Positions 1-46,026 of a stretch of DNA of 46,026 nt are shown here, in pieces. The position numbers were made by a program, and so were the translations under genes. The DNA lies in assembly GCA_002792115.1 (NCBI GenBank), contig PFNQ01000049.1, positions 1 through 46,026 on the forward strand, read 5' to 3'. Source of the stretch: Candidatus Woesearchaeota archaeon CG_4_10_14_0_2_um_filter_33_13 (GTDB lineage: Archaea > Nanobdellota > Nanobdellia > Woesearchaeales > GW2011-AR9). The notes beneath the pieces were generated by a model. The model made no database searches, had not been told where the DNA came from, and was given only the letters and a program-made list of their open reading frames with translations. How positions within the stretch are numbered: position 1 is the first letter of the stretch; the number at the start of each line of letters is the position of its first letter.

Positions 1-26
1 TCAAACAGGTCAAGTGAGGATAAAAA

Positions 27-188
27 ATGGTTAAGTTTGAAGAAGCAGCAATAAGAAAACAAAAGAACGTTTTTATATGTCGAAGTTGTAAATCTAAAAT
101 TAGAGCTCCAAGCTTAAAGGTAGCACAGAAAAAAGTTAGCTGTAGATCCTGTGATTCCAAAAAGCTTAGACCAAAAAGGAAGAAATAA
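27..188 (+). CDS. rpl40e: 50S ribosomal protein eL40 (L40e)
   Basis: A 53-residue basic protein beginning MVKFEEAAIR. It holds a zinc ribbon of two CxxC pairs (C18/C21 and C39/C42) and a Lys/Arg-rich end, the size and layout of archaeal eL40, a component of the large ribosomal subunit. A purine-rich stretch (AAGTGAGGA, 12-20) precedes the ATG and is a plausible ribosome binding site. The gene is short enough to be missed by length-filtered gene calling. A TGCTAA/TTAGCA hairpin lies 18 nt after the stop, before the site-2 protease gene on the same strand. Confidence 0.93.
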   Translation: MVKFEEAAIRKQKNVFICRSCKSKIRAPSLKVAQKKVSCRSCDSKKLRPKRKK

Positions 189-205
189 ACGTTAAGTGTG
201 ATAGG

Positions 206-226
206 TGCTAATTTTTCTTTTTAGCA
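206..226 (+). terminator. T-rich hairpin between eL40 and the protease gene
   Basis: TGCTAA (206-211) and TTAGCA (221-226) form a 6-bp inverted repeat around a nine-base loop that is almost all T. It may end or attenuate the eL40 transcript. No clear TATA box was seen between it and the next gene, so some read-through into that gene is likely. Confidence 0.4.
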
Positions 227-245
227 TCAACAGAGAATAAAACCA

Positions 246-1439
246 ATGCTAGAACAGATTACTCAATTCGTTTTGAATTATAAATACGTGCTCGTATTTT
301 ATTTCTTAATTATTATTTTTTTGATAATCAAAAGAAAACAATTGGATTTTCAAGCTAAAATCATTGTTCTTTACAGAATGAAATTTGGTCTTAAGTTCAT
401 TGACAAAATATCTAGTAAGTTTAAAGAATGGGTTGTGCTGTTAGGATATATTGGAGTAGGAGCAGGATATGTTGGTCTGATTTTTATCTCATATATTATG
501 ATTAAGAATCTTTATGATTTGATTTTTGTTTCATCTGCTACTTCTGGTGTTTCTTTGGTTTTGCCAGGCATTAATGTTCCTGGCATGGGAATTTTACCTT
601 TTTGGTATTGGATCATTGCAATTTTCTTGATAGCGTTGATTCACGAATTTGGCCATGGGGTTGTAGCTAAAGCCAATGATATTGATGTTAAAAATACTGG
701 TTTAGTTTTACTCGGGCCAATTATTGGAGCATTTGTCGAACCAAACGAAGAAAAATTAAGAAAACAAAAAGATATTTCTCAGTATTCAGTTTTAGCCGCC
801 GGACCTTTTGCTAATATTCTTCTAGCCCTATTGGCACTAGTATTATTAACCTTGGTTTTTACACCATTACAACAAGCAATGGTAGAACCGACTGGATTCA
901 CTTTTGATAATTATGTCAATGAATCTTATCCATTCGCCCAAGCAGGAATCTTACCGGGAACTTTGATTACAGGCATAGATGGAAAAGAAACCTTAGAATT
1001 CCAGCAGTTTAGTCAAGAATTGGCATGTATTTCTCCTGGAGAAAAAGTAAAGTTGTCTACACCAAAACAGAACTATTCATTGATTCTAACAGCAAGTCCA
1101 GATGATGCTAGTAAAAGTTTTATGGGCATAAAAGAGATACATAATGAATTTAAAGTAAAAGAAAAATATCAATTGGGGCTTTGGAAACCAATATATTATG
1201 CTATTGATTGGCTAACTGGGTTTTTACGCTGGTTGTTTTTACTTAGTTTAGGCATTGGTTTGTTTAATCTATTGCCCTTACCAATTGTAGATGGTGGCAG
1301 AATGATGCAAGTTACTTTACACCGTCTTAAAGGCAAGGAAAAGGGAGAAAAAAGATATAAACAAATATCTATGTTTTTCTTATTGGTTTTGTTGTTGAAT
1401 TTATTATACCCTTTATTTAGGGGATTCTTTGGAATTTAA
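246..1439 (+). CDS. Site-2 protease family (M50) intramembrane zinc metalloprotease
   Basis: A 397-residue polytopic membrane protein. The zinc motif HEFGH is at residues 133-137 inside a hydrophobic helix, and the third metal ligand is in LPIVDGG (D349). These are the two M50 signatures that cut substrates within the membrane. Between them, about residues 215-310, is a soluble stretch containing AQAGILPGTLITGIDGK, typical of an inserted PDZ domain. An N-terminal helix (about 12-29) and a C-terminal helix flank the core. All catalytic residues are present, so it should be active. Its substrate cannot be told from the sequence. A family member lacking these residues lies at 18310-19047. Confidence 0.9.
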   Translation: MLEQITQFVLNYKYVLVFYFLIIIFLIIKRKQLDFQAKIIVLYRMKFGLKFIDKISSKFKEWVVLLGYIGVGAGYVGLIFISYIMIKNLYDLIFVSSATSGVSLVLPGINVPGMGILPFWYWIIAIFLIALIHEFGHGVVAKANDIDVKNTGLVLLGPIIGAFVEPNEEKLRKQKDISQYSVLAAGPFANILLALLALVLLTLVFTPLQQAMVEPTGFTFDNYVNESYPFAQAGILPGTLITGIDGKETLEFQQFSQELACISPGEKVKLSTPKQNYSLILTASPDDASKSFMGIKEIHNEFKVKEKYQLGLWKPIYYAIDWLTGFLRWLFLLSLGIGLFNLLPLPIVDGGRMMQVTLHRLKGKEKGEKRYKQISMFFLLVLLLNLLYPLFRGFFGI

Positions 1440-1484
1440 AATAATCCAAGTAAATTAAAAATGACTAATAATCAAAGAAAATTC

Positions 1485-1493
1485 TTTTAAATA
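1485..1493 (+). promoter_or_regulatory. TATA-like box of the radical SAM gene
   Basis: TTTTAAATA is centred 24 nt before the ATG at 1513, the spacing expected for a leaderless archaeal transcript. No ribosome binding site lies between. Confidence 0.5.
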
Positions 1494-1512
1494 CCGCCAT
1501 TTTTTAACCACC

Positions 1513-2181
1513 ATGTTAACAGTTTTTATTCTGGACAGAATATGTAATCTAAAGTGTGAATTTTGTATATGTAATAATGAGAAAAGAATTTCTACACAAA
1601 CTGTAAAAAAGAAATTAGACACTTGTAAAGAAACGATCATCTTTACAGGAGGAGAACCATTATTAAGAACAGATATTAATGAGTTATGTCAGTATGCTAA
1701 AGCGAAAAATCTCCGTGTAGGAATAAACACAAATGGCCTTTTGATCAAAAGATTAGATTTATTTAACATTGATTTTGTTAATATTCCTTTAGATGGTAGA
1801 AAACAGATTAATGATCTGTTACGTGGCAAGAATCATTTCTCTGCAGCGATATATGCATTAGAATTATTAAAAGATAATAATATTGAAACAAAAATAACTA
1901 CAATCGCAACAAAGCTAAATTTAAAAGAAATAAAACAAATCCCTAAAATTTTAAGTCAATTTAGTAATGTAACTTTTTGGCGAGTATTTAAGTTCAAAGA
2001 TAACCATAAAAATTTAGCAGAAAAGTTCTCAATTACTGAAGAAGAATTTTTAAAATTAAAGAAAGACTTAAGTGAGATCACCACAAAATTCAAAATTGAG
2101 CTTATTGATGATATTGACCAATTTAATAATTGGGAAAAAATAGACTCGTCCGGTTCTACTTTAATTGAACAGACGAAGTAA
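1513..2181 (+). CDS. Small radical SAM domain protein
   Basis: A 222-residue protein with the radical SAM cluster motif CNLKCEFC very close to the N-terminus (C11, C15, C18), which should hold a 4Fe-4S cluster that cleaves S-adenosylmethionine. TGGEPLL at 45-51 is the SAM-binding GGE motif. The MoaA-like core is short and shows no added C-terminal Fe-S (SPASM) domain; a further Cys at position 20 lies just after the motif. The closest recognisable relatives are MoaA/NrdG-activase-like proteins, but no partner gene is present, so the reaction is unknown. The 3' end overlaps the convergent membrane gene by 21 nt. The start is supported by a TATA-like box 24 nt upstream. Confidence 0.85.
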   Translation: MLTVFILDRICNLKCEFCICNNEKRISTQTVKKKLDTCKETIIFTGGEPLLRTDINELCQYAKAKNLRVGINTNGLLIKRLDLFNIDFVNIPLDGRKQINDLLRGKNHFSAAIYALELLKDNNIETKITTIATKLNLKEIKQIPKILSQFSNVTFWRVFKFKDNHKNLAEKFSITEEEFLKLKKDLSEITTKFKIELIDDIDQFNNWEKIDSSGSTLIEQTK

Positions 2182-2865
2182 ATTATATCTTTTACTAAGA
2201 ATTACCTCTTTAAAAGGTAAATCAATCTTAAACTTTTCAACAAGATAATCTAATACCGTATTAAAGACAACGTAACTCCCCGCAATACCCATTCCAAATA
2301 AAATTCGTTCATACGCTACAACTGGAATTAATGCTAACCATTGTCCTGCTTCCATTGGTACCGTATAAAGCCAAATAACACTACCGATTGCATGAGCAGT
2401 AAAAGTGGCCCCCAATGAACGAAGCAATAATAATCTCTTTGGCCATAGACTACTTAAAATTGGAATCAACCAATATAATGAAAATATCCATGCCTCTCTT
2501 CCCACAGGATGAACAATAAAAAGAAACATACACATTAGTGGAACAATCACTCCAACATATTTCTTTTTGCTGGCAAAATAAATAACCGCAAAGACCATTG
2601 GTAAGAACCTTAACAGATTAAGCAAAGTAAACGCTTTATCAAAGATGATAATATCTGCTAACTGAGCAAATAAAACTGCAATTCCTCCAAAAATTGGACC
2701 TAAAAATGCTCCCGCAGTAGGACCAAAAAACTGATACAAAGTAAATGCTTGATTCTCGGCTCCAATAACAGAAGAAAAATTGATCTGTTTAGCAATTAAA
2801 ACCAAAACAAAGAATAATGATAAAAATATTACCCTCTTCCGAGTAAACCACCCTTTTATTTCCAT
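2161..2865 (-). CDS. Polytopic membrane protein resembling an ECF transporter S component
   Basis: A 234-residue protein with about six hydrophobic helices. Near residues 45-75 it has a Gly/Ala/Pro-rich pattern (FFGPTAGAFLGPIFGG followed by an Asp-containing helix), which recalls substrate-binding S components of energy-coupling-factor vitamin transporters. It begins 19 nt after the end of folC on the same strand, so the two probably share a transcript. FolT-type S components sit beside folC in some bacteria, which makes a folate-related cargo possible. No ECF ATPase or T component is in the window, so the family call is tentative. Confidence 0.5.
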   Translation of the reverse strand: MEIKGWFTRKRVIFLSLFFVLVLIAKQINFSSVIGAENQAFTLYQFFGPTAGAFLGPIFGGIAVLFAQLADIIIFDKAFTLLNLLRFLPMVFAVIYFASKKKYVGVIVPLMCMFLFIVHPVGREAWIFSLYWLIPILSSLWPKRLLLLRSLGATFTAHAIGSVIWLYTVPMEAGQWLALIPVVAYERILFGMGIAGSYVVFNTVLDYLVEKFKIDLPFKEVILSKRYNLLRLFN

Positions 2866-2884
2866 ATCAATTACGTGTGTTCAA

Positions 2885-4147
2885 TCATTTAAATAAATTT
2901 CTATGGCCTAACACATCTCCCACTAGATATAAAGAACCAGTTATTAAGATAAAATCATCAGAAGTAGCCAAATGTTGTACTTTTTTAATCGCCTCTTTTA
3001 TATCTGCAAAAGTAAAAACGGGCTTAGAATATGGTCTGATTATACTTTCAAGTAAATTGATCTCAGCCGGTTTATAATTACCTTGAGAAATAACGATCTG
3101 ATCAAACAAAGGGATAATTAATCTTAACATTTCTTTATGCTCTTTGTCCTTGGACATACCAATTAAAAGGATTTTGTTCTTTGGCAATGCTTGTTTTTTA
3201 AGAAACCCGACCAACTTTTTCATTCCTGCAATATTGTGTGTTCCGTCAACAATTATTAAAGGTCTGTTCTTTATCACTTCTAATCTTCCAGACCAAAATG
3301 CTTCCTTTAAACCTTGTTTAATTACAGCAACAGGAATCTTAAGAAGATTGGCCGCCAGGATGGCTAAAGAAGCATTGTGTAATTGATGCTCTCCTAACAT
3401 CCTAATTTCAAACAGGTTATTAATAATTCCAGTAGTAACAAACTTTTGGCCACTAAAATCACAACTACTTAACTGATACTTTAATTCTTTGTCTAAAACA
3501 ATAAACTGACTCTTTTTTCCATCACAAACCTCTTTAAATATTCTTCTTATCAAAGGATCAGTCTCCGCAGTAATGACAACAGAATCTTTTTTAATAATAC
3601 CTGCCTTTTCTCTAGCAATCAACTTTTTAGTGCTTCCTAGATGTTGAGTATGGTCTAAAGAGATATTAGTAATGACAGATAATTCTGGATTAATTATGTT
3701 AGTAGCATCCAACCTACCACCCATACCTGTTTCAATAACTGCATAATCTACTCCCTGCTGAGAAAAGTAAAGAAATGCTAAAGCAGTAGTAAACTCAAAA
3801 AATGTTGTTTGAATATTTTCTGCTTCAACTTTCTGTTTAATAAAGATAGTTAATTCTGCTAGTTTTTCATCATTGATATTCTTATCATTGACCTTGATTC
3901 GCTCATTAAAACGAATTAAATGGGGACTAGTATATAATCCAACTTTAAACCCAGCCGCCTGTAAAATAGAAGCAAGAAAACATGCAACACTCCCCTTTCC
4001 ATTTGTACCAGCAATATGGATGCATTTAAAGTTATTTTGTGGATTTCCAAGAGCCGCCGCTAATTTGGTAATCTCTTCTAACCCCAACTTAATTCCAAAG
4101 CGCTCTAAGTTGTAAAGATACTTTAAAATTAAGGTGGTGTTCTTCAT
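2885..4147 (-). CDS. folC: Folylpolyglutamate synthase / dihydrofolate synthase (FolC)
   Basis: A Mur-ligase-fold enzyme of 420 residues that adds glutamate to dihydropteroate and/or folates using ATP. The P-loop HIAGTNGKGS lies near residue 45, followed by YTSPHLIRFNERI, the FolC substrate-binding signature, and IETGMGGRLDATN further on. An upstream in-frame GTG at 4159 exists, but the ATG at 4147 is preferred because a TATA-like sequence is centred 25 nt before it. It sits next to the ThyX-like and glyA genes (divergent), so folate supply, serine-glycine C1 transfer and dTMP synthesis are encoded together. Confidence 0.92.
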   Translation of the reverse strand: MKNTTLILKYLYNLERFGIKLGLEEITKLAAALGNPQNNFKCIHIAGTNGKGSVACFLASILQAAGFKVGLYTSPHLIRFNERIKVNDKNINDEKLAELTIFIKQKVEAENIQTTFFEFTTALAFLYFSQQGVDYAVIETGMGGRLDATNIINPELSVITNISLDHTQHLGSTKKLIAREKAGIIKKDSVVITAETDPLIRRIFKEVCDGKKSQFIVLDKELKYQLSSCDFSGQKFVTTGIINNLFEIRMLGEHQLHNASLAILAANLLKIPVAVIKQGLKEAFWSGRLEVIKNRPLIIVDGTHNIAGMKKLVGFLKKQALPKNKILLIGMSKDKEHKEMLRLIIPLFDQIVISQGNYKPAEINLLESIIRPYSKPVFTFADIKEAIKKVQHLATSDDFILITGSLYLVGDVLGHRNLFK

Positions 4148-4168
4148 TAAATATTGCACCCAATAGGT

Positions 4169-4176
4169 ATATTTAA
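4169..4176 (-). promoter_or_regulatory. TATA-like box of folC
   Basis: TTAAATAT on the minus strand is centred about 25 nt before the ATG at 4147. This supports that ATG over the upstream GTG, which would lie only about 14 nt from the box. Confidence 0.5.
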
Positions 4177-4251
4177 GTATTTCTTAATTAAATCATATTC
4201 CTCAGTCACCACAATTTATTTAAAGCATCGACCTTCTTAGTTTTTGTAGGG

Positions 4252-5967
4252 GTGGACATTTTGAAAGAGGCAGATAATCTTCTTAGGACCGGAACATTTG
4301 GATCAGTTTTAGAACAAAAAAAATTTACTACGGATGAAGAAATTATTTTAAAATATTTCTTCACAAATATCGACAAAAATATTTATGCTGCAACCGATAA
4401 TATGCCCAATTCTCTTTGGGCACTATTAGAAGGTGGTTATAGTAGAAGTCAATTATCAATGAGAATGCGATTCTTACAAATATTTGAAGAAATGCAGGAA
4501 GAATATGATCAGGGGATTTTATCACAAGAAGAAATCGTGACAATCCCAGATATGGCCAAACAAATTCGGTCTGGAGCAAACCTTAATCTTTCATTTTTCC
4601 TTCGCAAAGCAGAAAGTTTTATGCAAAAATGGGCAGTACAATACGGTCATGATTCTCTAAAAGATTCAGATGTTTTACGATTTGCAATAGAAAATGTTTC
4701 TCAAGCGATTGTTCCATACATTGAAGAAGCAAGGTTGGGGGCATATCAAGAAAAATCAACAAGATACGTAGAATTTTCTAAAGATCATTTAGTTGTTCCA
4801 ACAGACTTAAAAAAATATGAACCAGAAATCCGTGAATGGAATAATCTTTTGATTACGCATTATGAAAGATCTCGACAGATCATTAATCAATATTTTAAGA
4901 GAACCTTAGATCGTTCAACTTTCAAAACAGAGGCAAGCTTTAATAGAACTGCTGAAGCCAAAACTTTTGATGTTATTCGATATTTTCTTCCCAACACCAT
5001 GCTTACCTCTCTGGGTGTGGTTTGGCCAACAAGAGAAGCAGAAAGACATATTTCTAGGTTAATCAGCTTTTTTCAAGAAGAAGGCCGTCAAATTGGGAAA
5101 ACATTATTGGCAGAGGGTATAAAAGTGTCTCCCGGATTATTAAAACATGTTGCAGTAAATGAATATCAAGTAAGCAGACAAAAACTGATGGAAGAGATTA
5201 GACAAGAATTAAAAATAAAAGATATAAAACCAGTTGCTGGAAGAACGGAAGATGCAGTTAAACTAATATCTTTATCATCACATATGGATGCCAGGATTGC
5301 AGCAGCATTACTTTTTCGACATGATGCTGGTTTAAGAAATTATAAAGATTATGTTCAAATGTGTTTAGATGATCCAACTATGATCAAAAAAACGTTTGAT
5401 GCTTTCTTGAAAGACAGAGGAAAGTTTGATTCTATTCCCATGGCTACAGAAGTTGGCAACCTTCTCTTTGAGATAAGTATGGATTTTGGAGCATATCGAG
5501 ATTTAAAGAGACATAGAAGAAACTTAATCTTCCCTGCACTCTTTACTGCTTTAGATGGCCATGAATATCCAGAATTTGTCGATACAGATCCAGAACTAGC
5601 AGAAGTTAAAGAGAGCATTGATTTATGTGCAGAAAAGACAGCAAAATTACATAAAAAAATTCGCCAGCATGATATCTATTTATCTATGTATATCATAATG
5701 TTTGCCCACAAACAAAGAATTTTATGGCAGATGGACCCACGTCAGTTTGCTTACGTCGTTGAGTTGAGAACAACACCGGCGGGCCATCGTTCTTACAGAA
5801 CAATTTGTCAACAAATGTTTAAGATTGTTAAACCATATATGCCTCAGTTTTGTGAATATATTCGCGTTGATTTGTCTTCAGGAGAAGAGGGTCGGAAAAA
5901 ACAAGAAGAAAAGACTGTAGAAAAATTAAAGGCCTTAGGAGAAAAAAATTTAGAGAGAGTGTCATAA
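4252..5967 (+). CDS. Long ThyX-like protein (FAD-dependent thymidylate synthase family, duplicated)
   Basis: A 571-residue protein, more than twice the size of a standard ThyX (about 220-250 aa). The second half contains YRDLKRHRRN at about 417-424, matching the RHR part of the ThyX flavin/dUMP motif. The first half has an equivalent region with EKSTRYVEFS near 180, so it looks like two ThyX-type modules in tandem with different residues retained. ThyX makes dTMP from dUMP using methylene-tetrahydrofolate and FAD. Serine hydroxymethyltransferase starts 1 nt after the stop, which fits a C1-donor role. The GTG start is preceded by a G-rich stretch (GTAGGGG). Whether it is an active synthase or a related flavoenzyme cannot be decided here. 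Confidence 0.78.
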   Translation: MDILKEADNLLRTGTFGSVLEQKKFTTDEEIILKYFFTNIDKNIYAATDNMPNSLWALLEGGYSRSQLSMRMRFLQIFEEMQEEYDQGILSQEEIVTIPDMAKQIRSGANLNLSFFLRKAESFMQKWAVQYGHDSLKDSDVLRFAIENVSQAIVPYIEEARLGAYQEKSTRYVEFSKDHLVVPTDLKKYEPEIREWNNLLITHYERSRQIINQYFKRTLDRSTFKTEASFNRTAEAKTFDVIRYFLPNTMLTSLGVVWPTREAERHISRLISFFQEEGRQIGKTLLAEGIKVSPGLLKHVAVNEYQVSRQKLMEEIRQELKIKDIKPVAGRTEDAVKLISLSSHMDARIAAALLFRHDAGLRNYKDYVQMCLDDPTMIKKTFDAFLKDRGKFDSIPMATEVGNLLFEISMDFGAYRDLKRHRRNLIFPALFTALDGHEYPEFVDTDPELAEVKESIDLCAEKTAKLHKKIRQHDIYLSMYIIMFAHKQRILWQMDPRQFAYVVELRTTPAGHRSYRTICQQMFKIVKPYMPQFCEYIRVDLSSGEEGRKKQEEKTVEKLKALGEKNLERVS

Positions 5968-5968
5968 A

Positions 5969-7312
5969 ATGTTATCTGAAACAGACCCACAAGTATTTAA
6001 GATTGTTAAAGAAGAAGAAAAACGTCAACAAGAAAAGCTTTCTTTAATTCCTTCAGAAAACTTTTTTTCCTCTTCTGTACGGGAGGCCGTTGGTAGTGTT
6101 TTCATGCACAAATATGCGGAAGGAAATATTGGAAAAAGATATTATGAAGGTAATCAATTTGTTGATCAATTAGAAATGCTAACGCAGGCAAGAGCAAGAA
6201 CTGCTTTTAAGCTGCCAGATGATTGGGGAGTAAATGTTCAGGCTTTAGCTGGAAGTAATGCCAATTTATCTGTGTATCTTGCTTTATTAAATGTTAGAGA
6301 CACTATTATGGGAATGTATCTGCCCGATGGTGGACATCTTTCTCATGGATGGAGTTACGAACCAAAAAAAGTACAAAATCCAAACGAATTAGTTTATTTT
6401 GGAGGAAGTAGTAGGGTCAATATTACCTCAAAAATTTTCTGTACAGTTCAATATAAAACAAATCCAAAAACACAACTGTTTGATTATGATGAAATAGAAA
6501 AGATTGCTATAGAACATAAACCAAAATTAATTATCACCGGCGGAACCGCGTATCCGAGAGAAATAAATTATAAACGTATGAAACAAATTGCTGAGAAAGT
6601 TGGAGCATATTATATGGCAGACATTGCTCATGAGGCCGGATTAATTGCAGCAGGGGTTAATTCTTCTCCGATAGGAATCGCTGATGTTGTTACAATGACC
6701 ACACATAAAACCTTACGTTCTGCCAGAGGTGCATTAATTTTTGCTAATGCCGAATTAATCAAAAAAATAAATCGAGCAGTTTTGCCAGGTTTACAAGGGG
6801 GACCCTTTAACCACAGTATTGCTGGGATTTGTGTAGGTCTGGGAGAAGCTACAAAACCAGAATTTAAAGAATATGCTCAACAGGTTGTTAAAAATGCACA
6901 AAAGATTGCTGCAGAATTACAAAAATATGATTTCAAAATAGTTTCTGGAGGTACAGACAAACATCTTGTTCTAATTGATTTAAGTAATAAACCTCTTTTG
7001 GGTAAGAAATTTGCTCGTGCTTTAGATTACGCAGGTATTGTTGCCAATATGAATACCATGCCTCAAGAGACTAGATCTCCTACCGACCCATCTGCTTTAC
7101 GTATTGGTACGCCATGGATTACTACAAGGGGAATGAAAGAACAAGAAATGGAAATAATTGCTAAATGGATAAACAATGTGATGGACATTTGTGCAGAATG
7201 GAAAGATTTAAAGTTTGATGAATTTGAAGAAAAGATAGCAAATAATGATAAGATTAATAAGATTTCTTCAGAAGTTAAAGAACTTTGTATAAAGTACCCA
7301 TTAAAAATCTAA
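5969..7312 (+). CDS. glyA: Serine hydroxymethyltransferase
   Basis: A PLP-dependent enzyme of 447 residues converting serine and tetrahydrofolate (or tetrahydromethanopterin in some archaea) to glycine and the methylene-C1 carrier. The N-terminus holds LIPSENFFS and NIGKRYYEGN, typical of GlyA. The PLP-lysine motif TMTTHKTLRSARGA places the Schiff-base lysine at K247. The C-terminal part has LRIGTPWITTRG. The ATG overlaps the end of the ThyX-like gene's context (TAA, one base, ATG), so the two are probably co-translated. Together they would supply and spend the methylene group for dTMP. Confidence 0.95.
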   Translation: MLSETDPQVFKIVKEEEKRQQEKLSLIPSENFFSSSVREAVGSVFMHKYAEGNIGKRYYEGNQFVDQLEMLTQARARTAFKLPDDWGVNVQALAGSNANLSVYLALLNVRDTIMGMYLPDGGHLSHGWSYEPKKVQNPNELVYFGGSSRVNITSKIFCTVQYKTNPKTQLFDYDEIEKIAIEHKPKLIITGGTAYPREINYKRMKQIAEKVGAYYMADIAHEAGLIAAGVNSSPIGIADVVTMTTHKTLRSARGALIFANAELIKKINRAVLPGLQGGPFNHSIAGICVGLGEATKPEFKEYAQQVVKNAQKIAAELQKYDFKIVSGGTDKHLVLIDLSNKPLLGKKFARALDYAGIVANMNTMPQETRSPTDPSALRIGTPWITTRGMKEQEMEIIAKWINNVMDICAEWKDLKFDEFEEKIANNDKINKISSEVKELCIKYPLKI

Positions 7313-7336
7313 GGAGCAGGATATTCTTAATTTATC

Positions 7337-7654
7337 TTATTTATAACTCTTTTTTAAGAAATCTTTAACTCTCTTTTCTCCTTTCGCTTCCGCATTGTCT
7401 CCAAGTTCATAATAAATCTTTTCAACAGTATTACCCCAAGAAAAATCGCCCTTTTCCTCTTGGATCACATTAATTTCAATCTCTTTAGTTTTTGTACCCT
7501 TCCTTAGATGATAATAAACACTTCTTTGGGTAACAGGTGGAAATATTTCATTGTAAATTTTACAGATTTGGTATCCATAACCCTTTCTTAGATAGTACAA
7601 AATCTCCACTATGTTTTGTCTAATTTGACTTTTTACGGGTCTTCCTCTAACCAT
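7337..7654 (-). CDS. Winged-helix DNA-binding-like protein
   Basis: A 105-residue protein starting MVRGRPVKSQIRQNIVEIL, followed by a region (SVYYHLRKG) that looks like a recognition helix and wing. The C-terminal half is charged (DFSWGNTVEKIYYELGD). It is probably a DNA- or RNA-binding regulator, but I do not recognise a named family. An in-frame ATG at 7693 would add 13 residues. The ATG at 7654 is preferred because TTATAAAT (7675-7682) is about 25 nt before it. It is divergent from the RNase P gene. Confidence 0.7.
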   Translation of the reverse strand: MVRGRPVKSQIRQNIVEILYYLRKGYGYQICKIYNEIFPPVTQRSVYYHLRKGTKTKEIEINVIQEEKGDFSWGNTVEKIYYELGDNAEAKGEKRVKDFLKKSYK

Positions 7655-7731
7655 CATGTTTTGAATTAGCGTAGATTTATAATCCTTTTGCATACAAAAA
7701 AGCTTTTATAATCATAAATAATGATAATAAC

Positions 7732-8061
7732 ATGAGTAAACCAGTAATATCAAAAACTGCCCAGAAAGAAATAGCTTTAAACCGAGTAAAATCTTTGTTA
7801 AAACAAGCTGAAGATGTTTTTTCTAAAGATAAATCTCTCTCTAATCGTTACGTAACCTTAGCCAGAAAGATTGCTATGAAAGTTAAACTGCATCTCCCCT
7901 TAGAACTTAAGAGAAAATTTTGTAAACATTGTTATAAGTTTATGATGCCCGGAATAAATGCCAGGATAAGAACCAGAGATGGAAAAGTAATCATCTCTTG
8001 TTTAGAATGTAAACACTTTACTAGAATATCAATTAAAAAAAAGGTAAAAAATGAGTCATGA
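7732..8061 (+). CDS. rnp4: Ribonuclease P protein component 4 (Rpr2/Rpp21)
   Basis: A 109-residue basic protein. An N-terminal pair of helices (residues 8-52, ending LARKIAMKVKLHLP) precedes a zinc ribbon with FCKHC (C64, C67) and CLEC (C90, C93) around a GINARIRTRDGKV hairpin. This is the architecture of the archaeal RNase P subunit Rpp21, which helps the RNase P RNA trim tRNA 5' leaders. The last 11 nt overlap the next gene, so the two are translationally linked. A TATA-like ATTATAA lies about 22 nt before the ATG. Confidence 0.9.
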   Translation: MSKPVISKTAQKEIALNRVKSLLKQAEDVFSKDKSLSNRYVTLARKIAMKVKLHLPLELKRKFCKHCYKFMMPGINARIRTRDGKVIISCLECKHFTRISIKKKVKNES

Positions 8062-8983
8062 ACAACTTATAAAATCTTTTGCAGAAGGAAAAGTCAAAAA
8101 TAGATTTATGACCATATCTCAGGCTTTAAGAGAATTTATTGATCACGAAGCCCCAATTATAGAAGAAGTACAAGTAAGATTAGAAGTTTATCGTAACAAG
8201 CCAGTTGGTGCACTTTTCAGAAAAAATGTAGAGGAATATATTCGTTCTGATGCAGATGCAGCCCGGAAAGAATTAACTCTTTACAATAGAACTTTTGGAA
8301 GAATCGATCACCATCTGGCGATGATTTCATCAAACTACACTTTATTGAACTTCTTAGAAGAAAATGGGGTCTCTGCTGCTGAGTTGAATGATTTTCAAGC
8401 AGAATTAAGAAATTATTGGGATGCAACTTACGGAAAATTAGTCAAAAAGTTTTCTCGAATCAGAGACGATATGAAAAAAATAAGAGCAATCTTAGAACAA
8501 GAAGTATTGTTATTAGAGGCCATGGAAAAAACTAGTTATTTTTATGGTTTTGATACACAACAGGAAGCCATAAGATTATTTCAAATAGAAAGAGAACTGT
8601 TCTGGAAAATAGTGGACGAAGCTAAGATTACTAAGGAGGATTTAAAAATAGTTAGAGATCTTTTTGCAACTCAAAAAAGCAAAACTAAAGAACAAATACG
8701 ATCCTATTTATATTTTCAAAAAAAAGGATTTACTAACGAATATGAACAAGCTAAAAATAGAACAGAAAAATCTTTAATTCTTTTATCTTATCTTTTAGGA
8801 GCAGTAAACACATACTTTAGTCTTAAGAAATATTTATTCTTGTGGGGTGGCAAAGGAATTCTTCGTGTCTTTAAAAGAAAAGATGATAAAAGTCTAGAAT
8901 CAAAAGCTTTAGGAGATAAGATTGCTACAGCAAGTTCAAACCTAAGTGGAATTGAGTTAGAAGGATTATTAAAAGTTATTTAA
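8051..8983 (+). CDS. Conserved-looking coiled-coil protein of unknown function
   Basis: A 310-residue, mostly helical, charged protein. Long heptad-like stretches run from about residue 85 to 235. One hydrophobic segment near 242-265 (SLILLSYLLGAVNTYFSL) could be a membrane anchor, leaving a basic tail. No enzymatic motif is visible and I do not recognise the family. The ATG lies within the last codons of rnp4 and is preceded by AAGGT, so translation is probably coupled to it. Confidence 0.75.
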   Translation: MSHEQLIKSFAEGKVKNRFMTISQALREFIDHEAPIIEEVQVRLEVYRNKPVGALFRKNVEEYIRSDADAARKELTLYNRTFGRIDHHLAMISSNYTLLNFLEENGVSAAELNDFQAELRNYWDATYGKLVKKFSRIRDDMKKIRAILEQEVLLLEAMEKTSYFYGFDTQQEAIRLFQIERELFWKIVDEAKITKEDLKIVRDLFATQKSKTKEQIRSYLYFQKKGFTNEYEQAKNRTEKSLILLSYLLGAVNTYFSLKKYLFLWGGKGILRVFKRKDDKSLESKALGDKIATASSNLSGIELEGLLKVI

Positions 8984-9015
8984 TCATTGCTCTTTAATTT
9001 TTTTGTGATATTCAT

Positions 9016-10515
9016 TTAATTCTTCTTTAACTCTTCATCAAATATTGGTTTAATCTTCTTCCACAATTCTGTAGGAATATTTTCGGGCAAATGAACCTTC
9101 AAGAACTCATTACGCAATTCTTCTTCTCTAGATTCTGCTTCTACATAAAGATTTTCTTTAAACAAATCTATCAATGTTCCCTGGGCCCCATTTTTTGCTG
9201 CTAAATAGAAAGCAAATAATTGTTCATCTCTTCCTAATCCGGAGAGATCATATCCTCTTAGTTCCTTGCTTTCACTAAAAAGAGCATAATGTTCTTTATT
9301 TTCTATTGTTAGCATGTCTTTCATTCCCACAGAAATAGGATCAAAGTTTAATGCTTTCATAAAAATGTAACATCTTGCACATTTAGAGCATTGACAACAC
9401 CACCTATTGTGTTCAGCACCATCATTATCCGCATGACAACTCATTTGATATTTAGCTAAATGCGGATAACGTTGGTAAAGTACTTTACAAACAGCCAATT
9501 CATGTAAAGGTTGAACTAAAGAGGTGGTTCTAACTTTTCCTTTGGTAGTAATGTGTAATAAAGAGTTCATCTGTGCTAACCACTCCGCAGATTGATCATA
9601 AACCGGATTACACTTAAACCCTTCAGAACTATAATAATGGCTATCTGCAGATTTTTCATTGCCAAAAACAATGTACTTTCCTTTTAATGAGTAGGCAAAT
9701 GGTAAAAGAAAAAATAAGTATTGTGTAAGTTGGTTTGACCAACCTAAGTCTGTTTCTTCTAAACCCCATAATGTATAATCCAACAGATCACGACTATGAT
9801 TATAAACAACCTGAATCTTTTCTTGAAATTCTTTCTCAAACTCAGCAATTAGCTTTTCTTTATGTTTATTCTCAAAAGTTCTTACGGAAATACCATTATA
9901 AATTATGTCTACGTCCGGTTCAACAATCGTAACGGGAGCCGGGTTTAGACCAATCTCTTTTGACAAGCCAAAGCCTAGTAAACTTTCCTTACCAAAAGTA
10001 AACGTGTTGATACTCCTTTCTCCCAAAGAAAATTCTGAGTTAATTATAGGGGGTTTACTTTTTGTAAATGTATAATCTAAATTACAAAGTCTAGTAATAT
10101 AATCAACAGCATTAGCCTTATCATCACAGTCTCCGCTATAAATTAAACAACGTAACATTAATTCAATAAAAAAAGACTTAAATAACGGCAATGGAGTATC
10201 ATACCTGATTTTCTTTGCATCAAACATAATCCCCAATTCTAAAGAAGAAAGATATGCTAGGTTATCTTTAATCAATATTTTATAATCTTGAGGAAAATCC
10301 TGCCAAACAGCCATTGGAAAAGTGAGATCAAAATAGTTTTCTTGCGCTCCTCGCTTAAACTGTATCCTCATACCATTTTCAATAATCCTAGTTTTAATCT
10401 GAAAGGATTTAGGTCGAAAAAGCTTTCTGACAGTGCTTAATGAACTATTTGTCATCATTTTTTTGCTAAACATAATAGAATCTGTTTGATTTTTATCAAT
10501 TGTTGCTAAATTCAT
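9016..10515 (-). CDS. PP-loop ATPase-like protein related to MurL/QueC
   Basis: A 499-residue protein. TFGKESLLGFGLSKE at 173-187 looks like a modified PP-loop of ATP-pyrophosphatases (usual form SGGxDS), followed by a beta strand giving TIVEPD. Around 360-385 is a Cys/His cluster with HNRWCCQCSKCARCY. This combination recalls the bacterial MurL family (ATP-dependent epimerase acting on a muropeptide L-Glu) and, more distantly, QueC. An archaeon without murein would need a different substrate, so only the fold-level call is offered. A TATA-like ATTTTATA lies about 25-30 nt before the ATG. It is monocistronic between convergent and same-strand neighbours. Confidence 0.55.
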   Translation of the reverse strand: MNLATIDKNQTDSIMFSKKMMTNSSLSTVRKLFRPKSFQIKTRIIENGMRIQFKRGAQENYFDLTFPMAVWQDFPQDYKILIKDNLAYLSSLELGIMFDAKKIRYDTPLPLFKSFFIELMLRCLIYSGDCDDKANAVDYITRLCNLDYTFTKSKPPIINSEFSLGERSINTFTFGKESLLGFGLSKEIGLNPAPVTIVEPDVDIIYNGISVRTFENKHKEKLIAEFEKEFQEKIQVVYNHSRDLLDYTLWGLEETDLGWSNQLTQYLFFLLPFAYSLKGKYIVFGNEKSADSHYYSSEGFKCNPVYDQSAEWLAQMNSLLHITTKGKVRTTSLVQPLHELAVCKVLYQRYPHLAKYQMSCHADNDGAEHNRWCCQCSKCARCYIFMKALNFDPISVGMKDMLTIENKEHYALFSESKELRGYDLSGLGRDEQLFAFYLAAKNGAQGTLIDLFKENLYVEAESREEELRNEFLKVHLPENIPTELWKKIKPIFDEELKKN

Positions 10516-10584
10516 AAAAACAAGTAAAAAAGAATGAATATAAAATGTTTTCGTTATTGTAGTTACCTTCGCGATCCTTTAAAC

Positions 10585-12879
10585 CTATCTTTCAGCATCT
10601 AACAACAACTTTCTTTCTGTTTTAGCCACAACTCTTCTAATTTCATCAACTGCATCAACATTTGCGGAAATTGAATCAACTCCCTGATGGACTAAAAATT
10701 CCGCCATATCTGGTCTTGATCCCGCTTGCCCACAAATACTGGTTTTAACCTTATACCGACGACAAGTTTTGATCACTTTGGCTAGCTCTCCAAGAACCGC
10801 GGGATGCATTTCATCAAATAGTTTAGAAATTCTTTGATTGTTTCGGTCTATACCTAATGTTAATTGCGTTAAATCATTAGTACCAAAACTTACAAAACTG
10901 ATCCCTTCTTTACAAAGATCTTCAATAATCCAACAAGCAGCCGGTGTTTCCACCATGACTCCAAAATCAATATCTTTGCATGGTTCTAAACCAATTTCTC
11001 GCATGATATCTTTACATTTCCTTAATTCTTCAGTTCTAATTACAAAAGGAATCATTACACCAACGTTCTTTAATCCTTCATCGTGTAATTCCTTAACTGC
11101 TTTTAACTCTGCTTTAAGAATTCTTGGTTCATCTAAAAGTCTTCTAACAGCATGCCAACCAATCATAGGATCGGTTTCATTAGGTTCTTGCTCTCCACCT
11201 TTCAAATTTCTATACTCATCAGTTCGAATATCTGAACATCTAACCCAAACCGACTTGTGCATAAATGCCTTAGCGATCTGACCAATACCTTCCTTCAACA
11301 TGTTTTTATAATCTTCATCTTTGTTTTGCCGAATATATTCTGCTGGATGAATTCCAGCATTAGCAATCATTATTTCTAACCTGATCAAACCAACACCATC
11401 CGCCCCCGTCTTTGCAGCACGTTCAGCAACATTAGGAAGATCCATAATTACTTTAATTTCCGTAGCTGTAACCATAGACTCACCAGAACAAGCTGATGTA
11501 GTTTGTGGTTGAAGTGGTTCTTTAATTTCAATTTTCCCGGAATAAACAATGCCTTGAGTTGCATTAACAGTAACCAACTGACCATCTTTAAGAACTTCAG
11601 TAGCATGCTCCGTTCCGACGATACAGGGTGTACCCATTTCCCTTGAAACAATAGCGGCATGACAAGTCATTCCCCCTTCGTTCGTTACAATAGCTCCTGC
11701 TTTTTGCATCGCTGGAACCATGTCTGGAGTAGTCATGGCCGTGACAAGAACATCTCCTTTCTCAATTTTATTTAACTCAGAAATTTCTTTTACAAGCCTA
11801 ACTTTGCCACTATAAACTCCTCGAGATGCTGTTTCACCTTTGATTAATATTTTGCCTTGATCTTCAGTAGAAGTAGATTTTTCTTCAACTATTTCTTGCT
11901 TAAATGTAGTTACTGCTCTAGCCTGAACAATGTACACTTGATTGTTCTCAATTGCCCATTCTATATCTTGCGGCCTACCATAATGTTCCTCAATTTTTCT
12001 TCCTAATCTAGCTAACTCTTTGATTAAAGAATCTGGAACAACTTGATGTTCTTGTTGAGTTTTAGGAATGTCTTTTTTGATATTGTTTCCATTTTCGTCT
12101 CTAAAAAGCCCCCACTCCTGTTTTTTGACCTTGATAGACTTTATCTCTCGGGACTTTTTATCAATAATATATGTATCTGGATTAACTTCACCACCAACAA
12201 TCGCTTCTCCCAACCCAAAAACAGCTTCAATTACAGTTTCTTGATCGTTGTTGTTAGAGGGATTTATTGTAAACATTATTCCAGACTGATCGGAATTGAC
12301 CATCCTTTGAATAACTGCACAAATTAAAACCTTGGAATGTTCAAAATTATTTTTTTCCCGGTAATACACTGCTCTGGCCGTATACAAAGATGCCCAACAC
12401 GCCCTTACAGCAGCAACTACTTGATCCTTTCCTTTAACATTAAGAAATGTTGCTTGTTGACCGGCAAAACTAGCAGAAGGCAAATCCTCTGCTGTAGCAG
12501 AAGAACGGACTGCAACAAAAACTTCTTTAGCATTAACAAGATCTTCTGCTTTTTTACTCACGCCTAGAAGTTCATAACTGTCCCTAATCTCTTCTGCAAT
12601 CTCTTCGGGAACTTCTGTTCTTTGAATTAAATCTTGAATGGTCTTAGCAACTTTTTGTAAAGTTTCTGTGTCATCTACATTCAGTCCTTTTAACATTTCT
12701 TCAATCTTAGACTTTATTCCAGTACGTTCAATAAACTCTTTGTACGTTTGTGCAGAAACACAAAATCCGCCCGGAATTGGAAAGTTATTGTTGAACATCT
12801 CTCCTAGATTAGCACCCTTGCCACCAGCAACAGCAATAGAATTTTTATTCAGATCTTTAAACCATACTACATAAGACAT
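10585..12879 (-). CDS. ppsA: Phosphoenolpyruvate synthase (pyruvate, water dikinase)
   Basis: A 764-residue enzyme interconverting pyruvate + ATP + water and PEP + AMP + phosphate, central to gluconeogenesis and to some archaeal glycolysis. The N-terminal ATP-grasp domain begins GGKGANLGEM and contains RSSATAEDLPSASFAGQQ. The phosphohistidine domain has GGMTCHAAIVSREMG with the swinging H407. The C-terminal PEP-binding barrel has FGVMVETPA, FVSFGTNDLTQ and CGQAGSRPDMA. Length and domain order are complete. The start is fixed by GAGGTG five bases before the ATG. Confidence 0.97.
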   Translation of the reverse strand: MSYVVWFKDLNKNSIAVAGGKGANLGEMFNNNFPIPGGFCVSAQTYKEFIERTGIKSKIEEMLKGLNVDDTETLQKVAKTIQDLIQRTEVPEEIAEEIRDSYELLGVSKKAEDLVNAKEVFVAVRSSATAEDLPSASFAGQQATFLNVKGKDQVVAAVRACWASLYTARAVYYREKNNFEHSKVLICAVIQRMVNSDQSGIMFTINPSNNNDQETVIEAVFGLGEAIVGGEVNPDTYIIDKKSREIKSIKVKKQEWGLFRDENGNNIKKDIPKTQQEHQVVPDSLIKELARLGRKIEEHYGRPQDIEWAIENNQVYIVQARAVTTFKQEIVEEKSTSTEDQGKILIKGETASRGVYSGKVRLVKEISELNKIEKGDVLVTAMTTPDMVPAMQKAGAIVTNEGGMTCHAAIVSREMGTPCIVGTEHATEVLKDGQLVTVNATQGIVYSGKIEIKEPLQPQTTSACSGESMVTATEIKVIMDLPNVAERAAKTGADGVGLIRLEIMIANAGIHPAEYIRQNKDEDYKNMLKEGIGQIAKAFMHKSVWVRCSDIRTDEYRNLKGGEQEPNETDPMIGWHAVRRLLDEPRILKAELKAVKELHDEGLKNVGVMIPFVIRTEELRKCKDIMREIGLEPCKDIDFGVMVETPAACWIIEDLCKEGISFVSFGTNDLTQLTLGIDRNNQRISKLFDEMHPAVLGELAKVIKTCRRYKVKTSICGQAGSRPDMAEFLVHQGVDSISANVDAVDEIRRVVAKTERKLLLDAER

Positions 12880-12884
12880 TTTAG

Positions 12885-12890
12885 CACCTC
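12885..12890 (-). promoter_or_regulatory. Strong ribosome binding site of ppsA
   Basis: GAGGTG on the minus strand, five bases before the ATG. It matches the conserved archaeal 16S rRNA 3' end (ATCACCTCC) and recurs at 15801-15806 and 16035-16040, so it is the strong initiation signal of genes that have a leader in this genome. Confidence 0.7.
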
Positions 12891-12986
12891 TTTTGATAAT
12901 TATAATTAACAGGATACCATTGTTTATATAAATATTTACCGATAATAAAGCTTATATGTTACATAATAAATTTGGTTGCAGTTCAA

Positions 12987-13388
12987 ATGAAACAAATCAA
13001 AAAGAGCAAGTGGAACCCAAAAGGATTGTTGATATTAGAATTGTTTTGTTCTACAATCGGGGCCATCTTGGCTGGAATAATCCTATTATTAACCCTAGCT
13101 GCACCAGGAGCTTATCTCAGCTTTAGTTTTGCTGGAGTTGGCGGTTATGAAGCAACTGGAGTGATTGGAGTCATCTTAGGAGTGGGCATAGGAAGCTTAG
13201 CAGGTTTATTCTTTTTAAAAAAATGGTGGCCACAAAATGTTTCAATAAAGTTTGCTAGTATTGGCGCCACCCTGGGTGTTGTCTTTAATTTGATTTTCAC
13301 TAACATTTATGGAGCAAACAACATTTTTTTGGTTATATTTACTAATGTGATAATGGTAATTTTTGGATTTAATTTTAATAATAAATAA
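12987..13388 (+). CDS. Small polytopic membrane protein
   Basis: A 133-residue protein with about four hydrophobic helices. A short basic N-terminus (MKQIKKSKWNPKG) favours a cytoplasmic N-terminus. Gly-rich packing runs through helices 2 and 3 (GVGGYEATGVIGVILGVGIGSLAG). No known domain was recognised. It is divergent from ppsA. An in-frame TTG at 12972 would add five residues; the ATG is preferred. A TATA-like CTTATATG is centred about 32 nt before the ATG. Confidence 0.65.
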   Translation: MKQIKKSKWNPKGLLILELFCSTIGAILAGIILLLTLAAPGAYLSFSFAGVGGYEATGVIGVILGVGIGSLAGLFFLKKWWPQNVSIKFASIGATLGVVFNLIFTNIYGANNIFLVIFTNVIMVIFGFNFNNK

Positions 13389-13390
13389 AA

Positions 13391-13930
13391 TCAACCAAAT
13401 GTATAAAGTTTGTGATAAATTGGTCCATTAGGTGTAAGAATGCTTTCATACAGAACAAATTTATTAATTTCCATCCTGCCAAAAGAATCATGTTGATGTT
13501 TAATAATAAATTGTTTCAACAAATCTTGATTTTGCTTAAATTTCATTCTAGCTAAAGTCAAATGCGGTACAATCTTGTGACATTCTTCTTCTCTAATATC
13601 CTTAAAAAGAGCCTGAACCTGTTCTATCAATTTAACTAAATTTTTATCCTCAGCACCAATCCACAAAACTTTGATAAGATCAGCAATAGCAAAATATCCT
13701 ATTTTATTTAGATTAATAAAAAATGGAGAAAAAATAAACGGACTTAATCTTCTTTTTATCTCTTCTAATTGTTGATCATTTACTTCATCTAGAAACTTGA
13801 CAGTAAAGTGTAGATTCTCCGGTTTAACTATTTTAAACCCAGCATCAAGACCATCTAGTTCATTTAGTAAAGGAACTAGCGTAGCTTTAATCTCTTCAGA
13901 AATTGGAATAGCGATGAAAACACGTTTCAT
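13391..13930 (-). CDS. thpR: RNA 2',3'-cyclic phosphodiesterase (ThpR/LigT)
   Basis: A 179-residue member of the 2H phosphoesterase family. The two catalytic HxT motifs are HFT at H41 and HLT at H123, each with a following hydrophobic strand (HFTVKFL, HLTLARM). The N-terminus MKRVFIAIPI and the overall size are typical of ThpR, which opens 2',3'-cyclic phosphate ends of RNA, notably tRNA halves. It begins 3 nt after the TRAM-domain gene, so the two probably form an RNA-metabolism operon. This is consistent with tRNA splicing in this organism, given the intron-containing tRNA-Leu at 30888-31002. Confidence 0.92.
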   Translation of the reverse strand: MKRVFIAIPISEEIKATLVPLLNELDGLDAGFKIVKPENLHFTVKFLDEVNDQQLEEIKRRLSPFIFSPFFINLNKIGYFAIADLIKVLWIGAEDKNLVKLIEQVQALFKDIREEECHKIVPHLTLARMKFKQNQDLLKQFIIKHQHDSFGRMEINKFVLYESILTPNGPIYHKLYTFG

Positions 13931-13933
13931 CTT

Positions 13934-14266
13934 TTATTCTTCTTCTAATTCTTCACCAAAGTCTTCACTATCTGCTATCTCTTCCCGATATTGTTCTTCC
14001 GGGGCACTAGTAAATTCTTCTTGGGTAACAGTAGCAAACTTATTAACTTTTACAGGTCGTTCTAACTTCTGTACTACTTCCGCAAAACCAGCAGTTTTCA
14101 AAACCTTGGTTATCTTTACTTTGACATAATCTCCCTTTTCTGTGTTTGGCACAAAAAGGACAAATCCTTTGATTTTAGCAATCCCATCACCTTTACCACC
14201 AACAGAATTGATATATACCTCATATTGTTCTCCTTCTTTAACAGGAGCGACTCTATCTTCATCCAT
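13934..14266 (-). CDS. TRAM-domain RNA-binding protein
   Basis: A 110-residue protein. Residues 10-66 (GEQYEVYINSVGGKGDGIAKIKGFVLFVPNTEKGD and the following strand) form a TRAM beta-barrel, a small RNA-binding fold also found in tRNA-modifying enzymes. Stand-alone TRAM proteins are common in archaea and are proposed to act as RNA chaperones. An acidic tail (about 85-110, ending EELEEE) is unusual in its charge density. GGAGGT eight bases before the ATG fixes the start. It is followed by thpR 3 nt later. Confidence 0.9.
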   Translation of the reverse strand: MDEDRVAPVKEGEQYEVYINSVGGKGDGIAKIKGFVLFVPNTEKGDYVKVKITKVLKTAGFAEVVQKLERPVKVNKFATVTQEEFTSAPEEQYREEIADSEDFGEELEEE

Positions 14267-14407
14267 TTATACATACCTCCAAGTATTCTTATTTCTAGAT
14301 TTATGAGAATTAAACATTAACATTTGAAATTTTTTGATTCATTACTTGGTCAACAAAATATTAAGAGAATATATAAAGGTTTTGTGAGAAAAACCAGAAA
14401 ATGGAGT

Positions 14408-14444
14408 TTAAAAAAAATAAAAAATTAAAGAATAAAAAGATAAA
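14408..14444 (-). terminator. T-rich terminator after radA
   Basis: Read on the minus strand this stretch is nearly all T with short A interruptions and lies 9 nt after the radA stop, as expected for archaeal oligo-T termination. The rest of the gap to 14266 holds the TRAM gene's leader; a TATA-like TTTATATAT near 14372 could drive it with a leader of about 70-80 nt. Confidence 0.5.
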
Positions 14445-14452
14445 TTAACCAT

Positions 14453-15502
14453 TTAATTAATGTCGATCAACCCGCCCTGCTGAACTTCAAAGCAGCACTC
14501 TCCATCAGCCAAGTTTGGTGCATCAATTAATTTAGCAACCCTTGACCCTTTCTTTCCTTTACGCAAGTAAATTCTGAATGTAGATGCGTGAGCAACAATG
14601 TGTCCACCAATGCTGGCAGTAGGATCACCAAAGAACTGATCTGGTTTTGCCATCACTTGATTTGTAACGTAAACACAAATGTTATGACTGGAAGCTATCT
14701 TCGCCAATGTATGCATGTGTCGGTTAAGTTTCTGCTGTCTTTCTGCTAATGTTCCTCGGCCAATAAACTCAGCACGAAAATGGGATGTTAAAGAATCAAC
14801 AACAACTAATCTAATTTTCTTTTGTTGTTCGGTAACAAGCCCATCAACCTTTTCTGCAAGCAACATCTGATGATCTGAGTTATATGCTCTAGCTACCATA
14901 ATCCTGCTTAAGATATTTTCTGGATTTACTCCAGCACCCTCAGCTAATTGAATTATTCTTTCAGGGCGAAACGTGTTTTCAGTATCTAAATAAACAGCAT
15001 AAGCTTCAGAATCTTCCTTGAGCGCATTAACCGCTAAGATATGACCTACTTGGGTTTTACCAGAACCAAACTCACCAAAACATTCGGTAATGGCATTAGT
15101 TTCAAATCCACCACCCATCAAGGTATCAAATGATGCCGCACCAGTACTAATCTTATGGACCAATTCTCTTTTTTTCAAAATATCCATGCCGGATTCAAAA
15201 CCCATTTTCATACTGTCTCTAGCAGCATTAATCATTTTTCTAGCTACTGCTTCAGACATTCCTGCTGTCTCAACTAACTCACCGATAGTTGCAACTGCAA
15301 TTGACATCATATCTCTATAACCTGCAGATTCTAGTTTCTCTGCTGTAGCTGCACCAACTCCCGGCAAATCTTGAATAGTTATCTTTTCCATCTTTAGCTC
15401 CTTTGGTTGTTCTTCTTTGGACTTTTTATTACTTTTTGTTGTTTCTTTGATAGTTTCATGATCCATGACTATATCGACAATCATTTCTTTTTCGTTTGAC
15501 AT
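14453..15502 (-). CDS. radA: DNA repair and recombination protein RadA
   Basis: The archaeal RecA/Rad51 recombinase, 349 residues, which forms filaments on single-stranded DNA and drives strand exchange. A helix-hairpin-helix lies at 44-60 (DLPGVGAATAEKL), the linker and polymerisation region at 95-125, Walker A GEFGSGKT at 143-150, and Walker B IRLVVVDSLTSHFRAEF further on. The N-terminus has an extra charged stretch of about 40 residues before the HhH. AGAGGTT upstream of the ATG fits the start. It follows the 15516-15794 gene by 13 nt and is probably co-transcribed with it. Confidence 0.96.
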   Translation of the reverse strand: MSNEKEMIVDIVMDHETIKETTKSNKKSKEEQPKELKMEKITIQDLPGVGAATAEKLESAGYRDMMSIAVATIGELVETAGMSEAVARKMINAARDSMKMGFESGMDILKKRELVHKISTGAASFDTLMGGGFETNAITECFGEFGSGKTQVGHILAVNALKEDSEAYAVYLDTENTFRPERIIQLAEGAGVNPENILSRIMVARAYNSDHQMLLAEKVDGLVTEQQKKIRLVVVDSLTSHFRAEFIGRGTLAERQQKLNRHMHTLAKIASSHNICVYVTNQVMAKPDQFFGDPTASIGGHIVAHASTFRIYLRKGKKGSRVAKLIDAPNLADGECCFEVQQGGLIDIN

Positions 15503-15515
15503 TTTTCTAACCTCT

Positions 15516-15794
15516 TTAATCTTGTTCCTTTAAAACAAGATATTCGTAAGCTTTTTGTATAACCATATTTGCTTTAGGCAAATCATTAACCCTCATAGAA
15601 TTACTAGACTGCCACTTCCCATCCTTATCTGTATAGCTTCGTTCTATGCTTACAGTCCTGTACTCAACAGGAGTTCCATTATTTTGGCTTTTATTAAGCC
15701 AAACAGTAGCAGAGATTGCTCCCGCCCTAAATTTCTTTTCTGGAAGGTTTGCTTCCTTTTGTTCAACTTTCTTTTCAGTTGTTTTTGTGTTCAT
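15516..15794 (-). CDS. Small conserved-looking protein upstream of radA
   Basis: A 92-residue protein with a charged N-terminal stretch (1-22) and a compact C-terminal domain with strands AGAISATVWLN and YRTVSIERSYTDKDGKW, then SMRVNDLPKANMVIQKAYEYL. The strand-rich, aromatic pattern before a helix could suit nucleic-acid binding, and the position 13 nt before radA suggests a recombination or single-strand DNA role. That is inference only. The ATG at 15794 is chosen over the GTG at 15803, because the GAGGTG ribosome binding site lies six bases before the ATG and contains the GTG. Confidence 0.75.
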   Translation of the reverse strand: MNTKTTEKKVEQKEANLPEKKFRAGAISATVWLNKSQNNGTPVEYRTVSIERSYTDKDGKWQSSNSMRVNDLPKANMVIQKAYEYLVLKEQD

Positions 15795-15800
15795 TTCAAA

Positions 15801-15806
15801 CACCTC
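15801..15806 (-). promoter_or_regulatory. Ribosome binding site that decides the start at 15794
   Basis: GAGGTG on the minus strand six bases before the ATG. The remaining upstream region to about 15910 holds a TATA-like TTATATAAAG (15901-15910 area) implying a leader of about 80 nt with a short AACCA/TGGTT stem. Confidence 0.55.
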
Positions 15807-16045
15807 TTGCTTTCGCGTTTTATTTCAAACCAAGTGCAATTATGCAGATGGCGAGGTCGCAACCAGTTTTGGTTACAGTTACTTAGTAGCAGAAGTCCTT
15901 TATATAACTTATCCGCAGTTGTCCAGTGGGGTGTGGATATGAAAAAGGAAAGACAATTCTATGTCCCAGAACAAAAATATTTATATAAACAGAAGTATTA
16001 ATTTTATAAATAATTAGATTTGATTAATCAAAATGAGGTGTAATG

Positions 16046-16831
16046 ATGGAAAAAGAATTTAGAGTAATAATAGAATATTTAGAAGATAAGTTACTACAGC
16101 ATGGAGTGCAATTTCAGGCAGAGATGCGTAGATTAGAAGAACTTACCCCCGCGAATTATAATAAAATTTTAACTGAAAACGAATTTAAAGAATTTGAAAG
16201 AATTCTGGGAGTTATGTCCTTAACTTCAAGAGAAACTGGTTCTTTGTTCAGACAATTATCTGATACTTGTGTTAAAGCATTAAAAACCATGGGATTGAGT
16301 ACAGCTAAGAAAAAAAATATTCAAAGAATACAAGAACATCTTAAAGAGGCTAGACAAGCTGAATTATCTTATGCTAAACGATTACCCTTTTCCTTTGGAT
16401 CTGGTTGGCAGCCAGGAAACCTGTCCACCGCCAGAGTGTTGGTTAATGCCGCAGGATAATTATTAGTTGCACCAGCCTTATTCTCTGAAAAAGGAAGAGC
16501 AGCATACAATAAAGGATTAAGTGAAATGAGAAGAGCCATGGAAACCTATCGTAAAGAACAACAAAGAGAATATCAAAAACGTCCTTATTCTAGTGGTGGT
16601 GCAGAAGCGACTTATACTTCTGAAGGAAGAAAAGAAGTGCAACAAGCTGTTAAAGATTTAAAAGTGTTTCTCCAAACATCTAGACTGGTAGTTAGAACAT
16701 GGAATCGTCAAATAAGAGAGATTAACAAAGTTTTAAGAAACACTAAATATTCTGAAAGAGTTGATAACATCAAAATTGATGGAGAAGAAGTATTTGGAAA
16801 AACGGAAGATGCTTGGAGAAGAGCAGCATAA
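16046..16831 (+). pseudogene. Helical protein gene interrupted by an in-frame TAA at 16457-16459
   Basis: One reading frame runs from 16046 to 16831 (261 codons) with a single TAA inside. Before it: 137 helical, charged residues (EKEFRVIIEYLEDKLLQ onward) ending VLVNAAG. After it the same frame stays open: LLVAPALFSEKGRAAYNKG, then 101 residues from an internal ATG at 16526. The hydrophobic run VLVNAAG-stop-LLVAPALF reads as one segment, so a TTA to TAA change is plausible. TAA is not a known selenocysteine or pyrrolysine codon. GAGGTG at 16035-16040 is five bases before the ATG at 16046; an ATG also exists at 16043. The function is unknown. Alternatives are two separate proteins or a sequence error. 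Confidence 0.65.
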
Positions 16832-16833
16832 TC

Positions 16834-16857
16834 CTTTTTTATTTTTTATTTTATTCT
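16834..16857 (+). terminator. T-rich terminator
   Basis: A run of T broken by single A bases directly after the TAA at 16829-16831, typical of archaeal oligo-T termination on the plus strand. Confidence 0.5.
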
Positions 16858-16889
16858 GACTTCAAAATTTTAAGTTTAAATTTTTCTTT

Positions 16890-17627
16890 TTAAACTTTCC
16901 TTAACAGATCAAGTATAGTAATATCATCACTTTTGTAGTAATGATTAACTTGACAATTCAGTTTACCATTTGGATGTTTTATTTTTGGAAAATCAACAGG
17001 AATTACCTCTACACCATTGTTTCTTAACATCCTCATTAAAGGAATACATGCACGATCTAATAAAACAATATCTGTTCCATTTTCTCCTGGTAAGATTGCT
17101 GCATTTAATGGTAAGGCCACTTCTTCATAGTCATAATAAATAACTTTTAATCCTTCCCTTTCTGCAATTTCTGAATATACTCTTTTCCTAACCGCATTCT
17201 CAATTCCCCAATCTAAAAATAATAACTTCTGTTTTGGACAAACTAAAGTAAACAAATCAATATGTTCACCTTTTGGGATTATTTCAGGATACCCAGTTGG
17301 AACTAAATATGGCCTCATCCCTAGAAAAGTTTCTTTTAACTTGACTAAGGCTTCTTCTGAATTACCAAATTCTAACCAGGCAGCGTAATCAGAAAACAAT
17401 ACAAATCCATCTCCAAAACGAAGATTTCCTCCTTCACCTAAAGGATTATATGATCCATCTGTATTCCAACTTTTAGTATAAATACCATTATGTAAAACAT
17501 AATCATCCCTTGGCCAGATACAATTGATTGTTTTTTCAGTTTGATATCCTTTATCAGAAAGAGCCTCAACTATTTCTTCTTGCCCACAATGTCCCTTACC
17601 AACTATAATCACTAAGTCTTCTAACAT
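16890..17627 (-). CDS. Guanidine-modifying (amidinotransferase/deiminase) fold enzyme
   Basis: A 245-residue protein with the motif set of the pentein/GME superfamily (arginine deiminase, DDAH, agmatine deiminase, amidinotransferase): WPRDD at 38-42, GEGGN at 64-68, EHIDLF at 121-126 giving the catalytic His/Asp, and the nucleophile Cys at C225 in GKLNCQVNHYY. These enzymes form a thiouronium intermediate on a guanidino carbon and then hydrolyse or transfer it. The size is close to DDAH and shorter than agmatine deiminase. The substrate is not evident. It is the last gene of the minus-strand run headed by gyrA. Confidence 0.8.
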   Translation of the reverse strand: MLEDLVIIVGKGHCGQEEIVEALSDKGYQTEKTINCIWPRDDYVLHNGIYTKSWNTDGSYNPLGEGGNLRFGDGFVLFSDYAAWLEFGNSEEALVKLKETFLGMRPYLVPTGYPEIIPKGEHIDLFTLVCPKQKLLFLDWGIENAVRKRVYSEIAEREGLKVIYYDYEEVALPLNAAILPGENGTDIVLLDRACIPLMRMLRNNGVEVIPVDFPKIKHPNGKLNCQVNHYYKSDDITILDLLRKV

Positions 17628-17652
17628 TCACAAGAACATCTATCAAATTAAT

Positions 17653-17955
17653 TTAATCTAGTTCAGGAAGCTCCTGCTCCCCAGTTATTGTAAGAACATT
17701 TTTCTTAACATCAAAATTAACTTTAAGTAAATCATTAATTACAATATCATTTCCAGCAAGATAATAAGAAATATTTCTTAGTTCTCTAATTCTAACCTTT
17801 TCAGTATTCTTAAATTCTAGAACTTTAAGAGGAACCTTAGCTTTAAGATGGGGATTATTATCTGTAAAAAGTCCAATAAAAGCAGTCTTAAACCCGTCTT
17901 TGTTTTCTCCCGGTTTTCTACTGATAGTAATACTCTTAACTTTGTAAGTTTCCAT
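17653..17955 (-). CDS. Small hypothetical protein
   Basis: A 100-residue soluble, beta-rich protein (METYKVKSITISRKPGENK) with alternating hydrophobic strands and an acidic end (GEQELPELD). I do not recognise the family. It starts 4 nt after the upstream membrane-protein gene, in the middle of a tightly packed minus-strand run. Confidence 0.65.
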   Translation of the reverse strand: METYKVKSITISRKPGENKDGFKTAFIGLFTDNNPHLKAKVPLKVLEFKNTEKVRIRELRNISYYLAGNDIVINDLLKVNFDVKKNVLTITGEQELPELD

Positions 17956-17959
17956 ATTC

Positions 17960-18313
17960 TTACTTAAGGAACAGCTCCTTTTTAAATATTACCAAAAATT
18001 CCTTCAAGTGTAAATAATAAGACGTTCCAAAAGACAATGCGAAGAATGTTAACACCCAGAATCTACTAGCCCAAAAACTACCCAATAAGTATCCAACTAA
18101 GAAGCCTACAATCATCATTACAAATGGAAATATTGGTTGAGCAAATCTTCGTGCATAAAATAATCTACCTGCCAATGCTCCTGCAACGATAACTGAAAGA
18201 TAAGTAAATAAAGCACTTCTCAATAATAAAGCAATAACAAAACCAACGGCTGTAAAGAAAACCGCAAACGTCTCTGCCCATTGTTCATCCCATTTAATTT
18301 TATCAAAAATCAT
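17960..18313 (-). CDS. Small polytopic membrane protein
   Basis: A 117-residue protein with about four hydrophobic helices after a charged N-terminus (MIFDKIKWDEQW), and a basic end. No family was recognised. Its ATG overlaps the stop of the pseudoprotease gene by 4 nt, so the two are translationally coupled and may work as a membrane pair. Confidence 0.7.
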   Translation of the reverse strand: MIFDKIKWDEQWAETFAVFFTAVGFVIALLLRSALFTYLSVIVAGALAGRLFYARRFAQPIFPFVMMIVGFLVGYLLGSFWASRFWVLTFFALSFGTSYYLHLKEFLVIFKKELFLK

Positions 18314-19047
18314 TTTTCTGAACCAACCATCATATATCCAATAGATATTAATGTACCAATAACTATCGCAACAATTAATCCAATTGTGGTCTTAGTCAAT
18401 AATAACACCGCTGCTAATAATGTTGCACCAATCCCCAGAAAGAATAGTCCCCGAGAACCAAAAAATAATGCCAATCCATCTTGTTGTGGGAATGGTAACC
18501 AAGAACAAAACGCCATCATTAGATTCATTTTCATCCCAACATCTAAAAAATAACTTTGTGGAAAAAAGTGTAAACCGATAGAAAAAATTATTGCCAAAAT
18601 CAAGTTTCCCAAAATTGCCCACATTGCTGTAATAGCCATGGTCCATGTAGAGAACCCATACCGAAATTCTCCCAACCTTTGTCTAACCATAAAAGAAGAA
18701 ACAACTCCGCCTGCCAGAATTAAAGGCACCCAGCCACTGGTAATAAACCCAAGTACTAGCATTACTACGATCCCTACCCACCAAGTTTTAAACTCAGCAT
18801 CTTGACCCTCTCCTAGTCCATAAACCTTTTGGCAGGAAATTTTAAACCAAAAAGAGATGGCAGCCACAATAATCGCAAGTAAAAAGTTCTTTAACCCAAA
18901 AATGAGGTTAAATTCCTCAACTCCCCAATCACGAAAAGAAAACAGAAACCCAGTAACAATAATAGCAACAACTAACCCAGACACTTCTTGTTTACTAAAA
19001 CGATAATAATCTTTAATCCGTTCTACCAACTCTTTAAAGGAAACCAT
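18310..19047 (-). CDS. M50 (site-2 protease)-like membrane protein lacking the zinc motif
   Basis: A 245-residue protein with about six helices. The C-terminal motif MNLMMAFCSWLPFPQQDG (175-191) matches the M50 LPxxPLDG region and keeps the Asp (D190). Where archaeal M50 proteins have HExxH followed by an AEF element, this protein has KISCQK at 69-74, then AEFKTWW at 84-90, so both zinc His and the catalytic Glu are absent. It is probably a non-catalytic homologue. A TTG at 19119 would extend it into the THUMP gene; the ATG at 19047 is preferred because a TATATA-type box (19072-19083) lies about 30 nt before it. Confidence 0.6.
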   Translation of the reverse strand: MVSFKELVERIKDYYRFSKQEVSGLVVAIIVTGFLFSFRDWGVEEFNLIFGLKNFLLAIIVAAISFWFKISCQKVYGLGEGQDAEFKTWWVGIVVMLVLGFITSGWVPLILAGGVVSSFMVRQRLGEFRYGFSTWTMAITAMWAILGNLILAIIFSIGLHFFPQSYFLDVGMKMNLMMAFCSWLPFPQQDGLALFFGSRGLFFLGIGATLLAAVLLLTKTTIGLIVAIVIGTLISIGYMMVGSEK

Positions 19048-19071
19048 CTTCAGAAAATAATAAATCTCTTT

Positions 19072-19083
19072 GATATATAAATC
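19072..19083 (-). promoter_or_regulatory. Internal TATA-like box for the pseudoprotease gene
   Basis: On the minus strand GATTTATATATC lies 25-36 nt before the ATG at 19047 and just inside the end of the gyrA/THUMP transcription unit. It suggests a second, internal promoter. Confidence 0.45.
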
Positions 19084-19097
19084 TTTACTGCCTTTCT

Positions 19098-20150
19098 TTA
19101 CAACCTTTTTAACAACCAAAATTTGTAACCACTTTCTCCTTTAAATATCTCTTTACATTCTATAAGTTCAAACTTTTCAGAAATGGTTAAATCCCAAGTT
19201 GGTCGGCCAATTAACATCAAAAATCCACCATGCTTAAGCACATAACTTGTTTGATAATAAATCTCATTAATCTCGTCTTCATCCTTAGTTGTAACTTGTA
19301 AAATAATTCTATCAAACTGTTCTTTTGAAAATTTTATGTCCCATTCATCTAAAGAATACTTCTGCGCACCAAGATAATCCTTGCATCCTGCCAAGATACT
19401 ATTCTTACGTGTGGCAGTGATATTTTGCATATTAGTGTCAGTTGCTTGAACCATCATTTTTTCTTTAACAGGATTGGTATAATACGCAGTTTTTGCAAGA
19501 ATGGGGATTTTTTTCCAGAACTCATTTTGTTTTAAAACCGGCAGTTGATTCATAAACAAAACAGCCTCAATTGCCAAAGTTCCATCTTTAGCAAACCCAA
19601 TCAACAATTGTTCTCCTATTTTTAGTCCAGAAGAGCGCACAAAATAATAAGCTAGATCTCCTTTAAAAGAAGCTGGACTTAAAAAAATTCTATATTCTCG
19701 AGAATTAATTTCTTTTCCTACAAGATCTAATCCTATAAAATATCTTTCTCCATTAAAGAAAACAACCACATAACTTTCCGGTTTACGCAAATCCAATTTA
19801 ACTTTATCAAAACAGGAAAAAACTTCTCCGGCAATTTTCTGAGCAATTTCTATTCTTGTTGAATTACCTTTAACTTGTTCCACTTCCACCTTAAAAGTAT
19901 TTTCATCAAAAAATAATTGAGACAATAATTTAGGATCAAACTTTGCTTTATTTATTTCTGTTACAGAATCAAATGCAATTAATATTCTACGTACTGATTG
20001 AAGATGTGTTGCTAATTTTAATGCTTCTTCTGGAGTCGCTTCTACCTCTAAAACCTGTGTACTAACCTGAATTTTTTTGTTTACTAGCTCTTCAACCTCT
20101 TGCTTAGCTAGTTCTTCAAATCCAGAATTCACTAATAAACATAATTTCAT
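19098..20150 (-). CDS. THUMP-domain protein with a degenerate RNA methyltransferase domain
   Basis: A 350-residue protein. The first 150 residues ([23 protein letters not shown] onward) match the ferredoxin-like plus THUMP RNA-binding module of Trm14/RlmL-type enzymes. The second half follows a Rossmann methyltransferase: [18 protein letters not shown] stands where DPFCGSGTxxIEAA is expected, and [20 protein letters not shown] where the SAM-ribose Asp element is. The catalytic NPPY motif is missing; [15 protein letters not shown] stands in its place. It may therefore bind tRNA or rRNA without methylating it. Its ATG overlaps the gyrA stop by 4 nt. Confidence 0.75.
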
Positions 20151-22720
20151 TCTTTTATATTATTTTCTTCATCATCATCACTTTCTTCAGTATCACTAGT
20201 ATCTTCAAATTCCGCTAGATCTTCTGAATCGATGGTATTCTGTAAATCAATTGTATTCTGTACTTTCCCACTGTCATTAGGCTGCCCTTTTTCTTCTTCG
20301 TCTTCATCGGGAATTACTTTCGCAGCGGCGGCAAGTTGATCCCCTTCACTCAACCGCATTACTCTTACTCCTTGCGTTATTCTTCCAATGACAGAAATAT
20401 CAGAACATTTCATCCGTATAGCAATACCATTCTTGGACATTACCATTAACTCTTCATTACCTTCAACTAACATAACTGTTTGCACTGGACCATTCTTATC
20501 AGTAATCTTGATGTTAGTAACTCCTTTTCCACCACGATTACATAACCGGTATTCACTTACGGGCGTTCTTTTTCCATAACCATTTTCAGTTAATGTAAGA
20601 ATTTCCTTGTCTTCTTCTGCAGCCAACATCCCGACAACCTCATCATCCTTACCCAACCTAATGCCGCGAACACCCCGGGCAGTTCTACCAACTGCGCGAA
20701 TATCTTCCTCTTTAAAGCGATTAGCTAGTCCGTGACGAGTTGCTAAAATCATTTCCTTATCTCCAGTAGTATGTTTAACTCCGATCAAAACATCCCCTTC
20801 ATCAAGATTAACTGCTCTAATTCCGCCTTTACGAGGATTAGAAAAAGATTCTAAATCTGTTTTCTTAACTACTCCTTGTTTTGTGACCATGAAAAGATAT
20901 CCTTGTTTAAAATCTGATACTGGAATAACTGCGTTGATATTTTCACCAGGACTTAATTCTAATAAATTTGCAATGTGCCTTCCTTTCGCTTGCCTGCTCC
21001 CTTCAGGAATGTTGTAAACCTTTAACCAGTAAACTTGCCCTTGATCAGTAAAGAATAATAAATATGCGTGAGTAGAAGTAATATATAATCTGTCAACAAA
21101 ATCTTCTTCTTTCATACCCGTGGCAATAACTCCTTTTCCACCGCGCTTTTGAGTTTTATATGTATCCACGGGAAGTCTCTTGATATACCCAGTATTAGTC
21201 ATACTAACAATCACAGTTCCCTCTTCAATCAACTCTTCAATATCAAAATCATCTTCTTCTCCCAGAATAATCTTAGAACGTCTAGCATCACCATATTCAT
21301 CAATCAATTCATTTTGCTCCCCTTTTATGATGTCTAAAACTTTTTGTTCCGAAGCAAGAATTCCTTGATATTCTTCAATCTTAACTAATAAATCGTTGTG
21401 CTCACTCTTAATTTTTTCTTGCTCCAAGGAAGCCAGCTTTTGTAATTTCATATCCAAGATTGCTCTTGCTTGAATCTCTGTAAGATCATATTTGCCAGTT
21501 AAAAAATCGCGAGCTTCTTCTACAGTTTTGCTTTGTCTAATCCCTGGAATAACTTCATCAAGGTTATTTAAAGCAATAAGTAATCCTTGTAGAATATGAA
21601 TTCTTTTTTCTGCCTGCGCTAAATCATATTCTGTTCTACGAACAATCACAACCTTACGATGTTCAATATGATGAGTTAACATTTCTTTAAGACCTTGGAG
21701 TTTTGGTTGATTATCGACTAAAGAAAGCATGTTGATACCAAAAGACACCTTCAATCGACTATATTTGTAAAGCTGATTAAGTACCACCTGCGGATCTGCA
21801 TCACGCTTGATGTCAATAACCACCCTAATACCTTCTCGATCAGATTCGTCGTTAATATTTCTGATGCCTGGGATTTTTTTATCCTTAACTAACTCAGCAA
21901 TATGTTCAATTAACTCTGCTTTGTTAACTTGGTAGGGAATCTCTTTAACAATTATTTTATCTTCTACAACTTCACAAATAGACTTTATAGTTACTTTTCC
22001 TCTTCCTGTAGCATAAGCATGTAACAATCCGGTTCCACAAGCAACTTCTCCTCCGGTAGGAAAATCTGGACCCGGAACAATTTGCATTAATTCCTCAACT
22101 CCTATCTCCGGGTTATCTATGGTAGCAATTACTGCTCGAGAAATTTCTGCCAAGTTATGAGGGGGGATATTTGTAGCCATGCCCACTGCGATTCCAGATG
22201 ATCCATTAACTAAAAGGTTGGGTAGTTTTGTAGGTATGATTACTGGCTCTTTAAGAGATCCATCAAAGTTATCTTTGAAATCAACAGTGTTTTTTTCGAT
22301 GTCTTTCAGCAAAGATTCTGCCAATTTGTTCAATTTTGCTTCAGTATAACGCATAGCTGCTGCCCTATCGCCATCAATGGAACCAAAGTTACCTTGTCCC
22401 TTAATTAATGGATACCTCAAAGAAAACTCTTGTGCCATCCTTACTAAAGAATCGTAAACGGCTGAATCACCATGAGGATGATACTTACCCAAAACTTCCC
22501 CTACAATTCTTGCTGATTTCTTGAATGATTTGTTGTGAAACATACCCATGTCATACATGGCATAAAGAATTCTTCGGTGTACTGGTTTAAGCCCATCTCT
22601 CACATCTGGTAGTGCTCTTCCCACAATTACAGACATTGCATACGTAACGTATGCCGTTTTCATTTCTTCTTCAATTAACTTGTGAATAATTGTGCTCTTT
22701 TCTTGAGGAGTTTCTTCCAT
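20147..22720 (-). CDS. gyrA: DNA gyrase subunit A
   Basis: An 857-residue type IIA topoisomerase subunit that cuts and rejoins DNA. The catalytic pair R124-Y125 sits in [13 protein letters not shown]. The breakage domain is complete ([21 protein letters not shown] near 35-55). The C-terminal wrapping domain contains a GyrA box QKRGGKG at 524-530, which marks gyrase rather than topoisomerase IV. The tail after about 815 is very acidic with Asp/Glu/Ser. No gyrB is in the window. It heads a tight run with the THUMP gene. No clear ribosome binding site lies before the ATG. Confidence 0.95.
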
Positions 22721-22794
22721 TTTATAAAAATTATATTAATTAATCAAACTATTATTTTGTCGTCGATAAAACAACAGAATATAGAGAGAACTTT

Positions 22795-22806
22795 CCTTTA
22801 TAAAGG
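22795..22806 (-). promoter_or_regulatory. Palindromic TATA box of gyrA
   Basis: CCTTTATAAAGG, a perfect 12-bp palindrome, is centred about 80 nt before the gyrA ATG, implying a leader of roughly 50 nt. No ribosome binding site is visible in that leader, and no other feature was seen in 22721-22862. Confidence 0.45.
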
Positions 22807-22862
22807 TTGTGGTTAATCTCACAATCATTTACATTAGTTACATTATTTAACATTATTTAAGA

Positions 22863-23489
22863 CTATTCAATATTATGCAAATCTTTCATGGCTTTATCGA
22901 TTTCAGACTTGCCAACCTTCTCTTTCTTATCTAACTCAATTAATCGTTCTACTTCATCAGCTTCTTTATCGACATTTTCTGCTTCTCTAAGTAAATCTTC
23001 GGGGATTAGTTTTAAAAAGGCTTGTTTTGCCTCTTCACTAGGTAAATCAAAATACTCAAAAAACTTTTGTGTTAACTTAACCTTAAAAGTCCGACCAAAC
23101 TTTTCCTTAGCAATATATCCTTGCTCTTCCAAAAGTCGCATGTGATCGTATGCTCCCCCTCCCCTTAATTTAATAATCTCCGATTGAACAATAGGATATC
23201 TCCAAGCAATTACTGCCAAGGTGTCCATTAATGGGCGATCTAATTCAGTAGAGGAAACTATGCTACTGACTAAAGGCAAGAATTGATCCTCAACAGTTAA
23301 TTTCCATCCCAATTCTTTTTTAATAATCTTTAATGCATTTCCAGAAGAGGAATATAATGCCATTAATTTTTGCATAATCTGTTCCACCTCTTCTAAACTC
23401 AAAGAACATAAACTAGCAACTCTTTCTGTAGAAATTTCTTTGCCAACAGCAAAAAGTACAGCCTCAACTTTTTTCTCATTAATTTCCAT
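22863..23489 (-). CDS. scpB: Segregation and condensation protein B
   Basis: A 208-residue protein with two winged-helix modules. KIIKKELGWKLTVEDQFLP (54-72) and LMDTLAVIAWRYPIVQSEIIKLRGG (86-110) match the ScpB core, followed by an extended charged C-terminus. ScpB is a kleisin-associated subunit of the SMC condensin that organises chromosomes. It overlaps the upstream 23479-24060 gene by 11 nt, so the pair is co-translated. No obvious scpA/kleisin or smc is present in the window. Confidence 0.88.
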   Translation of the reverse strand: MEINEKKVEAVLFAVGKEISTERVASLCSLSLEEVEQIMQKLMALYSSSGNALKIIKKELGWKLTVEDQFLPLVSSIVSSTELDRPLMDTLAVIAWRYPIVQSEIIKLRGGGAYDHMRLLEEQGYIAKEKFGRTFKVKLTQKFFEYFDLPSEEAKQAFLKLIPEDLLREAENVDKEADEVERLIELDKKEKVGKSEIDKAMKDLHNIE

Positions 23490-24060
23490 CTGCGAATGTT
23501 AGTGTGTACAAACCTTCTTTTAAATTTATTCTTTTCTCATCAATTAACTTATCTAAAAAGTCTTCTAATTTTTCTTGTGTAACTCCGGTATACTTGCTAA
23601 GTTGTTCAGCCGTCATCGGTCCTTTAGCCAGGAGAATTAAAAGGTTGTTCTTAACAAGTTTGCTAGCATTGGCTCGCAAAGCATCATTTTCTAATTTCAT
23701 TTGCTTAGCTATCATATCAACTTGGTGCAAACGACCTTGTAAGTTACTTAAAAAATGTGAAATGTCTTGGTCACTTAAAACAATTTCTGATGGTTCTAAT
23801 ATTTCAATGGAAGATGGCATGTATTCAAAGCAGAATGTAATTAGATCTTCAACAGTTTCAGTTTTTACTTCCAATTCTGTAAAGGTGGCCCACAATTCAG
23901 ATTCTTCTTTTTTTTCTGCATCTACGTAGTCTTCATCAATAACAGTATATTTTTCATCCTGCTTCAGTTTTTTGATGTATCCTTGCAAGGAGTGTTCTAC
24001 GTGTTCTTTTGGTTTACCTAAAACTTCAATTAATGCCCTAAAAACAATTTTTTTAACCAT
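23479..24060 (-). CDS. Winged-helix-like protein in the scpA position
   Basis: A 193-residue protein. The N-terminal 110 residues are a mixed alpha/beta domain (MVKKIVFRALIEVLGKPKEH, then FCFEYMPSSIEILEPSEIVL). A coiled coil at about 110-145 (LQGRLHQVDMIAKQMKLENDALR) leads to a C-terminal winged helix (LLAKGPMTAEQLSKYTGVTQEKLEDFLDKLI). It lacks the FEGPLDLLLHLI signature of ScpA. Overlap with scpB suggests a joint chromosome-related role. The ATG at 24060 is preferred over a TTG at 24099; a TATA-like ACTTAAAAA lies about 25 nt before it. Confidence 0.7.
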   Translation of the reverse strand: MVKKIVFRALIEVLGKPKEHVEHSLQGYIKKLKQDEKYTVIDEDYVDAEKKEESELWATFTELEVKTETVEDLITFCFEYMPSSIEILEPSEIVLSDQDISHFLSNLQGRLHQVDMIAKQMKLENDALRANASKLVKNNLLILLAKGPMTAEQLSKYTGVTQEKLEDFLDKLIDEKRINLKEGLYTLTFADGN

Positions 24061-24103
24061 TATATTAAATAAAAAGACAGGGTTTTTAAGTGTTTCCAAA
24101 GCA

Positions 24104-24127
24104 GAAACAATATTAGAAACAATATTA
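24104..24127. repeat. Two tandem copies of a 12-bp unit
   Basis: GAAACAATATTA occurs twice back to back (24104-24115 and 24116-24127). It lies 15-45 nt upstream of the presumed TATA box of the 24060 gene on the minus strand and downstream of the lamin-tail gene. It could be a paired regulator site or simple duplication. Confidence 0.55.
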
Positions 24128-24159
24128 ACAAGAACACCAAACCAATTATTATTTTACAA

Positions 24160-25953
24160 TTATATTTTTCGCCACAAGACAATTAACAATAAAATGAAGG
24201 TTGTAATTAAAACGTATGGAATTAACTCTTTTGCTTTGTCGGAACTAGATTGATAAACAACAAAACCTCCATTAAGCTTACTTTTGTTTAAGAATATTGG
24301 CAAATTATAATTTGCATCTTCATTTTTAACAAATAAACTAGGTGAAGATGAAGTTATTTCCTCTTTATTAAGATTTTTTGAAGCAATTTTATCTTCGTGT
24401 TTGATATATTCAACAGAATTTTTGCATACATCCTTATCAAAATCCTGTACCTTAATTTTTCTTTCTGCCTTTTCATCAAGACCCTCAACAATTAAATTGA
24501 ATGCACCATCTTTTATCTTACCATCACAATTTGGGTTTATCAACAAAGGCAAAGTTAATTTGTATTTGGTATTTTTTTCCTGAAGGTTAAATTTTGTAAC
24601 TTCACTAATTTTCTTGCCATCTTTTTCCAAATATGCTGAAAGAGAATATTTGCTAGTTGACCCCTTATATATTTCTACTTCCACTTTTATAACACCACCA
24701 AATTTGGCCACTAAAGGGGAAATTTTAACAATCTCAATAGAAGATTCTTCTGGTTTTTCAACTTGCTTTTCTGCTTCTACAATTGGTTTAGTGATTATCA
24801 CCATTTTTTCAGCTAAATTATTATCTGAATTCAAATCCGCACATAAAGGATAAACTTTCGCTTTAAACAACAATACCCGATCTATTTCTTCAATTTTAGG
24901 AGTATAAGATTTTTGGTTTAAATTAAAAGTCGTGCTCTTAGTCTTAAAACTTTGGCCAAGAAGATCTTCTACCCAATATTCAATAGAATATGGATACTGC
25001 TCATCATTTAAGATATGATAATATTTAATTTTTTCTCCTTCTTGATAAATCATCCTTTCTGTTATAATACTAAGATTGATATCACAAGGAATTTCTGAAA
25101 CGTTAACAACAGTTATATTTTTGCAGGCAACAATATTATTTACAAAATCAACAATTTTTCCGCACAAAGTATATTCTCCCGGATCAGATACAATTAATTT
25201 TCCGGTACTGGAGTAAGAAGAACAACCAACTTCTTTAACAAAGTTATCTGAATAGATTAATTTTCCAAAGGAACTAAGATTATATTCCACGCTAATCTCC
25301 TCTTTATTACTACAATTGTCTTTATTTTTGATGGTTATTTTGAAAAGTTTGTCGTAAAAATAATTGTGATAGATTGGTTCTCTTAGATAAACATCTAGAG
25401 ATACAACACTAGAACCTACCTTTTCAATAACAACCCCTGTATTCTCTCTTCCGGGGGTACCATATAACTCTTTACTTTCTACCCAAGAAGAATTAACCAG
25501 TTCTAAAGAATGTCCGTTGCCATCACCACCATCCTGATCTGAATAATTAGCATGAAAAGAAAACGATCCATTACTAATAGTAATTTCTGCTCCGGTATTA
25601 CTTAAACTAAATGCTTTGCTTTCCACAGCAGAAATATTTGACCCATAAAATTTTTGGAAACTATCATTGTCTGCATCAGTTCCATCAATAAGTTCATTAA
25701 CAATAACTAAATATGCATAAGAATCAATCATCTGTGAATTCATTTTTTTGCCATTGATCGTGAAGCCACTAAAATTAAACTGATTTTCATCTGAGTTATA
25801 CAATTCTACCCATTCTAAATCAGAATCTGCTCCCATCGTGGTAGAGGGATTATACATTATTTCAGAAATAATTAGTTCTGCATTAACAAAAGACGAACTA
25901 AATAATGAAATTATAAAAAACAAAAGGAAAAAACAAAATAATGGTTTATTCAT
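24160..25953 (-). CDS. Surface-anchored lamin-tail domain protein
   Basis: A 597-residue exported protein. A signal peptide (1-25, ending VNA) is followed directly by a lamin-tail (LTD) beta-sandwich: ELIISEIMYNPSTTMGADSDLEWVELYN through about 165. The middle (170-540) has repeated beta-rich, immunoglobulin-like segments with scattered Cys. A single C-terminal helix (ELIPYVLITTFILLLIVLW, about 573-593) and a short basic tail anchor it in the membrane. Prokaryotic LTD proteins are typically cell-surface and often linked to adhesion, nucleases or hydrolases. No catalytic motif was seen here. Confidence 0.82.
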   Translation of the reverse strand: MNKPLFCFFLLFFIISLFSSSFVNAELIISEIMYNPSTTMGADSDLEWVELYNSDENQFNFSGFTINGKKMNSQMIDSYAYLVIVNELIDGTDADNDSFQKFYGSNISAVESKAFSLSNTGAEITISNGSFSFHANYSDQDGGDGNGHSLELVNSSWVESKELYGTPGRENTGVVIEKVGSSVVSLDVYLREPIYHNYFYDKLFKITIKNKDNCSNKEEISVEYNLSSFGKLIYSDNFVKEVGCSSYSSTGKLIVSDPGEYTLCGKIVDFVNNIVACKNITVVNVSEIPCDINLSIITERMIYQEGEKIKYYHILNDEQYPYSIEYWVEDLLGQSFKTKSTTFNLNQKSYTPKIEEIDRVLLFKAKVYPLCADLNSDNNLAEKMVIITKPIVEAEKQVEKPEESSIEIVKISPLVAKFGGVIKVEVEIYKGSTSKYSLSAYLEKDGKKISEVTKFNLQEKNTKYKLTLPLLINPNCDGKIKDGAFNLIVEGLDEKAERKIKVQDFDKDVCKNSVEYIKHEDKIASKNLNKEEITSSSPSLFVKNEDANYNLPIFLNKSKLNGGFVVYQSSSDKAKELIPYVLITTFILLLIVLWRKI

Positions 25954-26049
25954 CTAAGAAAGAAAGAGTTTAAGAATAAAAGTATTTCTATTTACCATTA
26001 TATAATACTAAACAAAGTTTTTAAACGCGTTCCACATTAAAGACATAAA

Positions 26050-26523
26050 ATGGGATGGATATTTGGAAAGAAAAAAGTTGTTCCAAGAGTGCCTTTTCCG
26101 GAAGGAAGGCCTTTTGATGAGAAATCATTGCAATTTCCTCAATTTGCATCTTCAGACAAAGTTATCCGACCGGAACAAGTAAAAGCTGCTGTTGGAGTTA
26201 ACAAACAGATTGTACCTGAAGAAGAATATGCGGAAGATGAGCCAATGCAAATGCCTGATGTAAAATCAGCTCCTCGATTAAAAAGTCCTCTTTCACCTGC
26301 TCCTGCCGTGGACAATTCTTTTATTAAAATAGAAACTTATCGCAAGATTCTAGGAGAAGTGGAAGAGATGCGTAAAGGAATGGCTGATTTAAGAGAAGCA
26401 AGTAAAAATGTGGATTTATCAGAATATAACGAAGAAACCCATTTCATAAAAATGAGAAGAGCAACTAAAGCCGTTCATGATGGCTTACTACAAATAGACA
26501 AAACACTATTTAAGGGAGAATGA
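26050..26523 (+). CDS. Small hypothetical protein with an MGWIFGKKK N-terminus
   Basis: A 157-residue protein. Its N-terminus (MGWIFGKKKVVPRVPFPEG) is hydrophobic then basic, which could suit membrane-surface association. The middle (55-95) is Pro-rich and looks disordered, and the C-terminal 60 residues form a coiled coil (IETYRKILGEVEEMRKGMADL). It is the first of three adjacent small coiled-coil genes (26050-27305). No family name was recognised. A TATA-like GTTTTTAAAC lies about 28 nt before the ATG, so the transcript is probably leaderless. Confidence 0.75.
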   Translation: MGWIFGKKKVVPRVPFPEGRPFDEKSLQFPQFASSDKVIRPEQVKAAVGVNKQIVPEEEYAEDEPMQMPDVKSAPRLKSPLSPAPAVDNSFIKIETYRKILGEVEEMRKGMADLREASKNVDLSEYNEETHFIKMRRATKAVHDGLLQIDKTLFKGE

Positions 26524-26535
26524 GGCCGTACGGCC
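26524..26535 (+). other. GC-rich palindrome in the gene junction
   Basis: GGCCGTACGGCC, a perfect 12-bp palindrome, begins right after the TGA of the upstream gene in otherwise AT-rich DNA. It is followed by an ACCC (about 26539-26542) that can pair with the GGGGT of the next gene's ribosome binding site (26551-26556). It may be an RNA hairpin controlling the second gene, or a protein site. Confidence 0.5.
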
Positions 26536-26563
26536 CTTACCCAAAACCTATGGGGTGATTATA

Positions 26564-26791
26564 ATGGAACAAATGCCTGTTTTCGTAAAGATAGATGAGT
26601 ATGATGATGTGTTAAACACAATTAGAGCTATTCGGAAAAAAATTGAAGAAGCCAAATCAACATTATTAAAGATTAATGATCTTAAAAATGAAGAAGACCA
26701 TCAAATTGAAATGTGGCAAAGTGCGTTAACCGAATTTGAAAAGAAAGTTGATTTCATTGATCATTCACTAAATGAACCAGAAAATTATTAA
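26564..26791 (+). CDS. Small coiled-coil protein
   Basis: A 75-residue helical protein (MEQMPVFVKIDEYDDVLN, then LRAIRKKIEEAKSTLLKI-like heptads to the end). Its start KIDEYDDVLN resembles KIETYRKILG in the coiled coil of the preceding protein, so the two C-terminal modules may be homologous. The ATG is preceded by GGGGTGATT with a seven-base gap, a strong match to the 16S rRNA end; this favours it over the GTG at 26555. The function is unknown. Confidence 0.72.
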   Translation: MEQMPVFVKIDEYDDVLNTIRAIRKKIEEAKSTLLKINDLKNEEDHQIEMWQSALTEFEKKVDFIDHSLNEPENY

Positions 26792-26798
26792 TTTTAAG

Positions 26799-27305
26799 AT
26801 GGCAAAGAAAAGCAAAAAGATGGTAACACCAAAAAAAAGCCTGGTTAAGAAACGCGTTGCAGTTAAAAGTAGAACTATAACCACCAAAGAAAAAGAACCA
26901 GAATACATGGTCCAAGTTAATGAACCAAAAAATGTAAGAAAAAACATTCTGGAATCTTTAAGAGAGATTATCATCTTTATGCAAAGTTATGAAAAGTTTA
27001 GACAGATCCAAGAAGAAAAAGTTACGACTTTTAACACTTTAAAGAATGATATCAAAGAACTTACTGGTCTTTTAGAAAATAAACTAAGAAGACACTTTCC
27101 AAAGGGTAAATTAAGTTTATCTTCTCCTCGGAGAGAAATTCCTAGGTTAACTGTTCCGATTAAAGAAACAGTTGAAGAACCGGAAGAAGAAATAGAAGTC
27201 AGTAGACCAGAACCAATTATGACTCGTAAACCAGTTATGTCTGAGCTAGACGAACTTGAATCTCAATTAAAGGATATTGAAGGACAATTAAGAAAAATTA
27301 GTTGA
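26799..27305 (+). CDS. Basic/acidic coiled-coil protein
   Basis: A 168-residue protein. The N-terminal 35 residues are strongly basic (MAKKSKKMVTPKKSLVKKR), then a helical segment (NILESLREIIIFMQSYEKF), a Pro/Glu-rich linker, and a short C-terminal coiled coil (ELDELESQLKDIEGQLRKI). It is the third gene of the small coiled-coil trio. An ATG at 26772 inside the previous gene would add nine residues; the ATG at 26799, eight bases after that gene's stop, is preferred. No family was recognised. Confidence 0.68.
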   Translation: MAKKSKKMVTPKKSLVKKRVAVKSRTITTKEKEPEYMVQVNEPKNVRKNILESLREIIIFMQSYEKFRQIQEEKVTTFNTLKNDIKELTGLLENKLRRHFPKGKLSLSSPRREIPRLTVPIKETVEEPEEEIEVSRPEPIMTRKPVMSELDELESQLKDIEGQLRKIS

Positions 27306-27400
27306 TTCTTTCTTTTTCTAATTTTTAATTCATGTTTGTTGTGGTTTAATCATAAAAATTCTTAAAAAATTTAAAGAAAAAAAAAGAAAAAGTTAAGTGT

Positions 27401-29620
27401 TTAATTTAACCCTAACCAACTTAAGATTCTTTCCAACAAATTTTGCTGCTGGCGAAACTGTTGTTCTAAATCTAAACACTTACCGTTCATACAAGAATTT
27501 GTAGTACATTCGTAGTCATTCTGACAAAACTCACCAACATACTTTTGGTCAACTGTTTGTCCATCCCAACTACAATATACCCCACTACCGCGACCTTCAG
27601 GCATCAATTTAGTTCCAACAGGAAGACACTTGCCATTATATGAACAACCAGATGCACAATCTTCTTTGGAAGGTTTTTGCATACCGGTATTGTCTGTGTT
27701 TACAGGCCATTTGTTTTCATTATAGGCGGGTAAGATCACTGGTTGAGTTTGTTCTCCAACAACAAATAAATCTTTATTTCCTAATTCTGGATTACTATAA
27801 ATGGTTTGAAATTCCTGACCATTAAAGTAAAGCAGCTCTTGGGAATGACTTCCATAGGTCTTGCTACACCCTTCTGTTAAATCACAAACTTGCACTTTTC
27901 CGTTAACATTCTTTCCATTAAATTTCAATGGAACTTCTGAAGGAAAATTGTTATTGTTAATTTTATCCGGGATTTGAGATATTGGATAAAAAGCAACAAA
28001 CGCAACAGTCTCACCATCGTTAACACTCATCTCTGCATAATAAGACTGTCCTGGTGCTTGACCATTTGGTGAAACAATTATTGTATCTTCAAGCGTAGCG
28101 TATGTAGTGTCAACTAAAGACCACACACCATTACTTAACAAATACTTACCAACAATTCCACGAGCAGTTTTATCTTGACTTCTTGGAAAAACAAAATATT
28201 TTGCTGACATTGCTTGTTCCGTAACTACTTGTCCATTAGAGACTTGTAAAATCAGTTTATTGTTATTTTCATTAGTCTCACTAACTACGTTCATTGGATC
28301 TACATACAAAGTTGCTTCAACTTTATCATTAACAGTCATTCCAAAATAACTAAATCCCCAAGAGTAAAGTGTAGTACACCCATTTGCGGGAATAGATGGT
28401 GCATAAGTTAGGTCATTCGTTTTACCATTGGCAGTAAAACGAACTTTAACTCCACTTACATCTTTATTTCCTAAATTACAAACTTTTGCTTTAAATGAGG
28501 TCTGGTCATATTCCAGATTTGCAGCAGTAAGATCAACTTTAGTTTCTATTGCTGTTCCAGATGTAGAAGTTTTATCTTGGTAAGGAACACTCAAAGAATC
28601 CGCGCAAGCAGAACTTTCGCTACCTTGAAGATATTTGTCTACTTCCATCCAGTTAGTTTGGCAAACTCTCCCCTGACCGAAGTTCTTGTATGGGGGAGCG
28701 GTCCAGAGGAAAGTTTGCTTTTCTTCAGCGCCATTTTGAGCGCCAGTTAAAGTTTTGAAGCCTTCAAAGTAAACCATTTGACCTGGTTCAACAGTTAAGT
28801 TAGCTGAAGGATTAACATCATTTGATGTTTTAACAGTTTTGTAATCAATTACCTTGAAACCATTATTTGCTAACTTAACTGTGTACATATTCACATAAGC
28901 ATTTGGTAAGTTCTTTGAAAGACTATAATCTTGGTGATCTGGATAATCATTTACACCTACACTAAAGATTACAGGATTACCCGTAACTGGTTCAGTTTCA
29001 GTAATTGGCTCAGTTGTAGTTGTACTTGTTTCTGCTTTAATGAACATTACGTCATCAATTTCTTCACCAGCTAAAGAATCCCCATAATCCAAACTAACTT
29101 TGTAAATAGGTTGTTGTGGTGCTTCTAAGCCAATGAAAGTTGTTACAGGATCTTTAATGTTAGAAAAAAGGATACTACCTAAGACTTGTCCATTCTGATT
29201 ATAAGCAGTAACAGTTGCTTTAACTTGTTGTCCATTATTTAAACCATTACCCGCATAAAAACCAACAGCCTTCATCCCTTCTTTAAATTCTATAGTTAAA
29301 GGCACATTTGCGCTTGTTGCAGGAAATTTACCATCTGAAAAGATAGATACATCTCCAGAAGCGGTATCTTGATACCCTCTATTATATCCAGTTAAAACAA
29401 TTGTTTTTGTTTTATCAGTATCTAAAAATTTTACTCCATATTGGTTCCAATATTGTGTACTTGGAGTTGTTGCATCTTCAAAATTAATTAACTGATAATC
29501 CTGATTAGTAAAGTAACTATTACTTACTTGTTTTAAAGTTACTTCAGCATTAACAGGAGCGACAGCTAATACCATCAACAAGATGGAAAATAAAGCTACG
29601 ATTGTTTTTTTAAGTTTCAT
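27401..29620 (-). CDS. Large secreted surface protein with CARDB domain
   Basis: A 739-residue exported protein. The signal peptide is MKLKKTIVALFSILLMVLAVAPVNA. About 30-195 is a beta-sandwich-like domain with FEDATTPSTQYWNQYGVKF and LTIEFKEGMKAVGFYAGNG. About 360-460 is a CARDB adhesion-type domain (FKAKVCNLGNKDVSGVKVRF to NVVSETNENNNKLIL). The last 90 residues are Cys-rich (eight or more Cys, GEFCQNDYECTTNSCMNGKC), probably disulfide-bonded. No membrane anchor was seen. The ATG at 29620 is chosen because AAGGAGGT lies nine bases before it; an upstream ATG at 29644 overlaps that site. Confidence 0.82.
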   Translation of the reverse strand: MKLKKTIVALFSILLMVLAVAPVNAEVTLKQVSNSYFTNQDYQLINFEDATTPSTQYWNQYGVKFLDTDKTKTIVLTGYNRGYQDTASGDVSIFSDGKFPATSANVPLTIEFKEGMKAVGFYAGNGLNNGQQVKATVTAYNQNGQVLGSILFSNIKDPVTTFIGLEAPQQPIYKVSLDYGDSLAGEEIDDVMFIKAETSTTTTEPITETEPVTGNPVIFSVGVNDYPDHQDYSLSKNLPNAYVNMYTVKLANNGFKVIDYKTVKTSNDVNPSANLTVEPGQMVYFEGFKTLTGAQNGAEEKQTFLWTAPPYKNFGQGRVCQTNWMEVDKYLQGSESSACADSLSVPYQDKTSTSGTAIETKVDLTAANLEYDQTSFKAKVCNLGNKDVSGVKVRFTANGKTNDLTYAPSIPANGCTTLYSWGFSYFGMTVNDKVEATLYVDPMNVVSETNENNNKLILQVSNGQVVTEQAMSAKYFVFPRSQDKTARGIVGKYLLSNGVWSLVDTTYATLEDTIIVSPNGQAPGQSYYAEMSVNDGETVAFVAFYPISQIPDKINNNNFPSEVPLKFNGKNVNGKVQVCDLTEGCSKTYGSHSQELLYFNGQEFQTIYSNPELGNKDLFVVGEQTQPVILPAYNENKWPVNTDNTGMQKPSKEDCASGCSYNGKCLPVGTKLMPEGRGSGVYCSWDGQTVDQKYVGEFCQNDYECTTNSCMNGKCLDLEQQFRQQQNLLERILSWLGLN

Positions 29621-29755
29621 TTTTGTATTAACCTCCTTGGTCATGTCTGTTTAGAAGTTAAACAAATATTAAAAGGTTGAGTGGACAAACAATGTAAATA
29701 AAGACCAAAAATGTGCCCAAATGAATAAATGCACCTAATTTATTTCCCAAATCAA

Positions 29756-30802
29756 TTAATTACCTAAAAAGAAGTCTGTTAATTTAATATCTACCCATTT
29801 TCCGCTTTTTTCAATTAAAATTATTTTTTTGGCTTCCAAAGATTGAAGGATTCTAGCCAACGTTGTTCGAGGGATTTTTGTGTCTCTACGAATCCTCGCT
29901 TGTGAAGCTTGATTCTGGTTAGCCATCAATATTTCTACTACTTTCTTTTCTTTCTCAGAAAGGATGTGCAAAAGAGCTTTAGTTTGTTTAGAGATTGCTT
30001 CTGTCTCTTTTTGTTCTTTTGTTTCTTTCAGTTCTTTAATTTCTTTCGATTCTTTTAATTTCTTTAATTCTGAGCTTTTATGTTCTTCGTGTTCAATCTC
30101 TTCTTTTTTACGATGTTTAAAAGATATCTGTTCTTTTCTTCCCTTTTCTTTTATACTCTTAAACATAATGAATCCAAAAATTAAAAGCATAAGCAAACCC
30201 ACAATGGACAAAATCATAAATAAACTACTTTGGTTAGAAACTGGCTTTTCTAAAACTATTTCTACTTCTGAAATTTGCCCGGTAGTTATCACAACTTTAG
30301 AACTCCCGGCAGATACCTCCGTAGATGCGATTATGGTACATTCTCCAATCGGTACATTTTGAACAATAAAAAATCCAGTATTATCAGTAATAGTAGGAAA
30401 TTGAACTGTAAAAGAAGAATGACATACAAAAGATAAGTGGGCTTTAGGAATTAAGTTGCCTGTCGCATCAACCACATTTCCTTGAATGTACCCAACAGGG
30501 AATACAAATATATCTCCCCCATTTGGAAAGCTAATTTTGCTTGAACCATAATAATCTAAGGTAGGAGTGTCAAGGTCATCCAATGTTGCTTCAACATTTT
30601 TATCACCAGAAATAGAAGGTATTTTTACTTGATTACTCCCTAATACTTCTTGATAAATGGCAGAATCTAATTTTAAAGTAAGTAAATAATTAGTAAAATC
30701 TGTTTTTTCAGGGGAGTTGAGATTTATTTCATTTTCCGCAAAAGCTGAGAAAGTAGCAAAAGTAATTAAAATTACACCAAACAAAAGTAACCCCTTTTTC
30801 AT
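29756..30802 (-). CDS. Membrane-anchored winged-helix regulator with extracellular domain
   Basis: A 348-residue protein: signal sequence 1-22, extracellular beta-rich region with a carboxypeptidase-regulatory-like domain at 104-185 (GYIQGNVVDATGNLIPKAHLSF), one membrane helix at 193-215, a charged linker with KEL/KET repeats at 245-270, and a cytoplasmic winged helix at 283-342 (EKKVVEILMANQNQASQARI, PRTTLARILQSLEAKKI). This is a one-component membrane sensor layout. It lies just upstream, on the same strand, of the large surface protein, which may be its target. A TTG at 30814 is rejected, as TTTATAAA lies about 26 nt before the ATG at 30802. Confidence 0.8.
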   Translation of the reverse strand: MKKGLLLFGVILITFATFSAFAENEINLNSPEKTDFTNYLLTLKLDSAIYQEVLGSNQVKIPSISGDKNVEATLDDLDTPTLDYYGSSKISFPNGGDIFVFPVGYIQGNVVDATGNLIPKAHLSFVCHSSFTVQFPTITDNTGFFIVQNVPIGECTIIASTEVSAGSSKVVITTGQISEVEIVLEKPVSNQSSLFMILSIVGLLMLLIFGFIMFKSIKEKGRKEQISFKHRKKEEIEHEEHKSSELKKLKESKEIKELKETKEQKETEAISKQTKALLHILSEKEKKVVEILMANQNQASQARIRRDTKIPRTTLARILQSLEAKKIILIEKSGKWVDIKLTDFFLGN

Positions 30803-30887
30803 AAATATAGTCAAGTTTGCTCAATTTATAAATGTTTAGAAGAAAGTTTTATAAAAAAAGTCATAGATTTGATTCTTTACCGATTAT

Positions 30888-31002
30888 GTGGGTGTGCCGG
30901 AGTGGTCAAACGGGCTGGACTCAAAAAAAATAATATCAAAATATTATTGATAAGTTATCCAGTAGCTTAGTGCTTACGCAGGTTCGAGCCCTGCCACCCA
31001 CA
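30888..31002 (+). tRNA. tRNA-Leu (anticodon CAA) with intron
   Basis: The acceptor stem GTGGGTG (30888-30894) pairs with CACCCAC (30995-31001), and the discriminator A is at 31002. The T arm is GCAGG-TTCGAGC-CCTGC (30978-30994). The anticodon stem CTGGA (30915-30919) pairs with TCCAG (30958-30962), with CAA at 30922-30924. A long variable arm (AGCTTAGTGCTTACG region) fits a leucine tRNA. An intron of 31 nt follows the base after the anticodon. CCA is not encoded. A TATA-like TTTTATAAA lies about 36 nt upstream. Confidence 0.92.
30926..30956 (+). other. tRNA intron at the canonical 37/38 position
   Basis: Removing 31 nt restores a seven-base anticodon loop CTCAAAA. The intron contains a perfect 8-bp hairpin (AATAATAT, loop CAAA, ATATTATT). 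Three-base bulges at 30924-30926 and 30955-30957, separated by a mostly paired 4-bp helix with one C/A mismatch, give a slightly relaxed bulge-helix-bulge for the archaeal splicing endonuclease. The A-run allows a one-base shift in the exact boundaries. Confidence 0.75.
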
Positions 31003-31003
31003 C

Positions 31004-31010
31004 TTTTTTT
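31004..31010 (+). terminator. Oligo-T terminator of the tRNA gene
   Basis: Seven consecutive T start one base after the discriminator base, typical archaeal termination. Confidence 0.6.
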
Positions 31011-31064
31011 GTCTCTCAAAAGGTTTCTGCAAAAGTATATAAACGATAAAATTATTCTAAACCT

Positions 31065-32408
31065 ATGACTATTGAAGTTTTTACCATGGGTGGATTTTCT
31101 GAAGTCGGAAAAAATTCTACTGCAATTAAGATTGATAATGAAGTGATTATCTTAGATATGGGACTTCAAATGGATAATTACATTAGATATACAGAAGATC
31201 GAGAAGACACTAGCGCAAAAACTTACTCTCAATTATTAAAAGTTGGAGCAGTACCAGATTATAAATATATTCAAAAGTGGCAAGATAAGGTTTTAGCGAT
31301 AATCCCTAGCCATGCTCATCTGGACCATATTGGAGCAATTCCATTTGCCGCACCTTTATTTCCACAAGCACAGATTATCTGCACTCCTTATACTAACGAA
31401 GTGATTCAAAGTATTTTAAAAGATGATAGATTAGACATTCCCAACAAGATTATGACTGTTAATCTTAATTCCACCTACAAATTATCAGACCAAATATCCC
31501 TTGAATTCATAAATGCAACACATTCAATCCCTCATGCTGCCTTAGTAGTTATTCACACCCCTTACGGAAAAATTGTTTATGCCAATGATTACAAATTTGA
31601 CCGCCAACCAACTTTAGGGAAGAAAACCAATTATGAAAGATTACAAGAGATTGGTAAAGAAGGTGTAATTCTATTAATTGCCGAATCATTATATGCAGAT
31701 GAACATAAAAAGATGCCATCAGAATCTGTAGCTAAACAAATGCTTAAGGATGTTATGTTAGGTATAAATGTAGAAAGTAAAGGAATGGTAGTCTCAACTT
31801 TCTCTTCACATATCGCTAGATTAAAGAGTATTGTAGAAATGGGGAAAGCACTAAACAGAAAAATTGTTTTTCTGGGAAGATCCTTAGATAAGTATGTGCG
31901 TGCTGCTGAGAATGTTTCCTTAGTAAATTTTAAGGCTGATGCAGAAATAATCGGCTACAGAGATAAAGTAGAAAAACGATTAAGGCGAATTAGTAAAGAA
32001 GGAAAAGAGAAATATCTCATTGTTTGTACCGGGCACCAAGGAGAACCAAAAGCCATCCTTTCTGCCATGGCTAGAGAAGATTTACCATTCAAGTTTGAAC
32101 AAGGCGACGTGGTGATTTTTAGCTGTTCTGTTATTCCGGTAGACCTAAACAGAGATAATCGTGATAAGTTAGAAAAACTTTTAAAATCAAAAAATGTGCG
32201 TATCTTTAGAGATGTACATGTTTCGGGACATGCTGCCAGAGAAGACCATCGTGATCTAATTGAAGTTTTAACTCCTAAATTAATTATTCCATCTCATGCT
32301 GGGAAAGATATGACTAGACATTTGCAAGATTTAGCCAAAGAAATGGGTTATATTGAAGGAGAAACCGTTCGCCTAATGGCTGATGGGAAAAGTATAACTT
32401 TAAATTAA
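31065..32408 (+). CDS. Ribonuclease J-type beta-CASP nuclease
   Basis: A 447-residue metallo-beta-lactamase/beta-CASP protein, the size of archaeal RNase J. The metal motif HAHLDH is at 83-88, HSIPHAA and VYANDYKFD follow, the beta-CASP insert has VVSTFSSHIARLKS and CTGHQGEPKAILSAM, and the end holds the RNase J motif VSGHAAREDHRDLIEVLTPKLIIPSHAG. Archaeal RNase J is a 5'-3' exoribonuclease in RNA decay. No KH domains are present, which separates it from the archaeal CPSF-type relative. AGTATATAAA lies about 26 nt before the ATG. Confidence 0.93.
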   Translation: MTIEVFTMGGFSEVGKNSTAIKIDNEVIILDMGLQMDNYIRYTEDREDTSAKTYSQLLKVGAVPDYKYIQKWQDKVLAIIPSHAHLDHIGAIPFAAPLFPQAQIICTPYTNEVIQSILKDDRLDIPNKIMTVNLNSTYKLSDQISLEFINATHSIPHAALVVIHTPYGKIVYANDYKFDRQPTLGKKTNYERLQEIGKEGVILLIAESLYADEHKKMPSESVAKQMLKDVMLGINVESKGMVVSTFSSHIARLKSIVEMGKALNRKIVFLGRSLDKYVRAAENVSLVNFKADAEIIGYRDKVEKRLRRISKEGKEKYLIVCTGHQGEPKAILSAMAREDLPFKFEQGDVVIFSCSVIPVDLNRDNRDKLEKLLKSKNVRIFRDVHVSGHAAREDHRDLIEVLTPKLIIPSHAGKDMTRHLQDLAKEMGYIEGETVRLMADGKSITLN

Positions 32409-32491
32409 TTATTCTTAAAGCCACTACTTTATAACAACAAATTTTATAAACTGCAATAGGCAGTAGGTTTTAGGTGAGGGGGGTATTAAAA

Positions 32492-33238
32492 ATGAAACTT
32501 GTTTTAGCTGAACCTAAATACTTTAAAGATAGTATTTCTATTATCTCAGAACTAGTCACAGAAGCAAAATTTAAAGTTAATAAAAATGGATTAGAATTAG
32601 TAGCGATGGACCCAGCCAATGTAGCTATGGTTATTTTCAGAATGTTGAGCAGCTGTTTTACAAAATATGAAGTTGATGAGGAAACTGAACTCTCAATTAA
32701 TCTAAACAATTTAAAACAAATTCTTAAGAGAGCTAAAGGAGAAGATGTACTTACCTTAGAAACTACTGAAGACAATAAATTAAAGATTCAAATGAAAAGT
32801 AGCACTACTCGTTCGTTTTCAATCCCAACATTGGAAATAGAAGATAAAGAACAAAAAGTTCCGGAATTAGTTTTTCCAATTAGTGTGGAGATGGCTGCAT
32901 CTCAACTTTCAGAGTCTATTGAAGATGTTAGTGTAGTTGCTGAGTCCGTTACATTTTTGGGAGATAAAAATCAGATATTAGTTAAGGCAGAAGGAGATTT
33001 ATCGAAAGCATTTATTGAGATGAAATCTGATGAACATACTATAATCAAAACCGATTCAGATGATAAGTTTAAAGCTAAATTTTCATTGGAGTATCTCAAA
33101 AAAATGGTTTCTGGTGGGAAGTTAAGTGATAAAGTTTTAGTTTACTTTAACACGGACTATCCCTTAAAATTAGAATATAAGATTATTGATAGATTAGCAT
33201 TAACCTTTATCTTAGCGCCAAGAGTAGATAACGATTAA
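32492..33238 (+). CDS. pcn: DNA polymerase sliding clamp (PCNA)
   Basis: A 248-residue sliding clamp that tethers DNA polymerases, ligase and FEN1. It starts MKLVLAEPKYFKDSISIISEL, has LEIEDKE in the interdomain linker and ends in the typical YPLKLEYKIIDRLALTFILAPRVDND strand. One clamp with two similar halves, length as in archaeal homotrimers. The ATG at 32492 is chosen over a GTG at 32474, because the G-rich GGTGAGGGGGGT (32473-32484) forms the ribosome binding site and contains the GTG. A small membrane protein gene follows after 2 nt. Confidence 0.95.
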   Translation: MKLVLAEPKYFKDSISIISELVTEAKFKVNKNGLELVAMDPANVAMVIFRMLSSCFTKYEVDEETELSINLNNLKQILKRAKGEDVLTLETTEDNKLKIQMKSSTTRSFSIPTLEIEDKEQKVPELVFPISVEMAASQLSESIEDVSVVAESVTFLGDKNQILVKAEGDLSKAFIEMKSDEHTIIKTDSDDKFKAKFSLEYLKKMVSGGKLSDKVLVYFNTDYPLKLEYKIIDRLALTFILAPRVDND

Positions 33239-33240
33239 AA

Positions 33241-33462
33241 ATGCTTTATACGGAAGGAATTGTTTGGTATTTGTTTTTTTTAGATTCTTTAGTGTATGTT
33301 TTCATGACCTTTAGTAAAGGAAAACTGCATCAGAAATTAACCCATTGGTTATCTGGATACTTTCCTTTAAATCGTTTCTTTTCTTTATTTTACTTAATCT
33401 TAGTTATGTGGTTAGGCTTTGCTCTTTATAGGATGCAATTGTTAGGTTTTTATTTCAATTGA
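33241..33462 (+). CDS. Small membrane protein downstream of PCNA
   Basis: A 73-residue protein with two hydrophobic segments (about 5-23 and 46-68) separated by a basic, aromatic loop (GKLHQKLTHWLSGYFPL). No family was recognised. The ATG comes 2 nt after the PCNA stop, so it is very likely co-transcribed with it. Confidence 0.68.
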   Translation: MLYTEGIVWYLFFLDSLVYVFMTFSKGKLHQKLTHWLSGYFPLNRFFSLFYLILVMWLGFALYRMQLLGFYFN

Positions 33463-33535
33463 GAACAGCGAATTAAAAGCAAATTAAGTATATTCTGCAA
33501 AAGTAATATAAATCAGCCTATATTTTCTAAACTTA

Positions 33536-34036
33536 ATGAAAAATAAACATGTGGGAATATTGATATTAGGAATGGCATTATTAATGTTTTTTATAGTAAT
33601 GTCTTTCAATATGGCCTTAGAAGAGATTGTTAATGTTAGTTGTACCCATGGAATTGCTTGCCCTATGCATAGTACCTTAGAAACTCAAAAGGCAATCAGT
33701 TATGGTTTGATGAGTTTGTTATTCTTAGTGGGAGCATTTATTTTCTTCTTTATGAAAGAAGAAACAATCACAAAAGAAATTCACACAATTCATAAAGAGA
33801 AGAGTACAGAAATTACTTCTGATAAGAAAAAAGAAATTATCGAAAACGCCGATGAAGAAGAAAAGATGATATTAAATCTTTTATTGAATAATCAGGGGTC
33901 TGTTTATCAATCCGATGTAATTAAAGAAACTAAATTAACCAAAGTTAAGGTAACAAGGATCTTAGATAAATTAGAGGGAAAGGGAATTATCGAGAGGAAG
34001 CGGCGTGGAATGACTAATGTGATAATCTTAAAATGA
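33536..34036 (+). CDS. Membrane-bound winged-helix regulator with a Cys/His/Met outer loop
   Basis: A 166-residue protein. Two membrane helices (6-26 and 54-73) enclose an extracytoplasmic loop with C36, H38, C42, M44 and H45 (CTHGIACPMHS), a set well suited to bind copper or another soft metal. After a charged linker, residues 105-166 form a MarR-like winged helix (MILNLLLNNQGSVYQSDVIKE, KVKVTRILDKLEGKGIIERKRRG). It could pass an external metal or redox signal to DNA. It lies just upstream of the copper/thiol cluster. AATATAAATC is about 26 nt before the ATG. Confidence 0.78.
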   Translation: MKNKHVGILILGMALLMFFIVMSFNMALEEIVNVSCTHGIACPMHSTLETQKAISYGLMSLLFLVGAFIFFFMKEETITKEIHTIHKEKSTEITSDKKKEIIENADEEEKMILNLLLNNQGSVYQSDVIKETKLTKVKVTRILDKLEGKGIIERKRRGMTNVIILK

Positions 34037-34094
34037 ACTACTTTTTCTTTGCCATTGATTAGTTCTTACTTAATGACTCTTGCTTAATTCCTAC

Positions 34095-34394
34095 TTAATT
34101 TTTACAAGAACAAACAACTTCTGGATTTAAAAAGTATTCTTGGTTCTGCTTCAATAATTTTCCTTTCGTAACTAAAAATTCTAAAAGTTCAATAAAAGTA
34201 AAGGTCATTTTAGAACAATTAACAAATTGTGTGTTCTTTAAATTTAAACCCAACTTTTCAATAATACACCTTTCTAATTGTTGATAATTAAAATGATTTT
34301 GTTTAAATTCTCTAGTAATTAATTGTAATATTATTCCTGCTGGCATTGTTTGTGTCATTTTGTGCTTGAGATTAGAAAAAATATAAAAACCCAT
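34095..34394 (-). CDS. Small protein with Cys-rich tail, candidate regulator of the copper/thiol cluster
   Basis: A 99-residue helical protein with a possible winged-helix pattern (FTFIELLEFLVTKGKLLKQNQEYFL at about 66-90) and a C-terminal VVCSCKN; a further Cys pair sits at about C43 and C60. No family was recognised. It is divergently transcribed from the DUF2318 gene across a 57-bp gap containing palindromes. The layout, with metal-binding Cys and operator-like repeats, suggests a metal- or redox-responsive repressor, by inference only. Confidence 0.6.
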   Translation of the reverse strand: MGFYIFSNLKHKMTQTMPAGIILQLITREFKQNHFNYQQLERCIIEKLGLNLKNTQFVNCSKMTFTFIELLEFLVTKGKLLKQNQEYFLNPEVVCSCKN

Positions 34395-34397
34395 CGT

Positions 34398-34439
34398 ATT
34401 GAAACTAGTTTCACCACCTTACTTATAAGTTGTTTCAAT
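34398..34439. promoter_or_regulatory. Shared divergent promoter with operator-like inverted repeats
   Basis: ATTGAAAC (34398-34405) and GTTTCAAT (34432-34439) form an inverted repeat. GAAACTAGTTTC (34401-34412) is itself a perfect 12-bp palindrome. Between them ACTTATAAGT (34421-34430), also palindromic, sits 26 nt before the plus-strand ATG at 34452 and 31 nt before the minus-strand ATG at 34394, so one TATA box could serve both genes. The repeats cover the presumed transcription start sites, where a repressor would act. Confidence 0.65.
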
Positions 34440-34451
34440 TCTTAGATACTC

Positions 34452-34955
34452 ATGAATACACAAACAATACTTAGATTGGGACTTGTCTTGGCACTAGTTT
34501 TAGTAATAGGTTGTTCAGACAATACTAAAAACGATGTTAATTTGACTGGTGCTATTACTGCGCCAAGCAATACTATTGACACTGATATTGACACTTATCA
34601 ACAAGAAGAATTTAATGATATCAAAATCCCCTTGACAGAGATATCAACCACTCTAAAAAAATTTGAGTACAATGTTGGAAGTACCATCGTAAGATATTTT
34701 GTGGTTAAGGACAAAAATGGTGAAATCAAAACAGCATTTGATGCCTGCGACGTTTGTGGTGGTTACAAAGGTTATAGACAAGAGGATAGAGATGTGATCT
34801 GTAATAATTGTGGAAAGGTATTCAGTATTGAAGGTTTAGGGACAAAAAATAAAGGATATGGGTGTTGGCCCAGTTATTTAAGTCATACTATTATGGGAGA
34901 GAATATCGTAATTAAGACGGCAGAATTAGAACAGGGGGCATTTCGCTTTGTTTAA
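34452..34955 (+). CDS. DUF2318-domain lipoprotein (predicted metal-binding)
   Basis: A 167-residue protein with a lipobox at LVIGC (lipidated C21), a low-complexity Thr/Asp spacer (22-60), and a domain at 62-167. This domain has DACDVCGG (C99, C102), CNNC (C117, C120), FSIEGLGTKN and a last Cys (C138) before WP. The pattern matches DUF2318, a Cys-rich domain linked to iron/copper transport membrane proteins. It is likely surface-anchored, binding a metal or Fe-S cluster. It is the first gene of the seven-gene plus-strand run. Confidence 0.82.
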   Translation: MNTQTILRLGLVLALVLVIGCSDNTKNDVNLTGAITAPSNTIDTDIDTYQQEEFNDIKIPLTEISTTLKKFEYNVGSTIVRYFVVKDKNGEIKTAFDACDVCGGYKGYRQEDRDVICNNCGKVFSIEGLGTKNKGYGCWPSYLSHTIMGENIVIKTAELEQGAFRFV

Positions 34956-34978
34956 TAATACATTGAAAGAAAAATAAA

Positions 34979-35236
34979 ATGGTATATTCATGTGGATTTT
35001 GGAATTATGGAGGTAATTACACGATGATATTTGTAGCAATATTTGGGATATTATTCAGTTTTGCAATTATATGGATAGTAATAAGATTAATTAATAATGG
35101 AACTTTAAGTCATTTAAACCAAGATTTTTTGGGAATTGAAAAAAATAAACCCATTGAAGTCTTAAAAGAGAGATATGTTAAAGGAGAGATTACAAAAAAG
35201 CAATTTCAAGGAATGAAAAAAGAATTAGAAAAATAA
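34979..35236 (+). CDS. Small membrane protein with SHOCT motif
   Basis: An 85-residue protein: Gly/aromatic N-terminus (MVYSCGFWNYGGNY), one membrane helix (17-38) and a C-terminal SHOCT motif, EVLKERYVKGEITKKQFQGMKKEL (59-82). SHOCT segments are short interaction motifs at the ends of many membrane proteins. A second in-frame ATG at 35024 has a good GGAGGT nine bases before it and would give a 70-residue form starting at the helix; the longer form is kept because such N-termini are common in this type. It sits in the copper/thiol run. Confidence 0.75.
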   Translation: MVYSCGFWNYGGNYTMIFVAIFGILFSFAIIWIVIRLINNGTLSHLNQDFLGIEKNKPIEVLKERYVKGEITKKQFQGMKKELEK

Positions 35237-35250
35237 TAAGAGGTAAAAAA

Positions 35251-36033
35251 ATGACACATTTTGAAGAGGAAGATCGTTCAGTGGAACATCAAGATAAGTC
35301 CAAATATCATGATGAAAGCAAAGATAGTTGCAAAAAAGGACTAAATGGATTTCAAAAATTCTTAGCAATGGCAATAATTGTGCAAACTATCCTATTGTTG
35401 TTTGTAGCAATAAAGATATCGGGATTATCTGCAATCAATAACGATGCTAACACTCTTGTCCCAAATGAAAACTTGCCAGATGATGTTCCAACAAATAATC
35501 CCAGTTTAAATTTAGATATCCTAATTGATGATGATGATTTTGAAGGTAATAAAGATGCCCCGGTGACAATTGTCGAATTTAGTGATTATGAATGTCCTTT
35601 TTGCGAAAAGTTTTATCGAGAAACCCTAGAGCAAATCAGATTAAAGTATATTGAAACAGGAAAAGTTAAACTTGTTTATAGAGACTTCCCATTAGGATTT
35701 CATCCTCAAGCACAAAAAGCTGCAGAAGCTGCCGAATGTGCAGGAGAACAAGACCAGTATTACCAAATGCATGACTTACTTTTTGAAAGGGGAGTTGTTG
35801 GAGGATCAAGCACTTTCAAGGAATATGCACAAGATATTGGGTTAGATACTGCAAAATTTGCAGCTTGTCTTGATTCTGGACAGATGGCACAAGAAGTTAA
35901 AAAAGATGCTTCTGCAGGACAACAATTGGGAGTATCTGGAACACCATCATTTTTTGTTAACGGAAAACAATTAGTTGGTGCACAACCATTTTCAGTATTC
36001 CAACAAGCCATTGAAGCAGAGTTAAACAAATAA
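35251..36033 (+). CDS. Membrane-anchored DsbA-like thiol oxidoreductase
   Basis: A 260-residue protein. A charged cytoplasmic N-terminus (1-32) and one membrane helix (35-55) lead to an extracytoplasmic thioredoxin-fold domain with the active site CPFC (C115, C118) in EFSDYECPFCEKFYRETL, an inserted helical domain, and the cis-Pro loop GVSGTPSFFVNG (about 229-240). DsbA/BdbD-type proteins oxidise or shuffle disulfides in exported proteins. The VKOR-like gene two genes on is a natural re-oxidising partner. AGAGGT six bases before the ATG fixes the start. Confidence 0.92.
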   Translation: MTHFEEEDRSVEHQDKSKYHDESKDSCKKGLNGFQKFLAMAIIVQTILLLFVAIKISGLSAINNDANTLVPNENLPDDVPTNNPSLNLDILIDDDDFEGNKDAPVTIVEFSDYECPFCEKFYRETLEQIRLKYIETGKVKLVYRDFPLGFHPQAQKAAEAAECAGEQDQYYQMHDLLFERGVVGGSSTFKEYAQDIGLDTAKFAACLDSGQMAQEVKKDASAGQQLGVSGTPSFFVNGKQLVGAQPFSVFQQAIEAELNK

Positions 36034-36076
36034 AATATTATGATAAGATGCAATAAACCCAACTGAGAGATAAAAA

Positions 36077-36277
36077 ATGAAAAAAATAACCTTAAAAGTT
36101 AAAGGCATGCATTGCCAAAGTTGCGCTACTTTAATTGAAGACGCGTTAGAAGATTTAGGCGTTAAAGGTAAAGTGGATAGCAAAAAAGAAACTGCAGTGA
36201 TAGTGTTTGATGAAAAAAAAGTTAGTGAAGAAAAAATAAAAAAAACCATTATTAAAGAGGGGTACAATGTAGAATGA
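36077..36277 (+). CDS. HMA-domain copper chaperone
   Basis: A 66-residue stand-alone heavy-metal-associated domain with the metal site GMHCQSC (C13, C16) and the typical beta-alpha-beta-beta-alpha-beta length. Such proteins deliver Cu(I) to P1B ATPases, here likely the CopA-type gene at 38325. The stop overlaps the next ATG by 4 nt (ATGA), so it is translationally coupled to the VKOR-like gene. Confidence 0.93.
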   Translation: MKKITLKVKGMHCQSCATLIEDALEDLGVKGKVDSKKETAVIVFDEKKVSEEKIKKTIIKEGYNVE

Positions 36278-36774
36278 ATCAACAAAAACAACAGAACATT
36301 TTGAAATTTATTTTTCTTCTTTCTATTTTGGGGATTATGGTTTCAGGGTACTTGACGTTTATCCATTATTCTGTTGTTAATAGCCCTTGTGATTTCAGTA
36401 AAACATTTCAATGCACTTTGGTTAGTCAAAGTAAATATGCAGAGTTTTTTGGCATTCCTGTAGCTTTGATTGGATTAGCTGGATATGCTATTTTAGGATT
36501 AATTAGTGGAATAACTTTATGGATAACAAAAAACAATCTTAATTTTAAAGTTGCCTTCTTAAGATATATGTTCAGATATAAAACTATCTTTTATACTTCA
36601 CTTATTGCTACCGGCATTTCATTATATTTAACCTATGCAGAATTCTTCTTGATTAACGCATTATGTATCTTTTGTTTAATATCACAGCTTATTGTTATCA
36701 TAATTGCTACCCTTAGTTATGTTATTACAACTAAAGATTCAAACAAAAACGGAGGACTTTTATCATGTCAATGA
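36274..36774 (+). CDS. VKOR-family disulfide-generating membrane oxidoreductase
   Basis: A 166-residue protein with four to five membrane helices. The family's two Cys pairs are present: loop cysteines C39 and C47 (SPCDFSKTFQCTLV) and the membrane CxxC at C131/C134 (NALCIFCLIS) near the quinone site. VKOR homologues pass electrons from a DsbA-like partner to a quinone and thereby make disulfides. The DsbA-like protein at 35251 fits that role. No fused thioredoxin domain is present. It overlaps the next gene by 10 nt. Confidence 0.92.
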   Translation: MNQQKQQNILKFIFLLSILGIMVSGYLTFIHYSVVNSPCDFSKTFQCTLVSQSKYAEFFGIPVALIGLAGYAILGLISGITLWITKNNLNFKVAFLRYMFRYKTIFYTSLIATGISLYLTYAEFFLINALCIFCLISQLIVIIIATLSYVITTKDSNKNGGLLSCQ

Positions 36775-38273
36775 TTAAAGATAAATTTAAAGCTACAGGA
36801 ATGGTCTGTGATAGTTGTGAGAAAATTATTGCTAAAGCTGTCTTGAAATTACCAGGAGTAAAAAGTGTAGATGTAGATTATGTTACTGAGAAAGTGGAAG
36901 TCAGTTATGACTCTGAAACAATTTCTAAATCAAAAATTAGAGAAGCAATAGAAGAAAAGGGATATGTCTGCAAAGAAGATAATCAACCAACTTATACTCC
37001 TGTTGGGTACACAAATAATCAAAAAATTGTAAACAACCAAGAGAATAAAAAACAAGGATGGTTAGGTTGGACCTTCGCTGCGTTGGGTTTTTTGCTGTTT
37101 ATCTATTTTGCTTGGCAATTATACGGAAGAATAGAACTTCCACAACTTACCCAAAATATGGGATATGGGTTATTATTTGTAGTAGGGTTACTTACTGGGT
37201 TCCATTGTGTTGGAATGTGTGGTGGATTTGTCGTTTCTTATACTACTAAAGGAGCAAGAGAAGGAAAGAAAGCATACAAATTACACGCATCATATGGAAT
37301 TGGAAAAACCATTTCATATACTATTATGGGATCAATATTTGGTTTAATAGGAAGTATTGTTGCCTTTACTCCATTTATGCGGGGATTTGCCGGGATTATT
37401 GCTGGATTATTCTTGGTGATATATGGATTAAAAATGCTAAATATCTTTCCGGCATTAAGAAAATTTAGAATAAAAATACCTACATTCATCAACAAATTTG
37501 TAAAGAAAGAAGAAAAAGAAAACAGTAATCATCCATTAATAATTGGATTACTTAATGGATTAATGATTGCTTGTGGACCATTGCAAGCAATATATATCAT
37601 GGCTGCTGGAACCGGCAGCATGATTGAAGGAGCAAAAATGTTATTTGTATTTGGTTTAGGGACTCTTCCAGTGATGTTAGGGTTTGGATATTTAACTAGT
37701 ATTATCAGTAAAAAGTCCACTCATAAAATACTTAAGGCCTCAGGGATTATTGTAATGATTTTAGGAATTATAATGATAAACAGAGGCTTGGCCCTTACTG
37801 GAAGTGGGTATGATTTAAACACGTTAAGTGCAAATATTATACCAACAACTAATGGAAATCCTACTTCTGATTCAAACACGGAAAACCTTAACTGGGTATT
37901 TAAAGATGGGTACCAAGAGATTAGGATGGAAGTTAACAGATATGGATGGAGCCCAGACAAATTTGTTTTAAAGAAAGATGTTCCAGTAAAATGGATTATT
38001 GATGGGAAGGAGCTTAACGGATGTAACAATGCTATCCAAGTACCAAAATATAATTTAAATTTTAAAATTAAACAAGGATTGCAAACAATTGAATTTACAC
38101 CCACAGAATCGGGCACAGTTTCTTGGAGCTGTTGGATGGGAATGATTCCGGGTGTTTTTGTTGTACAAGATGAAGTTAACCCAAACTCAGCACAAGAAAG
38201 CCTTGATACAGTTCAGGTACCTAAAGGTGGTTCTTGTGGGGCCGGAGGGGGAGGCTGTGGTTGTGGAGGGTAA
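36765..38273 (+). CDS. Fusion: HMA domain, TauE/SafE-like membrane domain, cupredoxin-like domain, Cys-Gly tail
   Basis: A 502-residue protein. Residues 5-70 are an HMA domain (GMVCDSC, C15/C18). About 95-345 is a six-helix sulfite-exporter/DsbD-like membrane domain with FHCVGMCGG (C148, C152) and a second half with IACGPLQAIYIMAAGTGS. About 375-475 is a cupredoxin-type domain with possible copper ligands in NGCNNAI and SCWMGM. The last 16 residues are Gly/Cys (GGSCGAGGGGCGCGG). It may move Cu(I) or electrons between cytoplasm and outside. GGAGG nine bases before the ATG fixes the start; it overlaps the VKOR-like gene. Confidence 0.88.
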   Translation: MSMIKDKFKATGMVCDSCEKIIAKAVLKLPGVKSVDVDYVTEKVEVSYDSETISKSKIREAIEEKGYVCKEDNQPTYTPVGYTNNQKIVNNQENKKQGWLGWTFAALGFLLFIYFAWQLYGRIELPQLTQNMGYGLLFVVGLLTGFHCVGMCGGFVVSYTTKGAREGKKAYKLHASYGIGKTISYTIMGSIFGLIGSIVAFTPFMRGFAGIIAGLFLVIYGLKMLNIFPALRKFRIKIPTFINKFVKKEEKENSNHPLIIGLLNGLMIACGPLQAIYIMAAGTGSMIEGAKMLFVFGLGTLPVMLGFGYLTSIISKKSTHKILKASGIIVMILGIIMINRGLALTGSGYDLNTLSANIIPTTNGNPTSDSNTENLNWVFKDGYQEIRMEVNRYGWSPDKFVLKKDVPVKWIIDGKELNGCNNAIQVPKYNLNFKIKQGLQTIEFTPTESGTVSWSCWMGMIPGVFVVQDEVNPNSAQESLDTVQVPKGGSCGAGGGGCGCGG

Positions 38274-38324
38274 TTTATCCGACCATTAACATATTAAAAT
38301 CCAGACATAGAGGTAAAAAATAAA

Positions 38325-40508
38325 ATGAAAAAAACTGACATTAAAATTTCAGGGATGCATTGTGCTAGTTGTAGTGCAATCATAACTAAAGCTTTAAACA
38401 AGGAGGGAGGAGTTAAATCAGCATATGTTAATTTTTCAACCGAGAAAGCTACAATCGAATTTGATTCAAAGCAAACTAATGAAAACAAGTTGATTGCTGC
38501 CATAAAAAATAAAGGTTACGATGGACATGTTATAACTGAAGGAGACACTAAAACTGAGTTTAAAGAACAAAAGAGAGACCTAATCAGATTAAGAAATAAA
38601 GTTATCTTAAGTTCTATTTTTGCGTCCCCTGCCCTAGTTATTAGCATGTTTTTTATGGACGGTTCTTTTCCATTTCAAGATTATTTGTTATGGTTTTTAG
38701 CTACACCAGTTCAATTTTATATTGGAAAACAATTTTATCAAGGGGCCTGGGCAGCATTAAAAAACAAGACCAGTAATATGGACACGTTGATTGCTGTTGG
38801 AACTAGTGCAGCTTACTTTTATTCCGTGTATGTTGTACTTTTTAACCCACAAGGACATCAGTACTTTGAGGCTGCTGCAGTTTTGATAACATTAGTAGTA
38901 TTAGGGAAATATTTAGAAGCAATAGCTAAAGGAAGAACCAGTGAAGCCATTAGTAAATTAATGAAATTTGGTGCTAAAACTGCTACTATAATTAGAAACG
39001 GAAAAGAAATAAAACTCTCTATTGATGATGTAAAACAGGGAGATTTAATTTTAGTTAAACCAGGAGAAAAAATTCCTGTTGATGGCATTATCAAGGAAGG
39101 ACATTCTGCAATTGATGAAAGTATGGTCACGGGAGAAAGTTTACCGGTTGAGAAGAAAAAAGGCGACAATGTTATTGGTTCTACAATCAATAAACAAGGA
39201 AGCTTCAGATTTCAAGCAACTAAGGTTGGTTCAGAAACAACTCTCTCTAGAATTATAAAATTAATTGAAGAAGCTCAAACTAAGAAAGCACCAATTCAAC
39301 GTTTTGCTGATGCCATTTCAGCTTATTTTGTACCGATTGTAATTTTTATTGCCTTACTTGCCTTTACTACTTGGTTTGCAATCTTTAATTCTGCGTTTAG
39401 TTTTGCTTTAGTTGCTGCCGTAGCTGTTTTGGTTATTGCTTGCCCTTGTGCTTTAGGCTTAGCTACTCCCACTGCAATAATGGTAGGAACCGGTAAAGGA
39501 GCTAAAGAAGGAATCTTAATTAAAGGAGGAGATGCTTTAGAAACAGCTCACAAACTTAAATTTGTTGTCTTTGATAAAACTGGTACGATTACTAAAGGTC
39601 AACCAGAGGTCACAGATATTGTAACGTCTACTGGAATTAGTGAAACTAAATTATTAGAGGTTGCAGGAAGTATTGAAAATGATTCTGAACATCCCCTTGC
39701 TGAAGCTATTGTTAACAAAGCCAAAGAGAGAAAAGTTAAGTTTAGTAAAATCAACTCTTTCAAATCAATTACAGGAAGAGGAGTAAAAGCAAAAATAGGA
39801 AAAAAGGAATATTATTTAGGAAACTTAAGATTGATGAATGAACTAAAAATAAAGATTGGATCATTACAAAAAGAGATGGACCGATTAGAAAGTGAAGGAA
39901 AAACCGCCATGTTTTTAGTGGAAGGCAAAAAGATTTTAGGGATTATAGCGGTTGCAGATGAAATAAAAGTAGATTCGCCAAAAGCTATTGCCCAGTTGCA
40001 AAAACTGGGATTACAAGTATATATGATTACCGGAGACAATAAAAGAACTGCGCAAGCTATTGCCCATAAAGTTGGAATACAAAACTACTTTGCTGAAGTT
40101 CTTCCTGAAGACAAATCTAGTTATGTGAAAAAATTACAAAGAAAAGGTAAAGTAGCGATGGTGGGAGACGGCATTAACGATGCGCCAGCATTAGCACAAG
40201 CAGATATTGGTATTGCTATGGGTTCAGGAACCGATGTTGCTATGGAAACTGGGAATGTTGTTTTGATGAGAAATAACTTAACCGATATCCCCAAAGCAAT
40301 TAAATTAAGCAGAATGACTATGAGTAAAATTAGACAAAACATGTTTTGGGCTTTGTTTTACAATGTTTTAGGTATACCGGTTGCCGCAGGAGTGTTATAT
40401 CCAATAACAGGATGGTTACTTAACCCAATGATTGCCGGTGGTGCGATGGCCTTAAGTTCAGTTAGTGTAATAACTAACTCTTTGTTGTTAAAATACAAGA
40501 AATTGTAA
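38325..40508 (+). CDS. copA: Copper-transporting P1B-type ATPase
   Basis: A 727-residue heavy-metal ATPase. The N-terminal HMA domain has GMHCASC (C13, C16). The membrane metal site CPC is at 373-375 in [14 protein letters not shown]. The phosphorylation site DKTGT begins at D417. SEHPLAEAI and [20 protein letters not shown] complete the ATP-binding domains, and TGES lies in the actuator domain. CPC with a single HMA fits Cu(I)/Ag(I) export. It closes the plus-strand copper/thiol run; its last 35 nt overlap the convergent bcp gene. Confidence 0.95.
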
Positions 40509-41010
40509 ACTTCTTACTTCTTGTTTTCTTTACTTTTTTATTTCCATTTGTAAGAGTAGAAATATAATCCAAAACTTCTTTTGCATGTCCAGAAGGGTTT
40601 ACTCTGAAATACACTTTAATTATTTTCTGGTTTTTGTCCAAGATAAACGTACTTCGTTCAATTCCGGTATATTTCTTTCCCATGAAAGATTTTTCACCAT
40701 AAACCCCATATATTTTAGCTACAGAAAAATCCATGTCTGAAAGCAGCAATAACTTCAATTTGTGTTTATCACAAAACTTTGTCTTACTTTTCTCATTTCC
40801 TCCAGAAATCCCCATGATTGTAACATCTAAGTTTTTAAAATCACTTAAATATTTATTAAATAGTAATGCCTCAATTGTACATCCGGGAGTATTGTCCTTT
40901 GGATAAAAATACAAGACAACATATTTAGATTTTATTTTCTTTAGTTCCCATTCTTTAGCATCCTTATCTTTTAAAACAAAATTTGGTGCGTTTTTCTTTT
41001 CCTTTAACAT
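40474..41010 (-). CDS. bcp: Peroxiredoxin, Bcp/PrxQ type
   Basis: A 178-residue thiol peroxidase that reduces hydroperoxides. The peroxidatic Cys is C44 in [13 protein letters not shown]. The usual PrxQ resolving Cys five residues on is absent (CTIEALLFN), so another thiol must resolve it; further Cys occur near C79 and in the tail. The basic C-terminal extension ([21 protein letters not shown]) is encoded in the 35-nt overlap with copA. The ATG at 41010 is preferred to a TTG at 41025, since GGAGAG lies between them. It is last in the oxidative-stress operon. Confidence 0.9.
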
Positions 41011-41042
41011 TTTTATTCTCTCCAATTAAAAAAAATAAGAGA

Positions 41043-41645
41043 TTAGTTAATTGCATTAAGATAATGTCTATTAACAGTGCTCCAATTGATAACCTTAAAA
41101 AAGTTTTCAACATATTCTGGTCTTTTGTTTTGATACTTTAAGTAATATGCATGCTCCCACACGTCTATACAAAGCAACGGGATTTTACCAATACTCAATG
41201 GACAATCTTGGTTGCTGGTCTGAATTAGTTTTAATTCTTTATTCTCGTTTAAAACTAACCATCCCCAACCAGAACCAAAAAGTGTTAATGCTGATTTACT
41301 AAAATCTTCTTTAAATTTATCAAAAGAACCCCACTTTTTTGTTATTGCTTCTGCAATTTCTCCTTCAAAAATAACATCCTTCTTAAGAATATCCCAAAAA
41401 AAAGTATGATGATAATATCCTCCACCATTATTAACTATTGGGGTTAAAATTCCTTCCGGAACTGATTTTAGTTCTGTTAATATGTCCTTAACATCCCTCT
41501 TCTCTAATGGAGTACCTGTAATCGCAGTAATAAACTTATCAAAATATGCTTTGTGATGTTTATTATGATGAATCATCATAGTTTCTTTATCAATAAATGG
41601 TTCTAACGCATCATATGCGTAAGGTAGCGGTTTAAATTCATTCAT
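41043..41645 (-). CDS. sod: Superoxide dismutase, Fe/Mn family (Mn-type residues)
   Basis: A 200-residue enzyme converting superoxide to oxygen and hydrogen peroxide. Metal ligands are expected at H26 (MMIHHNKHH), H80 (GGGYYHHTFFW), and the Asp and His of CIDVWEHAYYL. The segment SNQDCPL carries the Gln-Asp pair usual in Mn enzymes, so manganese is more likely than iron. There is no signal peptide, so it is cytoplasmic. It is co-directional with ahpC (36 nt) and bcp (32 nt). A CGGAGGAAAA stretch before the ATG is a good ribosome binding site. Confidence 0.95.
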   Translation of the reverse strand: MNEFKPLPYAYDALEPFIDKETMMIHHNKHHKAYFDKFITAITGTPLEKRDVKDILTELKSVPEGILTPIVNNGGGYYHHTFFWDILKKDVIFEGEIAEAITKKWGSFDKFKEDFSKSALTLFGSGWGWLVLNENKELKLIQTSNQDCPLSIGKIPLLCIDVWEHAYYLKYQNKRPEYVENFFKVINWSTVNRHYLNAIN

Positions 41646-41681
41646 TTTATTTTCCTCCGTAAATTATGTGATCAAAGTATT

Positions 41682-42257
41682 CTAAATCTTACCAACAATA
41701 TCCAAACTAGGTTTTAATGTTCCTTTGCCTGGTTCCCAATTAGCTGGACAGACCTCTCCACCATGCTTTCTAACAAATTGTGCTGCTTTGATCTTTCTTA
41801 ATAATTCTGTAGTGTTCCTCCCAATACTATTGTCATGCAATTCGTACGCTTTCAAAACCCCATCTGGATCAATAATAAATGTTCCTCTCAAACTTAATCC
41901 TTCAGAATGGATATATGTCCCATATGCACGAGAAACATTTCCAGTAGGATCTGCCAACATTGGAAATTTAATCTTTTTTATCGTTTCAGAATTATCGTGC
42001 CAAGCTTTATGAACAAAAACTGTATCTGTACTAACACTAATGATTTCTGTATCTAATTTCTGAAATTCTTCATAACTATCTGCTAAACTTCCCAATTCTG
42101 TTGGACAAACAAAAGTAAAATCTGCAGGATAAAAAAATAATACCACCCATTTACCTTTGTATTCTGTTAAACTAATTTTTTTTATCTCATTATTGTGATA
42201 AACTTCAGCAACAAACTCTGGTGCTGGATTATTAATTTCTAATTTTATTTCATTCAT
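41682..42257 (-). CDS. ahpC: 2-Cys peroxiredoxin (AhpC/TSA family)
   Basis: A 191-residue typical 2-Cys peroxiredoxin. The peroxidatic Cys is C51 in YPADFTFVCPTELG, and the resolving Cys is C170 in HGGEVCPANWEPGK. These reduce hydrogen peroxide and organic peroxides using an external thiol or flavin reductase; no ahpF or thioredoxin reductase is in the window. The adjacent ferredoxin may be part of the electron supply, an inference from position. It starts 17 nt after the ferredoxin stop on the minus strand. Confidence 0.95.
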   Translation of the reverse strand: MNEIKLEINNPAPEFVAEVYHNNEIKKISLTEYKGKWVVLFFYPADFTFVCPTELGSLADSYEEFQKLDTEIISVSTDTVFVHKAWHDNSETIKKIKFPMLADPTGNVSRAYGTYIHSEGLSLRGTFIIDPDGVLKAYELHDNSIGRNTTELLRKIKAAQFVRKHGGEVCPANWEPGKGTLKPSLDIVGKI

Positions 42258-42274
42258 TTTAATTTCCCCAATAT

Positions 42275-42529
42275 TTAAAATTTTATTTTTACAGTGCCTT
42301 TTAATATTTTACACATACATGCTAACCTAAATGGTGGTTTCACTCCCATCATCTCTTCTTCTTCAGTAATATAAGATAAATTCTCCGCCCCTTCCTCGAT
42401 TTCAATCTCACACACTCCGCAAGCCCCCCCTTTGCATCCAAATGGAACACCTAATTGGTTACACGCCGTAATAATTTTATCACCATCCTCAACCTTTACT
42501 ATTTTTCCTTCATTTTCAATCACTGCCAT
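42275..42529 (-). CDS. Plant-type 2Fe-2S ferredoxin
   Basis: An 84-residue electron carrier with GCKGGACGVCEI (C32, C37, C40) and CMC (C71, C73), the ligand spacing of 2Fe-2S ferredoxins. An extra Cys is at C23. The ATG at 42529 is preferred over one at 42565, because AAGGAGAG lies a few bases before it and the upstream ATG is inside the end of the Fur-family gene. It follows that gene's natural stop by 10 nt, placing the regulator and the carrier in one transcript. Confidence 0.88.
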   Translation of the reverse strand: MAVIENEGKIVKVEDGDKIITACNQLGVPFGCKGGACGVCEIEIEEGAENLSYITEEEEMMGVKPPFRLACMCKILKGTVKIKF

Positions 42530-42539
42530 ACTTCTCTCC

Positions 42540-42913
42540 TTAAACACAATGTTCACACAACCCATTAAATATAATATCTACAGAATCTATTTTTGCATTT
42601 GGTAAATATGTTTTTTTAATAATTTTATTATTTAATTGAGGATACTGCAAATCGATTATTTTTCTGCAATTCTTACAAATAAAATGTTGGTGGTTCTTTA
42701 TATCCCCATCATAGCGAAATTCTTTATTTACTTCTAATCTTAAAATTTGTTTTTTTTTGATAATAAGTTTAAATTTCGATAAACCGTAGCTAAACTAATC
42801 TCAGGAATCTCTTTCTTTACTAAAAGATACACTTCCTCAGCAGTAGGATGGGTATGTAATCCTTTTATACATTCAAAGATTACTTTCTTTTGCCCAGTTT
42901 CCCGTTCTTTCAT
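42540..42913 (-). pseudogene. Fur/PerR-family regulator gene, frameshifted at a run of nine A
   Basis: From the ATG at 42913 the frame reads MKERETGQKKVIFEC, then HPTAEEVYLLVKKEIPEIS and LATVYRNLNLLSKK, a Fur winged helix, but stops after 57 residues (42740-42742). Past the A9 run (42750-42758, T on the plus strand) the next frame continues QILRLEVNKEFRYDG, HQHFICKNCRKIIDL and ends GLCEHCV at 42540, the Fur dimer domain with its two structural CxxC zinc pairs. One added A would give a normal 124-residue protein. It heads a peroxide/superoxide operon, so it is PerR-like by context. It may be a true mutation, slippage-decoded, or a sequence error. Confidence 0.85.
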
Positions 42914-42935
42914 TATTAATAATGATTATTAATAA
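42913..42935. promoter_or_regulatory. Perfect 23-bp palindrome, probable Fur/PerR operator
   Basis: Arms TTATTAATAAT (42913-42923) and ATTATTAATAA (42925-42935) are exact reverse complements around one G. AT-rich palindromes of this form resemble bacterial PerR/Fur boxes. It reaches the first base of the Fur-family ATG and covers the expected transcription start, so binding would shut off the regulator's own operon. No second copy was seen in the window. Confidence 0.75.
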
Positions 42936-42938
42936 GAG

Positions 42939-42947
42939 TTTATAAAT
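42939..42947 (-). promoter_or_regulatory. TATA box of the Fur-ferredoxin-ahpC-sod-bcp operon
   Basis: ATTTATAAA on the minus strand is centred 30 nt before the ATG at 42913, directly upstream of the palindrome; the transcript would have almost no leader. Confidence 0.6.
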
Positions 42948-43013
42948 CTTGTGGATTAACGCAGAATCTGATTAAAAAATCAACTTTCGTACCACTTTGT
43001 AAGTAAAACAAAG

Positions 43014-43025
43014 ATATATATAAAT
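43014..43025 (+). promoter_or_regulatory. TATA-like box of the 43044 membrane gene
   Basis: ATATATATAAAT is centred about 25 nt before the ATG, again the leaderless spacing. Nothing else was recognised in 42948-43013. Confidence 0.5.
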
Positions 43026-43043
43026 AAAAATCATCTTATTCAC

Positions 43044-43907
43044 ATGCCTAAAAGGAATACTCATACTAATAAACTAACTAATACATTAATCAGTAAATCA
43101 AAAAGGGTTAATCTTATTAAGATTAGTTGGGAACTTTTAAAGGCCAACAAAATATTGTTTGTTCCAAACATAGTTTTATTTTTAATTAACTTAGTGCTAT
43201 TTGGAGGTTTTTTTTACCTTTCAGGAATTGGAAACACAATTGTTAATAATTCTTACAACCAATTTCAAAGCATCACTATTTCATTCAAAAGCCTTTTATT
43301 ATTAGGAACATATTTTATTCTCACTTTCTTTGTGGATAATTACCTTTTAACGGTAAAATATGGAATGATCAAAGATGTTTTATTGAAAGGAAAAACGAGC
43401 TTTCAAAAAGGAAAGTCATTTGCTAATACACATTACTGGACAACTATTGGTATCCATATCCTAAGCTCATTAATCGTCCTTGTGCCTCTTACTTTGTTAG
43501 CATTAGTATTTTTTATATTAAGGCCATTTAATTTATTATTATCAATTTCTTTGTTTGTACCAATTGCTTTGATTTATGTTTTGTATGTTAGTATAAGACT
43601 AATTTTTGTCTATCCAATTATGGCTTTTGAAAAAGAAGGGGCTTACAAATCAATAAAAGATGGTTTTCATTTTGTAAAAACCCATTTACATCACACTATC
43701 TTTACGTGGTTAATAGTTCTAGGATTATATGTCTTCGCTTCAATCTTCAAAGAAAATCTACTCAAGGTAACAGATTTTCTTTATCAACAGTTAGTTGTTT
43801 TGGCAATCTTGTTTATAATTCTAATTATACTGATAGAGATAGCTGTTTCTGTATGGGAACACATCTTTATTTTTAAGAGTTATTTAATAGCCAAAAAAAG
43901 CAAATAA
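43044..43907 (+). CDS. Polytopic membrane protein of unknown function
   Basis: A 287-residue protein with a basic N-terminus (MPKRNTHTNKLTNTLISKSKR) and about six long hydrophobic segments. Between them are short loops and one amphipathic region (YPIMAFEKEGAYKSIKDGFHFVKTH at about 191-215) that recalls archaeal and bacterial proteins with glycerophosphodiesterase-type membrane domains. No catalytic motif was recognised. It is a single plus-strand gene between two minus-strand operons, with its own TATA-like box. Confidence 0.7.
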   Translation: MPKRNTHTNKLTNTLISKSKRVNLIKISWELLKANKILFVPNIVLFLINLVLFGGFFYLSGIGNTIVNNSYNQFQSITISFKSLLLLGTYFILTFFVDNYLLTVKYGMIKDVLLKGKTSFQKGKSFANTHYWTTIGIHILSSLIVLVPLTLLALVFFILRPFNLLLSISLFVPIALIYVLYVSIRLIFVYPIMAFEKEGAYKSIKDGFHFVKTHLHHTIFTWLIVLGLYVFASIFKENLLKVTDFLYQQLVVLAILFIILIILIEIAVSVWEHIFIFKSYLIAKKSK

Positions 43908-43930
43908 AATAGTTGGAGAAAAATTTAAGC

Positions 43931-44347
43931 TTATTTTTTACAAAAACGTTTTATTAAAGAACTTTTATGGAAATTTTCATTATACGGTTCTAATCTTTTA
44001 ATTTTTGTTTTTAGTCCCAGTTTTATCAATTCTTTTTGTAAAAAATAAGTGTCTATTTCTTGGTCGTATCCTAAACAAATTAATTCTGGGTTAAACTTTA
44101 TGATTGGATTCATTTTATCTTTTTCATCTCCCAAAATGGCGAAATCAACTATCTTTAATTCTTGGATAAGTCTTAAGCGATCTTCTTCACAATGCCTTAC
44201 TTTTTTGTTTAAAGGAATATTTTTATCTCTTGCAACTACTACAACTAGCTGAAATCCTTTTAGTTTGGCTTGTTTAAAATAATTGATATGCCCTAAATGT
44301 AATACATCAAAGGTGCCAAAACACATCACAATCTTTTCTTTACTCAT
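43931..44347 (-). CDS. Cytidylyltransferase-family protein, FAD synthetase (RibL)-like
   Basis: A 138-residue nucleotidyltransferase. GTFDVLHLGHINYFKQAK holds the HxGH motif (H17, H20), and FHKSSLIKRF near the C-terminus stands for the ISST-type nucleotide motif. Size and the LVVVVARD strand match the archaeal FAD synthetase RibL and related glycerol-3-phosphate or other CTP-dependent transferases. FAD supply would suit the ThyX-like protein in this window, but the exact substrate is not fixed by sequence. It lies 6 nt after the AsnB-Dph6 fusion and is probably co-transcribed with it. Confidence 0.8.
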   Translation of the reverse strand: MSKEKIVMCFGTFDVLHLGHINYFKQAKLKGFQLVVVVARDKNIPLNKKVRHCEEDRLRLIQELKIVDFAILGDEKDKMNPIIKFNPELICLGYDQEIDTYFLQKELIKLGLKTKIKRLEPYNENFHKSSLIKRFCKK

Positions 44348-44353
44348 TTTATT

Positions 44354-46026
44354 TTAGTTTAACTCTTTCTTTTCAATCAATTTGGCTTTTTTGATAATCA
44401 GGTGGGCCGTAAATTTGTTTTCTTCAACGACATCTACATTTTTAATTATTAATTTCCTAGAAAATAACGGGCAATCTAACACTAAGGACTCAAATTCTCC
44501 ACCTTCACCAGCAATATTACTCCCTATTTTTTTTTCAAGTTTTTTAAGCAATTCGAGTTCTTTTTTTGTGATTACTTTATTTAACCAGCTTTTATCTAAT
44601 CCGTCAGCAGCAATTGAAGTAAAAATAAACTTAAATTTATTATCCAATAATTCTTGCATTTGTCTTTCTTGAGGTTTATGCCAAAGTGGAGAAAATACCT
44701 TTAATCCCAAAATGTCACATAACTTTTCAACCCTATCTCTTTGGTACGTTGAAAATATAGCGCCAGTAATTATTCCATCAATCTGATACTTCTCTTTAGC
44801 ATATTTTATGGCCTTCTCCAAGTCCTTTAATTCTGTCTCTTTAACTCCTTCTGTTTCCTGTAAAATAATTGGTAGCTCCATTGCTTCTGCTTGTAGTAAA
44901 GCTAGTTCTATAGCTGGAGTATGAAACATATAGGAATCAGGATTATTTGATTTAATAGTTATCAAACAACTCAATTGGTAGTTTTGTTTTTGCATTATGT
45001 AAGCAGCGTAAGTAGAATCCTTACCAGAAGAAAATAATACTCCTAACCGTAGGTTGTGACTAGGATAAAATTGTTTTAAATAAGAAGATTTAGATAAGTG
45101 ACCATTCTGTTTTGCTAGTTTTTCAAGTGCCCCATCTAATCTAGAACCATATTGCGCTGCAGTTTTTTTTCTAAAAGAATTTTCTGGTGAGATCCCCTTT
45201 TCTAAAGCAACTTTGCGAAGGATCATTTTTCCCTGGCTATCCTCTATTTTAAATTTCCCTGGAATCTTTAAAGCATACTTAACTAGTTTAACATCCAAAT
45301 AAGGACAACGTAACTCCAAATTATTATCCATTGTAATTACATCATCGCGATAAAGATCTCGTTCATAAATTTTTAACAATCCAGATAAACATTCTTGATT
45401 AATGTTATCTGATTTTTTATGTCGATCATAACCTGCAAATATCTCTTCGCTACCCAACCCAGAAAAAATAACCTTGCAACCATCTTCTTTAGCCAACTCA
45501 CAAGCCAAATAAAAGGTTAAGGCTACTCCAACTTTAACAACATTAGAATCTTCAATTAAAGGAACTATTTTCTTAAGATACGAAGGGATCTCCGATAATT
45601 TAATTTTCCTAACTTTTAACTTTAACTCCAATTCTTTAGCAACCTTTTGTGCAGAAATTAAGTCCCTTGGAGCAACTCCATCTGTATCCAAAACGGCAGT
45701 ATAACAAGTAAAATCATAACCATTTTGCTTAAAATAATTAGCAATGAAAGTTGAATCTATTCCTCCAGAAAATAACAATCCAAATTTTTGTGAAGGAATT
45801 CTCTTATGAATTGCTAGATCTAATAATTCAGATATTTTTCTTTTTATCTTTTCTTCCGAATCTTTATGCTCAGGTAAATATTCAAAAAACATGCGATTAG
45901 AGAAAGATAATTTGTTTTCTTTTATGTTATAAGTAAGAATCTGCCGGGGATTTAATTCCTGGATGTCTAAATAACTTGCTTTTTCTAATACTTTCTTTTC
46001 CGAAGCAAATGCAAATTCGTCTAAAT
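44354..46026 (-). CDS. Asparagine synthetase (glutamine-hydrolysing) fused to a Dph6-type ammonia ligase; 5' end outside the window
   Basis: The frame stays open from the stop at 44354 to the right edge (46026). Upstream of the Met at 45892 it reads ASEKKVLEKASYLDIQELN and RQILTYNI, the C-terminal part of an AsnB glutaminase domain. Next comes an AsnB synthetase domain with PP-loop FSGGIDST (about 45769) and GLGSEEIFAGYDRH. From about 45034 a second PP-loop, FSSGKDST, opens a Dph6 domain ending GEGGEFESLVLDCPLF. Dph6 amidates diphthine on elongation factor 2 with ammonia; AsnB frees ammonia from glutamine. The fusion suggests ammonia sharing or two separate amidations. The Met at 45892 is probably internal. 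Confidence 0.88.
   Translation of the reverse strand, partial: LDEFAFASEKKVLEKASYLDIQELNPRQILTYNIKENKLSFSNRMFFEYLPEHKDSEEKIKRKISELLDLAIHKRIPSQKFGLLFSGGIDSTFIANYFKQNGYDFTCYTAVLDTDGVAPRDLISAQKVAKELELKLKVRKIKLSEIPSYLKKIVPLIEDSNVVKVGVALTFYLACELAKEDGCKVIFSGLGSEEIFAGYDRHKKSDNINQECLSGLLKIYERDLYRDDVITMDNNLELRCPYLDVKLVKYALKIPGKFKIEDSQGKMILRKVALEKGISPENSFRKKTAAQYGSRLDGALEKLAKQNGHLSKSSYLKQFYPSHNLRLGVLFSSGKDSTYAAYIMQKQNYQLSCLITIKSNNPDSYMFHTPAIELALLQAEAMELPIILQETEGVKETELKDLEKAIKYAKEKYQIDGIITGAIFSTYQRDRVEKLCDILGLKVFSPLWHKPQERQMQELLDNKFKFIFTSIAADGLDKSWLNKVITKKELELLKKLEKKIGSNIAGEGGEFESLVLDCPLFSRKLIIKNVDVVEENKFTAHLIIKKAKLIEKKELN

Follow-up and report, generated by a model that had tools for sequence, protein, structure and literature searches.

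The question raised by this locus is whether the break in the frame of a conserved repressor gene destroys the repressor, is bypassed by slippage or frameshifting, or reflects an ordinary change in the length of a homopolymer. The gene, a member of the Fur/PerR family (fur/perR), lies on the minus strand at positions 42540-42913 of the window (the whole 46,026-nt stretch of DNA from a Woesearchaeota archaeon that was analysed), and its two halves are in different frames that join at a run of A residues (A9, 42750-42758, minus strand). The N-terminal frame (42740-42913, minus strand) starts with an ATG at 42913 and encodes a winged-helix, DNA-binding half of 57 aa (MKERETGQKK...ATVYRNLNLLSKKNKF), which ends in NLNLLSKKNKF at a TAA stop codon (42742-42740) and matches positions 5-56 of the Pfam FUR profile (PF01475, 121 positions; E 1.7e-13). 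The C-terminal half (42540-42758, minus strand; stop-to-stop frame 42794-42540), which contains the dimerisation and metal-binding portion, is in the -1 frame and reads ...KKKQILRLEVNKEFRYDGDIKNHQHFICKNCRKIIDL...GLCEHCV before its stop codon at 42542-42540; it matches FUR positions 55-118 (E 1.7e-6) and also positions 51-126 of profile A1 (E 1.6e-23). The two FUR half-matches meet end to end, as is seen in a member of the Fur superfamily that has been cut in two, and the chance that two such abutting, complementary matches arose by accident is negligible. At the break, the codons of the N-terminal frame are TCA AAA AAA AAC AAA TTT TAA, and when the sequence is read across the A9 run, the hinge has the length found in orthologues (LSKKKQILRL vs LAEEGEILRL). 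Since the run is exactly nine A residues long and the half-matches abut in two frames, the original prediction that the frame is lost by a single base at this tract is correct.

The protein specified by the two frames together resembles PerR. Besides an HQH motif and two CxxC motifs, the C-terminal half carries an Asp at the position of PerR Asp104, and all of the listed PerR residues (His37, Asp85, His91, His93, Asp104, and four Cys; PMC4866751) are present when both frames are combined. The closest solved relative of the orthologue profile is Bacillus subtilis PerR (2fe3; E 1.1e-28), with which, as with the orthologues, the THPTAEE, RYD, HQH, and IID segments of the regulatory site align position by position; the two CxxC motifs of the structural zinc site are CKNC and CEHC. 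Because this set of residues has Asp rather than Glu at position 104, the protein is PerR-like rather than an iron-type Fur. Thus, the motifs that had been quoted for it (HQHFICKNC and CEHC) are right and both halves are indeed well conserved, but the label "normal Fur" needs to be changed. The best scores of the halves (42-45 bits each) fall below the 200-bit cut-off of the NCBIfam PerR equivalog, and the protein is therefore called PerR-like and placed outside the named bacterial equivalogs. By alignment, it shares the regulatory ligands and the Cys4 zinc site with B. subtilis PerR (PDB 2fe3, 2rgv, 3f8n), which likewise has peroxide defence genes under its control. It differs from B. subtilis PerR in being archaeal, in its linkage to a ferredoxin-AhpC-SOD operon, in the position of its operator, which touches the start codon and follows a TATA box, and in being split into two frames. 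A match to a phage record, MT837799.1 (L113), was set aside as not relevant; although labelled 'Bacteriophage sp.', this clostridial-looking contig has an intact Fur-rubrerythrin pair and, with its ClpB-like and manganese-catalase-like genes, resembles a bacterial chromosome.

Downstream of fur/perR, the first gene of the operon, lie four genes on the same strand: a 2Fe-2S ferredoxin gene with its own GGAGAG ribosome site (gene 2, 42275-42526; PF00111, E 5.4e-12), an AhpC-type peroxiredoxin gene (41682-42257; TIGR03137, 274.4 bits, above the cut-off), an Fe/Mn superoxide dismutase (SOD) gene (41043-41645; PF02777, PF00081), and a Bcp/PrxQ-type peroxiredoxin gene (40474-41010; NF006960, above the cut-off). 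All four are whole, as the original prediction of an intact operon had held, and the synteny of Fur and AhpC, often with ferredoxin or SOD, recurs among relatives. A perfect 23-bp palindrome of the 7-1-7 Fur/PerR-box type, TTATTAATAATNATTATTAATAA, is present at 42913-42935 (0 mismatches, with 0.03 such sites expected in the window), and its final base is the first base of the fur/perR start codon. This is the sole site in the genome with two or fewer mismatches to the operator. A close match to its 19-bp core is found upstream of most of the 30 nearest orthologues, usually with 0-3 mismatches compared to about 6 in shuffled sequence. A TATA-box-like sequence, TTTATAAA (42939-42946, minus strand), lies 33 nt before the ATG, a distance which implies a leaderless or nearly leaderless transcript and which agrees with the roughly 31 nt of relatives G001-G003, which look leaderless. 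The TATA-to-operator spacing is 13 nt here, roughly one turn of the helix less than in most relatives, where the TATA box starts 21-24 nt before the core. The layout of operator and TATA box supports, but does not prove, a predicted autoregulation within a regulon of a single operon.

If so, the intact PerR-like protein would dimerise with Fe or Mn bound at its His/Asp site and would occupy the palindrome at its own start, blocking the operon until oxidation of the repressor by peroxide lifts the block. If the A9 run is real, the product would be a 57-aa protein that is missing the half for dimerisation and metal sensing; derepression of the operon would then be probable unless slippage yields some full-length protein. 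The operator and the operon agree with the earlier proposal that loss of the repressor leaves this operon derepressed, although the derepression itself is something that we infer.

Comparison with relatives indicates that the break is peculiar to this copy. Orthologues were sought in 353 genomes of the order at two tiers (E < 1e-40 and E < 1e-28), and the relatives compared belong to the same family and order, all outside the genus; they include Woesearchaeota MAG CG10_big_fil_rev_8_21_14_0_10_32_24 (locus L037), whose Fur-locus coordinates are those of the family member G001 (L008). All 36 matches at E < 1e-40 and all 46 at E < 1e-28 have a single open frame, and the only split copy in this order-wide search is that of the window. 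An A9 run is absent from the orthologous hinge in 30 of 30 relatives, two of which have an in-frame A7-A8. Thus, the comparison with relatives for which the original prediction had called finds the break, and an A9 run at this site, in none of them. No near-identical viral contig was found for comparison at the level of strains. The gene is also free of decay. At 25 columns that are at least 95% invariant, the copy in the window differs once (Leu to Ile), while intact orthologues differ at 0-2, and the C-terminal half has no further stops or frame breaks. Given this lack of additional lesions in fur/perR, pseudogene decay was rejected, and the event must be recent, or an error, or functionally tolerated; a conserved recoding was rejected as well, since the orthologues are all single-frame.

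Other long A runs in the same genome (G000) provide a measure of how often such tracts interrupt genes. There are 68 runs of A9 or longer in total, and about 29 of these are sense-strand runs within ORFs that span 100 codons or more without interruption. Most coding A9 runs are correct, so A9 is not a length at which this assembly generally fails. However, the breaks that were identified by homology in this genome are all at A runs of at least nine. Another A9 break with good support, shifted in the same direction as that of fur/perR, interrupts the gene for ribosomal protein uL10 (G000:C36:29729-29738; L194:902-910, L226). Here the sequence reads CCA AAA AAA AAC TAA, the body of the protein ends in QSEPKKN, and the C-terminal tail, ...GDVSINQAQELWEKLQKEGTLREKK, sits in the -1 frame; this tail has in-frame counterparts in relatives (matches with E as low as 2e-11) and is in frame in 8 of the 8 relatives that have it. 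The uL10 tails (L220, L225, L229, L230, L233-L236) consist of a variable charged linker followed by a conserved AxELxxKLQKEGTLR motif, and a tail of this type is missing from other uL10 proteins of the same archaeal family. A PEP-synthase-like ORF also seems to be split, at an A10 run (G000:C20:23679-23688; L184:900) and in the opposite direction to fur/perR and uL10. Its second part has no start codon nearby, but because its N-terminal half finds no relatives, it is only a probable third break. At least nine places in this genome, mostly on contig C23, match this family. In addition, a C9 run (G000:C5:4772-4780; L127) ends a conserved small secreted or membrane protein while another frame runs on for about 80 codons; this break was not counted as proven, its C-terminal half having no homologue in the family.

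Taken together, A9 runs that are mostly correct, with breaks at the longest A runs, fit length noise, which may lie in the consensus or in recent slips in the population, and the likewise broken, unrelated uL10 gene indicates a general noise in the length of A tracts. Because related archaea keep the gene intact, the break in fur/perR is most likely a one-base change in length and not an evolved control. Thus, the locus is probably an ordinary autoregulatory gene for a PerR-type repressor in which an A tract of Lys codons has changed in length by one base, an event that is not programmed. We infer that the change arose either as a consensus (sequencing or assembly) error at A9 or through a genuine slip that occurred recently in the population sampled. 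An indel had been named from the start as the simplest alternative, and the intact, single-frame orthologues, together with the second A9 break in uL10, bear this out. However, the perfectly kept operator and the preserved C-terminal half would also be expected if slippage still makes the product.

The latter possibility is that of a real A9 run in a "pseudo-pseudogene", in which stuttering of RNA polymerase restores the frame in some mRNAs and so provides some full-length repressor. Slippage is evident at runs of 9A in many bacterial genomes, where disrupted genes are rescued in this way (PMC1088944; PMC5009743), and the tract at the break, a sense-strand run of at least nine A residues, reaches the length of these known sites. 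Like the bacterial pseudo-pseudogenes (Baranov et al. 2005, PMC1088944), fur/perR is an ORF broken at 9A with its halves preserved and its relatives intact; unlike them, it would be transcribed by an archaeal polymerase, and the run length of its DNA is that of the consensus. Pairs of AAA codons are under-used in the sampled coding sequence of this genome (405 seen versus 527 expected), with the strongest deficit where the preceding codon ends in A (A_AAA_AAA, 104 seen), as would be expected if long A runs carry a cost. By analogy with bacteria, slippage at A9 may partly rescue the gene, and the undecayed C-terminal half and operator agree with it. On the other hand, about 29 intact genes tolerate runs of A9 or longer, an error or an event in the very recent past would leave the gene just as free of decay, and a literature search gave no data on slippage by RNA polymerases of DPANN archaea, so that rescue by the polymerase is considered unlikely. 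It is very unlikely that the repressor has genuinely been lost and the loss fixed, perhaps by selection in a niche that favours constant AhpC and SOD expression. Such a loss would touch only one operon, since the sole matching operator in the genome is that of fur/perR itself, and the downstream genes of the operon are intact. A second Fur paralogue (contig C32) has neither the PerR ligand set nor this operator and is therefore unlikely to substitute, so that compensation by this paralogue was set aside. Yet neither the C-terminal half nor the operator has a second lesion, so any loss would have to be very recent.

Programmed -1 ribosomal frameshifting at A_AAA_AAC, which would yield the DNA-binding half and the full-length repressor in a regulated ratio, can draw on a heptamer that is in phase, on the correct direction of the shift, and on archaeal precedents at A-AAA-AAT in a fucosidase gene (fucA1; PMC8211752) and at A_AAA_AAC in the archaeal virus HCTV-2 (PMC5009743). 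Like fur/perR, fucA1 of Saccharolobus solfataricus is an archaeal gene split by a -1 shift at an A-rich heptamer while close relatives are full length. However, fucA1 is backed by a stem-loop, by rare codons, and by protein evidence, whereas the putative site in fur/perR has no stimulatory RNA structure downstream (z -0.17), and the structure at uL10 is marginal (z -1.95). The in-phase heptamer is weak evidence because every A9 run holds an in-phase A_AAA_AAA, A_AAA_AAC is hardly avoided in the coding sequence (34 seen versus 42.5 expected), and the shift site is conserved in no orthologue. Both breaks do read YCA AAA AAA AAC and both need -1, a pattern found in 0 of the approximately 29 uninterrupted runs, although the motif is weak and this comparison of two cases was made post hoc. 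Consequently, programmed frameshifting at fur/perR is extremely improbable, and it is highly improbable that this lineage makes a defined share of its PerR-like repressor and uL10, in short and long forms, through -1 slippage at YCA AAA AAA AAC. The earlier suggestion of a functional mixture of short and full-length protein is thus not borne out, given single-frame orthologues without A9 and the lack of a downstream structure.

As an ordinary homopolymer event, which is the reading preferred here, the frame break cautions that a single consensus sequence is no ground for declaring a repressor lost. The firmer result is a conserved PerR-like protein, predicted from the arrangement of its gene to be an autoregulated repressor of an AhpC-SOD operon in Woesearchaeales, with a 7-1-7 operator beside the TATA box. 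If the A9 runs in both fur/perR and uL10 are real, they would open slippage decoding in DPANN archaea to direct tests.
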